NCBI GenBank assembly: GCA_031316115.1
Contig: JALDRC010000005.1
Coordinates: 186,001 to 250,000, forward strand
Length of the DNA stretch: 64,000 nt
Source of the DNA: Nitrososphaeraceae archaeon
GTDB lineage: Archaea; Thermoproteota; Nitrososphaeria; Nitrososphaerales; Nitrososphaeraceae
Reading direction: 5' to 3'
A program made the translations under genes and the position numbers. Below, piece by piece: positions 1 to 64,000 of the stretch. The notes beneath the pieces were generated by a model. It was not told the DNA's origin, searched no databases, and saw only the letters and a program-made list of their open reading frames with translations. Each line of letters begins with the position of its first letter. Position 1 is the stretch's first letter.

Positions 1-13
1 TGTTATCGATAGT

Positions 14-493
14 ATGGGTGATGATGAAATAATACGCGAAAGTACTCGATTAAAATCCATACGAAATGCAAATACTTCCAATAAAGATACCAAAGATAGA
101 ACAACAAGAATGGAAGATTATCTTGAAGTAATTTATGAACTAGTACAAAGCAAAGGTTATGCTACAACAGTAGATATTTCTCAATATCTGAATGTAAGTT
201 CTCCGAGTGTCACTAAAATGGTTCAAAGGCTTGATGAAGCAGGTATGCTTATTTATGAAAAATATAGGGGAATAAGGTTAACTGAACGTGGCATCTCTAT
301 TGCGGTTGGTATCAGAACCAGACATGGAACATTAGCTGAATTTTTTAGGTTGATTGGAGTAGATGAAAAAACTGCAAATGAAGATGCTGAAGGTCTTGAA
401 CATCATTTACATCCAGAGAGTATAAAAAAACTAGAGAAATTAGTAAAAATTATGAAAAACAATCCAGATATATTAGATATTGATCATCCCTAG
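14..493 (+). CDS. mntR: MntR/DtxR-family metal-dependent transcriptional repressor
   Basis: A 159-residue protein with a winged helix-turn-helix (residues about 33-95) and a metal-binding/dimerisation helix pair (96-150). All six ligands used by Bacillus MntR can be matched: Asp35 and Glu38 in MEDYLEVIYEL, His104 in RTRHG, and Glu126, Glu129, His130 in AEGLEHHL. A glutamate where DtxR/IdeR have cysteine points to manganese rather than iron sensing, so it probably represses metal uptake genes when Mn2+ is bound; this is inference. It lacks the SH3-like C-terminal domain of long DtxR proteins. The frame is open to the left window edge, so the true start could lie upstream. The 32 residues before the core are charged and atypical, and a later start near Met33 is possible. 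No target operator can be seen. Confidence 0.86.
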   Translation: MGDDEIIRESTRLKSIRNANTSNKDTKDRTTRMEDYLEVIYELVQSKGYATTVDISQYLNVSSPSVTKMVQRLDEAGMLIYEKYRGIRLTERGISIAVGIRTRHGTLAEFFRLIGVDEKTANEDAEGLEHHLHPESIKKLEKLVKIMKNNPDILDIDHP

Positions 494-657
494 AGTTAAA
501 CAATATTATGGCTATATGATATCATATTCATTTAAGATCTAACAACATAGTAATTTAAATTTGAACAATAAAGAAATATTTTTGTTTTATATTACGATCT
601 TTGATATTCAATTGATCTATACCTAAATATCCATAAATAGTAAATAGAAAAAATATA

Positions 658-1383
658 TTATTTTTGCTCTTGGTTTTTCTTTTGAATTATATCATGAAAA
701 TTCATGTAAACCAATTTACATAAGTTGAATAAATTCTCAATTTGGGATTGATTTTCAGGCATGAGAGAGCTAGGTACTATTTTCAAGTCCTTCAATTCGT
801 TTGAATACTGCCTTATCCAATTATTTATCATATTAATATCTACTTCGATGTGAAACTGTATTCCTATTGTATTTTTAATTCGAAATGCTTGAATATAATC
901 AGAGGATTTAGCTAAAATAGTTGAATTTATTGGTAGATCAAAAGTATCTCCATGCCATTGGAATATTGTTATCCTTTGTGAAGATACACCATGAAATATT
1001 TCTTTTTTACCATCATCAGTAATTTCTACCTCATACCAGCCGATCTCCTTTATTCTACCCGGGTAAACTCTTCCTCCTAAAGCTTGTGCAATTAATTGTG
1101 AACCCAAACAAATTCCTAGTGTAGGAATATCAAGTGCTAAAGCTTTTTTTATTAAATTTTGCTCCTCTTTTAAATAATCATATTTGTCATAAACAGACAT
1201 TGGACCACCCAAAATTACTATTCCAGCATAATCAAAAATATTTTGAAGAGCTTTTTTTGTATTATTTGAATCATAAATGCATATGGAATATCCATCGGAT
1301 TCAAAAAAATCCCTGAACGTTCCCAAATGTTCACAATTGATATTTTGAATTACCAAAATGTTCTTATCCGAAGATCTTGCCAA
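658..1383 (-). CDS. Class I glutamine amidotransferase (GATase1) domain protein
   Basis: A 241-residue stand-alone GATase1 domain of the GMP synthase-like type. The nucleophile elbow GICLGSQ places the catalytic Cys at about 92, and the His-x-Glu partner is QFHIE at about 178-180, so the Cys-His-Glu triad is complete. An oxyanion-type LGGPMSVYD segment lies at 58-66. The fold releases ammonia from glutamine for a partner, but no synthetase domain or neighbouring synthetase gene is visible, so the acceptor is unknown. Homologues of this type are often annotated as GMP synthase-like or gamma-glutamyl-peptide hydrolase-like. The gene is monocistronic, with long empty flanks, and the C-terminal tail is rich in Lys and Gln. 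Confidence 0.85.
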   Translation of the reverse strand: MARSSDKNILVIQNINCEHLGTFRDFFESDGYSICIYDSNNTKKALQNIFDYAGIVILGGPMSVYDKYDYLKEEQNLIKKALALDIPTLGICLGSQLIAQALGGRVYPGRIKEIGWYEVEITDDGKKEIFHGVSSQRITIFQWHGDTFDLPINSTILAKSSDYIQAFRIKNTIGIQFHIEVDINMINNWIRQYSNELKDLKIVPSSLMPENQSQIENLFNLCKLVYMNFHDIIQKKNQEQK

Positions 1384-2260
1384 TACTAATTAAGAATAAA
1401 AATTGATTAAATATAATCTATCAATATGAATTTGTCTATTTTCATCATCATTAATAGTTGAAATAAATAAATAAATTATAAATATTGAAAATTTATTTCA
1501 ATGTCTTTGAAATATCTTAGCTGTTATATGAATTGTCAACTGAATAATTTAACCTATAAAAAACAAATCAACCAACGAAAATAAATTAAAAATATTTATC
1601 AATAAAGTATTTGTAAAAAAAGTTTAGGATATAACCTAAAAGATTACATAGAATATTTTAGATTACTAATAACTGCAAAAAGAATAATTTTGCAAACATT
1701 GCTTAATCTCCGCTAATATCAGCTAGCATACATATGCTCCAGTAAATGCAGTACTTTTATCAATATCATCTATTTGTATTATAATATGTTTGATTTTAGT
1801 TGCGTTTATTGAATAGTAGAATTTTTGTCTATTCTTTTTGTTAGATTTATAATTTATCCTCAGTATTTGTAATTTGACCATTGATACTATTAGCTGTTTG
1901 TTGTACATGGATTGTTACTAATACTAAAGAATGAATTGTAGAGATCAGAAATATAATTTTTGAATTTATTGCTTTCTTGATGAGAATATTTTAGAGTTTA
2001 TTGACTTGCCTTGCTTTTAAATAAACATCTACAATAGTCTATCTTATATTGTATATTGGTAAGCATAGATTTATTCATTTTTTCATACATTATTGTTCTC
2101 GAACTTAGTGTAATAATATTTATATAATTACAGAAAAAAATAATATAATCTAGTGATTATTTTAAGATATTAGACAAATAAAAAGAAGGAGTAATCCCAT
2201 GGAAGAGACGATATTTATATATAGAAATAGTTAGTTAATATCTTGGTGTTATACACTTAT
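1384..2260. other. Gene-free stretch
   Basis: AT-rich sequence with no recognisable gene. A 61-codon minus-strand reading frame (1723-1908) has no similarity I recognise and no clear promoter, so it is not called. TATA-like runs occur throughout and cannot be assigned. Confidence 0.5.
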
Positions 2261-2494
2261 TCATCCAGACATCTTAGTAATCTCCATAATTGAATCGCAA
2301 CTTAAATTAAATTTCGAATGAAAGTTTTCGATGGCTGCCCTACTAGGTGCATTTAGTAAATAGTAAAATAAATCTGATTCTCTATTGAAAAAAGTATTGA
2401 TATGAGTTATTCCGAAATCCTCATCACTTTTTATCGGCGTATTTACTATATCCCCTATATGAGATATTTTATGGACATCAAGATATAATGGCAT
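2261..2494 (-). CDS. DUF4242 (SCO4226-like, nickel-binding) family protein
   Basis: A 77-residue protein opening with MPLYLDVHK, the typical start of the DUF4242 family, whose Streptomyces member SCO4226 binds nickel and has a ferredoxin-like fold. The family C-terminal signature, an aromatic-LLNAPSRAAIENFH segment leading into a strand ending in IMEI, is present at about 45-72. The usual acidic/His middle segment is shortened and diverged. Length fits the family (75-90 residues). Probably a small cytoplasmic dimeric protein; the ligand and role here are unknown. It stands alone with more than 500 bp of empty sequence upstream. Confidence 0.72.
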   Translation of the reverse strand: MPLYLDVHKISHIGDIVNTPIKSDEDFGITHINTFFNRESDLFYYLLNAPSRAAIENFHSKFNLSCDSIMEITKMSG

Positions 2495-3057
2495 AATTAA
2501 TCTTACTATATTAGATTTACTTAACTTTTATTTTGAAAAATATAATGGTTGGCACTAGAATTCTATGATATTAGGATATAAATCAACTCGAGCAATATGA
2601 TTTATTTCATGTTATTACAATATTAAATAATTATTGTTAAGATGTCTATATTTACTACGTTTTTTCAGGAAAACATTAGATAAAAAAGAAACATCACGAT
2701 TAAAAGTGAGAGGGTGTATTCCTTGCATTATCGATATTAATAGGAGTTTTAAAAATTATAGTTACATTACCATATTATTAAAACTAATTGATTAATCTAT
2801 TACTCTATTGATTAATGTTAATTTGAATTAGATTATTTATTATTTTTATCTCATAAAACTAAATAAAATAGGACAAAACCATTTATGCCAGAACAAATTC
2901 TCTCAACTTATTTTAAATTTATTTGTTTAACTATCAAATTTACAAAAAATAAAGAATGTTATAACAATATTAGACATTGTTAGTCCCTTCCACACAAAAA
3001 ATATCTAATCTCAATTTTAGGGTGACTCAATTTATTAAATCAAAAAATAGAGACATT
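2495..3057. other. Gene-free stretch
   Basis: No coding region, RNA or repeat that I can support. The plus-strand frame from 2977 to 3216 overlaps the C-terminus of the luciferase-like gene in antisense and is a shadow. Confidence 0.5.
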
Positions 3058-3996
3058 TCAAATTACATTTTTTACAGTATCATTAAACAGTTTTATAGAT
3101 TTAACATCAAAAGGATTTTGGAAAGCGAGAAAGAATTGATCAACACCAGCGTCAACATATTCTTTGATTCTTTGAATAATTGTATGTGGAAATCCTATCA
3201 GACCTCGTTGTTTTAAATAATGTAGGTTATCGGGTCCTCTTTCCACTGCGAACAATCTTTCCTTATGTTTTAGATCATCATCAGATTCCGCTATTATAAC
3301 ATCTAATTCAATGGACCTTTGAATTGTAGATATCTTGGATTCATTAGCTTTGTAAATAATGTTGTTAAACTTTTGGTTTAATTCTAAAAACTCTTGGGGA
3401 CTAATATATGATGATTCCCATGTATCTGCATACCTTGATGCTATATTCATAGTCTTTTCTTGTCTAGCTGCCACTGTTATAGGTATATTTTTTGTTTGTA
3501 TGTTTGGTATTTTTATTACAGCATTATTTATTTTGAAATACTTGCCATCAAATTTTACAGGTGATAGTATCTGGTTATCATTGTGATTCCAAAACATCTT
3601 TAAAACTTTTAAACCCTCTTCTAAAATTTCTATTCTGTCACTTATTTTTGGATATTTAATTCCATAGGGATTCCACCACTGTCTTGAGTATTGTAGTATA
3701 GCTCCTGCACCTGTTCTAAATTCTAATCTTCCTTTTGATATAATTTGAAAAGTTAATGCTTGTTTGGCTAAGAGAGATATATGTCTATATTGTGGAAAGA
3801 GATAAGTTATTACTGGTCCCAATTTTATTATTTTTGTTAAAGAAGCCAATGAAGACAATACAGTCCAGCAGTCAAGATCAATATCAGATAATGTTTCACC
3901 ATAGAAAAAACCATCATACTCCAATTTTTCTGCTATTATACAAATCTCTTTTATCTTTTCATAGTTAGTACCCCATACCTCAAGACAATATTTCAC
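3058..3996 (-). CDS. Luciferase-like (LLM class) flavin/F420-dependent oxidoreductase
   Basis: A 312-residue TIM-barrel protein of the bacterial luciferase-like superfamily. The N-terminal strand followed by AEKLEYDGFFYGE, the LASLTKIIKLGPVITYLFPQYRHISLLAKQ-type segment (residues about 49-78) and the later ISKGRLEFRTGAGA stretch are family hallmarks, and VAARQEKTMNIASRYADTWE matches the phosphate-binding part. In archaea most such enzymes use coenzyme F420, consistent with thaumarchaeal biology, but cofactor and substrate cannot be read from the sequence. Length is usual for the family (300-340). It is monocistronic. The start is the first ATG of the frame and begins directly with the first barrel strand. 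Confidence 0.84.
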   Translation of the reverse strand: MKYCLEVWGTNYEKIKEICIIAEKLEYDGFFYGETLSDIDLDCWTVLSSLASLTKIIKLGPVITYLFPQYRHISLLAKQALTFQIISKGRLEFRTGAGAILQYSRQWWNPYGIKYPKISDRIEILEEGLKVLKMFWNHNDNQILSPVKFDGKYFKINNAVIKIPNIQTKNIPITVAARQEKTMNIASRYADTWESSYISPQEFLELNQKFNNIIYKANESKISTIQRSIELDVIIAESDDDLKHKERLFAVERGPDNLHYLKQRGLIGFPHTIIQRIKEYVDAGVDQFFLAFQNPFDVKSIKLFNDTVKNVI

Positions 3997-4391
3997 AAGA
4001 ATAATAAGAATACATTAGGTAATAAAAACATATAAAAATACATATAAAATTAGAGTTTTAGATAGTTTGGATTTATTACATTTTAACCAATTACTCTAAT
4101 AATTTAAATATTGGAAAAATATTTGAATTTTGAACTAAATATCTTTCTCAAATTAGTAACACATATTCTAAATTCATATATATGTCCATATAACTATATA
4201 GTAAGTTAATGATATATTATCTTTTAACTACAAAAAATAGTCCATTAACTTATTTTTAATAAACTAGACTTTTTATGTTTATGTATTGTTAATTTCAGTT
4301 TTTATAAATACAACTAAAGTTTTAATACCACATTTATATAAAAAATGTGAAAAGAAATACTTGAATTAAGTTAAAGTTACCTTGATAACTT
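3997..4391. other. Intergenic region between two minus-strand genes
   Basis: Holds the promoter of the luciferase-like gene on the minus strand; AT runs resembling TATA boxes lie around 4020-4050 (minus orientation). No gene or clear terminator was identified. Confidence 0.4.
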
Positions 4392-5783
4392 CTATGTCTT
4401 TTCCTTTCTCGTCTTTGATTGATAAAGTTCATTCAAGACTTCACGTAATATTTCCCTTACCCGTGCTTCTTCCAATTTTGGTTCAATTATTTTTAACGAT
4501 GTAGAACTTTCCTGCAAAGATTTTATTTTCCCTCCAAATTGTTTTTCCATCTCAGATACTCCGATAGACTTTAGAAGGTTAATATGAGGTTCGGCACTCT
4601 TATAAAATTCCTTCCTAAGTCTTGTATCCTGAGATATATATTGTGATGAGGTAAAAATTCCAATAAGAAGTAGGTATGCGCCTATTGGTAAAAATGCTTC
4701 TGTTATAAACCCATACGGAGGATAAACGTGACTGCGTAATGGAGATATCTCAATTGAACAAAACAGGATCACCATGCCAATGAAGGAGATAAGAAGAGAT
4801 TTATGAACCTGAGGATGCCTGGTCAATGAAGATGCGCTCCAAAATGATAGACCGAAAAAGAAAGCTCCAACTTCCTTTGTAGCACTAAAAATCAGAATAT
4901 AAATTGCACTAAAAATAACTGGAGAGTAAAACAACCATGTGAAAATTTGATCTACAAAATAATTCTGAAAAGGAAAGATATAATATATCAAAGGAATCGC
5001 TAAAAGTACAAAAAATTTTATTCTGCCAATCTTGTATCTATAATGACCCAGAAGTATAGCTGTAGATATCCACATAACTAAAAATGAAGACAAAGATAAA
5101 ATATCATATAGCATTGATAATGATTCAGTAATAGGTGACCCAGGAATGTTTACTACATATGAAGTAATAGGGTATGGTTTTACATCTGGAAATACATAAA
5201 ATGAAAAATAGGATTGAATGTATATTAGAGAGATAATAAGGTTAACTGAAGCAAGCGAGAAGGCTATAACAAACAAAATAATTATGTAATTTATTTTTTT
5301 AGTTAACCAACTAATAAACAAATATATCAAATACGAGAGGAATACAAGTGCAGAAAGATAGCTAAAATATGTTTGTATTTCTAGCAAAATTAGACTATAT
5401 TTATTAACAAATAACATTTGGAAAATAATAATTAGCGTTATCGCAGCAGTTAAGATTAGTGTACCACAAATTATGATGTAAAAATAACGTGTACGTAAAT
5501 GTTTTATTGGATAGGAATCTCCTGAGCTGAGTTTTCTAACATAATTAAGAAGAATTGGGGTAAATGTTAGAAATATTATAGAAAAAATCAAGAAAATAGC
5601 AAGGTGTAACCATATAGGAATTTTTAATCCACTGTATGAAGAGAACTTAACAATCGTTGCATCAAGTACAAAGACAGCTGTGAGAATTAAAACAAAAATA
5701 AATGCGTTCTTCTTGGATAGATTCAAGACAGCAAGGCTTTCTATTTTGTCTATCATTTTACTAAATAGAAGGGAGGAACGCAA
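4392..5783 (-). CDS. Polytopic membrane protein, ten to eleven helices, unknown family
   Basis: A 463-residue integral membrane protein with about 10-11 hydrophobic segments between residues 25 and 390, then a hydrophilic tail of about 75 residues with an amphipathic charged helix (EPKLEEARVREILREVL). I do not recognise a named family and see no catalytic or transport motif. It is divergently paired with a secreted protein (66 bp between starts). A decayed homologue of this protein lies at about 25797-26990, again beside a decayed homologue of the same secreted protein. The best-matching segment runs from NKYSLILLEIQ through KKINYIIILF and VNLIISLIYIQ. The repeated linkage suggests the two act together at the membrane, the large protein perhaps as receptor, exporter or anchor; that role is inference. 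Confidence 0.8.
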   Translation of the reverse strand: MRSSLLFSKMIDKIESLAVLNLSKKNAFIFVLILTAVFVLDATIVKFSSYSGLKIPIWLHLAIFLIFSIIFLTFTPILLNYVRKLSSGDSYPIKHLRTRYFYIIICGTLILTAAITLIIIFQMLFVNKYSLILLEIQTYFSYLSALVFLSYLIYLFISWLTKKINYIIILFVIAFSLASVNLIISLIYIQSYFSFYVFPDVKPYPITSYVVNIPGSPITESLSMLYDILSLSSFLVMWISTAILLGHYRYKIGRIKFFVLLAIPLIYYIFPFQNYFVDQIFTWLFYSPVIFSAIYILIFSATKEVGAFFFGLSFWSASSLTRHPQVHKSLLISFIGMVILFCSIEISPLRSHVYPPYGFITEAFLPIGAYLLLIGIFTSSQYISQDTRLRKEFYKSAEPHINLLKSIGVSEMEKQFGGKIKSLQESSTSLKIIEPKLEEARVREILREVLNELYQSKTRKEKT

Positions 5784-5849
5784 TTTTCTTTACAATAAGA
5801 ATTACATTTCTGATAGTTTAGTTTATCGAAAATAATAATAACAACACGA

Positions 5850-6677
5850 TTGTTAAAGAAATTCATGAAGAGCAATAAGAACATGTGTTATGCTAAGAAA
5901 CATGGCATAACATCTTGTATCTTGGGTCCATTTTTACTTTTCTCTATTTTTCTTGTGATTTTTGGAATTCATAATGCATATGGAGTGATTGAAGTGTTTT
6001 CAAAAGACGAGAAACCATTCAACGTATCTTATGATGATTGGGTTTCTAGATATTGGAATTGGGATTTTTCGCTAAGTACAGATGAATTTACTCCGAAATC
6101 TGATGGATGTATTATCAATAAATCAGAACCAATGGTTATGTTGTTGAATACAGTAGCTGAAGGGCAAGTTCATCAGGTATGTACAATTTCGTCAGAGCAG
6201 GGTATCTTGATACCTATGTGGATCGCCTGGTGCGACACTGGAACGGATCTAATACATATTCGAGATCCAACTTCAAATTTAGATGAACAGTTAACGAAAT
6301 GTGCCAGAGAAGTATACAATCTAGGAAATATAAGATCAGAGGTCAAAGTTGATGGAGTTCCAGTAGCAAATCTTGACGTAAAAATGTCAATGTCATCTGG
6401 ATCATTAGAATATAATATAAATTCTCTAACTAACGTTACTGAATTATTTACAGGAGGATTTAACGTTACTCTTCCATCGGATACTCATCAAGCAGGTTAT
6501 GAGCCAGGCACATTTCGTGCAGGAAGTCATGGATGGTGGGTCTTTCTCAAACCACTTCCCCCAGGAGAACATACAATATTTTACAATATTCGTGTAACTC
6601 CAATAGGAGCTCTCACCTCTGCTGGTACCAGTCCGCATTTCGCAGATATTGAATATTCTCTTCAAGTAGTGAAGTGA
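5850..6677 (+). CDS. Secreted protein with WxW motif and paired cysteines, unknown family
   Basis: About 275 residues from a TTG start; an ATG six codons in (5865) may be the real start. A hydrophobic segment at residues 23-45, ending near NAYG, looks like a signal peptide or N-terminal anchor. The mature part begins with [13 protein letters not shown], then cysteines in DGCIIN, HQVCTIS, AWCDTG and TKCARE, followed by a beta-rich half ending in a [17 protein letters not shown] segment. Spacing is conserved in the decayed copy at 27101-27650 (WDW, C-x-I-P-x-G, CDG, QCA), which defines a family even though I cannot name it. The cysteines may form disulfides outside the cell or bind metal. It is divergent from the membrane protein and probably shares its promoter region. 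Confidence 0.78.
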
Positions 6678-7326
6678 TTTTCGTTACACTATCATACTAA
6701 GTATATCAAAATCTTGTTATATTTTTGAGTTAATTACTTCGAAATGAATGTACTCCTATAAAGTGATTCCAATCCGATCGATTGTCAATATAATCTGATT
6801 ACAGTAATCATACATTAAAACATGATCAATAGGTGTCTATTGCTAGTTACCAATAATTGAAATTTAATAATATAAAATATATAATTTAAATTTGAATATA
6901 ATATTCATAGATATTAGCGATTGTATTATTTTTTATAGCTTAATTGAGAAAAATCAAGTTATTGATTATCAAATAATTATTGGATAACAACAATATAAAT
7001 AAATGTAAGTTTAGAACAATTAATTGTATTCCATACGATCAAGATCGAAATAAAAATAATTTACCGAACGATAAAAAGTAAAAACCATTAGCAAACTAAT
7101 TGTTTTCTGGATAAAGGTAGTTTATGATAATTCATGTTTATCCTACAGATTTGTAGATCTCGGACTTTTTATAGATATAATTTACATTTAAAATTTTGAT
7201 TTGTATATAGATACAAGTAAAATAAATATTGCTATTTTTAATAAATAAATAGCATCTCAATTAATAGATTAGATTCTTATGATAAGAATAATAATACTAA
7301 TATATATAAAATTCTAAAACAGAATC
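6678..7326. other. Gene-free stretch with the promoter of the downstream flavoprotein
   Basis: No gene is visible in about 650 bp. The right end carries the TATA-like box described separately at 7298-7309. Confidence 0.5.
7298..7309 (+). promoter_or_regulatory. Probable TATA box for the dihydrolipoyl-dehydrogenase-like gene
   Basis: A TATATATAAAA-type box, the best archaeal TATA match near this gene. Transcription typically starts 22-27 nt downstream, which would be about 7324-7330, exactly at the tandem ATC codons that open the reading frame. This is the geometry of a leaderless transcript. Confidence 0.5.
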
Positions 7327-8712
7327 ATCAATAAATTCGATGTAATAGTAATTGGTTCTGGTTCAGGATTAGATGTTGCTAATGGTTTAGCCGAAAGGGG
7401 GTTCAAGGTAGCAATTATTGAAAAAGATAAGTTAGGTGGAACGTGTCTGAATGTAGGATGTATACCATCAAAGTTACTTATTCATAGTGCTGACGTTGTA
7501 GAAATAATAAAAAAAGCAGAGCTCTTTGGCATCGATGTAAAAAACTATTCTATCAATTATCAAAAGATAGTCAATAGAGTTAATAATATTATTGACAATG
7601 ACTCTGAAAATATTAAAAAAGGGTTACAAAAGATTCAAAATCCTAAACTTTTTTTAGGAAAATGTGAATTTATTGAACGAAAAAAAATATTAATTGAAAA
7701 TAAGACTGCTTTGACGGCAGATAAAATACTAATTGCTTCAGGAACTAGGCCAAGTATCCCTAAAATAGAGGGATTAGACAAAGTGAATTTTATTACAAGT
7801 AATGAAGCTTTACGACTAAAAAAACTTCCTAAAACACTAACAATTATTGGTGGAGGATATATTGCATGTGAATTAGCTCATTTTTTTGGTTCTTTAGGGA
7901 CAAAAATAAATATAATTCAAAGAAGAGACTTATTAATCCCAAGAGAAGATATAGATATTGCTGCAAAATTCACTGAAATATTTTCAAAGAAATATAATAT
8001 CTACTTAGGATATAATACAGAATATGTATCCAAAACAGAAGAAAAAAGAGATAAATACTTTTATGTATTAGCATACAATAAAAAAGGAAAAAAATTGGAA
8101 CTTTTATCTGATCAGCTATTAGTCGCAACTGGACGGACTCCTAATTCAGATTTATTACATCTTGAAAAAACAAATGTAAAGGCAGACAAAAAAGGTTTTA
8201 TAAAAGTCAACAAATACTTGGAAACTAATGTAAAAGGAATATTTGCGTTAGGAGATGCTGTTGGAAAATATCAATTCAAACATAATTCAAATAATGAAGC
8301 ATATTACGCATTCAACAATATGATTCAGCCTGAAAGGCAAATAGCAGTTAATTATACCGCAATGCCTCATGCAATCTTTAGCTCTCCACAAATAGCAGGA
8401 GTTGGGTTTACAGAACAAGATCTGCAAAAGACAAATATAAGATATACAAAATCAAGTTATCCCTTCTTAGAAACTGGCATGGGAAAAGCGCTTGAAGATA
8501 GAGATGGTTTTGTTAAAATGCTTATTGACAAAGCAAGTGGAAAGATCCTTGGATGTCATATCATTGGAACTGAAGCTTCGATTTTAATTCATGAAGTTCT
8601 TGTTACAATGAAATCAGGTGGAGGCAAAATAGATAGTATAAATAATACTATACATATTCATCCATCCCTTTCCGAGGTTGTTCAAAGAGCTGCGTCAATG
8701 AGAAGAGAATGA
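7327..8712 (+). CDS. Dihydrolipoyl-dehydrogenase-like pyridine nucleotide-disulfide oxidoreductase, non-canonical start
   Basis: About 461 residues if read from an ATC at 7327. Domains in order: FAD-binding GSGSG motif at the N-terminus, redox-active GTCLNVGCIPSK (Cys-x4-Cys), NAD(P)-binding GGGYIACE, second FAD motif GIFALGDAVG, and a C-terminal dimerisation domain with the catalytic HIHPSLSE. This is the full set for a class I flavoprotein disulfide reductase; without a C-terminal Cys pair it is not mercuric reductase. There is no ATG, GTG or TTG between an in-frame TAA (7315-7317) and the TTG at 7711, yet the frame encodes a perfect N-terminal domain, so 7711 cannot be the start. Either an ATC codon (7324 or 7327) is used on a leaderless mRNA, or the start was lost by mutation or assembly error. 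It could serve a lipoyl complex such as glycine cleavage, or be a paralogue with another disulfide substrate. Confidence 0.85.
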   Translation: MNKFDVIVIGSGSGLDVANGLAERGFKVAIIEKDKLGGTCLNVGCIPSKLLIHSADVVEIIKKAELFGIDVKNYSINYQKIVNRVNNIIDNDSENIKKGLQKIQNPKLFLGKCEFIERKKILIENKTALTADKILIASGTRPSIPKIEGLDKVNFITSNEALRLKKLPKTLTIIGGGYIACELAHFFGSLGTKINIIQRRDLLIPREDIDIAAKFTEIFSKKYNIYLGYNTEYVSKTEEKRDKYFYVLAYNKKGKKLELLSDQLLVATGRTPNSDLLHLEKTNVKADKKGFIKVNKYLETNVKGIFALGDAVGKYQFKHNSNNEAYYAFNNMIQPERQIAVNYTAMPHAIFSSPQIAGVGFTEQDLQKTNIRYTKSSYPFLETGMGKALEDRDGFVKMLIDKASGKILGCHIIGTEASILIHEVLVTMKSGGGKIDSINNTIHIHPSLSEVVQRAASMRRE

Positions 8713-9220
8713 AATGATAATATTTATTTTTTATTGTTAAAGAAATTATGTATTTTTTTTAGTATTGAATAATTAACAAATATAATTTATCATAAAATGA
8801 AGATATGAGGTATAGATATCTAATATTATTTTATTATACTATTGTGTTAAATAATATTTGTAATTGGTTAAACGTATGATTTGATAAAAATCAAGATTTT
8901 GATTTTATATAATCTAAAATTAATATTTTCATGTTTTGATTTCATAAAAAGTATTGATATCATTTTTTACTTATGGTGGAAATTTTCTTTACAAATCTCA
9001 TAATTAATATATAATGATTCAGATAATTAGGATAATTATTTAGTTGGTAATTTGTGGATGGATAATAAATACTAGTTATATTAAAATATATTTTTTTAAA
9101 GATATAACATAATACATATGTGCCTTTATTATGAATTATTTATAATCAAGTATAAAGTCATATAGATTTCATAAAGATAGTGAATAGGATAAAGAACATA
9201 CTATGAAAATTTTAGGAGTT
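8713..9220. other. Gene-free stretch
   Basis: No gene or structured element that I can support in about 500 bp of AT-rich sequence between two converging genes. A T-rich run just after the flavoprotein stop (8720-8762) may act as its terminator. Confidence 0.4.
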
Positions 9221-9520
9221 CTATGTTATTTGGGTTATTATCCAATCTTTGAATTTTTTTATTGCATATTGTTCAGCTTGCTTTACAAAGGAAGGATCAT
9301 CTAATTTCCATTGTTCTTGAGGAATTGATTCAAAAAATTCTTGCATGCATAATGTAAACACTGTTCTCAAATTTTTAGGATCTTCTTTTATTCCATAACG
9401 ATAGATAATTTCACTAATCCTGCCAAATTCACGATCATAATCTCTTTGAATTCCAGGAAGTTCAATTGTTTTATACAATATCGATAGGATTTGTTCTAGA
9501 TCGTCACTTAATGTTGGCAC
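9221..9520 (-). CDS. Small conserved-looking cytoplasmic protein, unknown
   Basis: A 99-residue soluble protein predicted to be mostly helical, with mixed charge and no signal peptide, cysteine motif or membrane segment. It opens with a leucine/isoleucine-rich amphipathic helix (LEQILSILYKTIEL) and ends with a tryptophan-containing helix (FKDWIITQI). Composition and balanced codon use look like a real gene rather than AT noise. I do not recognise the family. It is monocistronic, with long gaps on both sides. Confidence 0.58.
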   Translation of the reverse strand: MPTLSDDLEQILSILYKTIELPGIQRDYDREFGRISEIIYRYGIKEDPKNLRTVFTLCMQEFFESIPQEQWKLDDPSFVKQAEQYAIKKFKDWIITQIT

Positions 9521-9999
9521 AATCTAGATCAATTGTGAGTTTCAAATTTATAGTATTGGGAATATTTATTAAATTGGTCTTTTCAACAAAATTTAGTTTT
9601 TTGTTTAGAAATTAAATTTAAAGAAAGACAATGTAAGAATTCATCATCTACACGTAATACAAGAATACCTATTTAAATTAATAAAACTAGTAAATGCAGA
9701 AATACTGGATCCAGGTTATAAACTTCATAGTAGTACAATTAATAAATTCAAGTATAGGACATTTGTAAATATATTAATTTACACGGAAACAGAAGGTTAT
9801 AAACTTAAATATCTAGTATTTCCAGAACAAAATCTATACCAGTATTATAAAATCGTATATCTGTTATTCATATGATTGTTAATCTATACATTAAATTTAA
9901 GTTTAGAGCTAACACAAAATTGTTACTTTTATTCTTGATATATTGGCTTTTTAAATTTTAAATAAAAAAAGAGGAAGTTCTATTCTCATAAAGAGATTT
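9521..9999. other. Intergenic stretch
   Basis: No gene found. Contains the promoter of the 99-residue gene on the minus strand, not precisely placed, and the 3' flank of the secreted-protein gene that ends at 10000. Confidence 0.4.
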
Positions 10000-10854
10000 T
10001 TATCTTACGATTTCTAAGTAATCCGGTGTTGCTTCAAGCTGCATTGTAAGTGTGTCGATACAATCACAGGAACTTGCTGTTACGTCAGCGTTTTCCGTTT
10101 CCATTGCAGATAATGGAATATTTGCTTCGGTTGTGTCAGCGGTTGTTGTTACATCAGCATTTTCAGAAGTTTCCATTGCAGAAGATGGAAGGCTAGTTTC
10201 TGCATTGGTTGGATAATGGTTGTTCTTATTATCTAAATCGTAATTTTCATTGGTGCATATGAATATTATCTTGGTATCTGGTCCTACATAGAATTCATAA
10301 ATACCATCATTATATTGATCATATCCAGTGATTTCATTTTCCCCATTGATTTGATTTTTCAATTTATTTTCCAAGTTATTGAGAATCGGATTGTTAGAAT
10401 GCAACCTTTCAGCTGTTGTAAGATCCTTTAATTCATCTGCATTTACATTAACATTCTTGCATTCGATAATTTTTATATTTTTAACCTTTTTCTTGTCTTT
10501 GTTTTTATAAATTACTTTGTCGTCAGATTTGTATTTGTGCTCGTCATATTTTTCAGAAATATACCCATCCTTCTGATATCCATCAGAGTATGGATCTTTT
10601 TCTGCAGCATAGTCTTCCATTTGATATCCACTATAGTATTGATCTGATGGGTATTGATAATCAGAATCATATTTGAAAGAGTCATAATCTTTTTTTGCAT
10701 ATCCTTTATCTCTATCTCTATCTTTCTCCTTGTGTTTCTTATCTTTTTTATCAGAGGATGCTTCCACATCAATGAATGAAACCATAGATGTGACGACAAC
10801 CCCAGACAATAAAATCAAAGATAACAATACAGCTGTAAAGACGGGTTTTCGCAT
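10000..10854 (-). CDS. Secreted low-complexity Lys/Asp/Tyr-rich protein with C-terminal repeat
   Basis: 284 residues. A clear signal peptide (basic start, hydrophobic core, cleavage near residue 33) is followed by a Lys/Asp-rich run, a Tyr-rich stretch with repeated Y-S-D-x-YQ-like units (about 55-105), and a more ordered middle domain from about 125 to 210 containing IKIIECKNVNVN and IIFICTNEN. The tail has two copies of a SAMET-x-ENADVT motif separated by Thr/Ala-rich linker, then CDC. It resembles surface or extracellular proteins of soil Nitrososphaerota in composition, but I cannot name a family. The two cysteines of the middle domain may pair. A cell-surface or matrix role is inference. 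Confidence 0.72.
   Translation of the reverse strand: MRKPVFTAVLLSLILLSGVVVTSMVSFIDVEASSDKKDKKHKEKDRDRDKGYAKKDYDSFKYDSDYQYPSDQYYSGYQMEDYAAEKDPYSDGYQKDGYISEKYDEHKYKSDDKVIYKNKDKKKVKNIKIIECKNVNVNADELKDLTTAERLHSNNPILNNLENKLKNQINGENEITGYDQYNDGIYEFYVGPDTKIIFICTNENYDLDNKNNHYPTNAETSLPSSAMETSENADVTTTADTTEANIPLSAMETENADVTASSCDCIDTLTMQLEATPDYLEIVR
10078..10195 (-). repeat. Internal duplication encoding two SAMET-x-ENADVT units
   Basis: Two near-identical segments in the 3' part of the secreted low-complexity gene, at about 10078-10121 and 10148-10195, encode the same ten- to twelve-residue motif. This is a recent local duplication of surface-protein repeat type. Confidence 0.65.
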
Positions 10855-12180
10855 ATTGGATATATATTCAATTCACTTATTTAGAATGCTAAAAATTATA
10901 ATATTCTATTGATCTACTGGTTATCTTTAGTTTATTCTTATCAATTATTCTAATAAGCTCAATATAATTAATTATTGTTCTATTTCATCATTCCTAAAAA
11001 AGTATATTAATAATTTACTTAATTTGATATATATAAATAAAATTTATTCTATCTTAATTACCTTATTAAGTTGAGAAAAATTTAGATCATTGAAAAAAGT
11101 AACCAAATTCAGAGTGGAACAAAGTATAACAATAAAGGATATTCGCTACTCTATTCCTCACATAATAACCATCCAGAATTTCAGGAAAGTCTTGATAACT
11201 GTTTTACGATTTATTGAAAATATATGCTAAAACTAAAGCTCATTTTAGATAGGAAAATTAAAAAGAACAAGATATCAGTAATTATTTCACAAACCTAGTT
11301 ACTATTTGAACAGTTTATTAATCATTTTTTTTCTATTTAAATTCATTTAAGTTAAAAAAATATAGAATAAAAATGATTTAACAATTACAGAATTTCTACA
11401 TTCAATTAACATAGATAGGTTTATTTTTGTTAGAAATCATCAAAGAAAATAAATATTGGTATATAGCGATTAGTAAATTTTTCATGTTTGTTAATTTTAT
11501 GCTACCATTATCAGAGCTAAAGATACTTTTCTCCTGATTCAGATTGCTGAGAATAGAGTAAAATTATTGTTATTATTGTAGGATTTAATAGTAAGACTCC
11601 ATGAAGTATATCCCAGCAATTTGAGAAGCTATTCTAATAAAACAATAGATATATCAATCATCAGTTAAATTTTTCATTAAAATTTACTAAATTCTGGTAA
11701 AATAATTTATAATAATCCCCTATAATAGAATATCCTCTCTACCTCAAAATCATCAATTCTGGAATTAAAAGCTTCACTATAGCATAAAATAGCTATAACA
11801 ATTATTCCAACTTTACATGAACCTAACTGATTAGTCTACTAAAGTTGTAACACTTTCTATCTTAATATCTTTCATTGAACCATATTTTTAGGTGCTATTG
11901 CCTTTGTCTTCAAAACTGTCAAGATTATACTCTTCGAAAAACTTTCCGTTCAGATAACAAGCCGATTTTCATTAGGTGTATATTTAACTTAATCTCATCC
12001 TTCAAATAATATATAATCTAATCTTGGTTATAGATCTGCTAATATGAACCAAATAAATTTAATATCATTAGCATAAAACAATGGAAAAGCTTTTCATGAT
12101 TTTTTCATTAATTTCTAAAAAAGATCCTAAGATAGAATAACAACTACTTAAATATTCTAGAGTTCTAACATCTACTAATC
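10855..12180. other. Long gene-free stretch, possibly decayed DNA
   Basis: About 1.3 kb with stops in all frames. A 42-codon frame from a TTG at 11090 is the only plausible small ORF and resembles nothing I know. The less AT-biased patches at about 11500-11620 and 11880-11960 look like decayed coding sequence, but I could not identify a parent gene. The promoter of the next gene lies at the right end. Confidence 0.4.
12147..12156 (+). promoter_or_regulatory. TATA-like box before the 76-residue gene
   Basis: A CTTAAATATT element centred about 30 nt before the TTG at 12181, which suggests a leaderless or near-leaderless transcript. Confidence 0.35.
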
Positions 12181-12411
12181 TTGATTAATAATTCTATAAA
12201 AAAAGAAAAAGATCTCCACAGTGGTAATATTGCAAAGGAAGAAGAAGAATTAGACAAGCTCGAAGAATTAAATATTAAAATTGATGTGTTAGTAGAATTA
12301 TTATCGGAGAAAGGAATTATAAATAAAAAAATGTATGTCAACAATCTAATGATGTATTTGCATCAATCATCTAAAGCAAAATCCTTCGAGAACTTTGATC
12401 AAGAAATATAA
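12181..12411 (+). CDS. Small charged coiled-coil protein, unknown
   Basis: 76 residues from a TTG start. Glu/Lys-rich with heptad-like leucines (EEELDKLEELNIKIDVLVELLSEKG), so probably a short coiled coil or helical hairpin, followed by a Met/Leu-rich helix (KMYVNNLMMYL). No signal peptide or metal motif. Not recognised. It stands alone between two long empty stretches, and the promoter geometry supports a real gene. Confidence 0.5.
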   Translation: MINNSIKKEKDLHSGNIAKEEEELDKLEELNIKIDVLVELLSEKGIINKKMYVNNLMMYLHQSSKAKSFENFDQEI

Positions 12412-13024
12412 ATAAACAGCCGATGCAATTTTTAGTTTGTTGTATTATAGTTTTTTACAACAATTAATTAATATTATATGTCTAGTAATTGAAGATAATA
12501 TCCAGCTTTTCTAATCTAAAATAATCGATATTATTTGGCATAATATCTTTATACAAAGAAACAAATAATTACTTTCAGTTATATACAAGAAATAGATTAC
12601 ATTCGTCTTTTTGTCTACAGGGATAGTAATCATAAAACATTATGTTCTATCTTTTAGGTACTACTTAACCTTTTCCAACATACTTTTCTGCAATAGTAAA
12701 TGCATATAATATTTCAATAACTACATTACATGTTTTATAATAATATCATCATATAGCTGTGATAATATAATATACTCTACAGATAATATGATTTTGCTTT
12801 AAATAGATATTATGCTTTTATCTATTATAGAAATTCTCTATTATGATATAGATATTGAGGATCAACAATAACGTTACTGGATTATAGTAACTATCTAACC
12901 TTATATTATATAACAAAACATTTAGTATTTTCTAATGAGTATAAATTTGATATATAACAACTAAAATTATAAACAGTTTTTTTGTAAAATGATAAATAAG
13001 ACCGTTATTTGTCAGTAATTATAG
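12412..13024. other. Intergenic stretch with the malic enzyme promoter
   Basis: No gene. A GATAAATAAG element at 12991-13000 lies about 30 nt before the TTG start of the malic enzyme and is the best TATA candidate. Confidence 0.4.
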
Positions 13025-14215
13025 TTGAATCTAAAGGATGATTCTTTAAATCTTCACCGGATGCTTAGGGGTAAAATAGAAATTCAGAACAGAGTTCCTG
13101 CTGAAGGTATATTTGAAAAAGAAGATGGTCTTATAAATTTGATATATACTCCTGGTGTCGCATATGTGGCAAAAGAAATAAGTAGAGATAAGAAATTGGC
13201 ATATGAATATACCTCAAAATGGAATAATGTAGCTATAATATGTGATGGTACAAGAGTATTGGGTCTGGGAAATATAGGACCAGAGGGGGCACTCCCGGTT
13301 ATGGAGGGAAAATCTGTTTTAATGAAGTTACTAGGAGGAATAAATGCTATACCGCTATGTATTGCCACACAAGATAAAGAGGAAATTATAAAATTTGTTA
13401 AATATATTGAACCTATGTTTGGTGCAATTAATATAGAAGATATTGAATCTCCAAAAGTTTTAGATATTGTTGAAAGATTAAAAAAGGAAATTTCCTTACC
13501 TGTTTTTCACGATGATCAACATGGAACAGCTATTATTACTCTATCTGCATTACTTAATGCCTTAACTCTTTTGGATAAAAAATTGACTAATACACATGTT
13601 GTAATTTTGGGTGCCGGTTCTGCGGGTTATGGAATTACTAAAATTCTTTTCAAGGCAGGATGTAAAAATATGATTGTTATAGATAGTCAAGGTTCGATAT
13701 ATAAAGGGAGAGAAGATCTCGCTACAAATCCATATAAAAGAGACATAGCATTCCAAACTAATCCTAATGAAATTCGTCAGGATTTGGTAAGTGCATTAAA
13801 AGAAGCAGATGTTTTCATAGGAGTTTCTGGCCAAAGCAATATCGTAACAAGTGAAATGGTTAGATCAATGAATCAAAATCCAATTATTTTTGCATTAAGT
13901 AATCCAGATCCTGAAATATTACCGCATGAGGCAAAAAAAGGAGGTGCTAGAATAATAGCTACAGGAAGAACAGATTTTGCCAATCAAATTAATAATGCTA
14001 CTATATTTCCCTCCTTAATTAGATCATTATTGGATCTTCAAATAAAGGTTCTAAGCGAGGAACTTCTAGTTACAGTTGCAAAAGCTATTGCTGGCTTGGT
14101 GGATAAAAAACATCTTAAAGATGACTATATAATTCCACAAATTAATGATCAACGAATACTACCTATTGTAACTCAAACTATAAAAAAGATGTTAAAATCT
14201 CATTTAGTTACATAA
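13025..14215 (+). CDS. Malic enzyme (NAD(P)-dependent, decarboxylating)
   Basis: 396 residues from a TTG start; the short bacterial/archaeal form. The enzyme oxidatively decarboxylates malate to pyruvate, linking the citric acid cycle to pyruvate and reducing power. N-terminal domain: LIYTPGVA with the catalytic Tyr, and VMEGKSVLMK with the catalytic Lys. Metal-binding region: NIEDIESPK and PVFHDDQHGTA. NAD-binding domain: GAGSAGYGI, then NPDPEI further on. All core motifs are intact. There is no C-terminal phosphotransacetylase-like domain. Coenzyme preference cannot be decided from sequence alone. Monocistronic. Confidence 0.93.
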   Translation: MNLKDDSLNLHRMLRGKIEIQNRVPAEGIFEKEDGLINLIYTPGVAYVAKEISRDKKLAYEYTSKWNNVAIICDGTRVLGLGNIGPEGALPVMEGKSVLMKLLGGINAIPLCIATQDKEEIIKFVKYIEPMFGAINIEDIESPKVLDIVERLKKEISLPVFHDDQHGTAIITLSALLNALTLLDKKLTNTHVVILGAGSAGYGITKILFKAGCKNMIVIDSQGSIYKGREDLATNPYKRDIAFQTNPNEIRQDLVSALKEADVFIGVSGQSNIVTSEMVRSMNQNPIIFALSNPDPEILPHEAKKGGARIIATGRTDFANQINNATIFPSLIRSLLDLQIKVLSEELLVTVAKAIAGLVDKKHLKDDYIIPQINDQRILPIVTQTIKKMLKSHLVT

Positions 14216-14424
14216 GATATTTACTTTTAAAAGCGGTTAATACGACTACTTATCACATAATAAGAAGACTATTGAATTCATTTTAAAATATGAAAGATAT
14301 AATTTGATTATATGGTAAATTCAAACATCCAAAAATAGACTATTATGTTTTGTACTTTTCGATCAATCGAATTTAGATTTAATTCGATTATCTTCTATAA
14401 AAAATAAAAGATTAGTTCTAATAT

Positions 14425-14979
14425 CTACTTATATTCGTCTTTAATTTCTTTTCCATACTTATTGCGTAGTTTATCTAATTTTGGAGCAATAACAAAATTA
14501 CAATAGGGAACATCCATATTCTTGTTGTAGTAATCTTTGTGATAATTTTCTGCTACATAAAATTGTTTAAAAGGTACAATTTCTGTCACAACAGGATCTT
14601 TGTAAATATTTTTATTCTCGATATCCCTTTTGGATTTTTCTGCAACCTCTCTTTGAATTTCATTATGATAAAATATTGCTGAACGATATTGAGTACCAAC
14701 ATCGTTACCTTGTCTATTAAGTGTGGTAGGATCATGTGTATTCCAGAATATATCCAGTATTTTCTCAAAAGACGTCACCTCAGGATCAAATTCGATCTGA
14801 ACTGCTTCTGCGTGACCTGATTTGCCTGTGCATACTTCTTCATAAGAAGGATTTCCTAAAATTCCACCGGTATATCCTGGGGTAAGAGATTTGACACCTT
14901 TAATTTGTTTGAAAATTGCTTCAGTACACCAAAAACAACCATTGGCTAGTGTTGCTAATTCAATTTCATTGTTATTCAT
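14425..14979 (-). CDS. msrA: Peptide methionine-S-sulfoxide reductase MsrA
   Basis: 184 residues. Reduces the S-epimer of methionine sulfoxide in proteins. The catalytic motif GCFWC is at residues 14-18 (nucleophile Cys15), and the later GHAEAVQIEFDP, HDPTTLNRQGNDVGTQYRS and NYHKDYY segments complete the family signature. It is translated after MsrB: the MsrB stop overlaps this start as ATGA, a sign of translational coupling. Reducing partners are not encoded nearby. Part of an oxidative-stress repair pair. Confidence 0.95.
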   Translation of the reverse strand: MNNNEIELATLANGCFWCTEAIFKQIKGVKSLTPGYTGGILGNPSYEEVCTGKSGHAEAVQIEFDPEVTSFEKILDIFWNTHDPTTLNRQGNDVGTQYRSAIFYHNEIQREVAEKSKRDIENKNIYKDPVVTEIVPFKQFYVAENYHKDYYNKNMDVPYCNFVIAPKLDKLRNKYGKEIKDEYK

Positions 14980-15359
14980 TTACGTTTTGGCAACTCCTTC
15001 TCTTTGGGAATAAACCTTATGGATAATGAATTAACACATTCTCTCCTGTTTTTTTTAGTCAAGTTCTCTCCTAGAAATTCATGTCCTAAATGCCCATCAC
15101 AGTTAGAACATTGTATTTCTATTCTTATGCCATCTGGATCTGGCAAATGTTTTATTGAATTGGGTATATATTCATCAAAACTTGGCCAACCACAACCGGA
15201 ACTGAACTTACTTTTTGATGAAAAAAGAGGAGCATTACACCTTCTACAGATGTATATTCCTTCTTCGTAAAAATTGTCATATTCCCCAATGAAGGGAGGT
15301 TCTGTTGCTTTATATACAATAACTTGTTCTTCTTCAGGATTTAGTTTATTGTACTCCAT
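14976..15359 (-). CDS. msrB: Peptide methionine-R-sulfoxide reductase MsrB
   Basis: About 127 residues from the ATG at 15359. The open frame runs 29 codons further upstream (to 15446), but that part is unlike the family, whose members begin at the MEYNKLNPEEE region. Reduces R-methionine sulfoxide. The zinc site is CRRC near residues 38-41 and CSNC near 84-87; the SGCGWPSF and DGHLGHEF motifs and the catalytic Cys in RRECVNS are all present. First gene of the msrB-msrA operon with a 4-nt ATGA overlap. The pair handles both sulfoxide epimers. Confidence 0.93.
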   Translation of the reverse strand: MEYNKLNPEEEQVIVYKATEPPFIGEYDNFYEEGIYICRRCNAPLFSSKSKFSSGCGWPSFDEYIPNSIKHLPDPDGIRIEIQCSNCDGHLGHEFLGENLTKKNRRECVNSLSIRFIPKEKELPKRK

Positions 15360-15549
15360 AAGTATGACTTGCATGAAGAGATTTTTGAACGTTCGGATTA
15401 CATATTGATACTGTTGTATGTAAATTATGAGACTATAGACAGTCATAAGTAATTAATATTAGTATTGTCATACAATTAGTTCAATTATCTATAAAGAAAC
15501 AAGGTTTTATCATTGTATATTACAAATTTATTAAATTAGTTCAATAGAA

Positions 15550-16130
15550 GGCTCTTAAAATAAGCAGCAAAAGCTATAGCTAAGAATGTTCTAAATATGA
15601 TATGAATAAAATAAAATTTGAAAGTAATAAAACCTCTTCTTTTATTGTACTGTATTCTATTTATCTATACTTTCCTGGTAAGTCTACGAAATGCATCCAA
15701 AGCACTGATTATATTTAAAGATGAGAAAAGAAGTATGCCTCTGTCTGGAATTAGATACAATGATTGAAATCCTGTCAGATCTGTAAAAGAAAAAGAGTAA
15801 CTATCTTTATTATAGATGAAACCATTGTTCAGATAGGAAAGCAACATTTTTGCTTATGATTTTGCGTAGAACCAGTTCACAGTTCTGTGCTTGGAATCTA
15901 TATTTCTGAACAGAAACATCCTTGTTGGTGAGAAATTTATCGGATCCCTGGTTCAAAAATATGGAAAACATACAGTTTACACTGATGGTGGTAGGTGATA
16001 TGATGAGGCAGGTAACATAATTGGATTAAAAAACTATTTGCATCCAGCATATCAGAAGAGTTTGATGGCAAGAGTCAACCAATATTTGAAAGGTAGAACA
16101 TAATGTTTTGATGATTACTATTATTATCTT
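15550..16130 (+). pseudogene. Decayed copy of the IS6-like element and its transposase
   Basis: This stretch aligns nearly base for base with the intact element at 24224-24931, from a degraded left end (GGCTCTTAAAATAAG) through the transposase N-terminus, the IIDET-type first catalytic block, the [13 protein letters not shown]-type block, the YTDGG block and the RVNQYLKGR block. Frameshifts and stops break it repeatedly, for example TGA straight after the TDGGR block. The right end is no longer recognisable. The minus-strand frame 15665-15847 is its antisense shadow. It separates the msr operon from moaD and is an old, immobile copy. Confidence 0.85.
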
Positions 16131-16420
16131 CAATTACTAGAGATACCCTAGCTATAATAAGATCAATAAACTAAAGAGATTCATGGTAAAGAGTAAAACT
16201 TGTATTCTGATTTTATTAACTAATAGTACATTATCTATATCATATACAGCAAATATTTAGGGAAATTTTACTACTTGCATATTTGCAAATAAATTAAATT
16301 TATGGTACTAAGTGGGAAAATCTCATGTAATTGTAAATCAATTGCATATACTCTCTTTTAATAAAATTGAAATGATTTTTGGAAAAACTGAAATAATATT
16401 TATCATATAAGGAAATCAAA
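16131..16420. other. Intergenic stretch with the moaD promoter
   Basis: No gene. An AATAATATTTATCATA element at about 16391-16406 lies some 25 nt before the moaD ATG, consistent with a leaderless mRNA. Confidence 0.4.
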
Positions 16421-16684
16421 ATGACTAAGGAGATCCCTAGTATAAACATAAAATTGTTTGGTATTTTAAGAGAGAGAATGAAAAGTAACAATTTAGCTAT
16501 TCCTCTAAAAGATAATTCAATTTTATTGAAAGATCTCAAAAAATATCTTATAGAGTTATATCCTGAGTTGAATGGTTATGACGTAGACTTTGTATTCGCT
16601 GTTAATAGGGCAATAGCAAATGAAGATATTACTATATCCCCCCGCGATGAAATTGCATTAATTCCTCCAATAAGTGGAGGATAA
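16421..16684 (+). CDS. moaD: MoaD, small subunit of molybdopterin synthase
   Basis: 87 residues with a ubiquitin-like beta-grasp fold. The protein carries the sulfur, as a C-terminal thiocarboxylate, that MoaE transfers into the molybdopterin dithiolene. The sequence shows the KLFGILRERM opening, the VNRAIANEDITISPRDEIALIPP core and the essential C-terminal Gly-Gly at the very end (PISGG). Length is typical. It converges on moeA, another molybdenum-cofactor gene, about 185 bp away. No moaE is in the window. Confidence 0.92.
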   Translation: MTKEIPSINIKLFGILRERMKSNNLAIPLKDNSILLKDLKKYLIELYPELNGYDVDFVFAVNRAIANEDITISPRDEIALIPPISGG

Positions 16685-16868
16685 ATCATAAATATTGATA
16701 AAAAACAAACAAAATAATCAATTTTGGAAAAAGTTTGATTCTAATTTAAATATGATTCTAAAAATTTTAGACATCTATAATAGGATTATATTTTGAATCT
16801 ATTATATAGACAAGAAGAAATCAAAAATACATCGTATAATTATTTTGAAGATATAGAGACAGAATCCA

Positions 16869-18158
16869 CTACAGAAAGTCTATTGGATTTTCAGATGTAA
16901 AAGAAAATCCGGGAAGTAAATTTACTTTAACATTATCTCCCTTTCTAATATTTGTGATCTTCTCAGGAATAAATATATAACCATTTGCGTTAGTCATAAC
17001 AGCTAAATTCGAAGTTTCTCCAATTATTGGTTTAGCATTTATGATATTATTTTTTGAAATTGATAAACTAACGTACAATATTTTTGCAAAATTTTGAAAT
17101 TTCTTCCTAGCCAACCAGTTGTGAGTAATTTTTGCATAGATGAAAGATTTATTATTATATGGTAATCCAATTAAAGATCTAATAATGGGTACAGCCAATG
17201 CAATGAAACCATTAATAGCTCCTTGTACAGGTCCTGGTAAGATAATAATAGGTTTGAACTTTAATACAGCAATTTTAGTGACTCTTCCCCTATCTAATCT
17301 AATTCCATCAGCAAGAATTCCTGGATTTCCCATTTGATTAATAGATTTCGCAATTAGATCCTTATCTCCAACAGAAGATCCTCCTATTGTAAGAATAATA
17401 TCACATTTTAATAATGCTTGGTTTATTTTGCTTTGTATATCATTAATATTGTCAGATGCTATTCCTAGATTAAAAGGAATCCCTCCTGAAGATTTAATTA
17501 ATGTAGAGATTATTTGACCATTTGTATTTAGATTTTTTCCATGAACTACATCTTCAATATTATCCGTTAATTCACTTCCAGTTGGAATAATTCCTACATT
17601 CGGTTTTTTAAATATATTCAATTTTTTAATACCAATTAAGTTCAACAAGGATACATCCTGAGTTCTTATTAAATGTCCTTTTTTAAAGATTCGTTGATTT
17701 TTTGCGATATTCTCTCCTGCATGTGTTATAAATGAACCTCGAGAAAATTCTGAAAAAATCTTAACTGATTGATTAGTCATATTAAATTGTACGTATTCAC
17801 TAGGAATAACTGTATCAGAATTTGTAGGTAAGAATCCTCCTGTAGGTATTTTGACACATTCTCTCCTTTTTAATGATTCTATTTTAGTATAACCTAGGTT
17901 GACATCTTTTATTACTCTTAGCGTTATTGGTTTCAAATTAGAGGCTCCTTTTATGTCTTTATGAATAACAGCAAAACCATCCATATTTGAAAAATTGTGT
18001 ATTGGAATATTGATAGAGGAAATGATATCATTATACAAAACTCTACCTAACGACTCATTCGTATTTACTTCTTCTGATCTAGGTTGAGAAAGAATATTAT
18101 TTTTCAACCTAGTAGATGCAGTTTGAATGGATGAATACGATTTTAAAGTTTTATGCAT
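16869..18158 (-). CDS. moeA: MoeA, molybdopterin molybdenumtransferase
   Basis: 429 residues; inserts molybdenum into adenylylated molybdopterin, the last common step of molybdenum cofactor synthesis. Four-domain order is visible: N-terminal helical part, PIHNFSNMDGFAV (the substrate-binding motif), the CVKIPTGGFLPTNSDTVIPSEY block, and the MoaB/MogA-like domain (about 180-320) with GIIPTGSEL, TIGGSSVGDKD and LPGPVQGA. The C-terminal beta-barrel domain IV follows. All family motifs are intact. Archaea often have two MoeA paralogues, for molybdenum and tungsten; which this is cannot be told. Confidence 0.93.
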   Translation of the reverse strand: MHKTLKSYSSIQTASTRLKNNILSQPRSEEVNTNESLGRVLYNDIISSINIPIHNFSNMDGFAVIHKDIKGASNLKPITLRVIKDVNLGYTKIESLKRRECVKIPTGGFLPTNSDTVIPSEYVQFNMTNQSVKIFSEFSRGSFITHAGENIAKNQRIFKKGHLIRTQDVSLLNLIGIKKLNIFKKPNVGIIPTGSELTDNIEDVVHGKNLNTNGQIISTLIKSSGGIPFNLGIASDNINDIQSKINQALLKCDIILTIGGSSVGDKDLIAKSINQMGNPGILADGIRLDRGRVTKIAVLKFKPIIILPGPVQGAINGFIALAVPIIRSLIGLPYNNKSFIYAKITHNWLARKKFQNFAKILYVSLSISKNNIINAKPIIGETSNLAVMTNANGYIFIPEKITNIRKGDNVKVNLLPGFSFTSENPIDFL

Positions 18159-18626
18159 AGATATCTATCAATATAAAAATAATATAATATGATTCTTTGA
18201 AATAATTTAAGTATAAGTTGTATTACTTAGAGATAAACGTAGATTTACTGTTTCAACCTATTTTAGATATTGAGTAAATTATATATTAAATCTATATTGA
18301 TACTGATTCGATAAAGTAAATTATATAGATATTTTCCTTTGCAGAGTTATCAGCTAGAAGTTATCATACATTATTCTGTCTTATCAACTTGTTTATGCAT
18401 ATTTTTATTTTAAAATATATGAAAGTTGATCTCATTATCTGGATTGATAATAATTTGATAGTCATTATTATACAATGGATTTTCTTCCTTTTTTATAATC
18501 TTTAATGGCGTTTATTATTTTATTCAATAAATGGTCCGTTTATAAAGTCTTTAATAAGCTCATTCAAATTTAATTTAGAACATTAAAAATTAAAAACGAT
18601 TAAGAATCAGATTTGTTTTCAATATA
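18159..18626. other. Divergent intergenic region between moeA and the Rieske fusion gene
   Basis: Holds promoters for both flanking genes in opposite directions. No RNA gene or clear operator seen. Confidence 0.4.
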
Positions 18627-19742
18627 TTGTTGGAATATATTGAGGTACTAGATCAAGACGACTTAAAAAATGATAACCACAAAGTCGTAAAACTTAAGGA
18701 TAGGGAAATAATTCTATATAAAACAGGTAATAACATAACCGCCATAGGCAATAAGTGTCTTCATAAGGGAGGTCCACTATCAGAAGGAAAAATTGAAAAA
18801 AAATATGATGGAATATATATTACATGTCCTTGGCATGGATGGGAATATAACTTAATTACAGGAAAGGCTCCTCCTGGTTATGATGAGCAACAGGTTGTAT
18901 TTGATACAATTTTAAAAAATGGAAAAATATGTATTTCTGATCAACCTATAAAATTCCCTTTTAAAAGCCAGCATAAGGTCAATCCCCTACAAGATTTGGT
19001 AGATCTAAAATATGAAACAACTTCTACATCTCTAAATATTCTTGGCATTTCAACAACAAATATGAATAAATTATTACCAAGAAAATCGACATCTGATTCT
19101 GCTTTGACCGAAGCATTAGATTATGCTAAAGACAAATATCAAGCAAATACTGTATTGATAAAAATTTCAGATCTTGAATTTCGGAATTGTGAAGGATATT
19201 ATAGTAGAAGTGAAATGGCATGTACATGGCCATGCTCAATCTCGGAAATGGATAGTAATGATGGAATGAATTCTATATATAGAAAGATGATCCTGTGGGC
19301 AGATATTGTCCTTGTCAGTACTCCAATTAGGTGGGGGAATGCATCATCGTTATATTATAAAATGATTGAGAGACTCAATTGTGTGCAAAATCAAATAACG
19401 TTGAATAATAAAATACTGGTAAAAAATAAAGTAGCTAGTTTCATAATAACAGGCGGACAAGATAATATTCAAAATGTCGCAGGACAAATGATGATGTTCT
19501 TTAGCGAATTAGGTTTCGCTTTACCTCCCTATTCATTTATGGGTTGGAGTAGAGGATGGACAGCTGAAGATATGGAACACAATATAAAACAATTCACAAA
19601 ATCAAGATACATAAAAAGATCTATTAGAGACTTAATTGATAATGATATAAAATTGCTTCATCAGATAAAAACTGACCCATGTATAAATATAAATTCTACA
19701 CAACCAAAAATTTCTGATGCACCTACTAAAGTCAATTATTAG
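18627..19742 (+). CDS. Fusion protein: Rieske [2Fe-2S] domain plus flavodoxin-like NAD(P)H/FMN reductase domain
   Basis: 371 residues from a TTG start. Residues 1-105 form a ferredoxin-type Rieske domain: the cluster ligands are CLHKG and CPWHGW (two Cys, two His). Residues about 120-330 are a flavodoxin-like NADPH-dependent FMN reductase domain: NILGISTTN at the first strand, SEMACTWPC-type region, ADIVLVSTPIRWGNASSLYYKMIE and the FIITGGQDN strand. The fusion would carry electrons between an NAD(P)H-reduced flavin and the iron-sulfur cluster in one chain. No hydrophobic segment, so cytoplasmic. A gene of unknown function follows after 29 bp on the same strand. Substrate or partner is unknown; the two domains themselves are confidently assigned. 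Confidence 0.88.
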   Translation: MLEYIEVLDQDDLKNDNHKVVKLKDREIILYKTGNNITAIGNKCLHKGGPLSEGKIEKKYDGIYITCPWHGWEYNLITGKAPPGYDEQQVVFDTILKNGKICISDQPIKFPFKSQHKVNPLQDLVDLKYETTSTSLNILGISTTNMNKLLPRKSTSDSALTEALDYAKDKYQANTVLIKISDLEFRNCEGYYSRSEMACTWPCSISEMDSNDGMNSIYRKMILWADIVLVSTPIRWGNASSLYYKMIERLNCVQNQITLNNKILVKNKVASFIITGGQDNIQNVAGQMMMFFSELGFALPPYSFMGWSRGWTAEDMEHNIKQFTKSRYIKRSIRDLIDNDIKLLHQIKTDPCININSTQPKISDAPTKVNY

Positions 19743-19771
19743 AACTGATTTTAAGGTAGATTAATAAGAAT

Positions 19772-20494
19772 ATGAAAAATATTGTTATAAATGAAACAGT
19801 AATTCAATTACGAAAGATATGTAGACTAATAGCAAAAGTTAAAGCACAACAGATATCATATTTACCTCATTATGGACATGAAAGTCTATTTTTTCAAAAT
19901 AATGGCATAACAACAGGTATTATAAACAACAATAAGGAAATAAAAATTGATTTATTTAATGGTCTATTATTATATTACGACAATGAATATACACAAATCA
20001 TAGATCTAACTGATAAAGATATATATTTAAAATTTAGACACTTATTTTCTCATCCACTTGAAATACTTCAAATTGATAATTTAGAAAGATTGAAATTAGA
20101 AGATTTAGAAGATTATTTTGGTTTTATATCCAAAGCGAATTTATCGCTAGAAGTATTTAGAAGTAAATTGAATGGAAATTTCACCCTAGTACATCTATGG
20201 CCAGATGGTTTTGATCTATCTGTGGAATGGTTTACTGGAATAGAGGATCAACAAATTGGAATTGGGATTTCTCCTGGAGATAAAGATTTTTCTAATGCTT
20301 ATCTATATGTAAATCCTCATCCATTTAACAAAGGATTCTTGAAAGAAAAACTACCAATAGGAATCTGGAATACATCTAAATGGAATGGAATTAAGGTCGA
20401 ATGGTACGATCTGGAAAAATTATATGTAAAAGACATATCTAATATTATATATGACCTATTTGATAGGACAAAAACATTGTTTAATTACTCTTAA
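19772..20494 (+). CDS. Conserved-looking protein of unknown function, downstream of the Rieske fusion
   Basis: 240 residues, soluble, no signal peptide. The N-terminal half has helices and a long acidic stretch (LERLKLEDLEDYF); the C-terminal half has well-preserved features such as TLVHLWPDGFDLSVEW, GIGISPGDKDF, YVNPHPF and GIWNTSKWNG, rich in Trp, Gly and Pro. The latter resemble the end of proteins loosely related to DUF5996, but I would not assign that family. Spacing of 29 bp from the Rieske-flavodoxin gene suggests co-transcription, so it may be a substrate or folding partner of that enzyme; this is inference from position only. Confidence 0.7.
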   Translation: MKNIVINETVIQLRKICRLIAKVKAQQISYLPHYGHESLFFQNNGITTGIINNNKEIKIDLFNGLLLYYDNEYTQIIDLTDKDIYLKFRHLFSHPLEILQIDNLERLKLEDLEDYFGFISKANLSLEVFRSKLNGNFTLVHLWPDGFDLSVEWFTGIEDQQIGIGISPGDKDFSNAYLYVNPHPFNKGFLKEKLPIGIWNTSKWNGIKVEWYDLEKLYVKDISNIIYDLFDRTKTLFNYS

Positions 20495-20522
20495 AATTTA
20501 GGAATTTTTAAAAAAATAAAAA

Positions 20523-20666
20523 TTAATGACTGTGTCCACAGCCACAACCACTATGTCCGCCACCTTGCTTTTCACTACTACTACATGATGGACAAAGAGA
20601 TACATTACTTTCTGACATAAAAGATGTTCCACATGATGTACATTTTAATTTTTGAATTCCTTCCAT
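20523..20666 (-). CDS. 47-residue zinc-ribbon protein with His/Cys-rich tail
   Basis: A short gene easily missed by size cut-offs. The product starts MEGIQKLKCTSCG and holds two CxxC knuckles (CTSC at about 9-12 and CPSC at about 27-30), a rubredoxin-like zinc ribbon. The tail is Gly/His/Cys-rich (GGGHSGCGCGHSH), able to bind further metal. Length and layout recall small zinc-ribbon proteins of archaea and the FmdB-type regulatory knuckle, though no family is certain. Convergent to the 240-residue gene. A role in metal storage, delivery or as a minimal transcription/translation adaptor is speculation. Confidence 0.72.
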   Translation of the reverse strand: MEGIQKLKCTSCGTSFMSESNVSLCPSCSSSEKQGGGHSGCGCGHSH

Positions 20667-20783
20667 GAAATAATAAACATTTTAATCCTTATTAATACGT
20701 TAGCAAACTGCAATGCGAGTATTTACAATAATATATCTTAATAGAGCTCTACCAATAATAATGTGCAAGCAATACCCAACAAA

Positions 20784-21203
20784 CTATTTATAGCTTACAG
20801 TATCTGTTTTATCAATAATCTGAGTTCCACTAGATAGATTAGTTAAAATAAGTCTTGCATAAACTTCCTCCTTTCCTAAATCTTCATCTAGAACACCTTC
20901 TCCTAATATCTCGCTGAATGTAAATTTTTCACTAATCGCAGGAGATATAGCTGGAAAATATCTTAGTGGATTAAATATGAACAACTTGTCATTAGTAACT
21001 ATATCTTTTCCCCATAATTCACATTTTAATTTGAACAAACGTTTTCCATTGGTAGTCATTTGATATAATTCCTGAGGTGTAAACCGTATTTCTCCTGATA
21101 CGGCAACCTGTTTTAATTTTTTATTAGAATCATGATTAATTATAAGTTTTTCATTAAGAATAATAACCATATCTATAAAAATGCGTTTTATATCTATAAA
21201 CAT
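20784..21203 (-). CDS. Protein of unknown function, beta-rich
   Basis: Up to 139 residues; the first 12 codons are Ile/Met/Phe-rich and a later Met (residue 12) may be the start. The rest looks like a soluble beta-rich domain: VAVSGEIRFTPQEL, FKLKCELWGKD, DKLFIFNP, and EVYARLILTNLSSGTQIIDKTDTVSYK. The alternating strands and the closing segment resemble small immunoglobulin-like or C2-like sandwich proteins, but I do not recognise a family. Its promoter faces a region with a perfect palindrome at 21247-21270, about 45 bp upstream of the start. Confidence 0.62.
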   Translation of the reverse strand: MFIDIKRIFIDMVIILNEKLIINHDSNKKLKQVAVSGEIRFTPQELYQMTTNGKRLFKLKCELWGKDIVTNDKLFIFNPLRYFPAISPAISEKFTFSEILGEGVLDEDLGKEEVYARLILTNLSSGTQIIDKTDTVSYK

Positions 21204-21246
21204 ATTTGTGAGTAAAAAATAAATGTTTTTATACTACTATATTTCC

Positions 21247-21270
21247 GAATTTTTCGGCGTCGAAAAATTC
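21247..21270. repeat. Perfect inverted repeat, possible operator or hairpin
   Basis: GAATTTTTCG and CGAAAAATTC form a perfect 10-bp stem around GCGT. It lies in the divergent region between the 139-residue gene (starts at 21203, minus) and the phasin-like gene (21615, plus). GC-rich steps at the centre make it stand out from the background. It could be a transcription factor site or part of a minus-strand leader. Confidence 0.6.
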
Positions 21271-21614
21271 TAATTATATTTAATCCATCTATAATTATTA
21301 AAAATAATCTATTAATAATATTGAGTTTTGAATTACAGATTTGGCCTACACAAGTAAAATTTAGGTTTTAATCAGCAAGAAAATCATTTTAAAGTTAACT
21401 CATATAGCTATTATCAATGGATATAATTAATTGTTAAAAAAATATTTGTCAATCATGATCTAAAATTTTAATTGGCTTACATGTGTGATGTTCAATCCTT
21501 AAACCTATCATGAATATTTTTATAATCCAGAAATCTAATTTTCTATATAATAAATGGTAAAATATATAGTCAATATTACTAATCTTTATCTATTTAGTTG
21601 TACATTTAAAAAAT
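21271..21614. other. Intergenic stretch with the phasin-like gene promoter
   Basis: No gene. TATA-like elements (for example AATATATAG at about 21561-21569) precede the ATG at 21615. Confidence 0.4.
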
Positions 21615-22172
21615 ATGTCATCAACAAAAAAAAATGATATTAAGGAAAATACTAGCAAATTAAAAGATACTACAGATAAATATCTTGAAGAACAAAAACA
21701 ACAGGTTCAAGATACAGTAGATGACGTATCAGAAACTAATGCTACAATAAATGAAAATGTAAACAAAATACAAAGAGATAATCAAAAAGTATTTGAAAAG
21801 AATGCAGATACCTTCAGAAAATATCAAGAAGATGGAATTAGAGCTGTACAAGAAATATCAAATAATGTTGCAGAATTACAAAAAAATATCTTTAACACAT
21901 ACCAGTCATCCTATACTCAATTCCTAGATAACACATTTAGATCATATTGGCAAAATTTCAATATTCCAGAAAGATATTCTGAAACATATAATACAGTAAA
22001 CAAAAATATGCAAGGTGGTACAATTAACCTAACAAGTTTCATAAATGAAATAACTGTAGGTGGTTTTGAACATTTTAGTAAATCAATTGAACTTACACAA
22101 AGATATTACAATGACATTGTGCAGAATAATTTTAATTACGCAAAAAAAATAGGGAGATATTACAATAGATAA
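21615..22172 (+). CDS. Phasin-like coiled-coil protein
   Basis: 185 residues, no signal peptide or cysteines. Residues 1-95 are hydrophilic and Asn/Gln/Lys/Glu-rich with long helices (VDDVSETNATINENVNKIQ); residues 90-185 are amphipathic and aromatic (NTYQSSYTQFLDNTF, YWQNF, ELTQRYYNDIVQNNFNYAKK). This combination of long amphipathic helices rich in Phe/Tyr is like phasins, which coat polyhydroxyalkanoate granules. Soil Nitrososphaerota are known to carry polyhydroxyalkanoate synthase genes, but none is in this window, so the call is by composition only. A strong hairpin terminator follows the stop codon directly, which suggests a well-expressed single gene. Alternatives: a structural coiled-coil or envelope-associated protein. 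Confidence 0.6.
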   Translation: MSSTKKNDIKENTSKLKDTTDKYLEEQKQQVQDTVDDVSETNATINENVNKIQRDNQKVFEKNADTFRKYQEDGIRAVQEISNNVAELQKNIFNTYQSSYTQFLDNTFRSYWQNFNIPERYSETYNTVNKNMQGGTINLTSFINEITVGGFEHFSKSIELTQRYYNDIVQNNFNYAKKIGRYYNR

Positions 22173-22174
22173 AT

Positions 22175-22210
22175 AAAGGAAAAAATTAATATTTTTTCCT
22201 TTTGTCTTTT
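22175..22210 (+). terminator. Hairpin terminator after the phasin-like gene
   Basis: AAAGGAAAAAA and TTTTTTCCTTT form a perfect 11-bp stem with a 6-nt loop, followed by a T-rich run. It starts three bases after the stop codon. Confidence 0.65.
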
Positions 22211-22499
22211 TGAGCAATTTTTAATAGAGTAAATTAAATTTTATAATAATATATTATATTTTTGTTATGAATTACATGTTGTTATGTTACGAAAAGATAA
22301 TAAAAAAGTTTTACTCATTAAAGTTTACTCTTAAAATCACATAAAATATTAATATAATGAAATAATAAAAGGGTATTGTCTTAAATATAAAGAAGCAACA
22401 ATAATTAGACCTCTTTAATATCAATAAAATCATAAAAAAATTTACTCAAGACGTAAAATTTTATATAAAATAATACTAATAAACATTAGGGAAAACAAA
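22211..22499. other. Intergenic stretch with the promoter of the 76-residue gene
   Basis: No gene. TTTTATATAAAA at 22459-22470 is a strong archaeal TATA box; the ATG at 22500 would then have a leader of about 10 nt. Confidence 0.5.
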
Positions 22500-22730
22500 A
22501 TGACAGTTTTAGAAACATCACAAATAGAAATTAATGAGGAAAAAAAACAATGGTGGTTTGTAGAACCATATGACGAAATTTTTCAAGAATATAATAGCAT
22601 TGATGGTTATCCAGCTCACATAAAAGAGAAGGTAGAAGAAATAATCTCAAAAAAAATCGGAAAGAAAAAAGTGAATATTACCGTATTTTCGTATAAAGAC
22701 AACATAGGCAACTATGATTTAGTTGATTGA
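22500..22730 (+). CDS. Small soluble protein, unknown
   Basis: 76 residues, acidic start and basic middle (VEEIISKKIGKKKVNITVFSYKDN). Two tryptophans in a KQWWFVEPYDE segment. No signal peptide, membrane segment or metal motif. The good TATA box and ordinary composition argue for a real gene. I do not recognise a family. Single gene between an upstream terminator and a long empty stretch. Confidence 0.6.
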   Translation: MTVLETSQIEINEEKKQWWFVEPYDEIFQEYNSIDGYPAHIKEKVEEIISKKIGKKKVNITVFSYKDNIGNYDLVD

Positions 22731-23550
22731 TCTTGGCTATTGTTAGTTTGTTCAAACATTTTTCTGATTTTTAATTTTCTTAGTTAAATTGAATATCTAA
22801 TTCTTATAGATCACAATAAATTTTCAAATATAAAAAAATAAAACATTATTTTATAAAATAAAGATAGTAGTTGTACATTCACCAGTATTTTATCTTGGTT
22901 TTCTGAAACCGCAATAAGATTTTCTTAAATTCATTTGACTGCTTGTATTTTAGAGTCTAATCCTAGAAGAAGATAGGAGCAGAACACAAAGTAGTTACAA
23001 ATGAAAAGGATGATTTGTAACAAGATGGTAGAACTTTATGTATTTATGCTTTTACTAAGTTAATAAAGGAAGTAAAATTAAAATTCAATTTTGTTAAATT
23101 ATTTTAATTGGATTTAAATTATTGTTATACAGGAATACACAATATCTATTATTGACATATTAACTAGATATAAGAAGAGATTAAGGTTTGACAAGACAAG
23201 TACAAAATAACAGGTTGGTTTTCATCAAAATAAGAGTATAATCCAAATGATGCAATGAAGTGATAATGCTCAAAAAGATGAATTATAATTATGAAGTTTA
23301 ATATACTAACATAATTTTACAACTTCTACAAAAAATAATAAAACTTTTACAGTTGATTATAATCAATTCTGGTAGAGCTTTAGATATAATTCGCAATATA
23401 TATAACACAGTATATTCTCTTTTCTAAAGACTAGTTTTTACCGCTTCAAAATTGTTTCTAAAATAATATTTTATTTTAAACTATTATATAATAAAAAATA
23501 AAAAAATATTACAACTTACTATTCCACACAGATAAAAAAATAATTTATGT
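22731..23550. other. Gene-free stretch
   Basis: About 800 bp without a supportable gene, RNA or repeat. A few less AT-biased patches (22960-23030) may be decayed coding DNA but could not be identified. Confidence 0.4.
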
Positions 23551-23895
23551 CTATTCCTTTTCCATTTCCGTTTCAGCCCTTTTCATCGCTTTCTCCCTTT
23601 CCTTTTCAGCTTTCTTCATCTCCTTTTTCTCTCTCTTTTCCATCTTCTTCATCAATGCTTGTTCTCTGAAAAACTCCTCAGCTTGCATCTTTAACATCTT
23701 CTTTTCTCTTGTAGGTCTTGATCTATGTCCTAGATACATAATAATAAAACCGAAGATTGTTAATAATAAACCAATTATAGGAATACTGCCTAGAAAAAGG
23801 AAAGGCTGAACAAGTGCTACAATAATTAATCCAATTCCTATAATTAGAATTATGAAACCAAAAAAATATCCTAATACTTGTGAGACTCTACCCAT
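23551..23895 (-). CDS. Small membrane protein with two helices and a Lys/Glu coiled-coil tail
   Basis: 114 residues. Two hydrophobic segments (about 8-30 and 33-56) form a hairpin in the membrane; the rest (about 60-114) is a highly charged continuous helix rich in KKMEKREKKE-type heptads, probably a cytoplasmic coiled coil. Not a family I can name. Such proteins can act as membrane anchors or oligomeric scaffolds. Monocistronic. Confidence 0.65.
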   Translation of the reverse strand: MGRVSQVLGYFFGFIILIIGIGLIIVALVQPFLFLGSIPIIGLLLTIFGFIIMYLGHRSRPTREKKMLKMQAEEFFREQALMKKMEKREKKEMKKAEKEREKAMKRAETEMEKE

Positions 23896-24223
23896 TATGT
23901 ACTCAACAACTAATTGATTTTATATTTATTGATTACTATACATTATTACTTTGTCCTTATCTTCCAAGTTGATAACTGCCGCTTATCAAAATACATCCAT
24001 TTGAGAAAAATAAAAACCTATAAAACAAATATGTATATTAAAACTCCGTATTATTAAAACTTTACGATTATTTGATTAAAATATTATATTAAAATCTTCC
24101 ACATAATCTACATCTTATAATCTATAATAACAATTTTGATTATATGTATAATTAATGAAAACCATATTTTCATTTCGTTTTTTATAAAATTCGTACTTTT
24201 CGATCCATTTCTTTTCTTTGCCT
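23896..24223. other. Intergenic stretch ending at the IS element
   Basis: No gene. Its last 26 bases (24198-24223), directly abutting the IS left end, recur exactly at 27544-27569. Confidence 0.5.
24198..24223 (+). repeat. 26-bp exact repeat, copy 1 (IS left flank)
   Basis: Identical to 27544-27569 over 26 bases, beginning TTTCGATCCATTTC and ending TTTGCCT. This copy ends precisely where the IS inverted repeat begins. Confidence 0.85.
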
Positions 24224-24931
24224 GGCTCTGTTAATTTAATCAGAAACAGATAGAGCTAAGAACATTCTATCTATCATATGAATCAAATCTAATTTGAAAG
24301 AAACAGAACATCTACATGTATAGTGATGTATTCTTTGAATTTGTACTTTCTTGGTTTGAGTTTACGTAATACATCTAAAGCATTAATAATATTTAGAGAT
24401 GAAAAGCGAAGTCATGTTTCTGTTTGGAATTGGATACAAAGATTTAGTTCTTGTCAGATCTACAAAAGAAAAAGAGTAACCGCTTTTATTATAGATGAGA
24501 CTGTGATCCAAATAGGAGATCATCATTTTTGGTTATGGATTTGTATTGAACCAGTTCAAAGATCTGTGCTTGGAATCTATATCTCTGAAGATAGAAACAT
24601 GCTTGTAGCAGAGAATTTTATCAGATCTCTTGTATCCAGATATGGTAAACATACCATCTATACAGATGGTGGTACCTGGTATGATCAAGCCTGCGACGTA
24701 ATTGGATTAAAACATCATTTGCATTCTTCAATAGAGAAAAGTTTGATGGAAAGAGTAAACCAGTTTTTGAAAGATCGTATAGAAAGTTTTGATGATTACT
24801 ATCCATGTAGACAAGAGGAATGTAATTTATTATACGTTAATAACTGGATAATTCTTTACTTATACAATGATACTATAGCAAACAATAACTTTGAGTTAGG
24901 AAAAGGAGGTAATATTACCACTAACAGAGCC
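24224..24931 (+). mobile_element. IS6-like insertion sequence, 708 bp
   Basis: Bounded by a 10-bp terminal inverted repeat: GGCTCTGTTA at 24224-24233 and TAACAGAGCC at 24922-24931. The GGCTCTGTT ends and a single DDE transposase on about 700-800 bp fit the IS6 family. The 8-bp flanks do not match (CTTTGCCT left, AGTCTAGA right), so no target duplication is left; replicative IS6-type movement followed by rearrangement could explain this. Two decayed relatives lie at 15550-16130 and 33796-34202. Confidence 0.82.
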
Positions 24932-25066
24932 AGTCTAGACAACAAGAAAATGAAAGACTTCAATTTTACATCTATTAAATACACTGATAATAAAAATAAA
25001 TTGAAGATATTAGAAACATATATTATTTCTAAAATATGGGATGTGATTGTGATGTTAGTGTTGTAA
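24323..25066 (+). CDS. IS6-like DDE transposase, reading through the right inverted repeat
   Basis: 247 residues from a GTG (an ATG follows at 24326). A short N-terminal helix-turn-helix region ([10 protein letters not shown]) precedes an RNase H-fold catalytic core. Candidate acidic residues: Asp59 in IIDET, Asp115 in YTDGG and Glu143 in [13 protein letters not shown], with a Lys seven positions on. The spacing between the second and third is shorter than in classical IS6 enzymes, so the family name is approximate. Only about the first 202 residues lie inside the element; the remaining 45 are host sequence read past the right repeat, so the native stop seems lost. Activity is possible but uncertain. 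Confidence 0.8.
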
Positions 25067-25524
25067 GTCATTATCGCGCCAACTACTGCAGCAACTTGTA
25101 ACATATCCTTCTGATATTAAAAAGTGTAGAAAATCAATTAGAAAAGAAAGAATCCGGCCTTTACCAAATGACTTACAAATAGACCTTATTAACAATAGGA
25201 AAGGTCATTATATTTTTATTAACATTTTAAATCATTGAACAAGTAATATTATTACCAACATGATTATTATACATCCGCTTCAGACAGATGTTGATAGTGA
25301 GCATTTTGAGTGTTATTACTCGATTCTATATCAAATGAATTTAGTGTCTCACTGTCAGTATTGGTCCTACATAAATTTAATATTAATAATTTTATTGATA
25401 AAATTAATTGATAAATTTTTCTTTGAAATCTTCATAAATTGATCATAATTCCTATCCGAAAAATTCGTTTCAAAGTTCTTATTTTTATGGTTAAATCATA
25501 CATTGTCATAATATTCATTTAAAG
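25067..25524. other. Gene-free stretch after the IS element
   Basis: No gene I can support. A patch at about 25090-25240 reads as a broken basic peptide (KCRKSIRKERIRPLPND) of unknown origin, probably decayed coding sequence. Confidence 0.4.
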
Positions 25525-25764
25525 TTATATATGATATATGCTTCTAAAAAATCTAAAGTAAACGGAGAAATTAAGATAAGAGATAATATTGAACTGATAA
25601 TATTTTGACAGAAAGAATAAATCTTTATTAGCCATATAAGTGCTCAGCAGTAAAAGTATTGATAATCCATAAATTGCGTTTTCAATCAAAAAATTTTTTC
25701 CTTTAAATAATAATGATGCTTGTAATTTATTTTGATTCAAATTGATAAGTTTTATGGTGGACAA
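25525..25764 (-). pseudogene. Possible inverted N-terminal piece of the decayed membrane protein
   Basis: A minus-strand frame of 79 codons. It has a charged start with K-x-N, one strong hydrophobic segment (YGLSILLLLSTYM) and a second weaker one (NIISYLNFSVYF). The layout matches the first 60 residues of the 463-residue membrane protein at 4392-5783. The rest of that protein's decayed homologue begins on the opposite strand about 30 bp away (25797). This would mean a local inversion. The match is weak, and an unrelated spurious frame is a real alternative. Confidence 0.3.
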
Positions 25765-25796
25765 TTAAATTTAAAAGATTTAGTTATCTAGAATAT

Positions 25797-26990
25797 AAAA
25801 ATATTATTTTTAATCTTTAGTATAATCTTTTATATTTATCGATTATATTTATTAAAAAAAATTAAAGAATCGTTATATGCTATTTCTTTTCATTCAGATA
25901 GAAATAGAAAATCAATAAGAGGATTAACATTTAATAGGGTATATATTATGCTATTTTCACTAGTCAGTTAATTTTACTGGATTAATATGTTATTTATTAA
26001 TAGATATTATTGTATTGAACAAGTATTTTGTTGTAGAAGTATTATTGACTGTAATATGCTCATATGTTACTGGAATATTTTTTTTACTATTTACTGCATT
26101 TAAATTTATAAATGGTATAAACAAAAAAATAATCTCCTTTTTTTACTATATAGCATCTTTTTCTTTTTATTCTCAATCAATCTTGTAATTTCATCATTTT
26201 TATTAATTCATGCAACTTTAGAACATTCTAAAGAAAAAAGAGAGATTCCGATTTCTTTATTTTATTCTGGACTATTTGGAGAAAGAACAGAATTAGAAAA
26301 AAATAACAACATCATATACAGTCTTTTAAGTTCAATAATTTTTTTTTATTAATTTGGATTGTAAACGTATCATTATTAAAATTTATTCTAGTAGCATTAG
26401 GAAAATACAATATGGTATTTTTATTATTCTTCCACTATTATTTCTTTTTCTATATTTCAATATAAAGGTGGGGCACTCCAAGACATCTTTCATTTACCAT
26501 ATAATTTTCAAAATAATGCGGGTTATACCATTATCATTAGTTTATTTTGAATTAATTTTCAGTATACTTTTCGGAACGTATTTCTTGATAGCCTATAAGA
26601 AAATAGTAAATGAAATAATTAGAAAATATTTGATATTTATGATTATAGGAGTAATACTACTAGTTAGTTCCAAATGAAATATATTCATGTTATCTTTTTT
26701 ATCCTCCTTTTGGCACAATAATATCATATTGGAATATCTTCTTCTTGGTTTAATATGGATTTTTTGGTTTATCTGTGAGTTTATCAAAAAATCGGGAATT
26801 AGTAAAAGAGATTTCACTGATTACTGGGAAAAAGACCCTATTATGATAGACATTAGTTTATCGCAGTAATAGAAAACATAGTAAGAGAAAAAATCAATAC
26901 ATTGCCTCCTAATTTAACTTATAGACTTGACAGAGATAATGAAACAAAGATAAAGAATTACCAAAATGTTTGAATTAGTAAAAACAGAGA
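25797..26990 (+). pseudogene. Decayed homologue of the 463-residue membrane protein
   Basis: Pieces in shifting frames together spell a polytopic membrane protein. First piece: LFLIFSIIFYIYRL. Then LNKYFVVEVLLTVICSYV with a GINKKIISFFYYI piece and INLVISSFLLIHAT, matching NKYSLILLEIQ, KKINYIIILF and VNLIISLIYIQ of the intact protein in order. Later pieces (26354-26677 and 26687-26869) give the remaining helices, and a charged tail with IENIVREKINTLPPN matches the intact protein's cytoplasmic tail. At least five frameshifts or stops are present. It is followed by the decayed secreted-protein gene, so the two-gene module was once duplicated here. Confidence 0.75.
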
Positions 26991-27100
26991 TACTAAAATT
27001 CTAAGGAACTACTAAAAATCATAGTTAAATTATTAAAAAAAATCTATTTTTCCCTAGAAAACCAACTTTTATAATATATTTAATAGTATCAGAATTATCA

Positions 27101-27653
27101 ATGGACAAAGTGTATGGTCATAGATTCTATGTATTAGTAGTGATAATATCTTACACTATCATAATAAATTTTGCAAATAATATAATTGATACTTTTGCAC
27201 AGGATAGTAGTAATTTACCTTTTGATAAACCAAAAATTTAATCTTACTGATGATGAAATTACTAAAACATTCTGGGATTGGTCTCATAAGTGTAGAACAC
27301 GGTCCCAGATAGCGCCAATCCTTCAAAAGAAACGGAATGTGTAATGTATAAAGATGATAACAAAAAAATAGTAATTTTATTAGATCCATATTTTCTTGGT
27401 AAAATTGTCCAAAAATGTGATATTCCTACTGGGTATCACATAATTGGTCCCATTATATAATGCGCATTGTGATGGCTCAAATAAACTGGCTCTGAAAATT
27501 TTATTTGAGCAATTATTACAATGTGCAAAAGATGCAGATAAAGTTTCGATCCATTTCTTTTCTTTGCCTAATTATTTATTAAATATATATTTCATAAATT
27601 CCTGTTACCTCATTAAGGTAACATATACTTTTTTATCATCAGTAACAACTTAA
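27101..27653 (+). pseudogene. Decayed homologue of the WxW secreted protein
   Basis: Begins with an ATG at 27101 and a good signal peptide (VLVVIISYTIIINFANN). Three frame changes later the pieces read LTDDEITKTFWDWSH, VPDSANPSKETECVMYKD, IVQKCDIPTGYHIIGP and YNAHCDGSNKLALK with LLQCAKDAD. These match the intact secreted protein (5850-6677) in order: [32 protein letters not shown] and TKCARE. The matching part stops at about 27545, where the 26-bp repeat begins; the C-terminal half is missing. The frame 27444-27653 is only its last piece. Confidence 0.8.
27544..27569 (+). repeat. 26-bp exact repeat, copy 2
   Basis: Same 26 bases as 24198-24223. It sits exactly where the secreted-protein pseudogene loses its match to the intact gene. 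Confidence 0.85.
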
Positions 27654-28372
27654 ATTTTTTGTTTTCTTCCTTTGCTTATTTAGTTTTGAAAACCTGGATA
27701 GCTATAGTTGAATGAGATAAACGTACTATTCTTTCTTATTTCTGATGATAACGATATAATATTTTTATCTTGCTAATACTAAATGTTTTATTACTCTTCT
27801 ACGATTCATATTTGCGTTAAAGTTTATCACTTTCCCAAATACATATAACTATGTACTAACTCTTCTAGTTTTTTCAGTGGATGATGAGTTACCAAAGTAG
27901 GGAGTAATTTAATTCTCAATATCATTCTAGATATTGTTCATTTTAACTTTAACAAAATTATATAATTATTTCAAACAATTAGTACTATTGATCAATTGAT
28001 TCTAGGTAGTAATCTATTTTTTGGTATATATCAGAATTTTTTATCTGTATGTTGAGAAATGATATTATGTGTTATTTTCTTTGTATATTATAAAGATAAC
28101 ATTATATCCAGAAATCAAGAATGTCGATAACTCCTTTTCGGTTGTTTACCTAATGGTTTTCAGAGGATCCTTTCTACTGCATATAGTTATAAAAACCATA
28201 GATTATCCCAGAATTCTCTCTGTTTGGATCACGACAAATCTTCTTATCAACTATAGTTCAAAGCTTAATTGAATAAGATGAATTTGAAACCATTTTTTAT
28301 CGCCTTTCTTTCTATTCCTCGAGTTAACAACTATATTATACCAATAACTACTATTTGAATTGCCATATAGAG
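27654..28372. other. Gene-free stretch before tRNA-Gly
   Basis: About 700 bp with no supportable gene. A 67-codon plus-strand frame (28069-28272) shows no family features and is not called. Confidence 0.4.
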
Positions 28373-28490
28373 TGCGGTCACCGGGATTTGAATTCCCGCC
28401 TTACTTAGATAAGGTCCCGGGTTACGGGCTTACTTCGCATGTAGTTATGCATGGAAGGCCAGTGTCCTAACCAAACTAGACGATGACCGC
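28373..28490 (-). tRNA. tRNA-Gly(UCC) with two apparent introns
   Basis: The 118-nt gene folds to a 74-nt glycine tRNA after removal of two inserts. Acceptor GCGGTCA/TGACCGC is perfect, the discriminator is A, and no CCA is encoded. The anticodon loop CTTCCAA carries UCC. Intron 1 (21 nt, 28431-28451) sits at the canonical position 37/38. Intron 2 (23 nt, 28393-28415) sits between the 5' strand of the T stem (CCGGG) and the T loop (TTCAAAT), position 53/54. Removing both restores AACCCGGGTTCAAATCCCGG, the normal archaeal T arm. The anticodon stem CTGGC/GCCCG contains one U-C mismatch. Archaeal tRNA introns are cut at bulge-helix-bulge structures; I did not verify one for intron 2. Confidence 0.88.
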
Positions 28491-28560
28491 TTTCATTATT
28501 TAAGAAATATTAACGGATATTAAATCTTACCATGATAAACAAAATAATATTATGATATTT

Positions 28561-29115
28561 TTATGGATAAATTAATTGAAAATCTACTTCTCCCCCGCTT
28601 CCTTGGAAGCTTGATGTTTGTTTGTAGGCAAAATTTCCATTAATTTGAAATTTAGAGCTGTTATCCAGAATTTTATTCCATACTGGAGCTATTCTATTAT
28701 CTTTTGATATTATTTTTTCATCCTTAAGATTGGTCATTGTAGTATTTCCAATTATCGGATAAATTCCTTCTTGGGTGTCGACGAAACCTTCTGTTTTATG
28801 GCCAATTTCTCCTGATAATATACGAGTATTATTAAGTAAAATATTATAAGCGATATTTTCAAGAATTATTGTTCCTTTATTAGGATTATAGACATTAAAT
28901 GTTGTTTGGGCTTTAATTTCATTATCATTAATTGGAGTAAGGGATAGGTTATTTAAGGAAATTTCTAATTCTCTTGCCTCAGTGATAGCTCCTTGATTAA
29001 TTTGCGGTCTAAAATCCAAACTTTGTAAAAGTGATATAGCAACTATTATTATAATCACTATTCCTATAATAAAAATTAGAAATTTTTTATTAAATATATC
29101 AATCAATAATGACAA
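28561..29115 (-). CDS. Membrane-anchored LEA14-like (water-stress type) protein
   Basis: 184 residues. One N-terminal membrane anchor (about residues 13-32, FLIFIIGIVIIIIVAI), then a single extracytoplasmic beta-sandwich domain. The block LEISLNNLSLTPINDNEIKAQTTFNVYNPN fits the LEA type 2 fold, with the hallmark N-P-N around residue 75 and alternating strands to the end. LEA14-like domains are linked to desiccation and stress protection or lipid/protein binding at the envelope; the ligand is not known. Family membership is inferred from pattern. Monocistronic, next to tRNA-Gly. Confidence 0.68.
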   Translation of the reverse strand: MSLLIDIFNKKFLIFIIGIVIIIIVAISLLQSLDFRPQINQGAITEARELEISLNNLSLTPINDNEIKAQTTFNVYNPNKGTIILENIAYNILLNNTRILSGEIGHKTEGFVDTQEGIYPIIGNTTMTNLKDEKIISKDNRIAPVWNKILDNSSKFQINGNFAYKQTSSFQGSGGEVDFQLIYP

Positions 29116-29194
29116 TTAAAGCAGAGTATAATTTAATAATTTTCTTTTTCTTTAAGTTATAATTGAACCTGTCCTAGTCCTAGTGAATGTTTAC

Positions 29195-29422
29195 TTATTT
29201 TCTAAAAGATAATTTCTCGTACAAGATTTCATTTTCTTTTCTTATTTGTTGTATTCTAGTTACTGGTATTACCTCTAAATTTTCAGATAATTCTAAAAAT
29301 TCCGGCAATGTAACGGAAACGATTTTATTGAAATCTCTATAAGATATTATGTATAAATACGGATTATCCGAATGAATAGCTTTACTAAAAATTTCTTGGA
29401 TTTTTCCTTTTCTTTTACCCAT
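29195..29422 (-). CDS. Small basic protein, unknown
   Basis: 75 residues starting MGKRKGKIQEIF, followed by an alternating strand/helix pattern (NPYLYIISYRDFNKIVSVTLPEF, then LEVIPVTRIQQIRKENEILYE). The layout, basic N-terminus and motif spacing look like a conserved lineage protein, perhaps nucleic-acid associated, but I cannot name it. Single gene between the LEA-like and cupin genes, all on the minus strand with gaps of 80-150 bp. Confidence 0.65.
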   Translation of the reverse strand: MGKRKGKIQEIFSKAIHSDNPYLYIISYRDFNKIVSVTLPEFLELSENLEVIPVTRIQQIRKENEILYEKLSFRK

Positions 29423-29571
29423 ATTTAAGAAAAATTTATAGATCTATTCTAATGCTTTTCTTGTTCAACTTGAAATCCATTTGAACGGTCATAGCTAAGG
29501 TTAAGACTATTATCCATATTACTTATTTCTTGAGTCTTGGATCTGATCGATTACCATATATTTTATATTTT

Positions 29572-29916
29572 TTACAGCCTGTTATAGTCATCTTGTATTC
29601 TAATAATATCATTTTCATCAAAGTTTCCGTATGAAATTTCCAAGATTATAACATCTTCCTCTAATGCTTTGATTCTATGTTTTGATCCTAATGGAATATT
29701 TACATTCTCATTTTCTTTTACTAATAATTCTTTTCCATCAATCTCAACTACAGCCTTTCCTTTGATGATTTTCCAGAATTCTCTTCTATGTTTGTGGTAT
29801 TGCAAGCTGAGTCTTGAGTTAGAATTTACATAAATTAATTTGACTGTACTCTTCTCATTTTCATGAAATTTCTCAAATTTTCCCCAAGGACGGTTCTCTG
29901 TATAAATTCCCTCCAT
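29572..29916 (-). CDS. Cupin protein, mannose-6-phosphate isomerase type II-like
   Basis: 114 residues, a single cupin barrel like the C-terminal isomerase domain of bifunctional GDP-mannose enzymes. Starts with TENRPWGKFEKFHE, and carries LSLQYHKHRREFWKIIKG (metal-binding His-x-His and Glu region), NIPLGSKHRI (second His) and LEISYGNFDENDIIRIQDDYNR, the typical ending. It probably interconverts fructose-6-phosphate and mannose-6-phosphate, or binds a related sugar phosphate, feeding glycan synthesis; no guanylyltransferase domain is attached. Monocistronic. Confidence 0.85.
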   Translation of the reverse strand: MEGIYTENRPWGKFEKFHENEKSTVKLIYVNSNSRLSLQYHKHRREFWKIIKGKAVVEIDGKELLVKENENVNIPLGSKHRIKALEEDVIILEISYGNFDENDIIRIQDDYNRL

Positions 29917-30031
29917 TTTTGGATATTTTGTATTGCGTATGATTTAATAATTACTAAATAGAGGTGAATCTTCTAAAACTACAATATCAATTGGGAATGT
30001 ATAAAAGATATTATTTTAGATACCTTCATAA

Positions 30032-30595
30032 TTGTCAGACGTCAGATTTACAGATGGAAATCTAATTATTTTATATGCAGTAGATCAAAATTTGTCATCA
30101 TCACAATTACCACCTCATATTATAGAAAGGGTCAATAGTTGTAAGAGACTTTATCAAATAATTTTGCGTTCCAAGCCCGATGCGAATAAAACGATAATCC
30201 TTTTAGTAGCAGGTCCTCCTTATTCTGAGTCACTAAAAAGAGAATTAATAAATGGAGGAATAGATGAAAAAGTAATCAAAATAGAGTCAGATTCAGAAAA
30301 AATATCACATTGTCTGAATAATCTAAAGGAATTTATTAAAAAAAGAGTGAATCCCCCCTATATCTATTTTGTAGGATCATTTTGGATGAAAGGTATTTTT
30401 GATTCAATCGTTGAATTACATTTTCAAGAATACAAGATTCAATTTGAAGGTTCATTGGATAATAGACCTCTTGAAATTATTGAAAAAGAAAAGAAGTTAG
30501 AATCACCAAAAAAAGGACAGAAATATTTTAAAGACAAGATAAAAAATAAGGCTTTGGATATGTTATTAAATTATATTTTCCCAGAAGATAAATAA
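30032..30595 (+). CDS. Protein of unknown function, possibly DUF218-like fold
   Basis: 187 residues from a TTG start. The order of a first strand (GNLIILYAV), a helix with ERVNSCKRLYQIIL, a strand ILLVAGPP, KRELINGGIDEKVIKIES, and a strand PYIYFVGSFWMKG resembles the alpha/beta layout of DUF218/YdcF-type proteins, in which a small helix after the glycine strand binds a nucleotide. The similarity is only in pattern. No membrane helix is present. The last 40 residues are Lys-rich. Divergent from the cupin gene, 115 bp between starts. Confidence 0.6.
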   Translation: MSDVRFTDGNLIILYAVDQNLSSSQLPPHIIERVNSCKRLYQIILRSKPDANKTIILLVAGPPYSESLKRELINGGIDEKVIKIESDSEKISHCLNNLKEFIKKRVNPPYIYFVGSFWMKGIFDSIVELHFQEYKIQFEGSLDNRPLEIIEKEKKLESPKKGQKYFKDKIKNKALDMLLNYIFPEDK

Positions 30596-30665
30596 TTTAA
30601 ATATGTTATCGTAATTTGGATAACATTTTAAATTGCCTGAACAACAAATATATGAAATTTTTTTG

Positions 30666-31388
30666 TTATCTCTGGATTTGTGATTCTTGTTCAAACAAAT
30701 CTAATACCTGCTCTTTTGTAAAAGCATAATTCCATACTTGAATGTCATCTAACTGACCAGTATAATTTCCATTTATTTTCCCTTTTTCCATTAGGGAATT
30801 TGCTCCTAATCTGATAGGTTGCTTGCCAGTTGTATCTGGTTTAACACCTATGTTTGTAGAATTACTAGCTACTTCGATTCCATCCATATATAAATTCAAA
30901 ATATGAGACTCCTCATCAAAAGTAAGTACTGTATTATGCCATTGACCATCATCATATGATGATTGAGAAGTAACAACGTAGTCAACCCCTTGGACTGTTT
31001 CAAATCCCCCTCTAACTTTTTCCCTATTGGTCAAGAAGATCCCGTAATTTAGGTTTGAACCGCTTTTATCACTTCCGATTCCCCCTTTATTTATCAAAAA
31101 TGTTTCGCTTTCAGTGGCGTTCATAGTGGTATTAAACCAAACAGATACAGTAAAACTGTTAAGATTTATACTATCACTGTTGACAACATCTGCATAGTTT
31201 TGTCCAGAAAACTCAAGTATTTTGGAGTTTTTAACTACTGGTAAATTATCTTCTTGAGCTAGTATATTTACTAATGGCATTGAAATTGCATTAGGAGTAT
31301 TTGCTTGATATCCATTTAAACTTGAAAATAACAAAAGGATGCTAAAGCTACTAGCTATAATACCAAAAATTTTTGCACTAGTTTTCAT
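30666..31388 (-). CDS. Secreted LamG / concanavalin A-like lectin domain protein
   Basis: 240 residues. A signal peptide (residues 1-28, with LLLFSSLNGYQA) leads into a single LamG domain: a first strand with LEFSGQNYADV, the FTVSVWFNTT strand, INKGGIGSDKSGS, GQWHNTVLTFDEESHILNLYMDGI (hallmark W-H and Y-x-D-G) and GQLDDIQVWNYAFTKEQV at the end. LamG domains bind carbohydrate or protein surfaces. With no other domain attached it may act as a secreted adhesin or lectin. Monocistronic. Confidence 0.88.
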   Translation of the reverse strand: MKTSAKIFGIIASSFSILLLFSSLNGYQANTPNAISMPLVNILAQEDNLPVVKNSKILEFSGQNYADVVNSDSINLNSFTVSVWFNTTMNATESETFLINKGGIGSDKSGSNLNYGIFLTNREKVRGGFETVQGVDYVVTSQSSYDDGQWHNTVLTFDEESHILNLYMDGIEVASNSTNIGVKPDTTGKQPIRLGANSLMEKGKINGNYTGQLDDIQVWNYAFTKEQVLDLFEQESQIQR

Positions 31389-31490
31389 TCCTGATTTTAA
31401 CCATTAAACAATTTAAATATCTTTTCATAGTAAGAGATTTTTGATCCTCTCTCATGGAAAGAAATCACAAATATTAACTTTCAATTTGAT

Positions 31491-31811
31491 TTACCAAGTT
31501 ATTTTTTTTGGAGAATTTAACTGTTTTTCTAATTCATCTAATCTTTGTACTGAGTCTGGGTTTCTAAGTAATTCAGAGAAAGATTCATTTGTTCTAATTT
31601 TCTGCATAACAGCCATTACCTCTTCCTCAGTAACACCATGTTTTTTATCATACTCGATCTGTTTGGTACAATTTGACATAGTGCTATATTTTTTAAAATT
31701 TCGTTTTTCAAAAGAAGTTGCATTAGGTGATAATCCCCTTACATAGCGAACAATTACCTTTTCTACATGTTCTAAATGCCAATCTTTCATAGCAAAACTA
31801 TTGGGTTTCAA
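31491..31811 (-). CDS. Small helical protein, paralogue of the gene at 48139
   Basis: 106 residues, soluble, helical. Segments WHLEHVEKVIVRYVRGLSPN, EKRNFKKYSTMSN and KQIEYDKKHGVTEEEVM match the protein encoded at 48139-48465 position by position (YHIKHMETTILRFVKGLPEN, QKRNYMKYFGK, KEIEYDILHGVKIEEVL). So a two-member family exists in this genome. No catalytic motif is visible; the conserved His, Arg, Tyr and Cys could be functional. The family is not one I can name. Confidence 0.75.
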   Translation of the reverse strand: MKPNSFAMKDWHLEHVEKVIVRYVRGLSPNATSFEKRNFKKYSTMSNCTKQIEYDKKHGVTEEEVMAVMQKIRTNESFSELLRNPDSVQRLDELEKQLNSPKKITW

Positions 31812-31962
31812 ATTTTCTCACTCATACTCTATTAAATTAGGCTATTTAAATTAATATTCAAAAAAACTACTAAATCAAACAGTATTTTAATAAAATCAAT
31901 AATTTTATTCTATATATTAAAAAAATATGAGATTTTCCATAAGGTTGTTCTATTAAACTATT

Positions 31963-33351
31963 CTATTCGTTTATATATTCAGAAATATTTATGTTGTTTT
32001 CTCCGGGTATTTTAGCAATCTCGAATCCTTCTCTACGTTTTAACAAACTGGCAGTAGCATCTATTCCAAGCTTAGTAGTTAATAAATTTTCTTGGTCACT
32101 AGAAGGATCTAAACTAGAACCTTTTGCATTTTGAATAATTAATAATCCCTTATCTGCTTGACATCTAGTCGATATAGCATATTCTACCTCTGTAGGATTT
32201 GAAGGATTGATATCCCGATCTACAACTATAGCCATTTTTAATGAGGGATGTGATGAAAATGCAGCAAGTAAAGCATTTTTTGGTTCTCCTTCTAGTCTTT
32301 TTGTAATCTGTACAACCGCCGTTAACCAATTACATCCACCGTCAGTTAAATGGACTTGGGATGTACTTGGTACTATATTTTTAACACTATCGAATATTTT
32401 TGATTCTACAGGTAATCCCATTAATAGACGATGTTCAGAAAATCCAGGTAGTATATCATGAAACATTGCATTATTTCTAAATAATATTTTTTCAAGTTCA
32501 AAGACTGGTTGTTGTCGTTTAATATCATATGTTTTCAACATTTCTACCATCCATTCTTCATGAGTTTTATCTTTTAATATTCTACCCTCTAAAACTATTT
32601 CTGAATATGCAGGAATTAAAAGTTGCGAGTACTTGTTTTTATTCAAATATAAATTGCCTTTTAGTAACGAATTAGCTATTAGCATTTCATCTATTCCATA
32701 AGATGCTTGATAAGCTGCAGAAATATTTACTGAAGGATGAACACCAATGACAATTGCTACTTTTAGATCTTCTCCATGTTCTTTTGAATACATGAAACAT
32801 CTATGTAAATGTCTACCTTCTACCATCCTAATAGCCATGTGTTTATCATCTAGTTTCAATAATCTATGTGTGGATGAATTCTGATTGCCTTTTTCTTGAT
32901 CCTTTGCATAAACTATTGATGAGGTAATATAAGGTCCAGCATCTTTCTCAAAATGAGTGACTATTGGAAGAATAGATAAATTTCTACTAGAATTTTCATA
33001 ATATGGAGCATTACTTTTAATTTTTATTTTAATTTTATTAGTTATATTATTAATTGCTTTATTTATAATATTATGAATATCTTTTTCTGTTTCTATTCCT
33101 AAAGCCAAAGCAAACCTTTTTCTTGTTCCCAATAGATTACCTATTACAGGAATATCTTTCTCTTTGATATTTTTGAAGATTATAGCTTTATTTTCAAACT
33201 TAGAGACAATTACTGCTAATTCAAATCTGGTGTTAATTTCTTTATCAACATATACAATCTCTTTTTTCTTTTCAAGTATTTTTATAAAATTTCTTAGATC
33301 GATATGTTTATTTTTTTTAAGACTATTTTCTTCAATCTTTTGCTCTTTCAT
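31963..33351 (-). CDS. UbiD-family decarboxylase, candidate anhydromevalonate phosphate decarboxylase
   Basis: 462 residues covering the whole UbiD fold. UbiD enzymes use prenylated FMN to decarboxylate unsaturated or aromatic acids. Family features: LPIVTHFEKDAGPYITSS, MAIRMVEGRHLHRCFM, VIGVHPSVNISA, PVFELEKI region, HRLLMGLPVE, VHLTDGGCNWLTAVVQI and IVVDRDINPSNPTEVEYAI. In archaea, one UbiD homologue decarboxylates trans-anhydromevalonate 5-phosphate in the modified mevalonate pathway (established for Aeropyrum), and this is the likeliest job here given a whole-length archaeal UbiD; it remains inference. The upstream gene overlaps its start by 20 nt, showing co-transcription. Confidence 0.85.
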   Translation of the reverse strand: MKEQKIEENSLKKNKHIDLRNFIKILEKKKEIVYVDKEINTRFELAVIVSKFENKAIIFKNIKEKDIPVIGNLLGTRKRFALALGIETEKDIHNIINKAINNITNKIKIKIKSNAPYYENSSRNLSILPIVTHFEKDAGPYITSSIVYAKDQEKGNQNSSTHRLLKLDDKHMAIRMVEGRHLHRCFMYSKEHGEDLKVAIVIGVHPSVNISAAYQASYGIDEMLIANSLLKGNLYLNKNKYSQLLIPAYSEIVLEGRILKDKTHEEWMVEMLKTYDIKRQQPVFELEKILFRNNAMFHDILPGFSEHRLLMGLPVESKIFDSVKNIVPSTSQVHLTDGGCNWLTAVVQITKRLEGEPKNALLAAFSSHPSLKMAIVVDRDINPSNPTEVEYAISTRCQADKGLLIIQNAKGSSLDPSSDQENLLTTKLGIDATASLLKRREGFEIAKIPGENNINISEYINE

Positions 33352-33685
33352 TTATAATATCTAATATTTCACCCATAATTATTTTCATATCATTAATATT
33401 TAATAAATTCTTATTATGCAGCGATACCAAACACAAACCATTTAACATTAGGGAAATCCTTTGTGCGATTGAATCAATAAAAAAAGAATCAGATTTACTT
33501 GGTATGATATGAGCTTTACTAACTTTATTGGATAAACTTGAAGATATAGTTATAGAACCTATTCTATAAGAATTCTCTGATAAGATAATAAAACATCCAT
33601 TCTCAAAAAAAAATATGTTGATATACATTGTTCTATTTTTATCTAATAAAATTGATTTTGATACTAACTCCTTCATATTTTTCAT
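33332..33685 (-). CDS. Unknown protein co-transcribed with UbiD
   Basis: 117 residues, alpha/beta, no signal or metal motif. Two hydrophobic strands (YINIFFFENGCFIILSE, then ISLMLNGLCLVSLH) and a C-terminal helix (INDMKIIMGEILDII). The pattern slightly recalls small two-layer proteins such as proteasome-assembly-chaperone 4-like folds, but this is not a firm match. It overlaps the ubiD start by 20 nt, so the two are translated from one message; a helper role for UbiD or isoprenoid synthesis is inference. Confidence 0.65.
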   Translation of the reverse strand: MKNMKELVSKSILLDKNRTMYINIFFFENGCFIILSENSYRIGSITISSSLSNKVSKAHIIPSKSDSFFIDSIAQRISLMLNGLCLVSLHNKNLLNINDMKIIMGEILDIINERAKD

Positions 33686-33795
33686 TCAGATAGAAGATAA
33701 TCATTGATATATTATGGTATTGAAATATATTAATCCTATTTCTGAGCATATTTACTAATGAAGTTATCCAAATCTGTTTTGAAGATTCAGAATAC
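33686..33795. other. Upstream region of the ubiD operon
   Basis: Short promoter region of the minus-strand operon, followed by the IS remnant. Confidence 0.4.
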
Positions 33796-34202
33796 CTATA
33801 GTGTTATCTTGAAAAACTCAAAAACGTCTTTGTTAAGATAAGGAATAAATAAAAACATTCTACAATGGTATATTGATGTTGTGTACTCAATTTTGAAAGG
33901 ATTATTATTTAATTTACTGTAAAAAAATTTGCTTTCCTTAACATAGTCTCGGATACTCTTCTTTTGAAACTTTGAAGAGAACCAAATCGTTGAATCCACT
34001 CAAACTGCAACACGACTCTTATTATGTTCCTTAAAAATTTCCAATGCTTTAAATGTATTTCGTAGACTTACCAAGAAAGTATAGATAGAGAGAATACATT
34101 ACTATAACAGATGATGTTATATTTCTTTCAAACAATCTAATTACCATAGATTAGAAATAGAACAATAACAGCTAAAGCTATTTCGTAAACTTAACTGCTG
34201 TT
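33796..34202 (-). pseudogene. Decayed IS6-like element remnant
   Basis: Read on the minus strand from about 34202 this matches the left part of the intact element: a degraded end (AGCAGTTAAGTTTACG), the spacer before the transposase, then the YTFLGKSTKYI-type N-terminus and a WIQRFGSL block corresponding to WIQRFSSC. After that the sequence no longer matches. The 67-codon frame at 33796-33999 is part of it. More diverged from the intact copy than the 15550 remnant, so probably an older or different insertion. Confidence 0.7.
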
Positions 34203-34368
34203 AATAAATTAATTAATTTATTGATTATTGATATAGTAAATAATAAACTGACTATGTATCAATTAGGTCATATCTATTGATACTAACTTTAGAAACAATA
34301 AAAAATTTTTTCTTTTTTACTATCTATTAAAATCAAAAAAAATTCAATTGTTAATTAAATTACTTAAA

Positions 34369-34695
34369 TCATGCTCCCGTAAGAGTTATTTTTCCATGGA
34401 TCCATGTATTCTTTATTTCATCCAATTCATATGATTTGTGTTTTCTTCTCTCTACCACATATCCAGTTTTTGAATGATAAAAAATAACCATATCTTCGGG
34501 ATAAAAAGAAATCATAGAATGATTATCGCAATCTGAAGCCATATGTCTTAAATGTATTTTTTCCCATTCAAATAATTTTTCAATATGCCCGTCGAAATGG
34601 TATTTGTTTCCACACGGACAATCCATATCTCTCCAATTTCCTGAAAGATTTTGTAACCAAATATTATTGAAATTAGGTTTTTGGTATTTCTCCAT
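34369..34695 (-). CDS. Small soluble protein with CxC and histidines, unknown
   Basis: 108 residues. Contains WRDMDCPCGNKYHFDGHIEKLFEWEKIHLRHMASDCDNHS, split here as a CPCG knuckle at about 27-30, an HFDGH at about 33-37 and a later DCDNH. Three Cys and several His could form a metal site. Trp-rich and acidic, no signal peptide. I do not recognise the family. Downstream of DUF790 on the same strand but 280 bp away, so probably a separate transcript. Confidence 0.65.
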   Translation of the reverse strand: MEKYQKPNFNNIWLQNLSGNWRDMDCPCGNKYHFDGHIEKLFEWEKIHLRHMASDCDNHSMISFYPEDMVIFYHSKTGYVVERRKHKSYELDEIKNTWIHGKITLTGA

Positions 34696-34975
34696 AGCTT
34701 ATATAATTGTTAATTATTTAAACGTTAATTTAAACATTTCAGTATACATGTATATCTAATTAACTTGCGATTTTATCAAACTGATAATTATTTATACATA
34801 ATAAGACACTAGCATTTTTGAAAGAATAAAATAATGGAATTGATTACTACTATCCTATTCATAAGCCAGAAATGTATAAAATTTATTTCATAGATATCAT
34901 CAGATATACTCAGTTGTATACGAACAATTATACTAAATCAATAAAAAATATATTGGAAATTAACTTTTAATACAA

Positions 34976-36748
34976 TTAAATTTGCTTCTTTTGTAATAAA
35001 ATATCAGATGAATCAAGACCTTTCCAAATAATTTCAAATCCATAAAATTTAATAAGATCTAAGTGACAATAATCTGGAATTTTATTAGTTTTGAATATTT
35101 GTTGTATCTGTTTAAAGTCAAACTCATTATTTATTTGTTGTTTTACTGTATGTATTATATTATTTGATATCAAGAATGTACTTAACAAAGTATATTTATC
35201 TGTCAATGAACTCTGTGCTTGATTTGAAAGAATAGTAAAAATTGAATCAATAGGAACAGAAAATTTTGTTGAAATATCTTCAAGGTTTATTATATCAATA
35301 TTCCGTTTTGTCAGATTTTTTATGAAAGCACTAATTTGAGAATGATATATTTCAGAAGTTTTACTTATCACTTTATCATCTTTTGATCTTAAATATCTTA
35401 TAATTGGTTTTAGAGGTATAGAATTTTTATTATAGATAATTATTTTCTCTTTACCTATAATTTTTAGTGAATCGGATAATAGATTTTTTAAATTAAATTC
35501 ACTTGTAACCAAATTATCTTTATCTATTGCGATCAAAAAATCGTATTTGGTTTCTGAAGTTAATAATTTATGAATTTTGTCAAATTTTCTTTTAAGATAC
35601 TCGATTGTCCAGTATCCAATGATCTCGAAATAGATTTGTATACCATATTTTTGAAACATGAAATCTGCAATAAATGCATTACCTCCAGGTAAAATTAGGG
35701 GAGCAGGTTCTCTGATTAATTCCCAGCCTGTCCTCAATTGTTTAAAATGCATCAAAAAGTTTTCCTCTACTTTGCTATCAAAATTATAAGATTTATGGGA
35801 GTCGGAAGATATAATGAAACATTTATCTTTCAGGACTCTGTCAAAAGATTTTTCAGTAGAAGAAAAATCAAATCTATACAATTTACGTTGTACAGAATTA
35901 TTTCTTAAAATCCATGCTTTAATATTCCATTTATTTGAATAAACTATTTCTGGTATTAATTTTGCCATTAATGTACCATACTTATTAGTCAATTTAAAAA
36001 TACTTAATGGACCATCTATAGAACATATTAGCGAATTCAACGTATCATTTTGCCCTAATGAATTTTTATAATCAATATTTCTATCAGAATCATATTTTAA
36101 ATCATACATTAATCCAAATCTTTTAACTTTCCTCAATATTCTTTTCCATTCTGTACCATCCTGAACGCTAAATTCAAAATTTATACAATTAAAAAACATA
36201 GTTTGAAGTATGGAAAGATTATACAAATCCAATAATTGTTCGGGATTTAATGTATTAAAAAAATCTAAAATAAGGTTATCATCTCTGTCTAACCAGATGA
36301 TTTTCTCAAGATGAGAAGGAGTAATATTCAATTGAGAAGAAATCTTTTCTAATATCTTGTATCTTTGGTTATCATCTAGAGCTAATCCTACTCGCGCTGA
36401 TTCTTCGAATAACATTTTTCTAATACCAAAAGAATTGTCTAAATTAAGAGATGGAGTATTTTTTTGATTATTTTGAGTAATATTTTGTAAATTTTTATTT
36501 AAAGTAAAAATACATCTTCTTTCTAAAAGTATAATCAATCCTCTAACTAATTTGAAATCCTCATATGCTGATTCAATTAATGATAGGTTTCTTTCTAGAA
36601 TAGCTTTTGTTTCTTTTTTTTCAGACGATATCTGGAATTGTTGTATTAATCTTTTAGCAATTTCGAGGTCATCTAATGAAAAAAAGATAGGAGCTATATT
36701 CTTGCCCTTTTTTGTGATTTTTGTTCTTAATAATTCTGATGGAAGCAT
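34976..36748 (-). CDS. DUF790 / Bax1-type nuclease
   Basis: 590 residues, the length and layout of DUF790. In Sulfolobus and Archaeoglobus the member Bax1 is a structure-specific nuclease that partners the XPB helicase in DNA repair. N-terminal LPSELLRTK is typical. The nuclease core has PD-(D/E)xK signs at about 355-395: PLILPGGNAFIADFMF with the Asp, YFEIIGYW with Glu, then IEYLKRK. Surrounding helical regions fit. No XPB gene is adjacent, unlike many archaea, so the partner must be elsewhere or absent. The corA start lies upstream with only 9 bp between, making corA-DUF790 an operon. Confidence 0.87.
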   Translation of the reverse strand: MLPSELLRTKITKKGKNIAPIFFSLDDLEIAKRLIQQFQISSEKKETKAILERNLSLIESAYEDFKLVRGLIILLERRCIFTLNKNLQNITQNNQKNTPSLNLDNSFGIRKMLFEESARVGLALDDNQRYKILEKISSQLNITPSHLEKIIWLDRDDNLILDFFNTLNPEQLLDLYNLSILQTMFFNCINFEFSVQDGTEWKRILRKVKRFGLMYDLKYDSDRNIDYKNSLGQNDTLNSLICSIDGPLSIFKLTNKYGTLMAKLIPEIVYSNKWNIKAWILRNNSVQRKLYRFDFSSTEKSFDRVLKDKCFIISSDSHKSYNFDSKVEENFLMHFKQLRTGWELIREPAPLILPGGNAFIADFMFQKYGIQIYFEIIGYWTIEYLKRKFDKIHKLLTSETKYDFLIAIDKDNLVTSEFNLKNLLSDSLKIIGKEKIIIYNKNSIPLKPIIRYLRSKDDKVISKTSEIYHSQISAFIKNLTKRNIDIINLEDISTKFSVPIDSIFTILSNQAQSSLTDKYTLLSTFLISNNIIHTVKQQINNEFDFKQIQQIFKTNKIPDYCHLDLIKFYGFEIIWKGLDSSDILLQKKQI

Positions 36749-36757
36749 TGTATAAAC

Positions 36758-37753
36758 TCATGTCTTGAGACGGCTGAATCTCCCAATCCATCCTAGTCTT
36801 CTAAAATATAAAAACATAGCAGCGGTCAGACCAACAGATATTGTCAATAAAAGAACTAGCATGGTGTAGGATCCAAAATAATTTACATCTGAACCGGGCA
36901 GAGAAATATTCATTCCATATATAGTACTTACTATTGTAATAGGAATGGAAAGAGTGAAGACAACTGTGAGAATTGCAATAATTTTATTGGTTTTTTCTGT
37001 ACTTAACATGAAATCTGTGTCTTTATAAATTTCTATAGTTTCTTTTGATTCTTCTAATGTATCCAGTACTTTGTCTATATGATCCTTTATATCATCAAAG
37101 TATGGGGCAAGATCTTCTTCCGAAAATTTTTGAATATCTCTCGTCAAACTTATAATTATTCTTTTCAATGGGATCAGAACCCTCCGCATTGTTGTAATTT
37201 CTCTCCTGAACATTGAAATTTCTTTAGCAATCTCAGTTTTTTCATCATAAACTGCATCTTCGATATCATCAAGATTACCTATAATCTTCATTAGAATATG
37301 AAAAAGATCATCCACCAATGCATCAATTATAGTATGTAACAAATAACCTGATGACCTTCCCATCATTATCTGTCGATATTCTTTATTTTGCTCATCCTTA
37401 CAAATATCGAACATTTCAACTAACGGCTTAAGATCTCCTTGATGAACAGTTATCAAATAATCCAATCCAATGAAAATTGATAATTGACTTATTCTAGGAA
37501 TGCTACTATCATTAATTCCAGTAGGAAAATGCAAAATGACAAAAACATGATCTTCATATTTGTCAATTTTAGGAATTTGGATTTTGGAAAGACAGTCTTC
37601 TATATTTAATTCATGGAATGAATATCTTTTGGCTAGATTAGTCATCTTTTCCCGTGTTGGATTTCTTACATCTACCCACAATAAACCATCGTTCAGTATA
37701 GAATCCAATTGATTATCATGTGATTTATGTGATTTATGTGAGCTCATATTCAT
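36758..37753 (-). CDS. corA: CorA-family magnesium/divalent cation transporter
   Basis: 331 residues. A long cytoplasmic N-terminal domain (1-255) with an acidic helix-rich funnel, then two C-terminal membrane helices. The signature YGMN at residues 279-282 lies between the helices, followed by a short loop of PGSD. This is the channel selectivity motif of CorA. An N-terminal His/Ser/Lys repeat (SHKSHKSHD) precedes the domain. It is the first gene of an operon with the DUF790 nuclease 9 bp downstream; there is no obvious functional link. Confidence 0.93.
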   Translation of the reverse strand: MNMSSHKSHKSHDNQLDSILNDGLLWVDVRNPTREKMTNLAKRYSFHELNIEDCLSKIQIPKIDKYEDHVFVILHFPTGINDSSIPRISQLSIFIGLDYLITVHQGDLKPLVEMFDICKDEQNKEYRQIMMGRSSGYLLHTIIDALVDDLFHILMKIIGNLDDIEDAVYDEKTEIAKEISMFRREITTMRRVLIPLKRIIISLTRDIQKFSEEDLAPYFDDIKDHIDKVLDTLEESKETIEIYKDTDFMLSTEKTNKIIAILTVVFTLSIPITIVSTIYGMNISLPGSDVNYFGSYTMLVLLLTISVGLTAAMFLYFRRLGWIGRFSRLKT

Positions 37754-38032
37754 CCCTAAAACTACAATACAATTTAATAATACAAAAATATAAGTTGTTT
37801 CAAATTATATTATAAAAATATGTAATTTCGATATTAAATTTCTTAATAGATTTATTCTCAAAACCAACGTTATGAGATATTAGCAAGTTTAATAGGCATA
37901 TTTTTTGTTTTCTCTAATGTTATTTTATCTATATTTTTTTAAATTCTCAAAATGATTTTGTATAATATTAAAAAATGTAAAATATTTATTTTGAATCTTA
38001 TAAAAATATGAATGGTTTAAGAAAATCTTAGT

Positions 38033-40396
38033 TTATCTATTAACATGAAATATTTTTGATAACCAGAATTTTGCACTATGTACTACAGGAATGTTAAAAT
38101 CTTTGGTGACTATAACCGGACAATTTAATTGATCAATTAAAACTAGTAGTTGTGTACTATTAAAAAAACTGAATTTTCCTATAACAGAACTTGTTATAAC
38201 GAGATCAGGTTGAGAAGCATTAATTGCAGATAAAATTAGATCAGATAATTGCTCTGCATTGTTTTCAGCTTCTTCTGGTAAATAAAGATCATTGGATTCA
38301 AATGTAATTTCCTTTAAATAATCCAGTTTTTTGGATTTATATAAATCTTCACGGATAGCTGAATCATTTTTTTTATTTTTTAACGATAAAATATTAATAT
38401 TAAAGGATTTAGAAATTTCTAACCATTCAATAGCTTTGAAAATAAGATCTGAATCATGTCTATGATCATTAATTACAGTTAGATTATATTTTTTTTGAAT
38501 GTAGTTTGGGTTAACTTTTTTATTAATGGGTTCAAACAATAAATTATCTTCACCTGAGGTCTTTATCGCTAAAATATTACAGGTTACAAGAGCTTGAAGT
38601 TTTTTACTATTTCTTAAAGTCTCAAAATCTGTTATCATGAGATCAATTTTTTGTTCCTCTATTGTAGCTAAGACAGATTCATTTGTATCATGTGAAATTC
38701 TTACTAAATAATGGTTCATAATATTTTCTTCATCAATTATTTTTTCTAGTTGTGTGAAAGATTTCTTTGCTCTATCGGAAAAAGCTATTCCAGCAGATAG
38801 CGGTGTTTGATGTGGGACAGTTATTGTTCTTAACACATTGATTTCTCCATTAGTAGCTTTTGCAATATTCAGAGCATAACGTATTAATCTATCAGGATTT
38901 TCTGGGGTATATGGAATCATAATTCTAAATTCTGCTCTAGTTAGATCTCCTTCACTAGTTATTATCGGAGCATAATGATCTATCTCCTTTTTAAAAGTAT
39001 ATAGACGATATATCCCAAACCCTATTGCTACCCAAATTAATGTAATTACCCAACTTAGTGGAGCTGTGATTAATAAGTAAATTGCTAAACTAATCTTAAG
39101 AATTATTCCCATTATTGGAAACATGGGAAAAAAGGGCATTTTAAAACCATAATTTAATTTATCGCCATAAATTCTACGTATATTAATAACAGCTAAATTA
39201 ACTTGGACAAATAACAATAAAAAAATTACACCAGCTGCAATTGCAATTTGATCTAATGGGAAGGCATATGCCATAAAAGCCATTATGAGACCAGAAAGCA
39301 AAATTGCAACATAGGGGGTTTTATTTTTCTTATGAATAGAACTAAATTGATGTGGTAAATTGTAATGACGTCCCATTGCAAATGCTACTCGTGCAGAAGA
39401 AAAAGTTGTGGCATTTAGAGCAGCCAACGTGGATATCATTCCTCCGATGAGAATAATAAAAGCGCCATAAGGCATTACGAGTTCTGCAGCTTTCATTATC
39501 CCTAATTCTCCATAGCTGCCTATGAATTCCCATGAGGAAATATCCGTTGGAAATATAGCCCCTATGGATACAAAAGCAATAAGGCAGTATAATACAACTA
39601 CAGCAGTTAAGGAAATGAAGATTGCCTTTGGAATATTTTTCTTTGGATTTTTTATTTCTTCCCCAGTTTGAACAATTACTTCATATCCTTCGAATGCGAT
39701 AAATGTTAACCCCATAGCTGCAATTATACCTGTTATTCCTAATGGAATGAAATCGTTAAAATTAATTGTCCATTCTGGATTAGCATACATAATCCATATT
39801 CCTATTCCTATAAATGTAAAGATTAAACCAAGTTGAACAATTGTTACTATTACACCAGCCTTGCCTGTTTCTGAAGTTCCTTTAATATTTAGATAGATAA
39901 AACCAACAATAGACAACACTGCTATGAGTTTATCTATTGAAATAAATCCATTTGATTGGAAAAAATCATAATTTATAGATTCAAGGAACCCATTAACAAA
40001 TGAAGCAAAGCTTACCGCATATAGACTTCCAGCAACAATATGAGCAAACCAGGCCATCCAGCCACTAATGAAAGCATTTGGTCTAGGAAGTCCTTCTCTC
40101 ACCCAAAGATATCCCCCTCCAGCCTCAGGCATAGCTGACCCTAATTCTGCATATGCCATTGCTGTAAACAATGTTATTACAGCATTAATAATAAAAGCAA
40201 TAATTACTGCACTACCAGCTAATCCAATGGCAGGGCCAGTAAGAACGAAAATAGATCCACCTATCATAGCAGCTATTCCAACCATAATAACATCCATAAG
40301 GCTCAGAGAACGAATTAGATGAGGTTCTGAGGTAAATTGTTCTGATCGCGCTCCTCGATCATGAAAATTGGACAATGTAAGTAACAACGCTATCAA
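38033..40396 (-). CDS. APC-family amino acid permease fused to universal-stress-like domains
   Basis: 787 residues. Residues about 30-470 are a 12-helix APC transporter: SLSLMDVIMVGIAAMIGGSIFVLTGPAIG at helix 1, TAMAYAELGSAMPEAGGGYLW at helices 2-3, and AFEGYEVIVQTGEEIKNPKKNIP at helix 6. Residues about 485-787 hold two UspA-like alpha/beta domains in the cytoplasm (FRIMIPYTPENPDRLIRYALNIA and YNLTVINDHRHDSDLIFKAIEW), which may bind nucleotide and regulate transport. Substrate unknown. The start is the first in the frame; a later one near the MDVIMVG methionine is possible. Divergent from the RNase H-fold gene. Confidence 0.87.
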   Translation of the reverse strand: MIALLLTLSNFHDRGARSEQFTSEPHLIRSLSLMDVIMVGIAAMIGGSIFVLTGPAIGLAGSAVIIAFIINAVITLFTAMAYAELGSAMPEAGGGYLWVREGLPRPNAFISGWMAWFAHIVAGSLYAVSFASFVNGFLESINYDFFQSNGFISIDKLIAVLSIVGFIYLNIKGTSETGKAGVIVTIVQLGLIFTFIGIGIWIMYANPEWTINFNDFIPLGITGIIAAMGLTFIAFEGYEVIVQTGEEIKNPKKNIPKAIFISLTAVVVLYCLIAFVSIGAIFPTDISSWEFIGSYGELGIMKAAELVMPYGAFIILIGGMISTLAALNATTFSSARVAFAMGRHYNLPHQFSSIHKKNKTPYVAILLSGLIMAFMAYAFPLDQIAIAAGVIFLLLFVQVNLAVINIRRIYGDKLNYGFKMPFFPMFPIMGIILKISLAIYLLITAPLSWVITLIWVAIGFGIYRLYTFKKEIDHYAPIITSEGDLTRAEFRIMIPYTPENPDRLIRYALNIAKATNGEINVLRTITVPHQTPLSAGIAFSDRAKKSFTQLEKIIDEENIMNHYLVRISHDTNESVLATIEEQKIDLMITDFETLRNSKKLQALVTCNILAIKTSGEDNLLFEPINKKVNPNYIQKKYNLTVINDHRHDSDLIFKAIEWLEISKSFNINILSLKNKKNDSAIREDLYKSKKLDYLKEITFESNDLYLPEEAENNAEQLSDLILSAINASQPDLVITSSVIGKFSFFNSTQLLVLIDQLNCPVIVTKDFNIPVVHSAKFWLSKIFHVNR

Positions 40397-40504
40397 AGTT
40401 TAATTAATTAAATGTTTACATGTTTACTAAAAGATGAAAAATGATTAAAATTAAATACATTTTAATATGTATTTTGAGGATAAGTATAATGTGAAGTATC
40501 CCTA

Positions 40505-41143
40505 ATGAGGGAAATGAATAATCAAATTACTGTTGCTACACTGAATGGGAAATCGTATTACAAAATTATAAACTTTTTAAAATCAATCAAATTGAGCTAT
40601 AATGAGCTTTCTCCAAAAGAAGCTATAAACTCAGGTACAAAAGTAATCATTACATCAGAAAAAGAATCAACCATTTTTAAGAAAAAAAATATAATAATAG
40701 ATTCAGAATTAAATGAAAATCCGCTAATCATAAAAGCAAAAATATTAAGAAATCTGACTGAGCCATTTATGTATGAACAATTAATAATTGGAATAGATCC
40801 AGGTAAAAGAATTGGAATATCGATATTTTATTTATACGATGAGATTGAGAGTATCGTGTTGACATGTATTGAATGTGTATTAAAATTAATTTGTAAAATT
40901 TTAACAAATTTGAATGCAAAAAGAAAAATAGTTAGAATAGGCGACGGGGATAGATCAATGGCTAATAATATTGCAATTAATATAAAAACAAGGTTTAAGG
41001 AATTTGTAGATGTAGAGATAGTTGATGAACGAGGAACATCATCTAATAGTTATTCTAAGAGAAATAGAAGAATATTTAGAGATAAATCCTCTGCAAGATT
41101 AATTGCATTTCGTAATGGCAGGGTTTTCGATCTTAAGAACTAA
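40505..41143 (+). CDS. RNase H-fold (RuvC/YqgF-like) putative nuclease
   Basis: 212 residues. The C-terminal two thirds show an RNase H fold with candidate metal-binding acids: Asp98 in IIGIDPGKRIG, Asp147/149 in RIGDGDRS, Glu175 in IVDERGTSS and Asp193 in FRDKSSARLIAFRNG. The order and motifs are like archaeal Holliday-junction resolvase-like or YqgF-type proteins. The N-terminal 85 residues are a separate alpha/beta part. Probably a DNA or RNA endonuclease in repair or processing; substrate unknown. Monocistronic. Confidence 0.8.
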   Translation: MREMNNQITVATLNGKSYYKIINFLKSIKLSYNELSPKEAINSGTKVIITSEKESTIFKKKNIIIDSELNENPLIIKAKILRNLTEPFMYEQLIIGIDPGKRIGISIFYLYDEIESIVLTCIECVLKLICKILTNLNAKRKIVRIGDGDRSMANNIAINIKTRFKEFVDVEIVDERGTSSNSYSKRNRRIFRDKSSARLIAFRNGRVFDLKN

Positions 41144-42090
41144 TGTCAAAATAAATCCAATATCAAAATATTGAGTAATAAAATCAAGTAATCTTTTTCA
41201 AATTAAGAAATAAAAAGAGATATTACATGATTAATATATGTAGATCCTTGATGGTTTCCAATTCCTGTTTTATATAAGTTAGGGTCAAGGATTAACTTTG
41301 AGTATAAGATTTATGTTTTTATTGAACCTGTATTCTAATTGTGATGCTAGTTTCTGATATAAAATATAACTTAATGTTTATGTCTTTTAAACTTAAATAA
41401 AATAAGAAAATTCAAATAGTGAAAAAATAAAAATTAATCACAAGTGACATACATAGTAAATACTATTTTGATTATCTTTAATATTACTAATTATAATGGA
41501 ATGTTATATCTTAAAGGGACATAAGTATGACCTGATACAGATAGAGATTTCATACATCTTAGTAAATAATATATATTATCTTGAGTTCCTATTTGTATTT
41601 CTATTTCCTTGGATTGATGTCAATAAAGAAGTTCAATATATTAAAATTATTAAGATAAGAAAATGAGTTAATATCTATATATATGGAACTGCATACATAG
41701 ATTTTAATCATTTCAGATCCGAAAAATATCTATTAATAATATATATACTACAATTATTAAAATCGATATCCAGAATTTGTATTTTATTAATCCATCGTAT
41801 TCGATCAATACATAGTTCTACCTTAATATGGATTTAAGAGAATATTTTTATGATACCACTCATTTTTAGTTAAGAATTGTGATCTACAACACGTATACAA
41901 TTGTATAAAACTATTTGTTTGTCTGTATAACACAAAAGTTAAAAAAATTTCTTTAAAAATTAGAGGTCAAATAATCTTGACTTAATAGATAATAAATATC
42001 TCTAAATTTGTATACTTATAAATAAAATAAATATTTTTTATAGTAGATATATTAGTAAAATGTTAAATAATATAATAAACTAGGAGGTTT
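41144..42090. other. Long gene-free stretch
   Basis: About 950 bp without a supportable coding region, RNA or repeat; a Shine-Dalgarno site is at the right end. Confidence 0.5.
42082..42087 (+). promoter_or_regulatory. Strong Shine-Dalgarno sequence AGGAGG
   Basis: A perfect AGGAGG three bases before the ATG at 42091 in a genome where most first genes here seem leaderless. It fixes this start and implies an mRNA with a real 5' leader. Confidence 0.7.
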
Positions 42091-42354
42091 ATGGATTCAA
42101 AACTCCATACCAAAATAATTGCATCAATTCTTGCATTAGCTATAATTGCAGGAATTCCAGCGATTTTTAACACTGTACAGGGGCAGGACCTTGAAGAAGG
42201 GACTACAGCAGATACCGGAATGCTTGAAGGAGCAACAAATACAACTGCTGGATTACAACCAGATTCTCAGGCAAGTTTAGACGATGGTGAAGATGATGAA
42301 GATGATGAAGATGATGAAGATGATGAAGATGATGAAGATGATAAAGGTGAATAA
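42091..42354 (+). CDS. Small secreted protein with Asp/Glu tandem-repeat tail
   Basis: 87 residues. Signal peptide (residues 1-31, hydrophobic core IIASILALAIIAGIPAI, cleavage near VQGQ), a Thr/Gly/Gln-rich spacer, then a tail made of repeated GDDE/DDED units (about 66-87). The repeat is nine bases long at DNA level (GATGATGAA, five or six copies). Such polyacidic tails bind calcium or other cations and could sit at the cell surface. Family unknown. Strong ribosome-binding site, poly-T terminator region afterwards. Confidence 0.75.
   Translation: MDSKLHTKIIASILALAIIAGIPAIFNTVQGQDLEEGTTADTGMLEGATNTTAGLQPDSQASLDDGEDDEDDEDDEDDEDDEDDKGE
42289..42342 (+). repeat. Tandem 9-bp repeat GATGATGAA
   Basis: Five to six near-perfect units in the 3' end of the small acidic secreted protein gene; copy number could vary by slippage. 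Confidence 0.7.
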
Positions 42355-42366
42355 AATATAGAAGCT

Positions 42367-42402
42367 ATAAATTTTTTATAAATTTTTTTTCTTTTTTTTA
42401 AC
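42367..42402 (+). terminator. Poly-T terminator
   Basis: Several T runs (TTTTTT, TTTTTTTT, TTTTTTTT) directly after the small acidic gene, typical of archaeal intrinsic termination. Confidence 0.5.
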
Positions 42403-42666
42403 TAAAATAGAAAAATAAGAAATTTTTTATGACAAGATCTAAACCTATTGGCATTAAACAGACATTAAATATTAATAATATAATAGAATAGGTCAAAAAG
42501 TAACATATATGTAATAAAAATTCGTAACACAATTAAAAATTTTAAATTTTATATAAATATTTTAAATATATATATATCAAATAGATACTTTAATCAATTA
42601 ATGGTATTATGGAATAATAATTTCTGTCAAACATAAATGCTGGAATATTAAACAAAATTATTTACA
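42403..42666. other. Intergenic stretch
   Basis: No gene; between two convergent small secreted-protein genes. Confidence 0.4.
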
Positions 42667-42936
42667 TTATCCCAATTCGGATTTAATACAATTTGATCTG
42701 TCTGTTTTGTTACTGTAATTCTGCTCTGACAAATTATTACATAGTTCTAAAATACCCTCAGTAGATTCAGTTTCTGCTTGATTAGTCTCGTTAGCGAATT
42801 CACCTTTTGCCGTTTCAGTATCATTAGCTATCAAATCTATAGCTTCTTCAGTAGAGTTAGTTATAGCAAATGAATTTACTATGATATTCACAAATAATAA
42901 ATTGAGACAAATTATTAACAAGAGTTTTACTCTCAT
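42667..42936 (-). CDS. Small secreted protein, unknown
   Basis: 89 residues. Signal peptide (1-25, LLLIICLNLLFVNIIV) then an acidic Glu/Thr/Asn-rich mature part with repeated NETNQAETESTE-like low complexity and two Cys (ELCNN and SNCIK) near the C-terminus that may pair. No family recognised. Convergent with the other small secreted protein gene. Confidence 0.65.
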   Translation of the reverse strand: MRVKLLLIICLNLLFVNIIVNSFAITNSTEEAIDLIANDTETAKGEFANETNQAETESTEGILELCNNLSEQNYSNKTDRSNCIKSELG

Positions 42937-43401
42937 AGTATTATTTCAAAGTATTTATTTTATAATTGTTATGAATATTAAATGATGAAATTTGTGTTAA
43001 TTTAACAAATGTCAAATGATCACAAAAATTCGATCTCATTGTTAGGATTATTGTAAGAATTGAATTGAATAGAATAGATAACAGAATCTTTTCCAAAAAT
43101 ATCGATATTCTTGTATATTTAACTATTCTCTAGACCTAACAATTTTCGAATATTCTATAATAAACTTTGAAATATAATAGTTCATATAAATATAATCGAA
43201 GTTTAATCAAGATATTTAAAAGTAACAAATAAAAATCAAATAAATGAAAGAAAATATGTAATAACAATTATTTTTGTGATTATTTCAAAATATTGTAGAA
43301 TAAAATAAAGCATTCATATTAGATGCAATAATATTTGAACCAATATTAATAGTCCCAATAACAAAAAAAATGTATTATTATGTCAGGTATAACAAATTTA
43401 A
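42937..43401. other. Gene-free stretch
   Basis: About 460 bp with nothing I can support beyond AT-rich promoter-like sequence for the preceding minus-strand gene. Confidence 0.4.
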
Positions 43402-44292
43402 CTATGATAATTTTCTCAATTTTATAATAGAATAATCAATGAAGTTCTCCTTTGATAATATGTCCATTTTTAATATTGATCTGTACAATATATATTCTAA
43501 TATAGGATCATATTTGTTTGACACAATTTGTTTTAGTTTTTTCCTATTATTTACATAATATTCTTTTAAAGGAGAATAAACATCCTTACCGATATTAATA
43601 ACATTCAATACTTTGAATCCCCATTTCTCTGAGATAGAAAGAATATTTGATATCAAATAATGTTCTGATGCCCAGGTAAATGATAAAATTCCGAGTTTTA
43701 ATAAATTTTCAGTAAATTTTAAAGGCTTTGTAATTACAGGAATGACAATAACCATTAGTCCTCCTGATTGTAAAACAAAATTTGATTCTTTTATAAAATT
43801 TGTTAAAGGGCTAAAATGCTGGGCAGATTCTAGAGATATAATCCGATCCACAGATTCTTTAATAAATGGCATTTTACTTGAAGTACTATTTATTAGCGAT
43901 ATATCTGTAGAATATTTTTTAGAAAGTTTTAAATCTACATTTTTTAGCTTTTTAGCAATCAAGTGCTGAGTAAAACTTGTATTTATACTAAAAATTTTAA
44001 GAGAAGGATAATATCTTTTCCATAAAATAGAAGGAGATGACAAACCGCTTCCAACATCTAATAATTTCTTTGCTGTTTCTAGCTCTGCTATCTTACCGGT
44101 TAAGGTACATAAATTTATTTGAGCATCTATAGGATTTTTTATTTCATCTGTCCAATAACCAAAATTAAGCATATTACTTCCTTCTGAAGTGATTCTCATT
44201 AGTGGTGATAGGGTATCGTATAAATGAATGACATCTGTCTGATTACGGCGTATTGACCACAAAAATGCCTTCAAAGGATTAATCAAAATCAA
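43402..44292 (-). CDS. SAM-dependent methyltransferase (class I)
   Basis: 296 residues. A Rossmann-type methyltransferase: motif I is KLLDVGSGLSSPSI (about 76-89), followed by a strand with SLKIFSIN (motif II), DRIISLESAQHF (motif IV) and an SGGLMVIVIPV strand (motif V-VI). The N-terminal FGYW segment, found in small-molecule C- or O-methyltransferases of the sarcosine/tocopherol type, supports a low-molecular substrate, perhaps a lipid or quinone. Substrate is not known. Monocistronic. Confidence 0.85.
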   Translation of the reverse strand: MILINPLKAFLWSIRRNQTDVIHLYDTLSPLMRITSEGSNMLNFGYWTDEIKNPIDAQINLCTLTGKIAELETAKKLLDVGSGLSSPSILWKRYYPSLKIFSINTSFTQHLIAKKLKNVDLKLSKKYSTDISLINSTSSKMPFIKESVDRIISLESAQHFSPLTNFIKESNFVLQSGGLMVIVIPVITKPLKFTENLLKLGILSFTWASEHYLISNILSISEKWGFKVLNVINIGKDVYSPLKEYYVNNRKKLKQIVSNKYDPILEYILYRSILKMDILSKENFIDYSIIKLRKLS

Positions 44293-45774
44293 TTATTTAT
44301 GAATTCTTAGAAGGGATATATCATTCTATAAATATTCAAATAAATAAAGATCTTCTATTTCTTCTAAAGATAAAACCATGTTGTGGATCATTGGTATACA
44401 AATAATTAATGTTAAAAGAAAGGAATTCTAGCTCATATTTAAAATAAAATAATAATATGTATTTTGATATTATCACAAAACAAATATCAAGTTGCAATGA
44501 TCTGCCAAGTTTTACTTAATAGGAGTTAGTTTAGAAGTATTAATTAGATTTTTAGATAGATTTTATTAGATATCTTTTCTAAATTAACTTGTAAGATATA
44601 TAAAGTTGACTATATATTTTGAGTGTTTACAGGATCACAAATAATAGATTTCTACTAGGTGTTCTCAGTATGTAGAATGGTACTTTGTTGCATAATTCAT
44701 TTGTATTATGAATTTAGTCTATTAAAACAAATAATTATTGTCTGTAATATCGTTAAAGTTATTCTTCAATCGTTTTTAACATTAGTAACGTTATTATTGT
44801 ATCAAATTTAATAGTAGAAATACATTATCCTTCCAAACATTCTCTTCATACATAAAAAGATAGTTTCGACAATCTATCTCTCACCATGGCATACACTATA
44901 CACACTATTTTCCTATTAACTATCTATCCAATTCTGTAAAAGGTTTTTAGCATTTTTAGATATGTTTCTAAGATAGTGGTTAGTTTTCAATTTTAGAATT
45001 ACTTGTTACCTTTGATACTGGGTTAATTTTTTAAATCATATAATTTGAAAATTCTTGTTGTTGTCATATGAACATTCTGTCATAGATCTAACCCTTTCGT
45101 TATTTTATTTTATTATAGTATTATCTATTAATTTGGATATATTTTTCATTTACTGGTTCCTTGGTTACTTCTAAGGATAAAATTCGCTGATTTTATATCT
45201 ACAGTAATATCTTGTATCTTTAGATTGTCGTTACATTCCATTTATGTTTAATCCATCAATTCTGCTCTATTGGAGATCTTTATACTAGTAAAATCTATTT
45301 CAATTTTACAATTATCATCATGCAAATCAAACCTGTCAGTAATATCATTTTATTTAAAATTAAATCTGTTCTTTTAATAATTTATATACAATTTACATTA
45401 TGTCATGATAAGAAATTTCTATATACTCATAATAATCAAAAATATAAAATGTAATGAATATTTACACATTAGTTATAATCTCATATAGATATGCGAAGTC
45501 GTTTGTTTATTCATAGAAATTTTAATTGTGAATACGAGAAAATTAAATGAAAACTACGTCGACTGTTAATTTTTATAGTATTCATATTTTCGACAAAATT
45601 GAGAAATAATTATCAATCTATCATTTTTTCCATTCAACGTTATACAAACACAGAGACATTTTTAAAATTTAAAATAAAAAATTAAAACATAGATCGAAAA
45701 ATGGTTATATTATTTTTAACTAAATTAATTATAAAATTAAACCTACAAATAGGCTTTATTTTTATACATTATTT
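44293..45774. other. Long gene-free stretch, likely decayed coding DNA
   Basis: About 1.5 kb without intact genes. On the minus strand at about 44900-45300 fragments such as NLKIQDITVDIKSANF and NAKNLLQNWID can be read, each broken by stops; the parent gene is not identified. Otherwise AT-rich. The right end holds the promoter of the rhodanese-MBL gene. Confidence 0.4.
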
Positions 45775-46998
45775 ATGTATAGCCATTCCTCTAAAAATAA
45801 TCAAGAGATATCTCCTAATGATTTAAAAGAGAAAATAGACAAAAATGAAGATATTTTTCTTTTGGATGTTAGAACGCCACAAGAATATAATTCTTGGAAA
45901 ATATCATATGAAAATCATAAGAATCCAAAATTAATTCCTATTGACCATCTATTCGTCGATTCCTCCAATATATTAAAAGAGATTCCGAAAGATAAGGAAA
46001 TTATAACTGTTTGTGCCCATGGAAACAGATCTTTGATAGCAGCTAAACTCCTTACCCAATTTGGATATAATGTAAAAAGCGTTAGTGGAGGTATGTCAGG
46101 ATGGAATAAAGTGGCTGATATTGCAGAGATTCCAGTCCCTACACAATTTCCATTTCAAATCTGGCAACTAAGAAGAGTCGCAAAAGGATGTATTGGATAC
46201 ATTATTGCTTCCAAGGAAAATAAAAATGCTATAGTTATAGATCCAAGTAATGAAATTGGTGAATATTTCTTAAAAGTTGAAAAGGAGAATGGATTAAAAA
46301 TAACTAAAATCATAGATACCCATCAACATGCAGACCATGTTTCTGGAGTTTCAAGATTAGCTATGATTAAAGAATCTGAAACAAAATCGAAAGATAGTTT
46401 AGCATGTTTTAGTTCTTATGAAGAATATGATTATAGTAAAACAGATTTGAACAATATCAAATATCTCAATGATGGAGATGAAATATATATTGACCAAAAA
46501 AATTGTATAAAAGCTGTTCATACACCTGGACATACAAATGGTAGTATATCATTTATTACAAAGTGTAAACCTAATGATAAGAATAATCCAATGAAAAATT
46601 ATTTATTTACAGGAGATACATTGTTTGTTGATGGTATAGGAAGGCCAGATCTTAGAGATCAGGCTGATTTATTTGCTGGAACGTTATATGACACATTTCA
46701 TAAAAAAATCCTTCAATTTCCCGATGATACGATAATTCTTCCTGCACATTTTAATGGATCTTCAATTATTTTAAATCACAAAGTCCCTATATATGATACG
46801 TTGGGTTCAATAAAGAAAAAGATTAAACTTCTATCAATGACAAAGGAGGAATTTATTAAAAATATAATTGACACTTTGCCGTCAAGACCTGGTAATTATA
46901 AGGAAATAATAGGAATAAATAAGAAAATGATTTCCTTCGATGAAAGAATAATGCCAGATTTGGAAGCAGGTCCTAATTCTTGTGCCATCTCTCAATAA
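45775..46998 (+). CDS. Rhodanese domain fused to metallo-beta-lactamase (persulfide dioxygenase-like) domain
   Basis: 407 residues. Residues 1-120 are a rhodanese domain with catalytic Cys in TVCAHGNRS. Residues about 130-370 are an MBL-fold domain of the ETHE1 type: TRHADH-like DTHQHADHVSG, HTPGHTNGS, FTGDTLFVDGIGRPDL and PAHFNG, which hold the metal ligands. ETHE1-type enzymes oxidise persulfides to sulfite, and rhodanese moves sulfane sulfur. The order is rhodanese first, the reverse of CstB and of known PDO-rhodanese fusions. A role in sulfide/persulfide detoxification is inference from families. Monocistronic. Confidence 0.9.
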   Translation: MYSHSSKNNQEISPNDLKEKIDKNEDIFLLDVRTPQEYNSWKISYENHKNPKLIPIDHLFVDSSNILKEIPKDKEIITVCAHGNRSLIAAKLLTQFGYNVKSVSGGMSGWNKVADIAEIPVPTQFPFQIWQLRRVAKGCIGYIIASKENKNAIVIDPSNEIGEYFLKVEKENGLKITKIIDTHQHADHVSGVSRLAMIKESETKSKDSLACFSSYEEYDYSKTDLNNIKYLNDGDEIYIDQKNCIKAVHTPGHTNGSISFITKCKPNDKNNPMKNYLFTGDTLFVDGIGRPDLRDQADLFAGTLYDTFHKKILQFPDDTIILPAHFNGSSIILNHKVPIYDTLGSIKKKIKLLSMTKEEFIKNIIDTLPSRPGNYKEIIGINKKMISFDERIMPDLEAGPNSCAISQ

Positions 46999-47472
46999 AC
47001 TAATTAAATTATATGAAAGGTTCAGATTTATTACATTTATTAATAATTATTTTAAATTATGTATCGAGGTTGCGTCCAATAAAAGAAAAACTAAGTTTCA
47101 TAACAACTGATATAAAATTTACATCCGTAAATCATCAATTTTAAGTAATGTAGAAAGATTATTACAAGAATGCTAAGCTAATTTCAATTCCTTTATTGTA
47201 AAACTAGCAAGTAAATCATTTAATTTTTCATAATTGGCTAGTAAACTTAGCTTTTATCATTAGTTGTTTCATTTATATTCAAAACAAATTTTTTATATAA
47301 AATTTAAGTATAAAAAAAGTATATAAATTGTATATTAATACAAAATAGAATAATTATATTATAATTTAAGATTATAATAATAAATTGAAGAAAATATAAT
47401 GAAATTAATTAATTTAAAATGTTATGTAGATTATTACGAAAGTAAGATAATATAGATATAGAATGATATATT
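46999..47472. other. Intergenic stretch with a small remnant
   Basis: No intact gene. On the minus strand at about 47174-47260 a short broken frame reads LLANYEKLNDLLASFT, possibly a C-terminal scrap of a lost gene. Confidence 0.35.
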
Positions 47473-47913
47473 ATGCATCGACAACATGTTAATGCAATTT
47501 TTCTTGCAATAATGCTAGTTATGTCTGCTCTTATCATTTATCCGATGATAAATGAAGTAAATGCAACTGAAAATAAAAAAAAAGAAAAGAAAGAATATTC
47601 ACAAGATGAAAATACGTCTTTAGGTGGAACAAGCAATATAACTGAATCCTCAGATCAAACAAATTTCAAAGAATCTAAGATAAATAGTCCTCCAAATTTC
47701 GATCGATATGGTAAAGAATTCTCAAAATATGATGGAGTACACAAAGATTATTTCTCACAGAAAAAAATAAAAGAAGTCGTATGTGAAGATACAGGATTAT
47801 TTGCTGATAGTTTAGAAGATTGTCCAATTCTGTGTCCACAAGGAACATTATATGAGGGATTTTATGTAAATAATTTTAACAAATGTAATAAAAATCTATA
47901 TAACGGAGATTGA
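47473..47913 (+). CDS. Secreted Lys-rich protein with Cys-rich C-terminus, unknown
   Basis: 146 residues. Signal peptide (1-32, FLAIMLVMSALIIYPMI, cleavage near VNA), a Lys/Glu/Ser/Asn-rich low-complexity segment to about 65, then a conserved-looking end with five Cys (VCEDTG, DCPILCPQGT, KCNKN) that may form disulfides. Similar composition to the secreted protein at 10000-10854. No family known. Secreted or surface-bound. Confidence 0.68.
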   Translation: MHRQHVNAIFLAIMLVMSALIIYPMINEVNATENKKKEKKEYSQDENTSLGGTSNITESSDQTNFKESKINSPPNFDRYGKEFSKYDGVHKDYFSQKKIKEVVCEDTGLFADSLEDCPILCPQGTLYEGFYVNNFNKCNKNLYNGD

Positions 47914-48138
47914 AGATATAAAGGTCAATATCAATTATTGTTTCTGAACATTTGAAATAATGTCACTGATTTTATTTCAGTTATTATCTTTTTATTATCT
48001 CTATTTGCTTAATTTTTGTATTTATTTAATTATTAATAAAACTAATATGCTTACATATTAAAGGTATGAACCCTTTTTGATTATTATCAATGTGGTATTG
48101 TTATATAGTTGTATTGCATATTATATTATATAATATTG

Positions 48139-48465
48139 ATGACTTTTGAAAAAGATAAAAATAATTTCCCAATGAAAGAGTATCATATAAAACATATGGA
48201 AACAACTATTCTAAGATTTGTAAAAGGATTGCCAGAAAATTCAACAAAACAGCAAAAAAGAAATTATATGAAATATTTTGGTAAAATTAATTATGTTTGT
48301 AAAGAAATAGAATATGATATATTGCATGGAGTTAAAATAGAAGAAGTTTTATCAACTCTTGAGAATATTAGGAATTACCCCGATGGTGTACAAATTAAGA
48401 ACAGTGACGACTTCATAAAACGATTGAATGAAATAAAAGAACGATTTATCAAATACTCAAAGTAA
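48139..48465 (+). CDS. Small helical protein, paralogue of the gene at 31491
   Basis: About 108 residues from the ATG at 48139; the frame runs ten codons upstream (TTG at 48109), but that part is hydrophobic and not shared with the paralogue. Conserved blocks: YHIKHMETTILRFVKGLPEN, QKRNYMKYFGK and CKEIEYDILHGVKIEEVL. The TTATATAG box at 48101-48108 supports transcription starting close to the ATG. Function is unknown; the shared pattern of His, Arg and Tyr in helices suggests a small conserved fold specific to this group. Confidence 0.72.
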   Translation: MTFEKDKNNFPMKEYHIKHMETTILRFVKGLPENSTKQQKRNYMKYFGKINYVCKEIEYDILHGVKIEEVLSTLENIRNYPDGVQIKNSDDFIKRLNEIKERFIKYSK

Positions 48466-49236
48466 TAATGAACACAAAGAACTTATCATTTATTTTTTGT
48501 CTAAATATAACTTTTGATTAGTGAATATATCTATAAACAAATATTTTTTTAAAGAATGCATGATAAGACAAGATATTTTAGATATATAACTTACACTAAT
48601 TTAAAAATTACTAACATAATAAATTAAGCATAGTTAATAAAAATTAATCTATTATGATAATATTATAAAACGTGTTAAATAAGATCGTGTATTTCTGAAT
48701 TGAGGGTTTATCTAATGAATGATTTATTTATCGTTCGTTATTATAATGTTGGAAATACTTCTATTTCACCCATAATTTTATCTCAGTATAACTTAATGAA
48801 TTTTTGACTATCTATAATCTGTATCTAATTTTTTGCCTTTATATTTAGACACTATTATAAATATATATTATATTTAATAGATATATTAATGTAGTTTTGT
48901 ATCAATTTAAGTAAATGGTCTTGGAATGCATATAGATTGATTCTGTTATTAATATACTATGAATTTATTAGGTTGAATTTGTAACTCCAATTTTCATAAT
49001 TTTCTTTGGCAATAAAATACTCTTTAATTCAAAATAAATGGCGGAAATAAAAATAAAGTTTAGGTTAAAGGAATTTATCTATTAAAAGCTTTCTGATGAT
49101 TAATATTATGTGATATAATTGATATAACAAGTTTTATGAAAAAGAAAAATAATGAAAATACACTTGAATATTTGTTTATGGTAATATTTTCTTTCAGATC
49201 CATAAGTTAATTTATTTCAAATATTTTCAATCTTTA
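48466..49236. other. Gene-free stretch
   Basis: About 770 bp with no gene or RNA I can support. Confidence 0.45.
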
Positions 49237-49653
49237 TCATCTGTGACTTTCACAAGGAATTGAATAGGTTGAATTCAATTCTATACCTCCTGCGTCTTTG
49301 AGATAATCAGTATTTTTATCATCATAGAAACGTACAATATATTTATCTTCAGAAAAATCATCTGCAATAGTATAATCATTAAAGCCACCAGTACTATTAG
49401 TAGAAAAATAGCCAAAAGTATCAACAATTCCCTCTGAATTTATAAATCCCCAATATACACTCCCATTTTTATTGAAACCGTTAATAGTCATATTTATTCT
49501 TTCTTCATCCTCATCATGGCAACTTGGAATTATTTGTACAATTGGTTCGATAAGGACAATAGCATAGATATTTTGACCTATTATAAATATTAAATAAAAT
49601 AGAAAAGATGACAAACAATATTTAATAGTCGATAGTAACATTGAGGAAAACAT
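49237..49653 (-). CDS. Secreted protein, unknown, second of a pair
   Basis: 138 residues. N-terminal hydrophobic segment (about 8-32) as signal peptide or anchor. The mature part has a beta-rich layout: IIPSCHDEDEERINMTINGFNKNG, then SVYWGFIN, VDTFGYFSTN, KYIVRFYDDKN, ending in a second Cys (IPCESHR). The two Cys probably bridge. The single small domain resembles secreted immunoglobulin-like modules. Follows the 132-residue gene by about 10 bp, so co-transcribed. Confidence 0.68.
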   Translation of the reverse strand: MFSSMLLSTIKYCLSSFLFYLIFIIGQNIYAIVLIEPIVQIIPSCHDEDEERINMTINGFNKNGSVYWGFINSEGIVDTFGYFSTNSTGGFNDYTIADDFSEDKYIVRFYDDKNTDYLKDAGGIELNSTYSIPCESHR

Positions 49654-49662
49654 ATAAAATCT

Positions 49663-50061
49663 TTAGTTTTGTCTAAATTGATCTAACATGTCAAGATTAT
49701 TTTGAATTTTGTTATACGAATTATTGCTGTTTTCAATCAATTCTTTATCATTTATTCCATTTGAAATATCTTCCCTAATTAATATTGCAGTTTTTTCCAT
49801 TAATTTTTTGTCCAATGCTTTTAATTTTTCTTCGATATATTCATAATAATCTATATATCCCATATCTATAAGTTCAGGTGCACCTCTATAGTTTTCGTAT
49901 TTATATTTTCTCATTGTATGTTTTAATAAATTACTAATATTAGATTGTTTTTGTGTTGGATCTTTATCTTCTGTATTTATATAATATATATTACTTCTAG
50001 TAGAAAAGAAACCTAAAACTTGTATAATTAATATTAATCGTAGGAAATTACTCGTTTTCAA
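49663..50061 (-). CDS. Secreted helical protein, unknown, first of a pair
   Basis: 132 residues. A hydrophobic N-terminus (5-22, FLRLILIIQVLGFF) acts as signal or anchor. The rest is soluble, helical and charged (YYEYIEEKLKALDKKLMEKTAILI), ending with Asn/Gln-rich helices. The start is the first ATG. Nine bases separate it from the downstream secreted protein gene: probably an operon producing two envelope proteins. No family recognised. Confidence 0.65.
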   Translation of the reverse strand: MKTSNFLRLILIIQVLGFFSTRSNIYYINTEDKDPTQKQSNISNLLKHTMRKYKYENYRGAPELIDMGYIDYYEYIEEKLKALDKKLMEKTAILIREDISNGINDKELIENSNNSYNKIQNNLDMLDQFRQN

Positions 50062-51224
50062 TATGTTTTAGTTAAAGAATTAAATATATTTAAAATATAT
50101 GTTATTCTAGTCAAATTATATTTTTAAAATAATGTAGCAAATACTTTTCTTTAATTGTAGAACAAATCATGAGCGTATTTACATACATAGAATAAATATA
50201 TTAATATGGATAGTAATAATGGATTTAATTAGAACTTAATGTAGACAATAGTTATAATCCAATACAAATGATCTTAAACAAATAAAGATAAAGGCGTATT
50301 TTCTTTTGATAATAGGTTTGAAATACGATTAAATATCAATATTAAAATTATTTTATATTATCATAATTAAAAAAAATTAACAAATAATTCATTATTATAT
50401 ATAATAAATATCAAAATATATGTTTATTGGAAATTATTTCAATATACAAAAAAAATCGTTAATTCAGAATTATTATAATAGATATTTGACAGTAAAATAA
50501 AGTCAAAATACTCACTCTAAATTGAGACCTCATGATGGTGTTTTAATTATGGTATACCATATAATTTATCACTAGCACAAGAGTTGGAGGTAGGATGTTA
50601 TGTTATCTTTTACTATAAACTATTATGTATCCATTGTAAATATTAATCTTGTTTCTCTCCAACACTACTGATCTGGAACATGAAGATTGTGTATACATTG
50701 TCCAATATTGTTGTTTGTTGGTATTAGATTGGAGGATAATTTTGCTATACACTAGAGAGGAGATCTCAGTAGTAGTTATAATAATGCATTACAAATACAA
50801 GTCTTGATTAATGGGTATTTCTTGCATATAAATGCGAATATAAACAACAAAACTGTCATTTTATGAATTATTTATAAAGAAGAATTATGCGGTAGGAAAT
50901 ATTAAAATAATTTAAGTAGTATTATAAAATATGGTTTGTGAATTATTTTTTCCAGGAAGCGTAACTAATTTAGTAATAACGATAACTGGTTTAATATTCA
51001 GATTTTTTGAAACAAGAAATGATCTTAAAGATATTCAAACAATAAAAATTGAGATCAATTAAATAAAAAACTGTACAAACAAAAATAAAATCTGTCATAG
51101 CACGAAATAAAATAACTTAAAAAGATAGTATAAAGTTGATATATAATTTAACCGATATTGGTAAAATTTAATGACAAGTTATTGACATCTACTCTTATTA
51201 TATATATGAGTCAGACTATTGTGA
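50062..51224. other. Long gene-free stretch with one tiny ORF
   Basis: About 1.16 kb. A 43-codon frame at 50931-51062 (MVCELFFPGSVTNL opening, hydrophobic centre, charged tail) could be a single-helix membrane peptide but has no supporting evidence beyond its composition. Otherwise no features. Confidence 0.4.
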
Positions 51225-52409
51225 TTATTCAAAAGCTGTAAGTTTCTTGTCTGCAATAACCCTTTCATAAACCTCAATATGTTTAGCTATATGAAAATCC
51301 CATTTAAGCATATTTTTGAATATCTCTACATTAATCGCAAATTTTTCGTAATATTGATCTATTTCCACTAATGCTTTTGCAAATTTCTCTGCATTTCTTT
51401 TTACACATATCCCCAAACCTTTTTTAGAAAATTCTTTGAAGAAATCTAAATCAGAAGCAATAAAAGGTAATCCATGTGCTAATCCATCAAACATGACACC
51501 AGATCCCGAAGTTACTTTGTAAGGAAGTAGTACTACATCAGATGCATATAGTAACAAAGATAATTCTGTATCTGAAAGATAGCTCTTATTCAAGTTAATT
51601 ACATTTGTAGATTTTATCTTGTTTAAATTTATTATTTCATTACTATAATATACCTTTGAATGATTCATCACTATACTCCAGTTATCTGGAATATTCATTT
51701 TCTTGATAATATCCCATCCTTTTGTAGATGTTAAAAATCCATTTAGTACCGCTATCCTTCCATTTTCTGGTAAACCCAACTTTCTTTTAGCTTCTTTTTT
51801 ATCTATTAATTGAATACAAGGTTCTGCCCCATGATATATCACTTTACAACCTGGAATTAGATTTGCCATATAGTGTGAAAAAACTATTCCTGTATGACTC
51901 TTTTTCATTATATAGTTGTTATAATCATGAAAAGATCTATAGTTTATGAGATGTTTCCAATATTTTGATAACAGTTGTAAACCAATATCTAACTTGTTCA
52001 TTTTTTTCCCTGATTGTTCCTGAGTAGGATAAATTAAATTCATCCATTGTTTGAAAGTATAGGAAGAATGAAAAGTAGTAACTATTGGTACTTTGCACAT
52101 ATCATAGAATTTATCAATTGTAGAGCTAATTTTATTTGGGACTAGAGGATCTATAAATAGACCGTACAATCCATGTTCAAGTTGAATATGAACAATATCA
52201 GGATCTTGTTGTTTTACAATATCTAAAAGTACATCTGAATTATTGATATTGCCAGGGAAAAGTCCTGTATATGTACCATTTCCTGCTTGGTTGGATACAG
52301 TTGATATGTCTATATTGTGGTTCTTTAAATGGTTTGTGAGATTGTAAGTATATCTACCTAAACCTCCTAACATTGGAGGATATTCTGTACAAACCATAAG
52401 GATTCTCAA
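51225..52409 (-). CDS. Glycosyltransferase family 4
   Basis: 394 residues, GT-B fold. N-terminal domain begins MRILMVCTEYPPMLGGLGRY (the GG before the sugar acceptor site) and has IVHIQLEHGLYG and a THFHS-like TTFHSSYTF. The C-terminal nucleotide-sugar domain has VIYHGAE, RIAVLNGFLTSTKGWD, and ASDVVLLPYKVTSGSGVMFDGLAHGLPFIASD, where the E-x7-E of GT4 is replaced by a degenerate form. It transfers an activated sugar to an envelope glycan or lipid, probably at the membrane. Acceptor unknown. Monocistronic. Confidence 0.87.
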   Translation of the reverse strand: MRILMVCTEYPPMLGGLGRYTYNLTNHLKNHNIDISTVSNQAGNGTYTGLFPGNINNSDVLLDIVKQQDPDIVHIQLEHGLYGLFIDPLVPNKISSTIDKFYDMCKVPIVTTFHSSYTFKQWMNLIYPTQEQSGKKMNKLDIGLQLLSKYWKHLINYRSFHDYNNYIMKKSHTGIVFSHYMANLIPGCKVIYHGAEPCIQLIDKKEAKRKLGLPENGRIAVLNGFLTSTKGWDIIKKMNIPDNWSIVMNHSKVYYSNEIINLNKIKSTNVINLNKSYLSDTELSLLLYASDVVLLPYKVTSGSGVMFDGLAHGLPFIASDLDFFKEFSKKGLGICVKRNAEKFAKALVEIDQYYEKFAINVEIFKNMLKWDFHIAKHIEVYERVIADKKLTAFE

Positions 52410-52650
52410 TTTGAGACAATCTCACTAAAATTTATAGTATATAAGAAAATTCAAGGATTTTGAATTTTATTTTAATAGAATAATTAATATCTAATAATAT
52501 TTGTGTTGACATTGTTATTATAAACTATAATATAAAGACACATATAAATCTTACACACCTATTGTATGTAAATACCTATTTTTTCTCCAATTTAAAATTT
52601 AATAATTTTAATTCTATTTATACAAAACTAAATATTTCTTAATTATCATC

Positions 52651-53400
52651 TTATCTTTGATTTTTAGATTTTATTCCTCTTTTGAGTGATAATATAAAAT
52701 CATCATTTTCTAATTTATTTGAAATTTTTGTTAAGATCTCTTTTATGTTAGTTTTACTATCATCTTTAGATAACAAATTATATAATTCAAGCATAGATTT
52801 AGGATGATCTTCCATTAAAACATAAAGAAGATTACGTTCAAGATACTCAAAATTATTTTTGCAAATAGCATGCATAAGTTGTAATAAGGATTGTTTTAGT
52901 GCATATAAGTCATTTAATCCTAATTCTAATTCCTGTATATCATTATTTATTTCTAGAAGAATATCTTGAATATCTTGAAGTGTAGAACCCATATTTTCAA
53001 TTTTATGGGTATTATCAATTTTGGAACTTAATTTATCAAATTTTTCATATAAATCTCGATATTCTTCAAGTCTGTGGGTTGCTATCTCTTGGTTGTTAAT
53101 TCTAAATTCATTTTTTGAGAATACTAGATTCAAACTAAAGGAAGAATTTAGTCTATAATATTTTCTAGTAGGAGCACCCAAAGTACTTTTTTCTGTATAT
53201 GTATCTATTAAGCCTACTTCTTCTAATACTTTAACATGACGTAAAATTGCCTGTTGACCGATTCCTACTTCCTTAGCAAGTTGATTAAAATACATTGGTT
53301 CTTTTGAAATAATTTTAAGGATTTTCCTACGGGTTATATTTCCTAGGCTATCTAAGATTTGATCATTATCAATTATTTTATCTTTTGAATTTTTATTCAT
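52651..53400 (-). CDS. ArsR-like winged-helix transcriptional regulator with long coiled-coil C-terminus
   Basis: 249 residues. N-terminal ArsR-type winged helix (about 12-85): LGNITRRKILKIISKEPMYFNQLAKEVGIGQQAILRHVKVLEEVGLIDT. Then a wing and KYYRLNSSF. Residues 110-249 are mostly helical, Glu/Leu/Asn-rich, and may form a coiled-coil dimer or sensor domain; no metal-binding cysteines are visible. Such long-tailed ArsR proteins are common in archaea. Targets unknown. Lies right next to the thermosome pseudogene. Confidence 0.85.
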   Translation of the reverse strand: MNKNSKDKIIDNDQILDSLGNITRRKILKIISKEPMYFNQLAKEVGIGQQAILRHVKVLEEVGLIDTYTEKSTLGAPTRKYYRLNSSFSLNLVFSKNEFRINNQEIATHRLEEYRDLYEKFDKLSSKIDNTHKIENMGSTLQDIQDILLEINNDIQELELGLNDLYALKQSLLQLMHAICKNNFEYLERNLLYVLMEDHPKSMLELYNLLSKDDSKTNIKEILTKISNKLENDDFILSLKRGIKSKNQR

Positions 53401-53454
53401 TATTTGTATACTCTACTTTCTCTTTAGATAAATAAAAAATATTATGATATTTAA

Positions 53455-54210
53455 TTAATTATCTATATATGGCATTCTACTTTTATGTATATTTCTTGTA
53501 CCGCTTACAGGAGGTCCACTTTTTGATTTTCCAGTTGAAACAATTTTATCTTTAAAATCATACATGATATCTATATTTCAGTATTGATTACTTGTTCTTT
53601 TATTGTCAATGGTTCATATTTCATGCTAGTGTTCAAATCAGATTCCTATCCTTTGTTCACATCTATTCAACTACGTCTTTTATTTTCATTGAAGCATTCA
53701 TATACTGACCATTCCGCTGCATAAAGAATACGTTGTTAATTATTTCTAACTAATATAGATATAGATTTTTGATTTTTACAACCATCAATAAAATCCATTC
53801 ATTATTTTCGATTTTGCGTTCTTCAATTAGTTTGGATTCACTTAGATCTTTATTAGATAATTCATCAGTATGTGATAATATTCTTCCTGCGGTGGCAAGG
53901 TAGAGTTTATACATATATCTTTCTTTTATTCTCTATTCTGACAGACAGTATTATGGATTATGTCAAGTAATGTTGTGATATCTCATCTAAACCTTTTTGA
54001 CAGAATACAACGTTCGTTCTTTCTATCCTAATTTTGTCAACCATGTTTTTAAAAATGCTATTCTCTTCTAGAAACTTTTACACCTTGTATTGAGAATCAA
54101 TATTTATTGTTGTGGCAAATTCAGTTTGTTCAATTTCAATTGATGTCTTAACATTGTTTCTTTGTACGGCTTTTGTTTTTAGGGGAATCTTTTTTCAAAA
54201 AACTGAGATT
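53455..54210 (-). pseudogene. Thermosome (group II chaperonin) pseudogene, C-terminal half
   Basis: On the minus strand, pieces in different frames follow thermosome order: TSIEIEQTEFATTINI, FLEENSIFKNMVDKI, NVVFCQKGLDEISQHYL, ATAGRILSHTDELSNKDLSE, LIEERKIENNEWI, KYEPLTIKEQVIN, CMILKI and the final VSTGKSKSGPP. All match known chaperonin blocks (for example MVDKI, NVVFCQKG, AQHYLA, DLG-x-A, GKSKGGGPP). Stops and shifts break it at several points (for example TAG after VINTEI). The N-terminal half is absent. The 36-codon frame at 53455-53565 is only its last piece. Organisms of this kind usually keep other thermosome genes elsewhere. Confidence 0.88.
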
Positions 54211-54528
54211 GTTTGTGAATAAAAAATATTCAACATATCACTTGTTACTAACAAAATGTGTGTTTATATTTAATATACTTTGATAAAACAATTAGAACAA
54301 ATTAATTGAATTTATATAAGTATAGTTTACCAAAATCATTTTACATCTATCATCGATTCTTAATTTGAGCAATAAATCTATAGCCAGTATATTAGAAATT
54401 TTCATTGATTTGGCAATTTTTACTCTATGATTTATATTTTCTGTAATGGTGAATACAAGTTCAAACGTAATTGTCGATTCTAATGCTATTTTATCAATCC
54501 CAATAACAAGATTTGAACAGAGGGTTCT
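54211..54528. other. Intergenic stretch
   Basis: No gene. May contain the rest of the chaperonin pseudogene in unrecognisable form. Confidence 0.4.
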
Positions 54529-54603
54529 AGCCCCTGGTGAGATTTGAACCCACGACCTAAGGTTTACGAAACCTTCGCTCTAACCATGCTGAGCTACAGA
54601 GGC
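54529..54603 (-). tRNA. tRNA-Thr(CGU)
   Basis: A 75-nt intronless cloverleaf: acceptor GCCTCTG/CAGGGGC (one G-U pair), D arm with AGCTCAGCATGGTTAGAGC, anticodon stem AAGGT/ACCTT with loop TTCGTAA giving CGU, and T arm with GTGGGTTCAAATCTCAC. Discriminator U, common for archaeal threonine tRNA; CCA not encoded. Confidence 0.93.
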
Positions 54604-54724
54604 AACACTATCATTTTAATAATTTACATTTCATCTTTTTTGGTAACAAGAATATAATATAGACCACTATATAACCCAAATTCTAGCAACACAATTAAAT
54701 CTTGAATTTTTCTAATTAGTATTT

Positions 54725-56056
54725 ATGAAGGTTTCCATATCAGGAATTAGAGGGATTTATGGAAAAGACCTAAATCTTTATGATATTTATAAATTTTCCT
54801 CAATCTTTTCATCCTTTCTTAAAAATTCAAGAAAAAATGTTAAATGTATAGTAGCACGTGATACAAGATATTCAAGCGAAATAATAAAAAAAATAGTGAT
54901 TTCAGGTCTTCTCGAAAATCAAATTAATGTTTATGATATGGATGTTTCTCCAACACCCATAATATTTAGAGAATCAAAAAAATTTGATGGTGCAATTATT
55001 GTTACTGCTTCACATAATCCCCTTGAATGGAATGGTCTTAAATTTATTCTTAAGGGAAGAGGACTATTTGAAAATGAATTGAAAGAACTTTTATCAATAC
55101 ATCCGTATCATAGTAGTGATACTCATTATGGAAACATAATAACAATTACTTCTAGTTATTCTGATGAACTTTTAGATTTAATACAACGATCGCAACACAA
55201 CATTAAATCAAAAAAAATTGGACTGGATAGTGGTGGTGGAGCTAGTTGCTTTATTGTGGATGAAATTTTTAAAAAAATAGGGCATACTACTTACAATGTG
55301 AATGGAAATAAAGAAATATTTTCTAGAGGTCCTGATCCCACAACAGATAATTTAATTCAGTTACAGTCTATTGTTAAATCGTGTAAACTAGATTATGGTT
55401 TTTCATTTGATCTTGATGGAGATAGATTAGTTGTTGTAAATAAGAAAGGCCAAAAATTAAATTCAGATAGTACACTTTTGTTATGCATTGCAAGTACAAT
55501 TGAGAGGTTCAAAATCAAAGATTTTGTTACAAGCTTAGACACCAGTAATTCTATAGGCCAATTTATAAAAAACTATAATGGAAATTTAATTTATTCTAAA
55601 GTTGGAGAAGCGAATGTTGTCCAAAAAATGTGGGATACTAATGCTGGTGCAGGAGGGGAAGGAAGTAGTGCAGGATTTATCATGTCAAACTTTAATTGGT
55701 GCAGGGATGGAATTCTTGCAAGTATGCTAATAAGTACATTAGAACAACCTTTATTGAGAGAATGTATTAACATGATATCAAATTATTCTCAAATAAGAGA
55801 AAAAATACCTATTGACAATAAATTGCAAGAATCTTTAATGGAAAAATTATATCAAGAATTCAAATCTGATTCAACAGAGATAATCACCATAGATGGAATA
55901 AAAATAATTCTTGATAATCACTCTTGGATTTTATTCAGATTTTCTAATACGGAACATGTATTAAGAATATCTCTTGAATCTGTTCCATCAAGGGTAAAAT
56001 TTGTCTATAAAAACACGATAAATAGAGTTAAGAAAATATATGATCAAATTAAATGA
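54725..56056 (+). CDS. Phosphohexomutase (phosphoglucomutase/phosphomannomutase/GlmM-like)
   Basis: 443 residues, four-domain alpha-D-phosphohexomutase. Active-site serine in TASHNP (Ser96), metal loop DLDGDRL (about 227-233), sugar-binding GEGSSAG loop and C-terminal phosphate-binding FRFSNTEHVLRI. Interconverts 1- and 6-phosphates of glucose, mannose or glucosamine; the substrate cannot be told from these motifs. First gene of a tight operon with thiL and rps11 (17 nt overlap with thiL). The ATG at 54725 begins the family's usual start. Promoter lies in the 120 bp after tRNA-Thr. Confidence 0.92.
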   Translation: MKVSISGIRGIYGKDLNLYDIYKFSSIFSSFLKNSRKNVKCIVARDTRYSSEIIKKIVISGLLENQINVYDMDVSPTPIIFRESKKFDGAIIVTASHNPLEWNGLKFILKGRGLFENELKELLSIHPYHSSDTHYGNIITITSSYSDELLDLIQRSQHNIKSKKIGLDSGGGASCFIVDEIFKKIGHTTYNVNGNKEIFSRGPDPTTDNLIQLQSIVKSCKLDYGFSFDLDGDRLVVVNKKGQKLNSDSTLLLCIASTIERFKIKDFVTSLDTSNSIGQFIKNYNGNLIYSKVGEANVVQKMWDTNAGAGGEGSSAGFIMSNFNWCRDGILASMLISTLEQPLLRECINMISNYSQIREKIPIDNKLQESLMEKLYQEFKSDSTEIITIDGIKIILDNHSWILFRFSNTEHVLRISLESVPSRVKFVYKNTINRVKKIYDQIK

Positions 56057-57143
56057 GAAAGAAATTATCGATATATTTATTTCTAAGTTGGATAGATCTA
56101 AAAAAGATAATCTTAATTTCAGAGATGATGTTTCTATCCTATTTTTGCAAAACTTTAAAGATGAATATAACAATAATTTTGATCCTACTAGAATAGTTAT
56201 TAAATCCGATATGTTGATCGAAAGTACTGATGTATTAAAACAGATGGCCCCATGGCAGATCGCTAGAAAAAGTGTTGTATCATCTGTTAGCGATATGTCT
56301 GCAAAAGGTATTGCTTCTCCATTTTATTCACTATTATCTGTTGGATTACCCAGATCTTGGACCAAAAACAAAATTAATAATCTGGTCTATGGATTCAAAA
56401 AGGCATCAAAAGAATTTGACATCACTTTTTTAGGCGGAGATACAAATGAATCAAAGGAACTAATTATTGATTGTGTTTTGTTAGGTTTCTTGACTCCAAA
56501 GTTTGATATTCCAAAAAGAAGTGGAGCAAGAGAAAATGATCTAGTAATTGTTTCAGGTGAATTTGGTTATTCTTCTGCAGGTTTGAAGATTTTACTAGAT
56601 AGGAAAAAGGCAAATGAAAATTTTAAAAAAAAAGCAATAAAAAGTGTTTTATATCCATCTCCAAGACAAAAGTTTGGAAAAGTACTTGGAAAGTATTTTA
56701 CATCTTCTATCGATTCTAGCGATGGATTAAGTACATCACTTTATGAATTGGCTAATCAGAGCAAAGTAGATATTCTGATTGATAATATTCCTATTGCTAA
56801 GGGATTAAAAGAATTTTCGAAATTTAATACTATTAATCTCCATGATTTGATTTTTAACGGTGGTGAAGAATATGAAATAGTAGCTACAGTCAAACGATCT
56901 ATGATAAAGAAGATTAATACTATTTCTAAAAAATTTGGGTTAAAAGTTATCGTAATTGGTCAAGTTAAAAGTGGAGAGGGAAAAGTATTGATAAAAGACA
57001 GCAAGAATTTGAATGTAACGAATACGCTTAAAAAGACTGTTAGTAGAGATAATTATTCTCTATTAGAAAATAAAGGTTATTTGCATTTTTCTGATATCGA
57101 TAAAGTTTTAATACCCTATTCTAATGATATCAACCATGTCTGA
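56040..57143 (+). CDS. thiL: ThiL, thiamine-monophosphate kinase
   Basis: 367 residues of the AIR synthase-like superfamily. Phosphorylates thiamine monophosphate to the active diphosphate. Motifs: [44 protein letters not shown] and [17 protein letters not shown], and a C-terminal [11 protein letters not shown]. Overlaps the phosphohexomutase by 17 nt and the S11 gene by 8 nt. Longer than bacterial ThiL (about 320), mainly at the C-terminus. Confidence 0.9.
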
Positions 57144-57543
57144 AACAGAAGATATTACCCAATATAAGTGGGGCGTAGCTCATATTTTTAGTAGTTATAA
57201 CAATACCTTAGTACATATAACTGATATTAGTGGTGCTGAAACTATTTCATTTAGTTCGGGAGGCAGACATGTTACTGCAGATAGATATGAGTCATCACCT
57301 TATGCTGCTATGAAATCAGCTGTATCAGCAGCGGATGCAGCAAAAAGTAAGGGGATAAATGCTCTACACATTCGTGTTAGAGCTGTTGGTGGGGTAGGAC
57401 CTAGAATACCAGGCCCAGGCGCTCAAGCTGCAATAAGAGCTCTGGCTAGAGCTGGATTTAGGATAGGTCGAATAGATGATGTAACTCCGGTCCCACACGA
57501 TACCACTAGAAAACCAGGCGGTAGAAGGGGAAGAAGAGTTTAA
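57136..57543 (+). CDS. rps11: Ribosomal protein uS11 (S11P)
   Basis: 135 residues from the ATG at 57136; an earlier ATG (57124) gives four extra residues unlike S11. The small-subunit protein lines the mRNA exit and platform. Conserved [59 protein letters not shown] and the basic [10 protein letters not shown] end are present. Overlap of the start with the thiL stop implies translational coupling. Usual archaeal S11 neighbours (S13, S4, RpoD) are not adjacent here. Confidence 0.97.
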
Positions 57544-57704
57544 AAATATTCCAATTTTTTATTATATTGATTTTTTTAAAAGTAGATTATGGATCACATG
57601 TATCTGCTATAAATTTTATAAATTATAATATTATCGATTTTACTGTTTGTAATTTTCATAAAAAGTATACAATAGATTAAAACAATGTATATAACGCGAT
57701 ATTT

Positions 57705-58112
57705 CTATCCATATTCATTTTCTTTATCTTGATCTTGTTTAAGTTTATCTGCAAAAGATACATATTTACCGTGTTCTTCTATTTTTATGGTAGTATTTAC
57801 TTTAATGTTTAATCCCAATGAACGAAATAAAGAGAGAAGTTCTCCACCTGATATCTTATTTCTTATTTCTCCTATCTTTATAAGTTCAACTATTTTTTTA
57901 ATTATTATACTGGTTTGAGTCGGAAACTGTGACTCAGCAAGAGCCAAAACCTCATTTCCTCTATCATACAAATAAGACAACATAATTTCATTTTCTGTGA
58001 CTATTTTTTTATCTTTCTTTAGTTCATTCTCTTTTTTTTGCTTGGCCATACGTTCCATTATTTCTTTCATTTTTTTTGCTTTTAGAATCTCTATGTCAAT
58101 ATCATCACTCAT
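57705..58112 (-). CDS. Small protein paired with RtcB, PDCD5-like at best
   Basis: 135 residues. Charged N-terminal helix (MSDDIDIEILKAKKMKEIMERM) then Lys/Glu-rich linker, then a helical domain (YLYDRGNEVLALAESQFPTQTSIIIKKIVELIKIGEIRNKISGGELLSLFRSLGLNI, in separate blocks). The start and the helical core recall PDCD5/TFAR19 DNA-binding proteins, but the match is weak. The start codon is 2 bp after the rtcB stop, so they form an operon; a role in RNA ligation or tRNA handling is inferred from position. Confidence 0.72.
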   Translation of the reverse strand: MSDDIDIEILKAKKMKEIMERMAKQKKENELKKDKKIVTENEIMLSYLYDRGNEVLALAESQFPTQTSIIIKKIVELIKIGEIRNKISGGELLSLFRSLGLNIKVNTTIKIEEHGKYVSFADKLKQDQDKENEYG

Positions 58113-58113
58113 A

Positions 58114-59586
58114 CTACCCTTTAATCACTCCGACTGGAATCAATCTGGCTACTTTAGTTGCGATACCTAGAGAGTCTGAAACATTAACTACTGAGTCTAC
58201 ATCCTTATATGCCAATGGTGTCTCCTCAACTATTCCATTTTTTGTTAATGCTCTAATATATATTCCCTTAGATTCTAATTCACTCTTGACTTTATCTACA
58301 GTATAATTTCTTTTTGCTGCACTTCTTGACATAGTCCTTCCTGCACCATGTGCTGTAGATCCAAAACTTAGGTCTAGAGATTTATCGTTTCCTAATAATA
58401 TCCAACTTGCAGTTCCCATCGAACCAGGGATTATAACAGGTTGCCCAACGTCACGATATGTACTAGGAATCTCTTCCATTCCTGAAGGGAATGCTCTAGT
58501 TGCTCCTTTTCTATGAACCACTAAATCTCTAGTCCCTTCTCCGTCTACTTTGTGACGTTCTACCTTGGCAATATTGTGTGCTACATCATAAACTAATTTC
58601 ATATCCAATTCTGTTTCAGATGCTGAAAATATCTTTTCAAATGCTCTTCTGGTAAAATGAGTAATAATTTGTCTATTACACCAAGCAAAATTCAAAGCAG
58701 AATACATTGCTTTTCTATAATTTTCTCCTTCAGGAGAATTATTTGGGATACATGCTAACTCCCTATCAATAAGTTCGATTTTGTATTTTTTTAATGTCTG
58801 CTCCGAATACCTAAGATAATCACTACATATCTGATGTCCAAATCCCCTAGAACCACAATGAATTAATACTGTTAATTGTCCTTCTTCAAGCCCCATTACT
58901 CGTGCAGCCTTTTCATTAAATATTTGTTGAACCTGTTGTATTTCAAGAAAATGGTTTCCTGAACCCAAACTTCCCAGTTGAGGTAAACCTCTTTTTCTTG
59001 CAGTATCAGAAACACTTTCAGGATCTGCTCCTATCATTCTCCCTTTCTCTTCACATACCTCCGCATCATGTTCTAATCCATATCCATGTTCAACTGCCCA
59101 ATCGACACCTTCCACTAATAAGTTATCTAATTCAGATTTACTGAGTTTCACAGTTCCTTCACTACCAACTCCAGAAGGAATTGATCCAAATAATTCATTT
59201 ACAAGATGTTTTAACTGATTTCTAACCTCATTTACTTTTAGGTTAGTTCTAAGTAATCTAACACCACAATTGATATCATAACCAACTCCACCAGGACTAA
59301 TTACACCATCTTCTAAATCCATAGCTGCAACTCCGCCTACAGGAAATCCGTATCCTTCATGTCCATCTGGCAATACAACTACATGTTTTTTCACTCCAGG
59401 TAAGGATGAAACATTTACAGCTTGATCTATTGTTCTATCATTACTCATTTTTAAAATTAAATTATCATCGGCGTAAATTGTAACTGGTACATTCATCTTT
59501 TTTGATTTATTGACATTTATTCTATATTCGAACTCTCTTATTTTTTCAACTATATGATTCCCGCGATTTGTTATAATATTATTCAT
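58114..59586 (-). CDS. rtcB: RtcB, tRNA-splicing ligase
   Basis: 490 residues. Joins tRNA halves after intron excision, and repairs RNA ends, with GTP and Mn2+. Motifs: LPDGHEGYGFPVGGVAAMD, SPGGVGYDINCGVRLLR with the metal-binding Asp104 and Cys107, LGSGNHFLEIQ, IHCGSRGFGHQI, and GSTAHGAGR with the guanylated histidine region. Length typical for archaeal RtcB. This enzyme would act on intron-bearing tRNAs such as the tRNA-Gly gene at 28373. First gene of an operon with the 135-residue protein. Confidence 0.97.
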   Translation of the reverse strand: MNNIITNRGNHIVEKIREFEYRINVNKSKKMNVPVTIYADDNLILKMSNDRTIDQAVNVSSLPGVKKHVVVLPDGHEGYGFPVGGVAAMDLEDGVISPGGVGYDINCGVRLLRTNLKVNEVRNQLKHLVNELFGSIPSGVGSEGTVKLSKSELDNLLVEGVDWAVEHGYGLEHDAEVCEEKGRMIGADPESVSDTARKRGLPQLGSLGSGNHFLEIQQVQQIFNEKAARVMGLEEGQLTVLIHCGSRGFGHQICSDYLRYSEQTLKKYKIELIDRELACIPNNSPEGENYRKAMYSALNFAWCNRQIITHFTRRAFEKIFSASETELDMKLVYDVAHNIAKVERHKVDGEGTRDLVVHRKGATRAFPSGMEEIPSTYRDVGQPVIIPGSMGTASWILLGNDKSLDLSFGSTAHGAGRTMSRSAAKRNYTVDKVKSELESKGIYIRALTKNGIVEETPLAYKDVDSVVNVSDSLGIATKVARLIPVGVIKG

Positions 59587-59755
59587 GACCTTTTCTTAAT
59601 TTTATTAATGACATATTATTAGAACCTTGCTCATTCTAGTTAGTTATACTGAAATCTCATTAATGGATATTAATATGGGTAAAAAGCATAACTGACTATT
59701 TATTTTGCCATAATTTTACCATTTTCTATTTCTAATTTATCAATAAATCTATTTT

Positions 59756-60580
59756 TTAGTCTCCAAAAGAAGATTTAAAATCAATTAATCCATTAATATC
59801 AAATAAATCTAATTCTTTTGCAATATCTATTGCATCATAGGTTTCTTTATCTTTTTCCATACAAATCTTATAATATTCACATTTACTACAAACTACATCT
59901 CTTCTTGACTCATGTATTCTTGGTAATATTGCAACATTATTTTCAGTAATTGCCTTTAAAAGTAAGTTCTTTCTTCTTATAATCTCATTCTTTAATATTT
60001 CTCTAATTATATCATCTTTTGGTAGGAAAACTTTCCAGCTTTCTATCTCTTGTTTCTTTGATTTGTTGGAACGAAAAAAGTAATCCCCTTCTGGATCACT
60101 TTTTATAAATTTAAGTTCTTCATTTATATATTTAATAAAAATAATCCCTTTTTCTAATCCCGATATAACTAAATAATATAATAATTGTCTTAAATATGAT
60201 TTAAATTTCTTATCATTGATATCTAATCGTTTATAACTAGTTGTATCTTTTAATTCAATTATAAATTCTTCATTCATTATATCTGGATGAGCAATTAATT
60301 CTTCAATTTTTAATTCTGTTTGTGCAACCCCAATATTTAACAATTTAGTGATCACAAATTCACTCGATTCCCCTCTGATAAAATGGAGAATTGACTCATC
60401 AGTAAGTATATTCATTTCTGGTAGTTTTCTAATATAGTATTGTTTTCTTATACAATTTGATGGTAATATGTCTGATACATGAATAATGTTATGCAACCTT
60501 CTTTTTGATTCATAATGTTCTTTAAGATTTTTTTTCATAAGATCGAACAAACAATAATCCTTTCTAATTATGATGGTCAA
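59756..60580 (-). CDS. Cas4-like PD-(D/E)xK nuclease with four cysteines
   Basis: 274 residues. The RecB-type nuclease core has AHPDIM (Asp100), FIIELKD (Glu109, Lys111) and a C-terminal Cys cluster CSKCEYYKIC (Cys231, 234, 240) plus a single Cys43 near the N-terminus, the pattern of an iron-sulfur cluster in Cas4 exonucleases. No CRISPR array or cas gene is nearby, so it is a solo Cas4-like enzyme, perhaps for repair or recombination. Divergent from ribE with about 115 bp between. Confidence 0.85.
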   Translation of the reverse strand: MTIIIRKDYCLFDLMKKNLKEHYESKRRLHNIIHVSDILPSNCIRKQYYIRKLPEMNILTDESILHFIRGESSEFVITKLLNIGVAQTELKIEELIAHPDIMNEEFIIELKDTTSYKRLDINDKKFKSYLRQLLYYLVISGLEKGIIFIKYINEELKFIKSDPEGDYFFRSNKSKKQEIESWKVFLPKDDIIREILKNEIIRRKNLLLKAITENNVAILPRIHESRRDVVCSKCEYYKICMEKDKETYDAIDIAKELDLFDINGLIDFKSSFGD

Positions 60581-60717
60581 TGCTTAATTATTATGATTAT
60601 TTGAATATTTAAAATATCTCTGATGGTTTAGATTAAAATTACTATGGTAAAAATGCTTTTAACAGCTTTTTTAAATCGATATGGTTTTATTAATAATTGC
60701 AAAATGATATTCATAGA

Positions 60718-61341
60718 ATGTTTACTGGAATAATAGAATCTCTATGTGAGGTAAAATCAATTAAACACTTGAAAAAAAATAAAAGTAATCCTTTAGTACG
60801 AATTAAACTTTCAATAGACCTAAAAGAATTAAGTAAAGATCTGAAAATAGGCCAAAGTGTTTGTATTAATGGTACCTGTTTAACAATCACAGGTCTTAGT
60901 GATGATATTGCAGAGTTTGAGTTAATTGGTGAAACAGTGAATAGAACTTGTCTTAATTTGATAAAGAAAGGAGATAAAGTAAATACAGAAAGAAGCATGA
61001 AAATGTCGGATCGTTTTGATGGACATATAGTTCAAGGTCATATAGATTGTGTTGGAGTAATATATGACAAGATTTTTTCTCCTCAAGAAACAAAAATTTT
61101 TATAAAAATTCCAGATGACAGTAGAAAACTATCATCATTTATAGTTACAAAGGGTTCGATAGCAGTAGATGGAATAAGCTTAACTATAGTTGATATTAAA
61201 GATAATATCTTTTCTATTTCATTGATTCCTCATACTTTAAAAATCACGACATTAGGTATAAAAACAGTAGGAGATCCTGTAAATATTGAATTGGATATTG
61301 TTGGTAAATATATATCCAAATTATTACCAAAAAATTTGTAA
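60718..61341 (+). CDS. ribE: Riboflavin synthase (RibE type, alpha subunit)
   Basis: 207 residues from the ATG at 60718; the frame can start at a TTG at 60697, but the family begins MFTGIIES. Two lumazine-binding repeats: residues 1-95 (with ELIGETVNRTCL) and 96-207 (DGHIVQGHIDCVG). Dismutates two lumazines into riboflavin and the pyrimidine. This is the bacterial/eukaryotic type, unlike the archaeal RibC of methanogens, which fits Nitrososphaerota. First gene of the riboflavin cluster, with a GGTTTTATTAATAA TATA-like region about 30 nt upstream. Confidence 0.95.
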   Translation: MFTGIIESLCEVKSIKHLKKNKSNPLVRIKLSIDLKELSKDLKIGQSVCINGTCLTITGLSDDIAEFELIGETVNRTCLNLIKKGDKVNTERSMKMSDRFDGHIVQGHIDCVGVIYDKIFSPQETKIFIKIPDDSRKLSSFIVTKGSIAVDGISLTIVDIKDNIFSISLIPHTLKITTLGIKTVGDPVNIELDIVGKYISKLLPKNL

Positions 61342-61360
61342 TTACAACATTTTTAGTAAA

Positions 61361-61370
61361 CTATATAATA
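61361..61370 (+). promoter_or_regulatory. TATA box for ribB
   Basis: CTATATAATA centred about 28 nt before the TTG start at 61393, giving a leaderless message inside the riboflavin cluster. Confidence 0.5.
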
Positions 61371-61392
61371 AATATCGTTTTATTATTCATGT

Positions 61393-62073
61393 TTGTCAAC
61401 GATAGATGAAGCAATATTTGCGTTACGAAATGGACGTTTTGTTTTAGTTCACGATGATAAAAATCGAGAAAATGAAATAGATATGATTGTAGCTGGTGAA
61501 AATATAATTCCAAAACATGTTGCTACAATGAGAAAGGATGCAGGAGGTTTGTTATGTCTAGCAATTGATGGTTTAATATCGAAAAAGTTGGGCTTATCGT
61601 ATCTACATGATATTTTTAATAGCATACCTAATACAAATAATTTATTTCAAGTTATGACAAACGGACGTTCGCCATATGGTGATAAACCGTCATTTTCTAT
61701 TTCTGTTAATCATCGTCAAACATATACTGGAATTACTGATAATGACAGAGCATTAACGATTTCAATGGTAGCATCAGTATGCAAAAATATTGATAATGGA
61801 GGAATATCTGAATTTATCCATAACTTTAGAACGCCAGGTCATGTTCCACTCTTAATTGCTGCTCCAGGTTTATTAAAACAAAGGTTTGGTCATACTGAGC
61901 TTGCAATATATTTAGCAAAGCTAGCTGGTATAACTCCTACTGTTGCCATTTGTGAGATGCTGGATTCCAAGACATTTAACTCTCTATCGATTAAAGATGC
62001 CATTAAATATGCTGAAAATGCTAATATTCCATTGTTGGAATCTAAACAAATACAAACATACTCGTTAATTTAA
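61393..62073 (+). CDS. ribB: 3,4-dihydroxy-2-butanone-4-phosphate synthase (RibB)
   Basis: 226 residues from a TTG start. Makes the four-carbon precursor from ribulose 5-phosphate. RFVLVHDDKNRENEIDMIVAGE carries the acidic metal-binding loop and RTPGHVPLLIAAPGLLKQRFGHTE the phosphate-binding and catalytic His region. Stand-alone form, no GTP cyclohydrolase II domain. Own TATA box, so an internal promoter is possible. Confidence 0.96.
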   Translation: MSTIDEAIFALRNGRFVLVHDDKNRENEIDMIVAGENIIPKHVATMRKDAGGLLCLAIDGLISKKLGLSYLHDIFNSIPNTNNLFQVMTNGRSPYGDKPSFSISVNHRQTYTGITDNDRALTISMVASVCKNIDNGGISEFIHNFRTPGHVPLLIAAPGLLKQRFGHTELAIYLAKLAGITPTVAICEMLDSKTFNSLSIKDAIKYAENANIPLLESKQIQTYSLI

Positions 62074-62081
62074 TTTTTAAA

Positions 62082-62543
62082 TTGTACCAAGTAAGACTAG
62101 GATTGGTTGTTTCTGAATTTAATGAAGAAATTACCAATGCCATGTTAGAAGAAGCTAAACTGCAGGCATCGAAGTTAGGTGCTATTATCAATTATGTATG
62201 TTATGTTCCAGGTACTTTTGATATGCCTCTAATTATCAATAGTTTGCTGCAAAAGAATAATATTGATGCCATAGTGACATTAGGGGCGGTTATAAAAGGA
62301 GATACTGATCATGATTTGATAGTCGCAGAAAATGCTGCAAGAATGATCGCTGATTTGTCACTTGCGCATAATAAACCAATAGTATTAGGAATATCTGGAC
62401 CTAACATGACTTTAGAACAGGCTTGGGAAAGAGTAAAAATAATACCTATCAGAACAGTAAATGCAGCGATAAATATGGTCGTTAGACTGCGAAAAATTAA
62501 TGAGATTAATGAAATGGAAAATAAAATGAATATTATAAAATGA
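62082..62543 (+). CDS. ribH: 6,7-dimethyl-8-ribityllumazine synthase (RibH)
   Basis: 153 residues, TTG start. Condenses the butanone phosphate with the pyrimidine. Shows VVSEFNEEITNAML, VPGTFDMPL, TLGAVIKGDTDHDLIVAENAARMI with catalytic His, and the helix TLEQAWERV. Eight bp after ribB; the next gene's ATG overlaps its stop by 4 nt (TGACT/ATGA type), so translation is coupled. Assembles as a large capsid in other organisms. Confidence 0.95.
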   Translation: MYQVRLGLVVSEFNEEITNAMLEEAKLQASKLGAIINYVCYVPGTFDMPLIINSLLQKNNIDAIVTLGAVIKGDTDHDLIVAENAARMIADLSLAHNKPIVLGISGPNMTLEQAWERVKIIPIRTVNAAINMVVRLRKINEINEMENKMNIIK

Positions 62544-63316
62544 CTATACAAATTACAATTATAAAAATTGAAGGATACGGCGGTTGGACTCTAACTCTAG
62601 GAAATGACAGAGAAGCTCAATTACAAATTCTACAATCTAAGATATATGGAGATTTACAAAAATTATTCTCGGAACAAAATTGTCTTGTTTTTTTTAATCG
62701 GTTTGATGAATATTTTGTAGCGTCTAATGGCTTATCTGTAAAAGATCATATAGAGATAATTAGAGAAATGTCTAAAAAATATCCCAATCTAGTACTTTCA
62801 ATTTCTATAGGAACTGGGAATACTCCATTAGATGCCAATAATAATGCTTATAAAGCTAGAAAAAGTAAGAATCTTTTGGATTCTCATTATTTAATTTATG
62901 GAAATCAGTTGGATTGTTTAAAAACAAATACAAGATCAGTTTGGAATAACTATTTCAAAATTCTTCATATTGATATAAATAATTCATCAGAAACAGAATC
63001 AAAATTATCGCCATATGAGATTACATTACATGTGGTAAAAATATATTTTATTCTTATAGATAAATTTCTGAAAAAAGATTCTTTAACTTTTTTTTTGGGA
63101 GGTGATAATTTTATGGTAATTACCCATGATTTAAAAGAATCTGAAATTTCAAATATATTAGATATCATATATAAGGAATCTCGAGTAAAACTTAATTGCG
63201 GAATAGGTTCAGGAAGAACATCCAGAGAAGCTGCTAAAAATGCTACACAATCACTTGATAATATCCGTAAGTTAAGAAATGAAGGTAAAATTTTTCATGT
63301 TTATGAAGCTATATGA
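62540..63316 (+). CDS. gch3: GTP cyclohydrolase III (archaeal type)
   Basis: 258 residues. Opens the imidazole ring of GTP without releasing the formyl group, giving a formamidopyrimidine for archaeal riboflavin and F420 synthesis. Matches the Methanocaldococcus enzyme from the start (ITIIKIEGYGGWTLTLGNDREAQLQ, LVFFNRFDEYFVASNG, LSISIGTGNTPLDA), followed by a second similar domain with GGDNFMV and CGIGSGRTSREAA. Two-domain nucleotidyl-cyclase-like fold. Coupled to ribH and overlaps the next gene (ATGA). Confidence 0.92.
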   Translation: MTIQITIIKIEGYGGWTLTLGNDREAQLQILQSKIYGDLQKLFSEQNCLVFFNRFDEYFVASNGLSVKDHIEIIREMSKKYPNLVLSISIGTGNTPLDANNNAYKARKSKNLLDSHYLIYGNQLDCLKTNTRSVWNNYFKILHIDINNSSETESKLSPYEITLHVVKIYFILIDKFLKKDSLTFFLGGDNFMVITHDLKESEISNILDIIYKESRVKLNCGIGSGRTSREAAKNATQSLDNIRKLRNEGKIFHVYEAI

Positions 63317-64000
63317 TAAAAATAATAAAGAATATAAGTCTACTTTATGGAAACAATCTAAGATTTATTGAACATGGATTTGTTCAAATCAATGATCAAG
63401 GTATTATTATGGATGCAGGTTCAATGGATACTTATTCAAATAATCTTCCACAAAACAATCTGCATATATTTGACGGTGAAGGTTTTATTGTTATACCAGG
63501 ATTTATTAATGCGCATACTCATATTGCTGATTCTATTGGAAAAGATATATATATAAATTCTGAATTTGAAGAACGAATTCATCCAATTTATGGAATTAAA
63601 CAAAAAATACTGAAAAATAGCAAACAAGAACATCTAAAATATTTTATACGAAATTCAGCAATTAGCATGTTAAAAAAAGGCATAGTTGCATTTGCAGATT
63701 TTAGAGAAGGAGGTGTAGAAGGTATTAAATTGTTATTAAATTCTTTAAGCGATCTTCCAATAAAATCTGTGATTCTAGGAAGACTAGAATATTATTTTGA
63801 TTTAAAAGAATATCAAACTAAGAAGATACGACTAGACAATAAAAAAAATTTAAATGATCAAAAGATTCCTTCTGACCTTCTATCCTCTGTTAGAAATGTA
63901 TTAGAATTAGGTAATGGTTTGGGAATAAGTGGGACGAATGAAAATACAAATTTAGCTTTAAAACAATATAGATATGTTTTTGATCAATTTAATAAACATA
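63313..64000 (+). CDS. Amidohydrolase-superfamily protein, truncated at window end
   Basis: Starts with an ATGA overlap on gch3 and is open to the window edge (about 229 codons shown). It begins with a beta-sandwich part, then PGFINAHTHIADS with the metal-binding His-x-His of the amidohydrolase barrel, as in TrzA/cytosine-deaminase-like enzymes. In the riboflavin cluster it could carry out a step still unassigned, such as deformylation or deamination of the formamidopyrimidine; no dedicated gene for that is visible here. The C-terminal metal ligands are outside the window. Confidence 0.82.
   Translation, partial: MIKIIKNISLLYGNNLRFIEHGFVQINDQGIIMDAGSMDTYSNNLPQNNLHIFDGEGFIVIPGFINAHTHIADSIGKDIYINSEFEERIHPIYGIKQKILKNSKQEHLKYFIRNSAISMLKKGIVAFADFREGGVEGIKLLLNSLSDLPIKSVILGRLEYYFDLKEYQTKKIRLDNKKNLNDQKIPSDLLSSVRNVLELGNGLGISGTNENTNLALKQYRYVFDQFNKH

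Follow-up and report, generated by a model that had tools for sequence, protein, structure and literature searches.

In the window, the whole 64,000-nucleotide stretch of a Nitrososphaeraceae genome analysed here, two open reading frames lie in divergent orientation at 4392-6677, where the original prediction had placed a membrane protein beside a secreted one. The first (4392-5783, reverse strand, 463 aa) encodes a polytopic membrane protein, referred to here as M, and the second (5850-6677, forward strand, 275 aa) a secreted W-x-W/four-cysteine protein, S. Both frames open with a TTG, at 5783 for M and at 5850 for S, and the ATG codons at 5756 and 5865, respectively, are the more likely starts. 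These ATGs lie ~108 bp apart and delimit a divergent intergenic region (5757-5864) that is a candidate promoter region, within which the short blocks TACATTT and ATCGAAAA are partly conserved in two relatives. The S family comprises exported members (Sx), to which the window S belongs, and a class lacking a signal peptide (Sc); in a profile search of the window, no Sc adjoins this pair.

Hydropathy and positive-inside loops predict 10 transmembrane helices for M with an N-in/C-in topology, followed by a charged, 68-aa C-terminal tail that is predicted to be cytosolic and holds no output domain. Its predicted outer loops include residues 196-216 and 344-364, the latter bearing a YPPYG motif. 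The AlphaFold model of M is a confident helical bundle (pLDDT 85.6, pTM 0.84), and S is modelled as a beta-sandwich after helices (pLDDT 86.1, pTM 0.80). The features of the S family, namely the W-x-W, the cysteine pairs, a C-terminal G-x-W..PL.PG.H block and, in Sx, a signal peptide, were all found. As had been predicted, the window S carries a W-x-W (W69-x-W71) and four cysteines (C87, C111, C128 and C151), but the spacing proposed for a third motif, C-x-I-x-x-x-G, proved wrong: the window S reads C-x-I-x-x-x-x-G, at a place where most homologues have C-x-I-P-x-G. The claim that both families are unnamed holds, as no credible Pfam, NCBIfam, PHROGs, PADLOC or PDB-sequence family emerged for M or S. 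Neither window protein matched Pfam, NCBIfam, PHROGs or PADLOC, and no convincing Pfam match was obtained with 36 aligned M proteins, enzyme and transporter families included, or with 39 aligned S proteins. Matches to PDB sequences were weak and partial, and we rejected on these grounds a GPCR identity for M and an antibody light-chain identity for S. Foldseek searches against the PDB and viral models likewise assigned no known fold, returning generic 7TM resemblance for M (E > 0.4) and generic Ig-like resemblance for S. An identity of S as a chagasin-type cysteine-protease inhibitor was also discarded, the best PDB match (E 8.5e-4, TM 0.22 by query, 10 Å rmsd) being generically Ig-like.

The window holds a second, decayed copy of the pair, and here the prediction of another broken pair in a different orientation was borne out by profile fragments. 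Matches to the M profile occur on the forward strand at 25792-26674, in several frames and with stops (fragments 25792-25968, 25964-26185, 26104-26349 and 26339-26674, in profile order; E 3.5e-8 at best, 1.6e-6 and 1.6e-5), and they are followed on the same strand, at 27029-27650, by matches to the S profile in several frames, again in profile order (E 7.7e-4, 0.16 and 0.37). This copy (25792-27650) is a tandem with M before S and has frameshifts or stops, in contrast to the divergent intact pair. The decayed M is preceded, at a distance of ~0.7 kb, by a transposase-like ORF (24323-25066), and similar ORFs are found upstream of an Sx-M-Sc cluster elsewhere in the same genome (C16:161-165 kb, L088) and in locus L085. 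The presence of transposase-like ORFs near modules suggests an IS-linked duplication or decay of modules.

Pairing of the two families extends well beyond the window. In six near-complete genomes, S adjoins M in 10 cases when 0.14 would be expected (Poisson p 7e-16), and of the 135 non-redundant, full-length S genes whose surroundings are sufficiently covered by the fetched regions, 88 have an M no more than 1.5 kb away, indicating that the pairing far exceeds chance. Since these regions were picked from matches to the window S and unpaired M are undersampled, such fractions are more representative for S than for M. The paired S genes are divergent from M in 55 cases (median gap 113 bp), convergent in 13 and in tandem in 20, with gaps that are lower bounds because ORF starts were taken as the earliest in frame. 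The window's own genome has four intact M genes, each with an S within 600 bp, and a fifth M that is broken. The two families also appear to have diversified together: distances in the S and M partner trees correlate across 60 pairs (Mantel Spearman rho 0.645; permutation maximum 0.27) and across 31 representatives split by deep M branches (rho 0.456; as high in 0 of 2000 permutations). Linkage in all orientations combined with this co-variation of the partner trees strongly supports the functional partnership that had been proposed for M and S. It is possible that M and S are simply co-inherited neighbours on a mobile genomic-island cassette and share no function, as the IS-like copies near the decayed pair (24323-25066) and upstream of the Sx-M-Sc cluster might indicate, along with the patchy occurrence of module copies. 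However, all relative orientations with short gaps recur in many lineages and the S-M linkage persists through deep divergence of both partners, and we regard mere co-inheritance as improbable.

The relation between the two families is nonetheless asymmetric, M being restricted to one family of archaea and S occurring alone as well, in an orphan archaeal clade and in bacteria. Of 150 genomes of the class searched with profiles, 14 were positive for M and 8 for S, all of them Nitrososphaeraceae, and every S-bearing genome among the 150 also has M, although the co-occurrence inside the family sample alone is not significant (p 0.12). No further genome with M appeared in a 200-genome sample of the phylum, such that in both samples M was detected in Nitrososphaeraceae only, where module copies are high and variable in number and reach ~25 in some genomes. 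Outside the family, S is found in Methanoperedens, Methanothrix, Krumholzibacteriia, Competibacteraceae, Desulfurivibrio and Verrucomicrobia. It is also carried by plasmids of the bacteria Paraburkholderia, Streptomyces, Deinococcus and Pseudoalteromonas, and a cyanobacterial homologue bears the annotation of a type I secretion target repeat protein. Lone homologues (those of Methanoperedens, Methanothrix, Verrucomicrobia, Paraburkholderia, Streptomyces, Deinococcus and others) have the same S domain and are mostly annotated as hypothetical, but differ from the module in that the loci inspected contain no M and no common gene neighbourhood; the bacterial neighbourhoods among them share no common partner gene. 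A phage origin of S was considered and dropped, as the Methanoperedens homologue has no match in phage records. Within the archaeal family, an orphan S clade (support 99, 25 rows) never adjoins M. Given this clade and the bacterial homologues, S does not depend on M beyond the paired clades, and there are M that lack an S. Thus, S is indeed commonly found without M outside the paired clades, while the pairing inside those clades stands. The proposed two-gene module is correct as to the pairing, but not as to size and symmetry, as S is widespread without M, M occurs without S, and additional Sc genes join many copies and DyP-like or YcaO genes some. The module is real and co-diversifying, yet larger and less symmetric than first claimed.

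One such addition is the signal-less class of S, which comprises 35-37 members without a hydrophobic N-terminus; in most of them, extending the frame back to the upstream stop codon does not supply one. While the cysteines corresponding to C87, C111, C128 and C151 are kept in 95, 98, 83 and 82% of 105 secreted homologues, Sc members retain these four in only 26, 34, 9 and 3%. Because they lack a signal peptide and have mostly lost the Sx cysteines, the latter being an independent sign, Sc proteins are probably cytosolic. They too keep company with M, as 31 of the 37 signal-less calls have an M at a distance of up to 4 kb, and three of the other six are cut by contig ends.

What M might do is best judged from its relatives. 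Positions 15-450 of the M profile cover residues 12-463 of two larger proteins of 1015 and 1021 aa (L069 and L070; E ~1e-75), in which the M domain is followed by an unassigned region, HisKA and HATPase_c, and whose genes have a response regulator 4-19 bp downstream. ORFs of ~1020-1050 aa that bear M occur in seven genomes of three genera, an architecture judged by ORF length, with HisKA found independently in two of the seven. Stand-alone M proteins end in a stretch homologous to the linker of these kinases. Measured against a sensor histidine kinase, the window M is homologous to the membrane sensor part (E ~1e-75, L069/L070) and lacks HisKA and HATPase_c, both of which are carried only by the ~1020-aa relatives. 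In several genera, M genes without S lie near genes for ParA-like ATPases, KaiC-like ATPases, histidine kinases or response regulators. Loci in which M is beside or near a ParA-like ATPase gene (L079, L080, L082, L241 and L250, from several genera), some with a KaiC-like ATPase, a kinase or a regulator close by, look like a conserved signalling cluster; the ParA-like genes of the fetched set are only near unpaired M. In 15 loci, a response regulator gene is found no farther than 4 kb from M, a raw count that includes paired M. In view of the kinase-fused relatives and of unpaired M amid ATPases, kinases and regulators, M is best read as a membrane sensor or transducer domain that is usually kinase-less. 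As to S, two members of the orphan clade, from two genomes, are fused to a dCache-like ligand-binding domain (dCache_1; E 7.6e-9 and 2e-11, 35.9 and 44.4 bits, below the Pfam cut-off of 45 bits). A Cache-type sensor identity does not apply to the window S, which has no dCache domain, dCache_1 being confined to these two fusions.

These relatives also bear on the idea that the pair is a toxin-immunity or surface interference system, in which S would be exported as an effector against which M gives immunity, both amplified and diversified by conflict. The high and variable copy number, the tight gene pairs in every orientation, the co-diversification of the partners and the decayed copies would all suit such a system. 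However, the use of M as the sensor of kinases and the existence of cytosolic S, with many signal-less S in the same cluster, make this scenario less likely. Moreover, lone S genes with no M are widespread, and PADLOC models, with which we also dismissed an anti-phage defence identity, matched none of M, S, two Sc and two DyP-like proteins. We consider conflict a very improbable origin of the module.

Membrane sensors specific to a lineage are a known kind in archaea, exemplified by the HisKA_7TM (PF16927) and HisKA_4TM (PF16926) domains of archaeal histidine kinases (PMC5847659). M resembles these in being a lineage-restricted polytopic membrane domain that is N-terminal to HisKA/HATPase_c in some proteins, but it differs in its helix count of about ten, in mostly lacking a kinase and in having a separately encoded secreted protein as its partner. 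M is absent from these named models, which matched none of 36 M proteins at E <= 0.1 and neither of the two full kinases at 0.01. The likeness to another class of receptors is conceptual. 7TMR-DISM proteins are polytopic receptors that combine an extracellular beta-sandwich domain with various outputs. M and S share with them an extracellular beta domain, a membrane bundle and intracellular signalling, but the parts are encoded by separate genes, the helix count is different and the Foldseek resemblance to 7TM proteins is weak (E > 0.4). The Pfam models of 7TMR-DISM matched no M or S member.

Further genes adjoin some modules. DyP-like peroxidase genes are near M/S modules at seven loci in four genera (L073, L149, L150, L173, L194, L195 and L227), a count that covers context-examined loci and leaves four further DyP-like hits outside it; one more DyP-like hit shares a contig with an S ~8 kb away. 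The module-linked genes diverge from canonical DyPs, and the canonical DyPs of two genomes (two genes) sit away from modules. An extra YcaO gene is beside the module at six loci in two genera (L134, L170, L173, L181, L186 and L195), including one at which it adjoins the closest relative of the window M (L134), and each genome with such a gene has one other YcaO elsewhere. In addition, a BNR-like secreted gene is convergent with one unpaired M subclade in two genomes (G021 and G027; L237 3195-3725, L234 4977-5213) and is a possible alternative secreted partner of M. Other secreted genes near further unpaired M are raw observations, and the idea that M always comes with a secreted partner is a lead. 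At another locus (L075 3457-4728), a gene for a clostripain-family (C11) peptidase adjoins a divergent S-M pair.

Owing to the DyP and YcaO neighbours, the main rival to a signalling function is an envelope biogenesis or enzyme module, in which M would be a membrane enzyme or transporter, Sx and Sc would form with DyP-like and YcaO proteins a surface oxidative or modifying pathway, and the kinase fusion would represent a sensor that arose from a transporter-like protein. Paired modules are adjoined by seven DyP-like genes and six additional YcaO genes, only two canonical DyPs were seen elsewhere (with a few DyP-like hits outside the context check), and ten helices is a transporter-like count too. 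Yet most paired copies, including that of the window, hold S and M alone, M matches no enzyme or transporter family in Pfam and resembles no PDB fold convincingly, and unpaired M reside in signalling clusters. On balance, an enzymatic or biogenetic role seems unlikely.

A more appealing scenario is that M and S belong to signal transduction, the best reading given that M is the sensor domain of histidine kinases and that a clade of S is fused to dCache. We propose, at roughly even odds (about 0.5), that the M-S pair is one copy of a Nitrososphaeraceae-specific, kinase-less receptor, with the secreted S as its extracytoplasmic sensing subunit and cytosolic S as an inner counterpart. Sequence places M in the membrane, gives Sx a signal peptide and shows no kinase in M; physical contact between S and M, the direction of the signal and its output are what we infer. 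M would be a ten-helix receptor or transducer that matches the sensor half of a histidine kinase, with a cytosolic tail at the point where a kinase would follow. Sx would be an exported, disulfide-stabilised extracytoplasmic subunit that receives the stimulus and works on M from outside, while Sc, present beside M in many copies, would probably act at the inner face. The signal would pass from Sx through M and its tail to soluble partners such as Sc, response regulators or separate kinases, and in some copies DyP-like or YcaO enzymes may be further soluble partners. Several observations weigh against such a receptor: paired M lack any recognised output domain and are not consistently adjoined by a kinase or regulator, the kinase-fused M form a branch separate from the window M in the tree, and the dCache fusions fall under the Pfam cut-off and within the orphan clade, outside the paired clades. 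The DyP-like and YcaO neighbours, moreover, indicate enzymology as much as signalling. A more specific version, in which one domain family operates on both faces of M, as disulfide-bonded Sx outside and cysteine-poor Sc inside, with optional DyP-like or YcaO effectors, is a tentative and rather doubtful extension of the receptor model.

A description of this module was not found in the open-licence papers that we searched. Little is known of how soil ammonia oxidisers sense their environment, and studies of archaeal sensors are few. The module is confined to one family of major nitrifiers, and two unnamed protein families gain a testable joint role. A receptor with one domain at work on either side of the membrane would be unusual.
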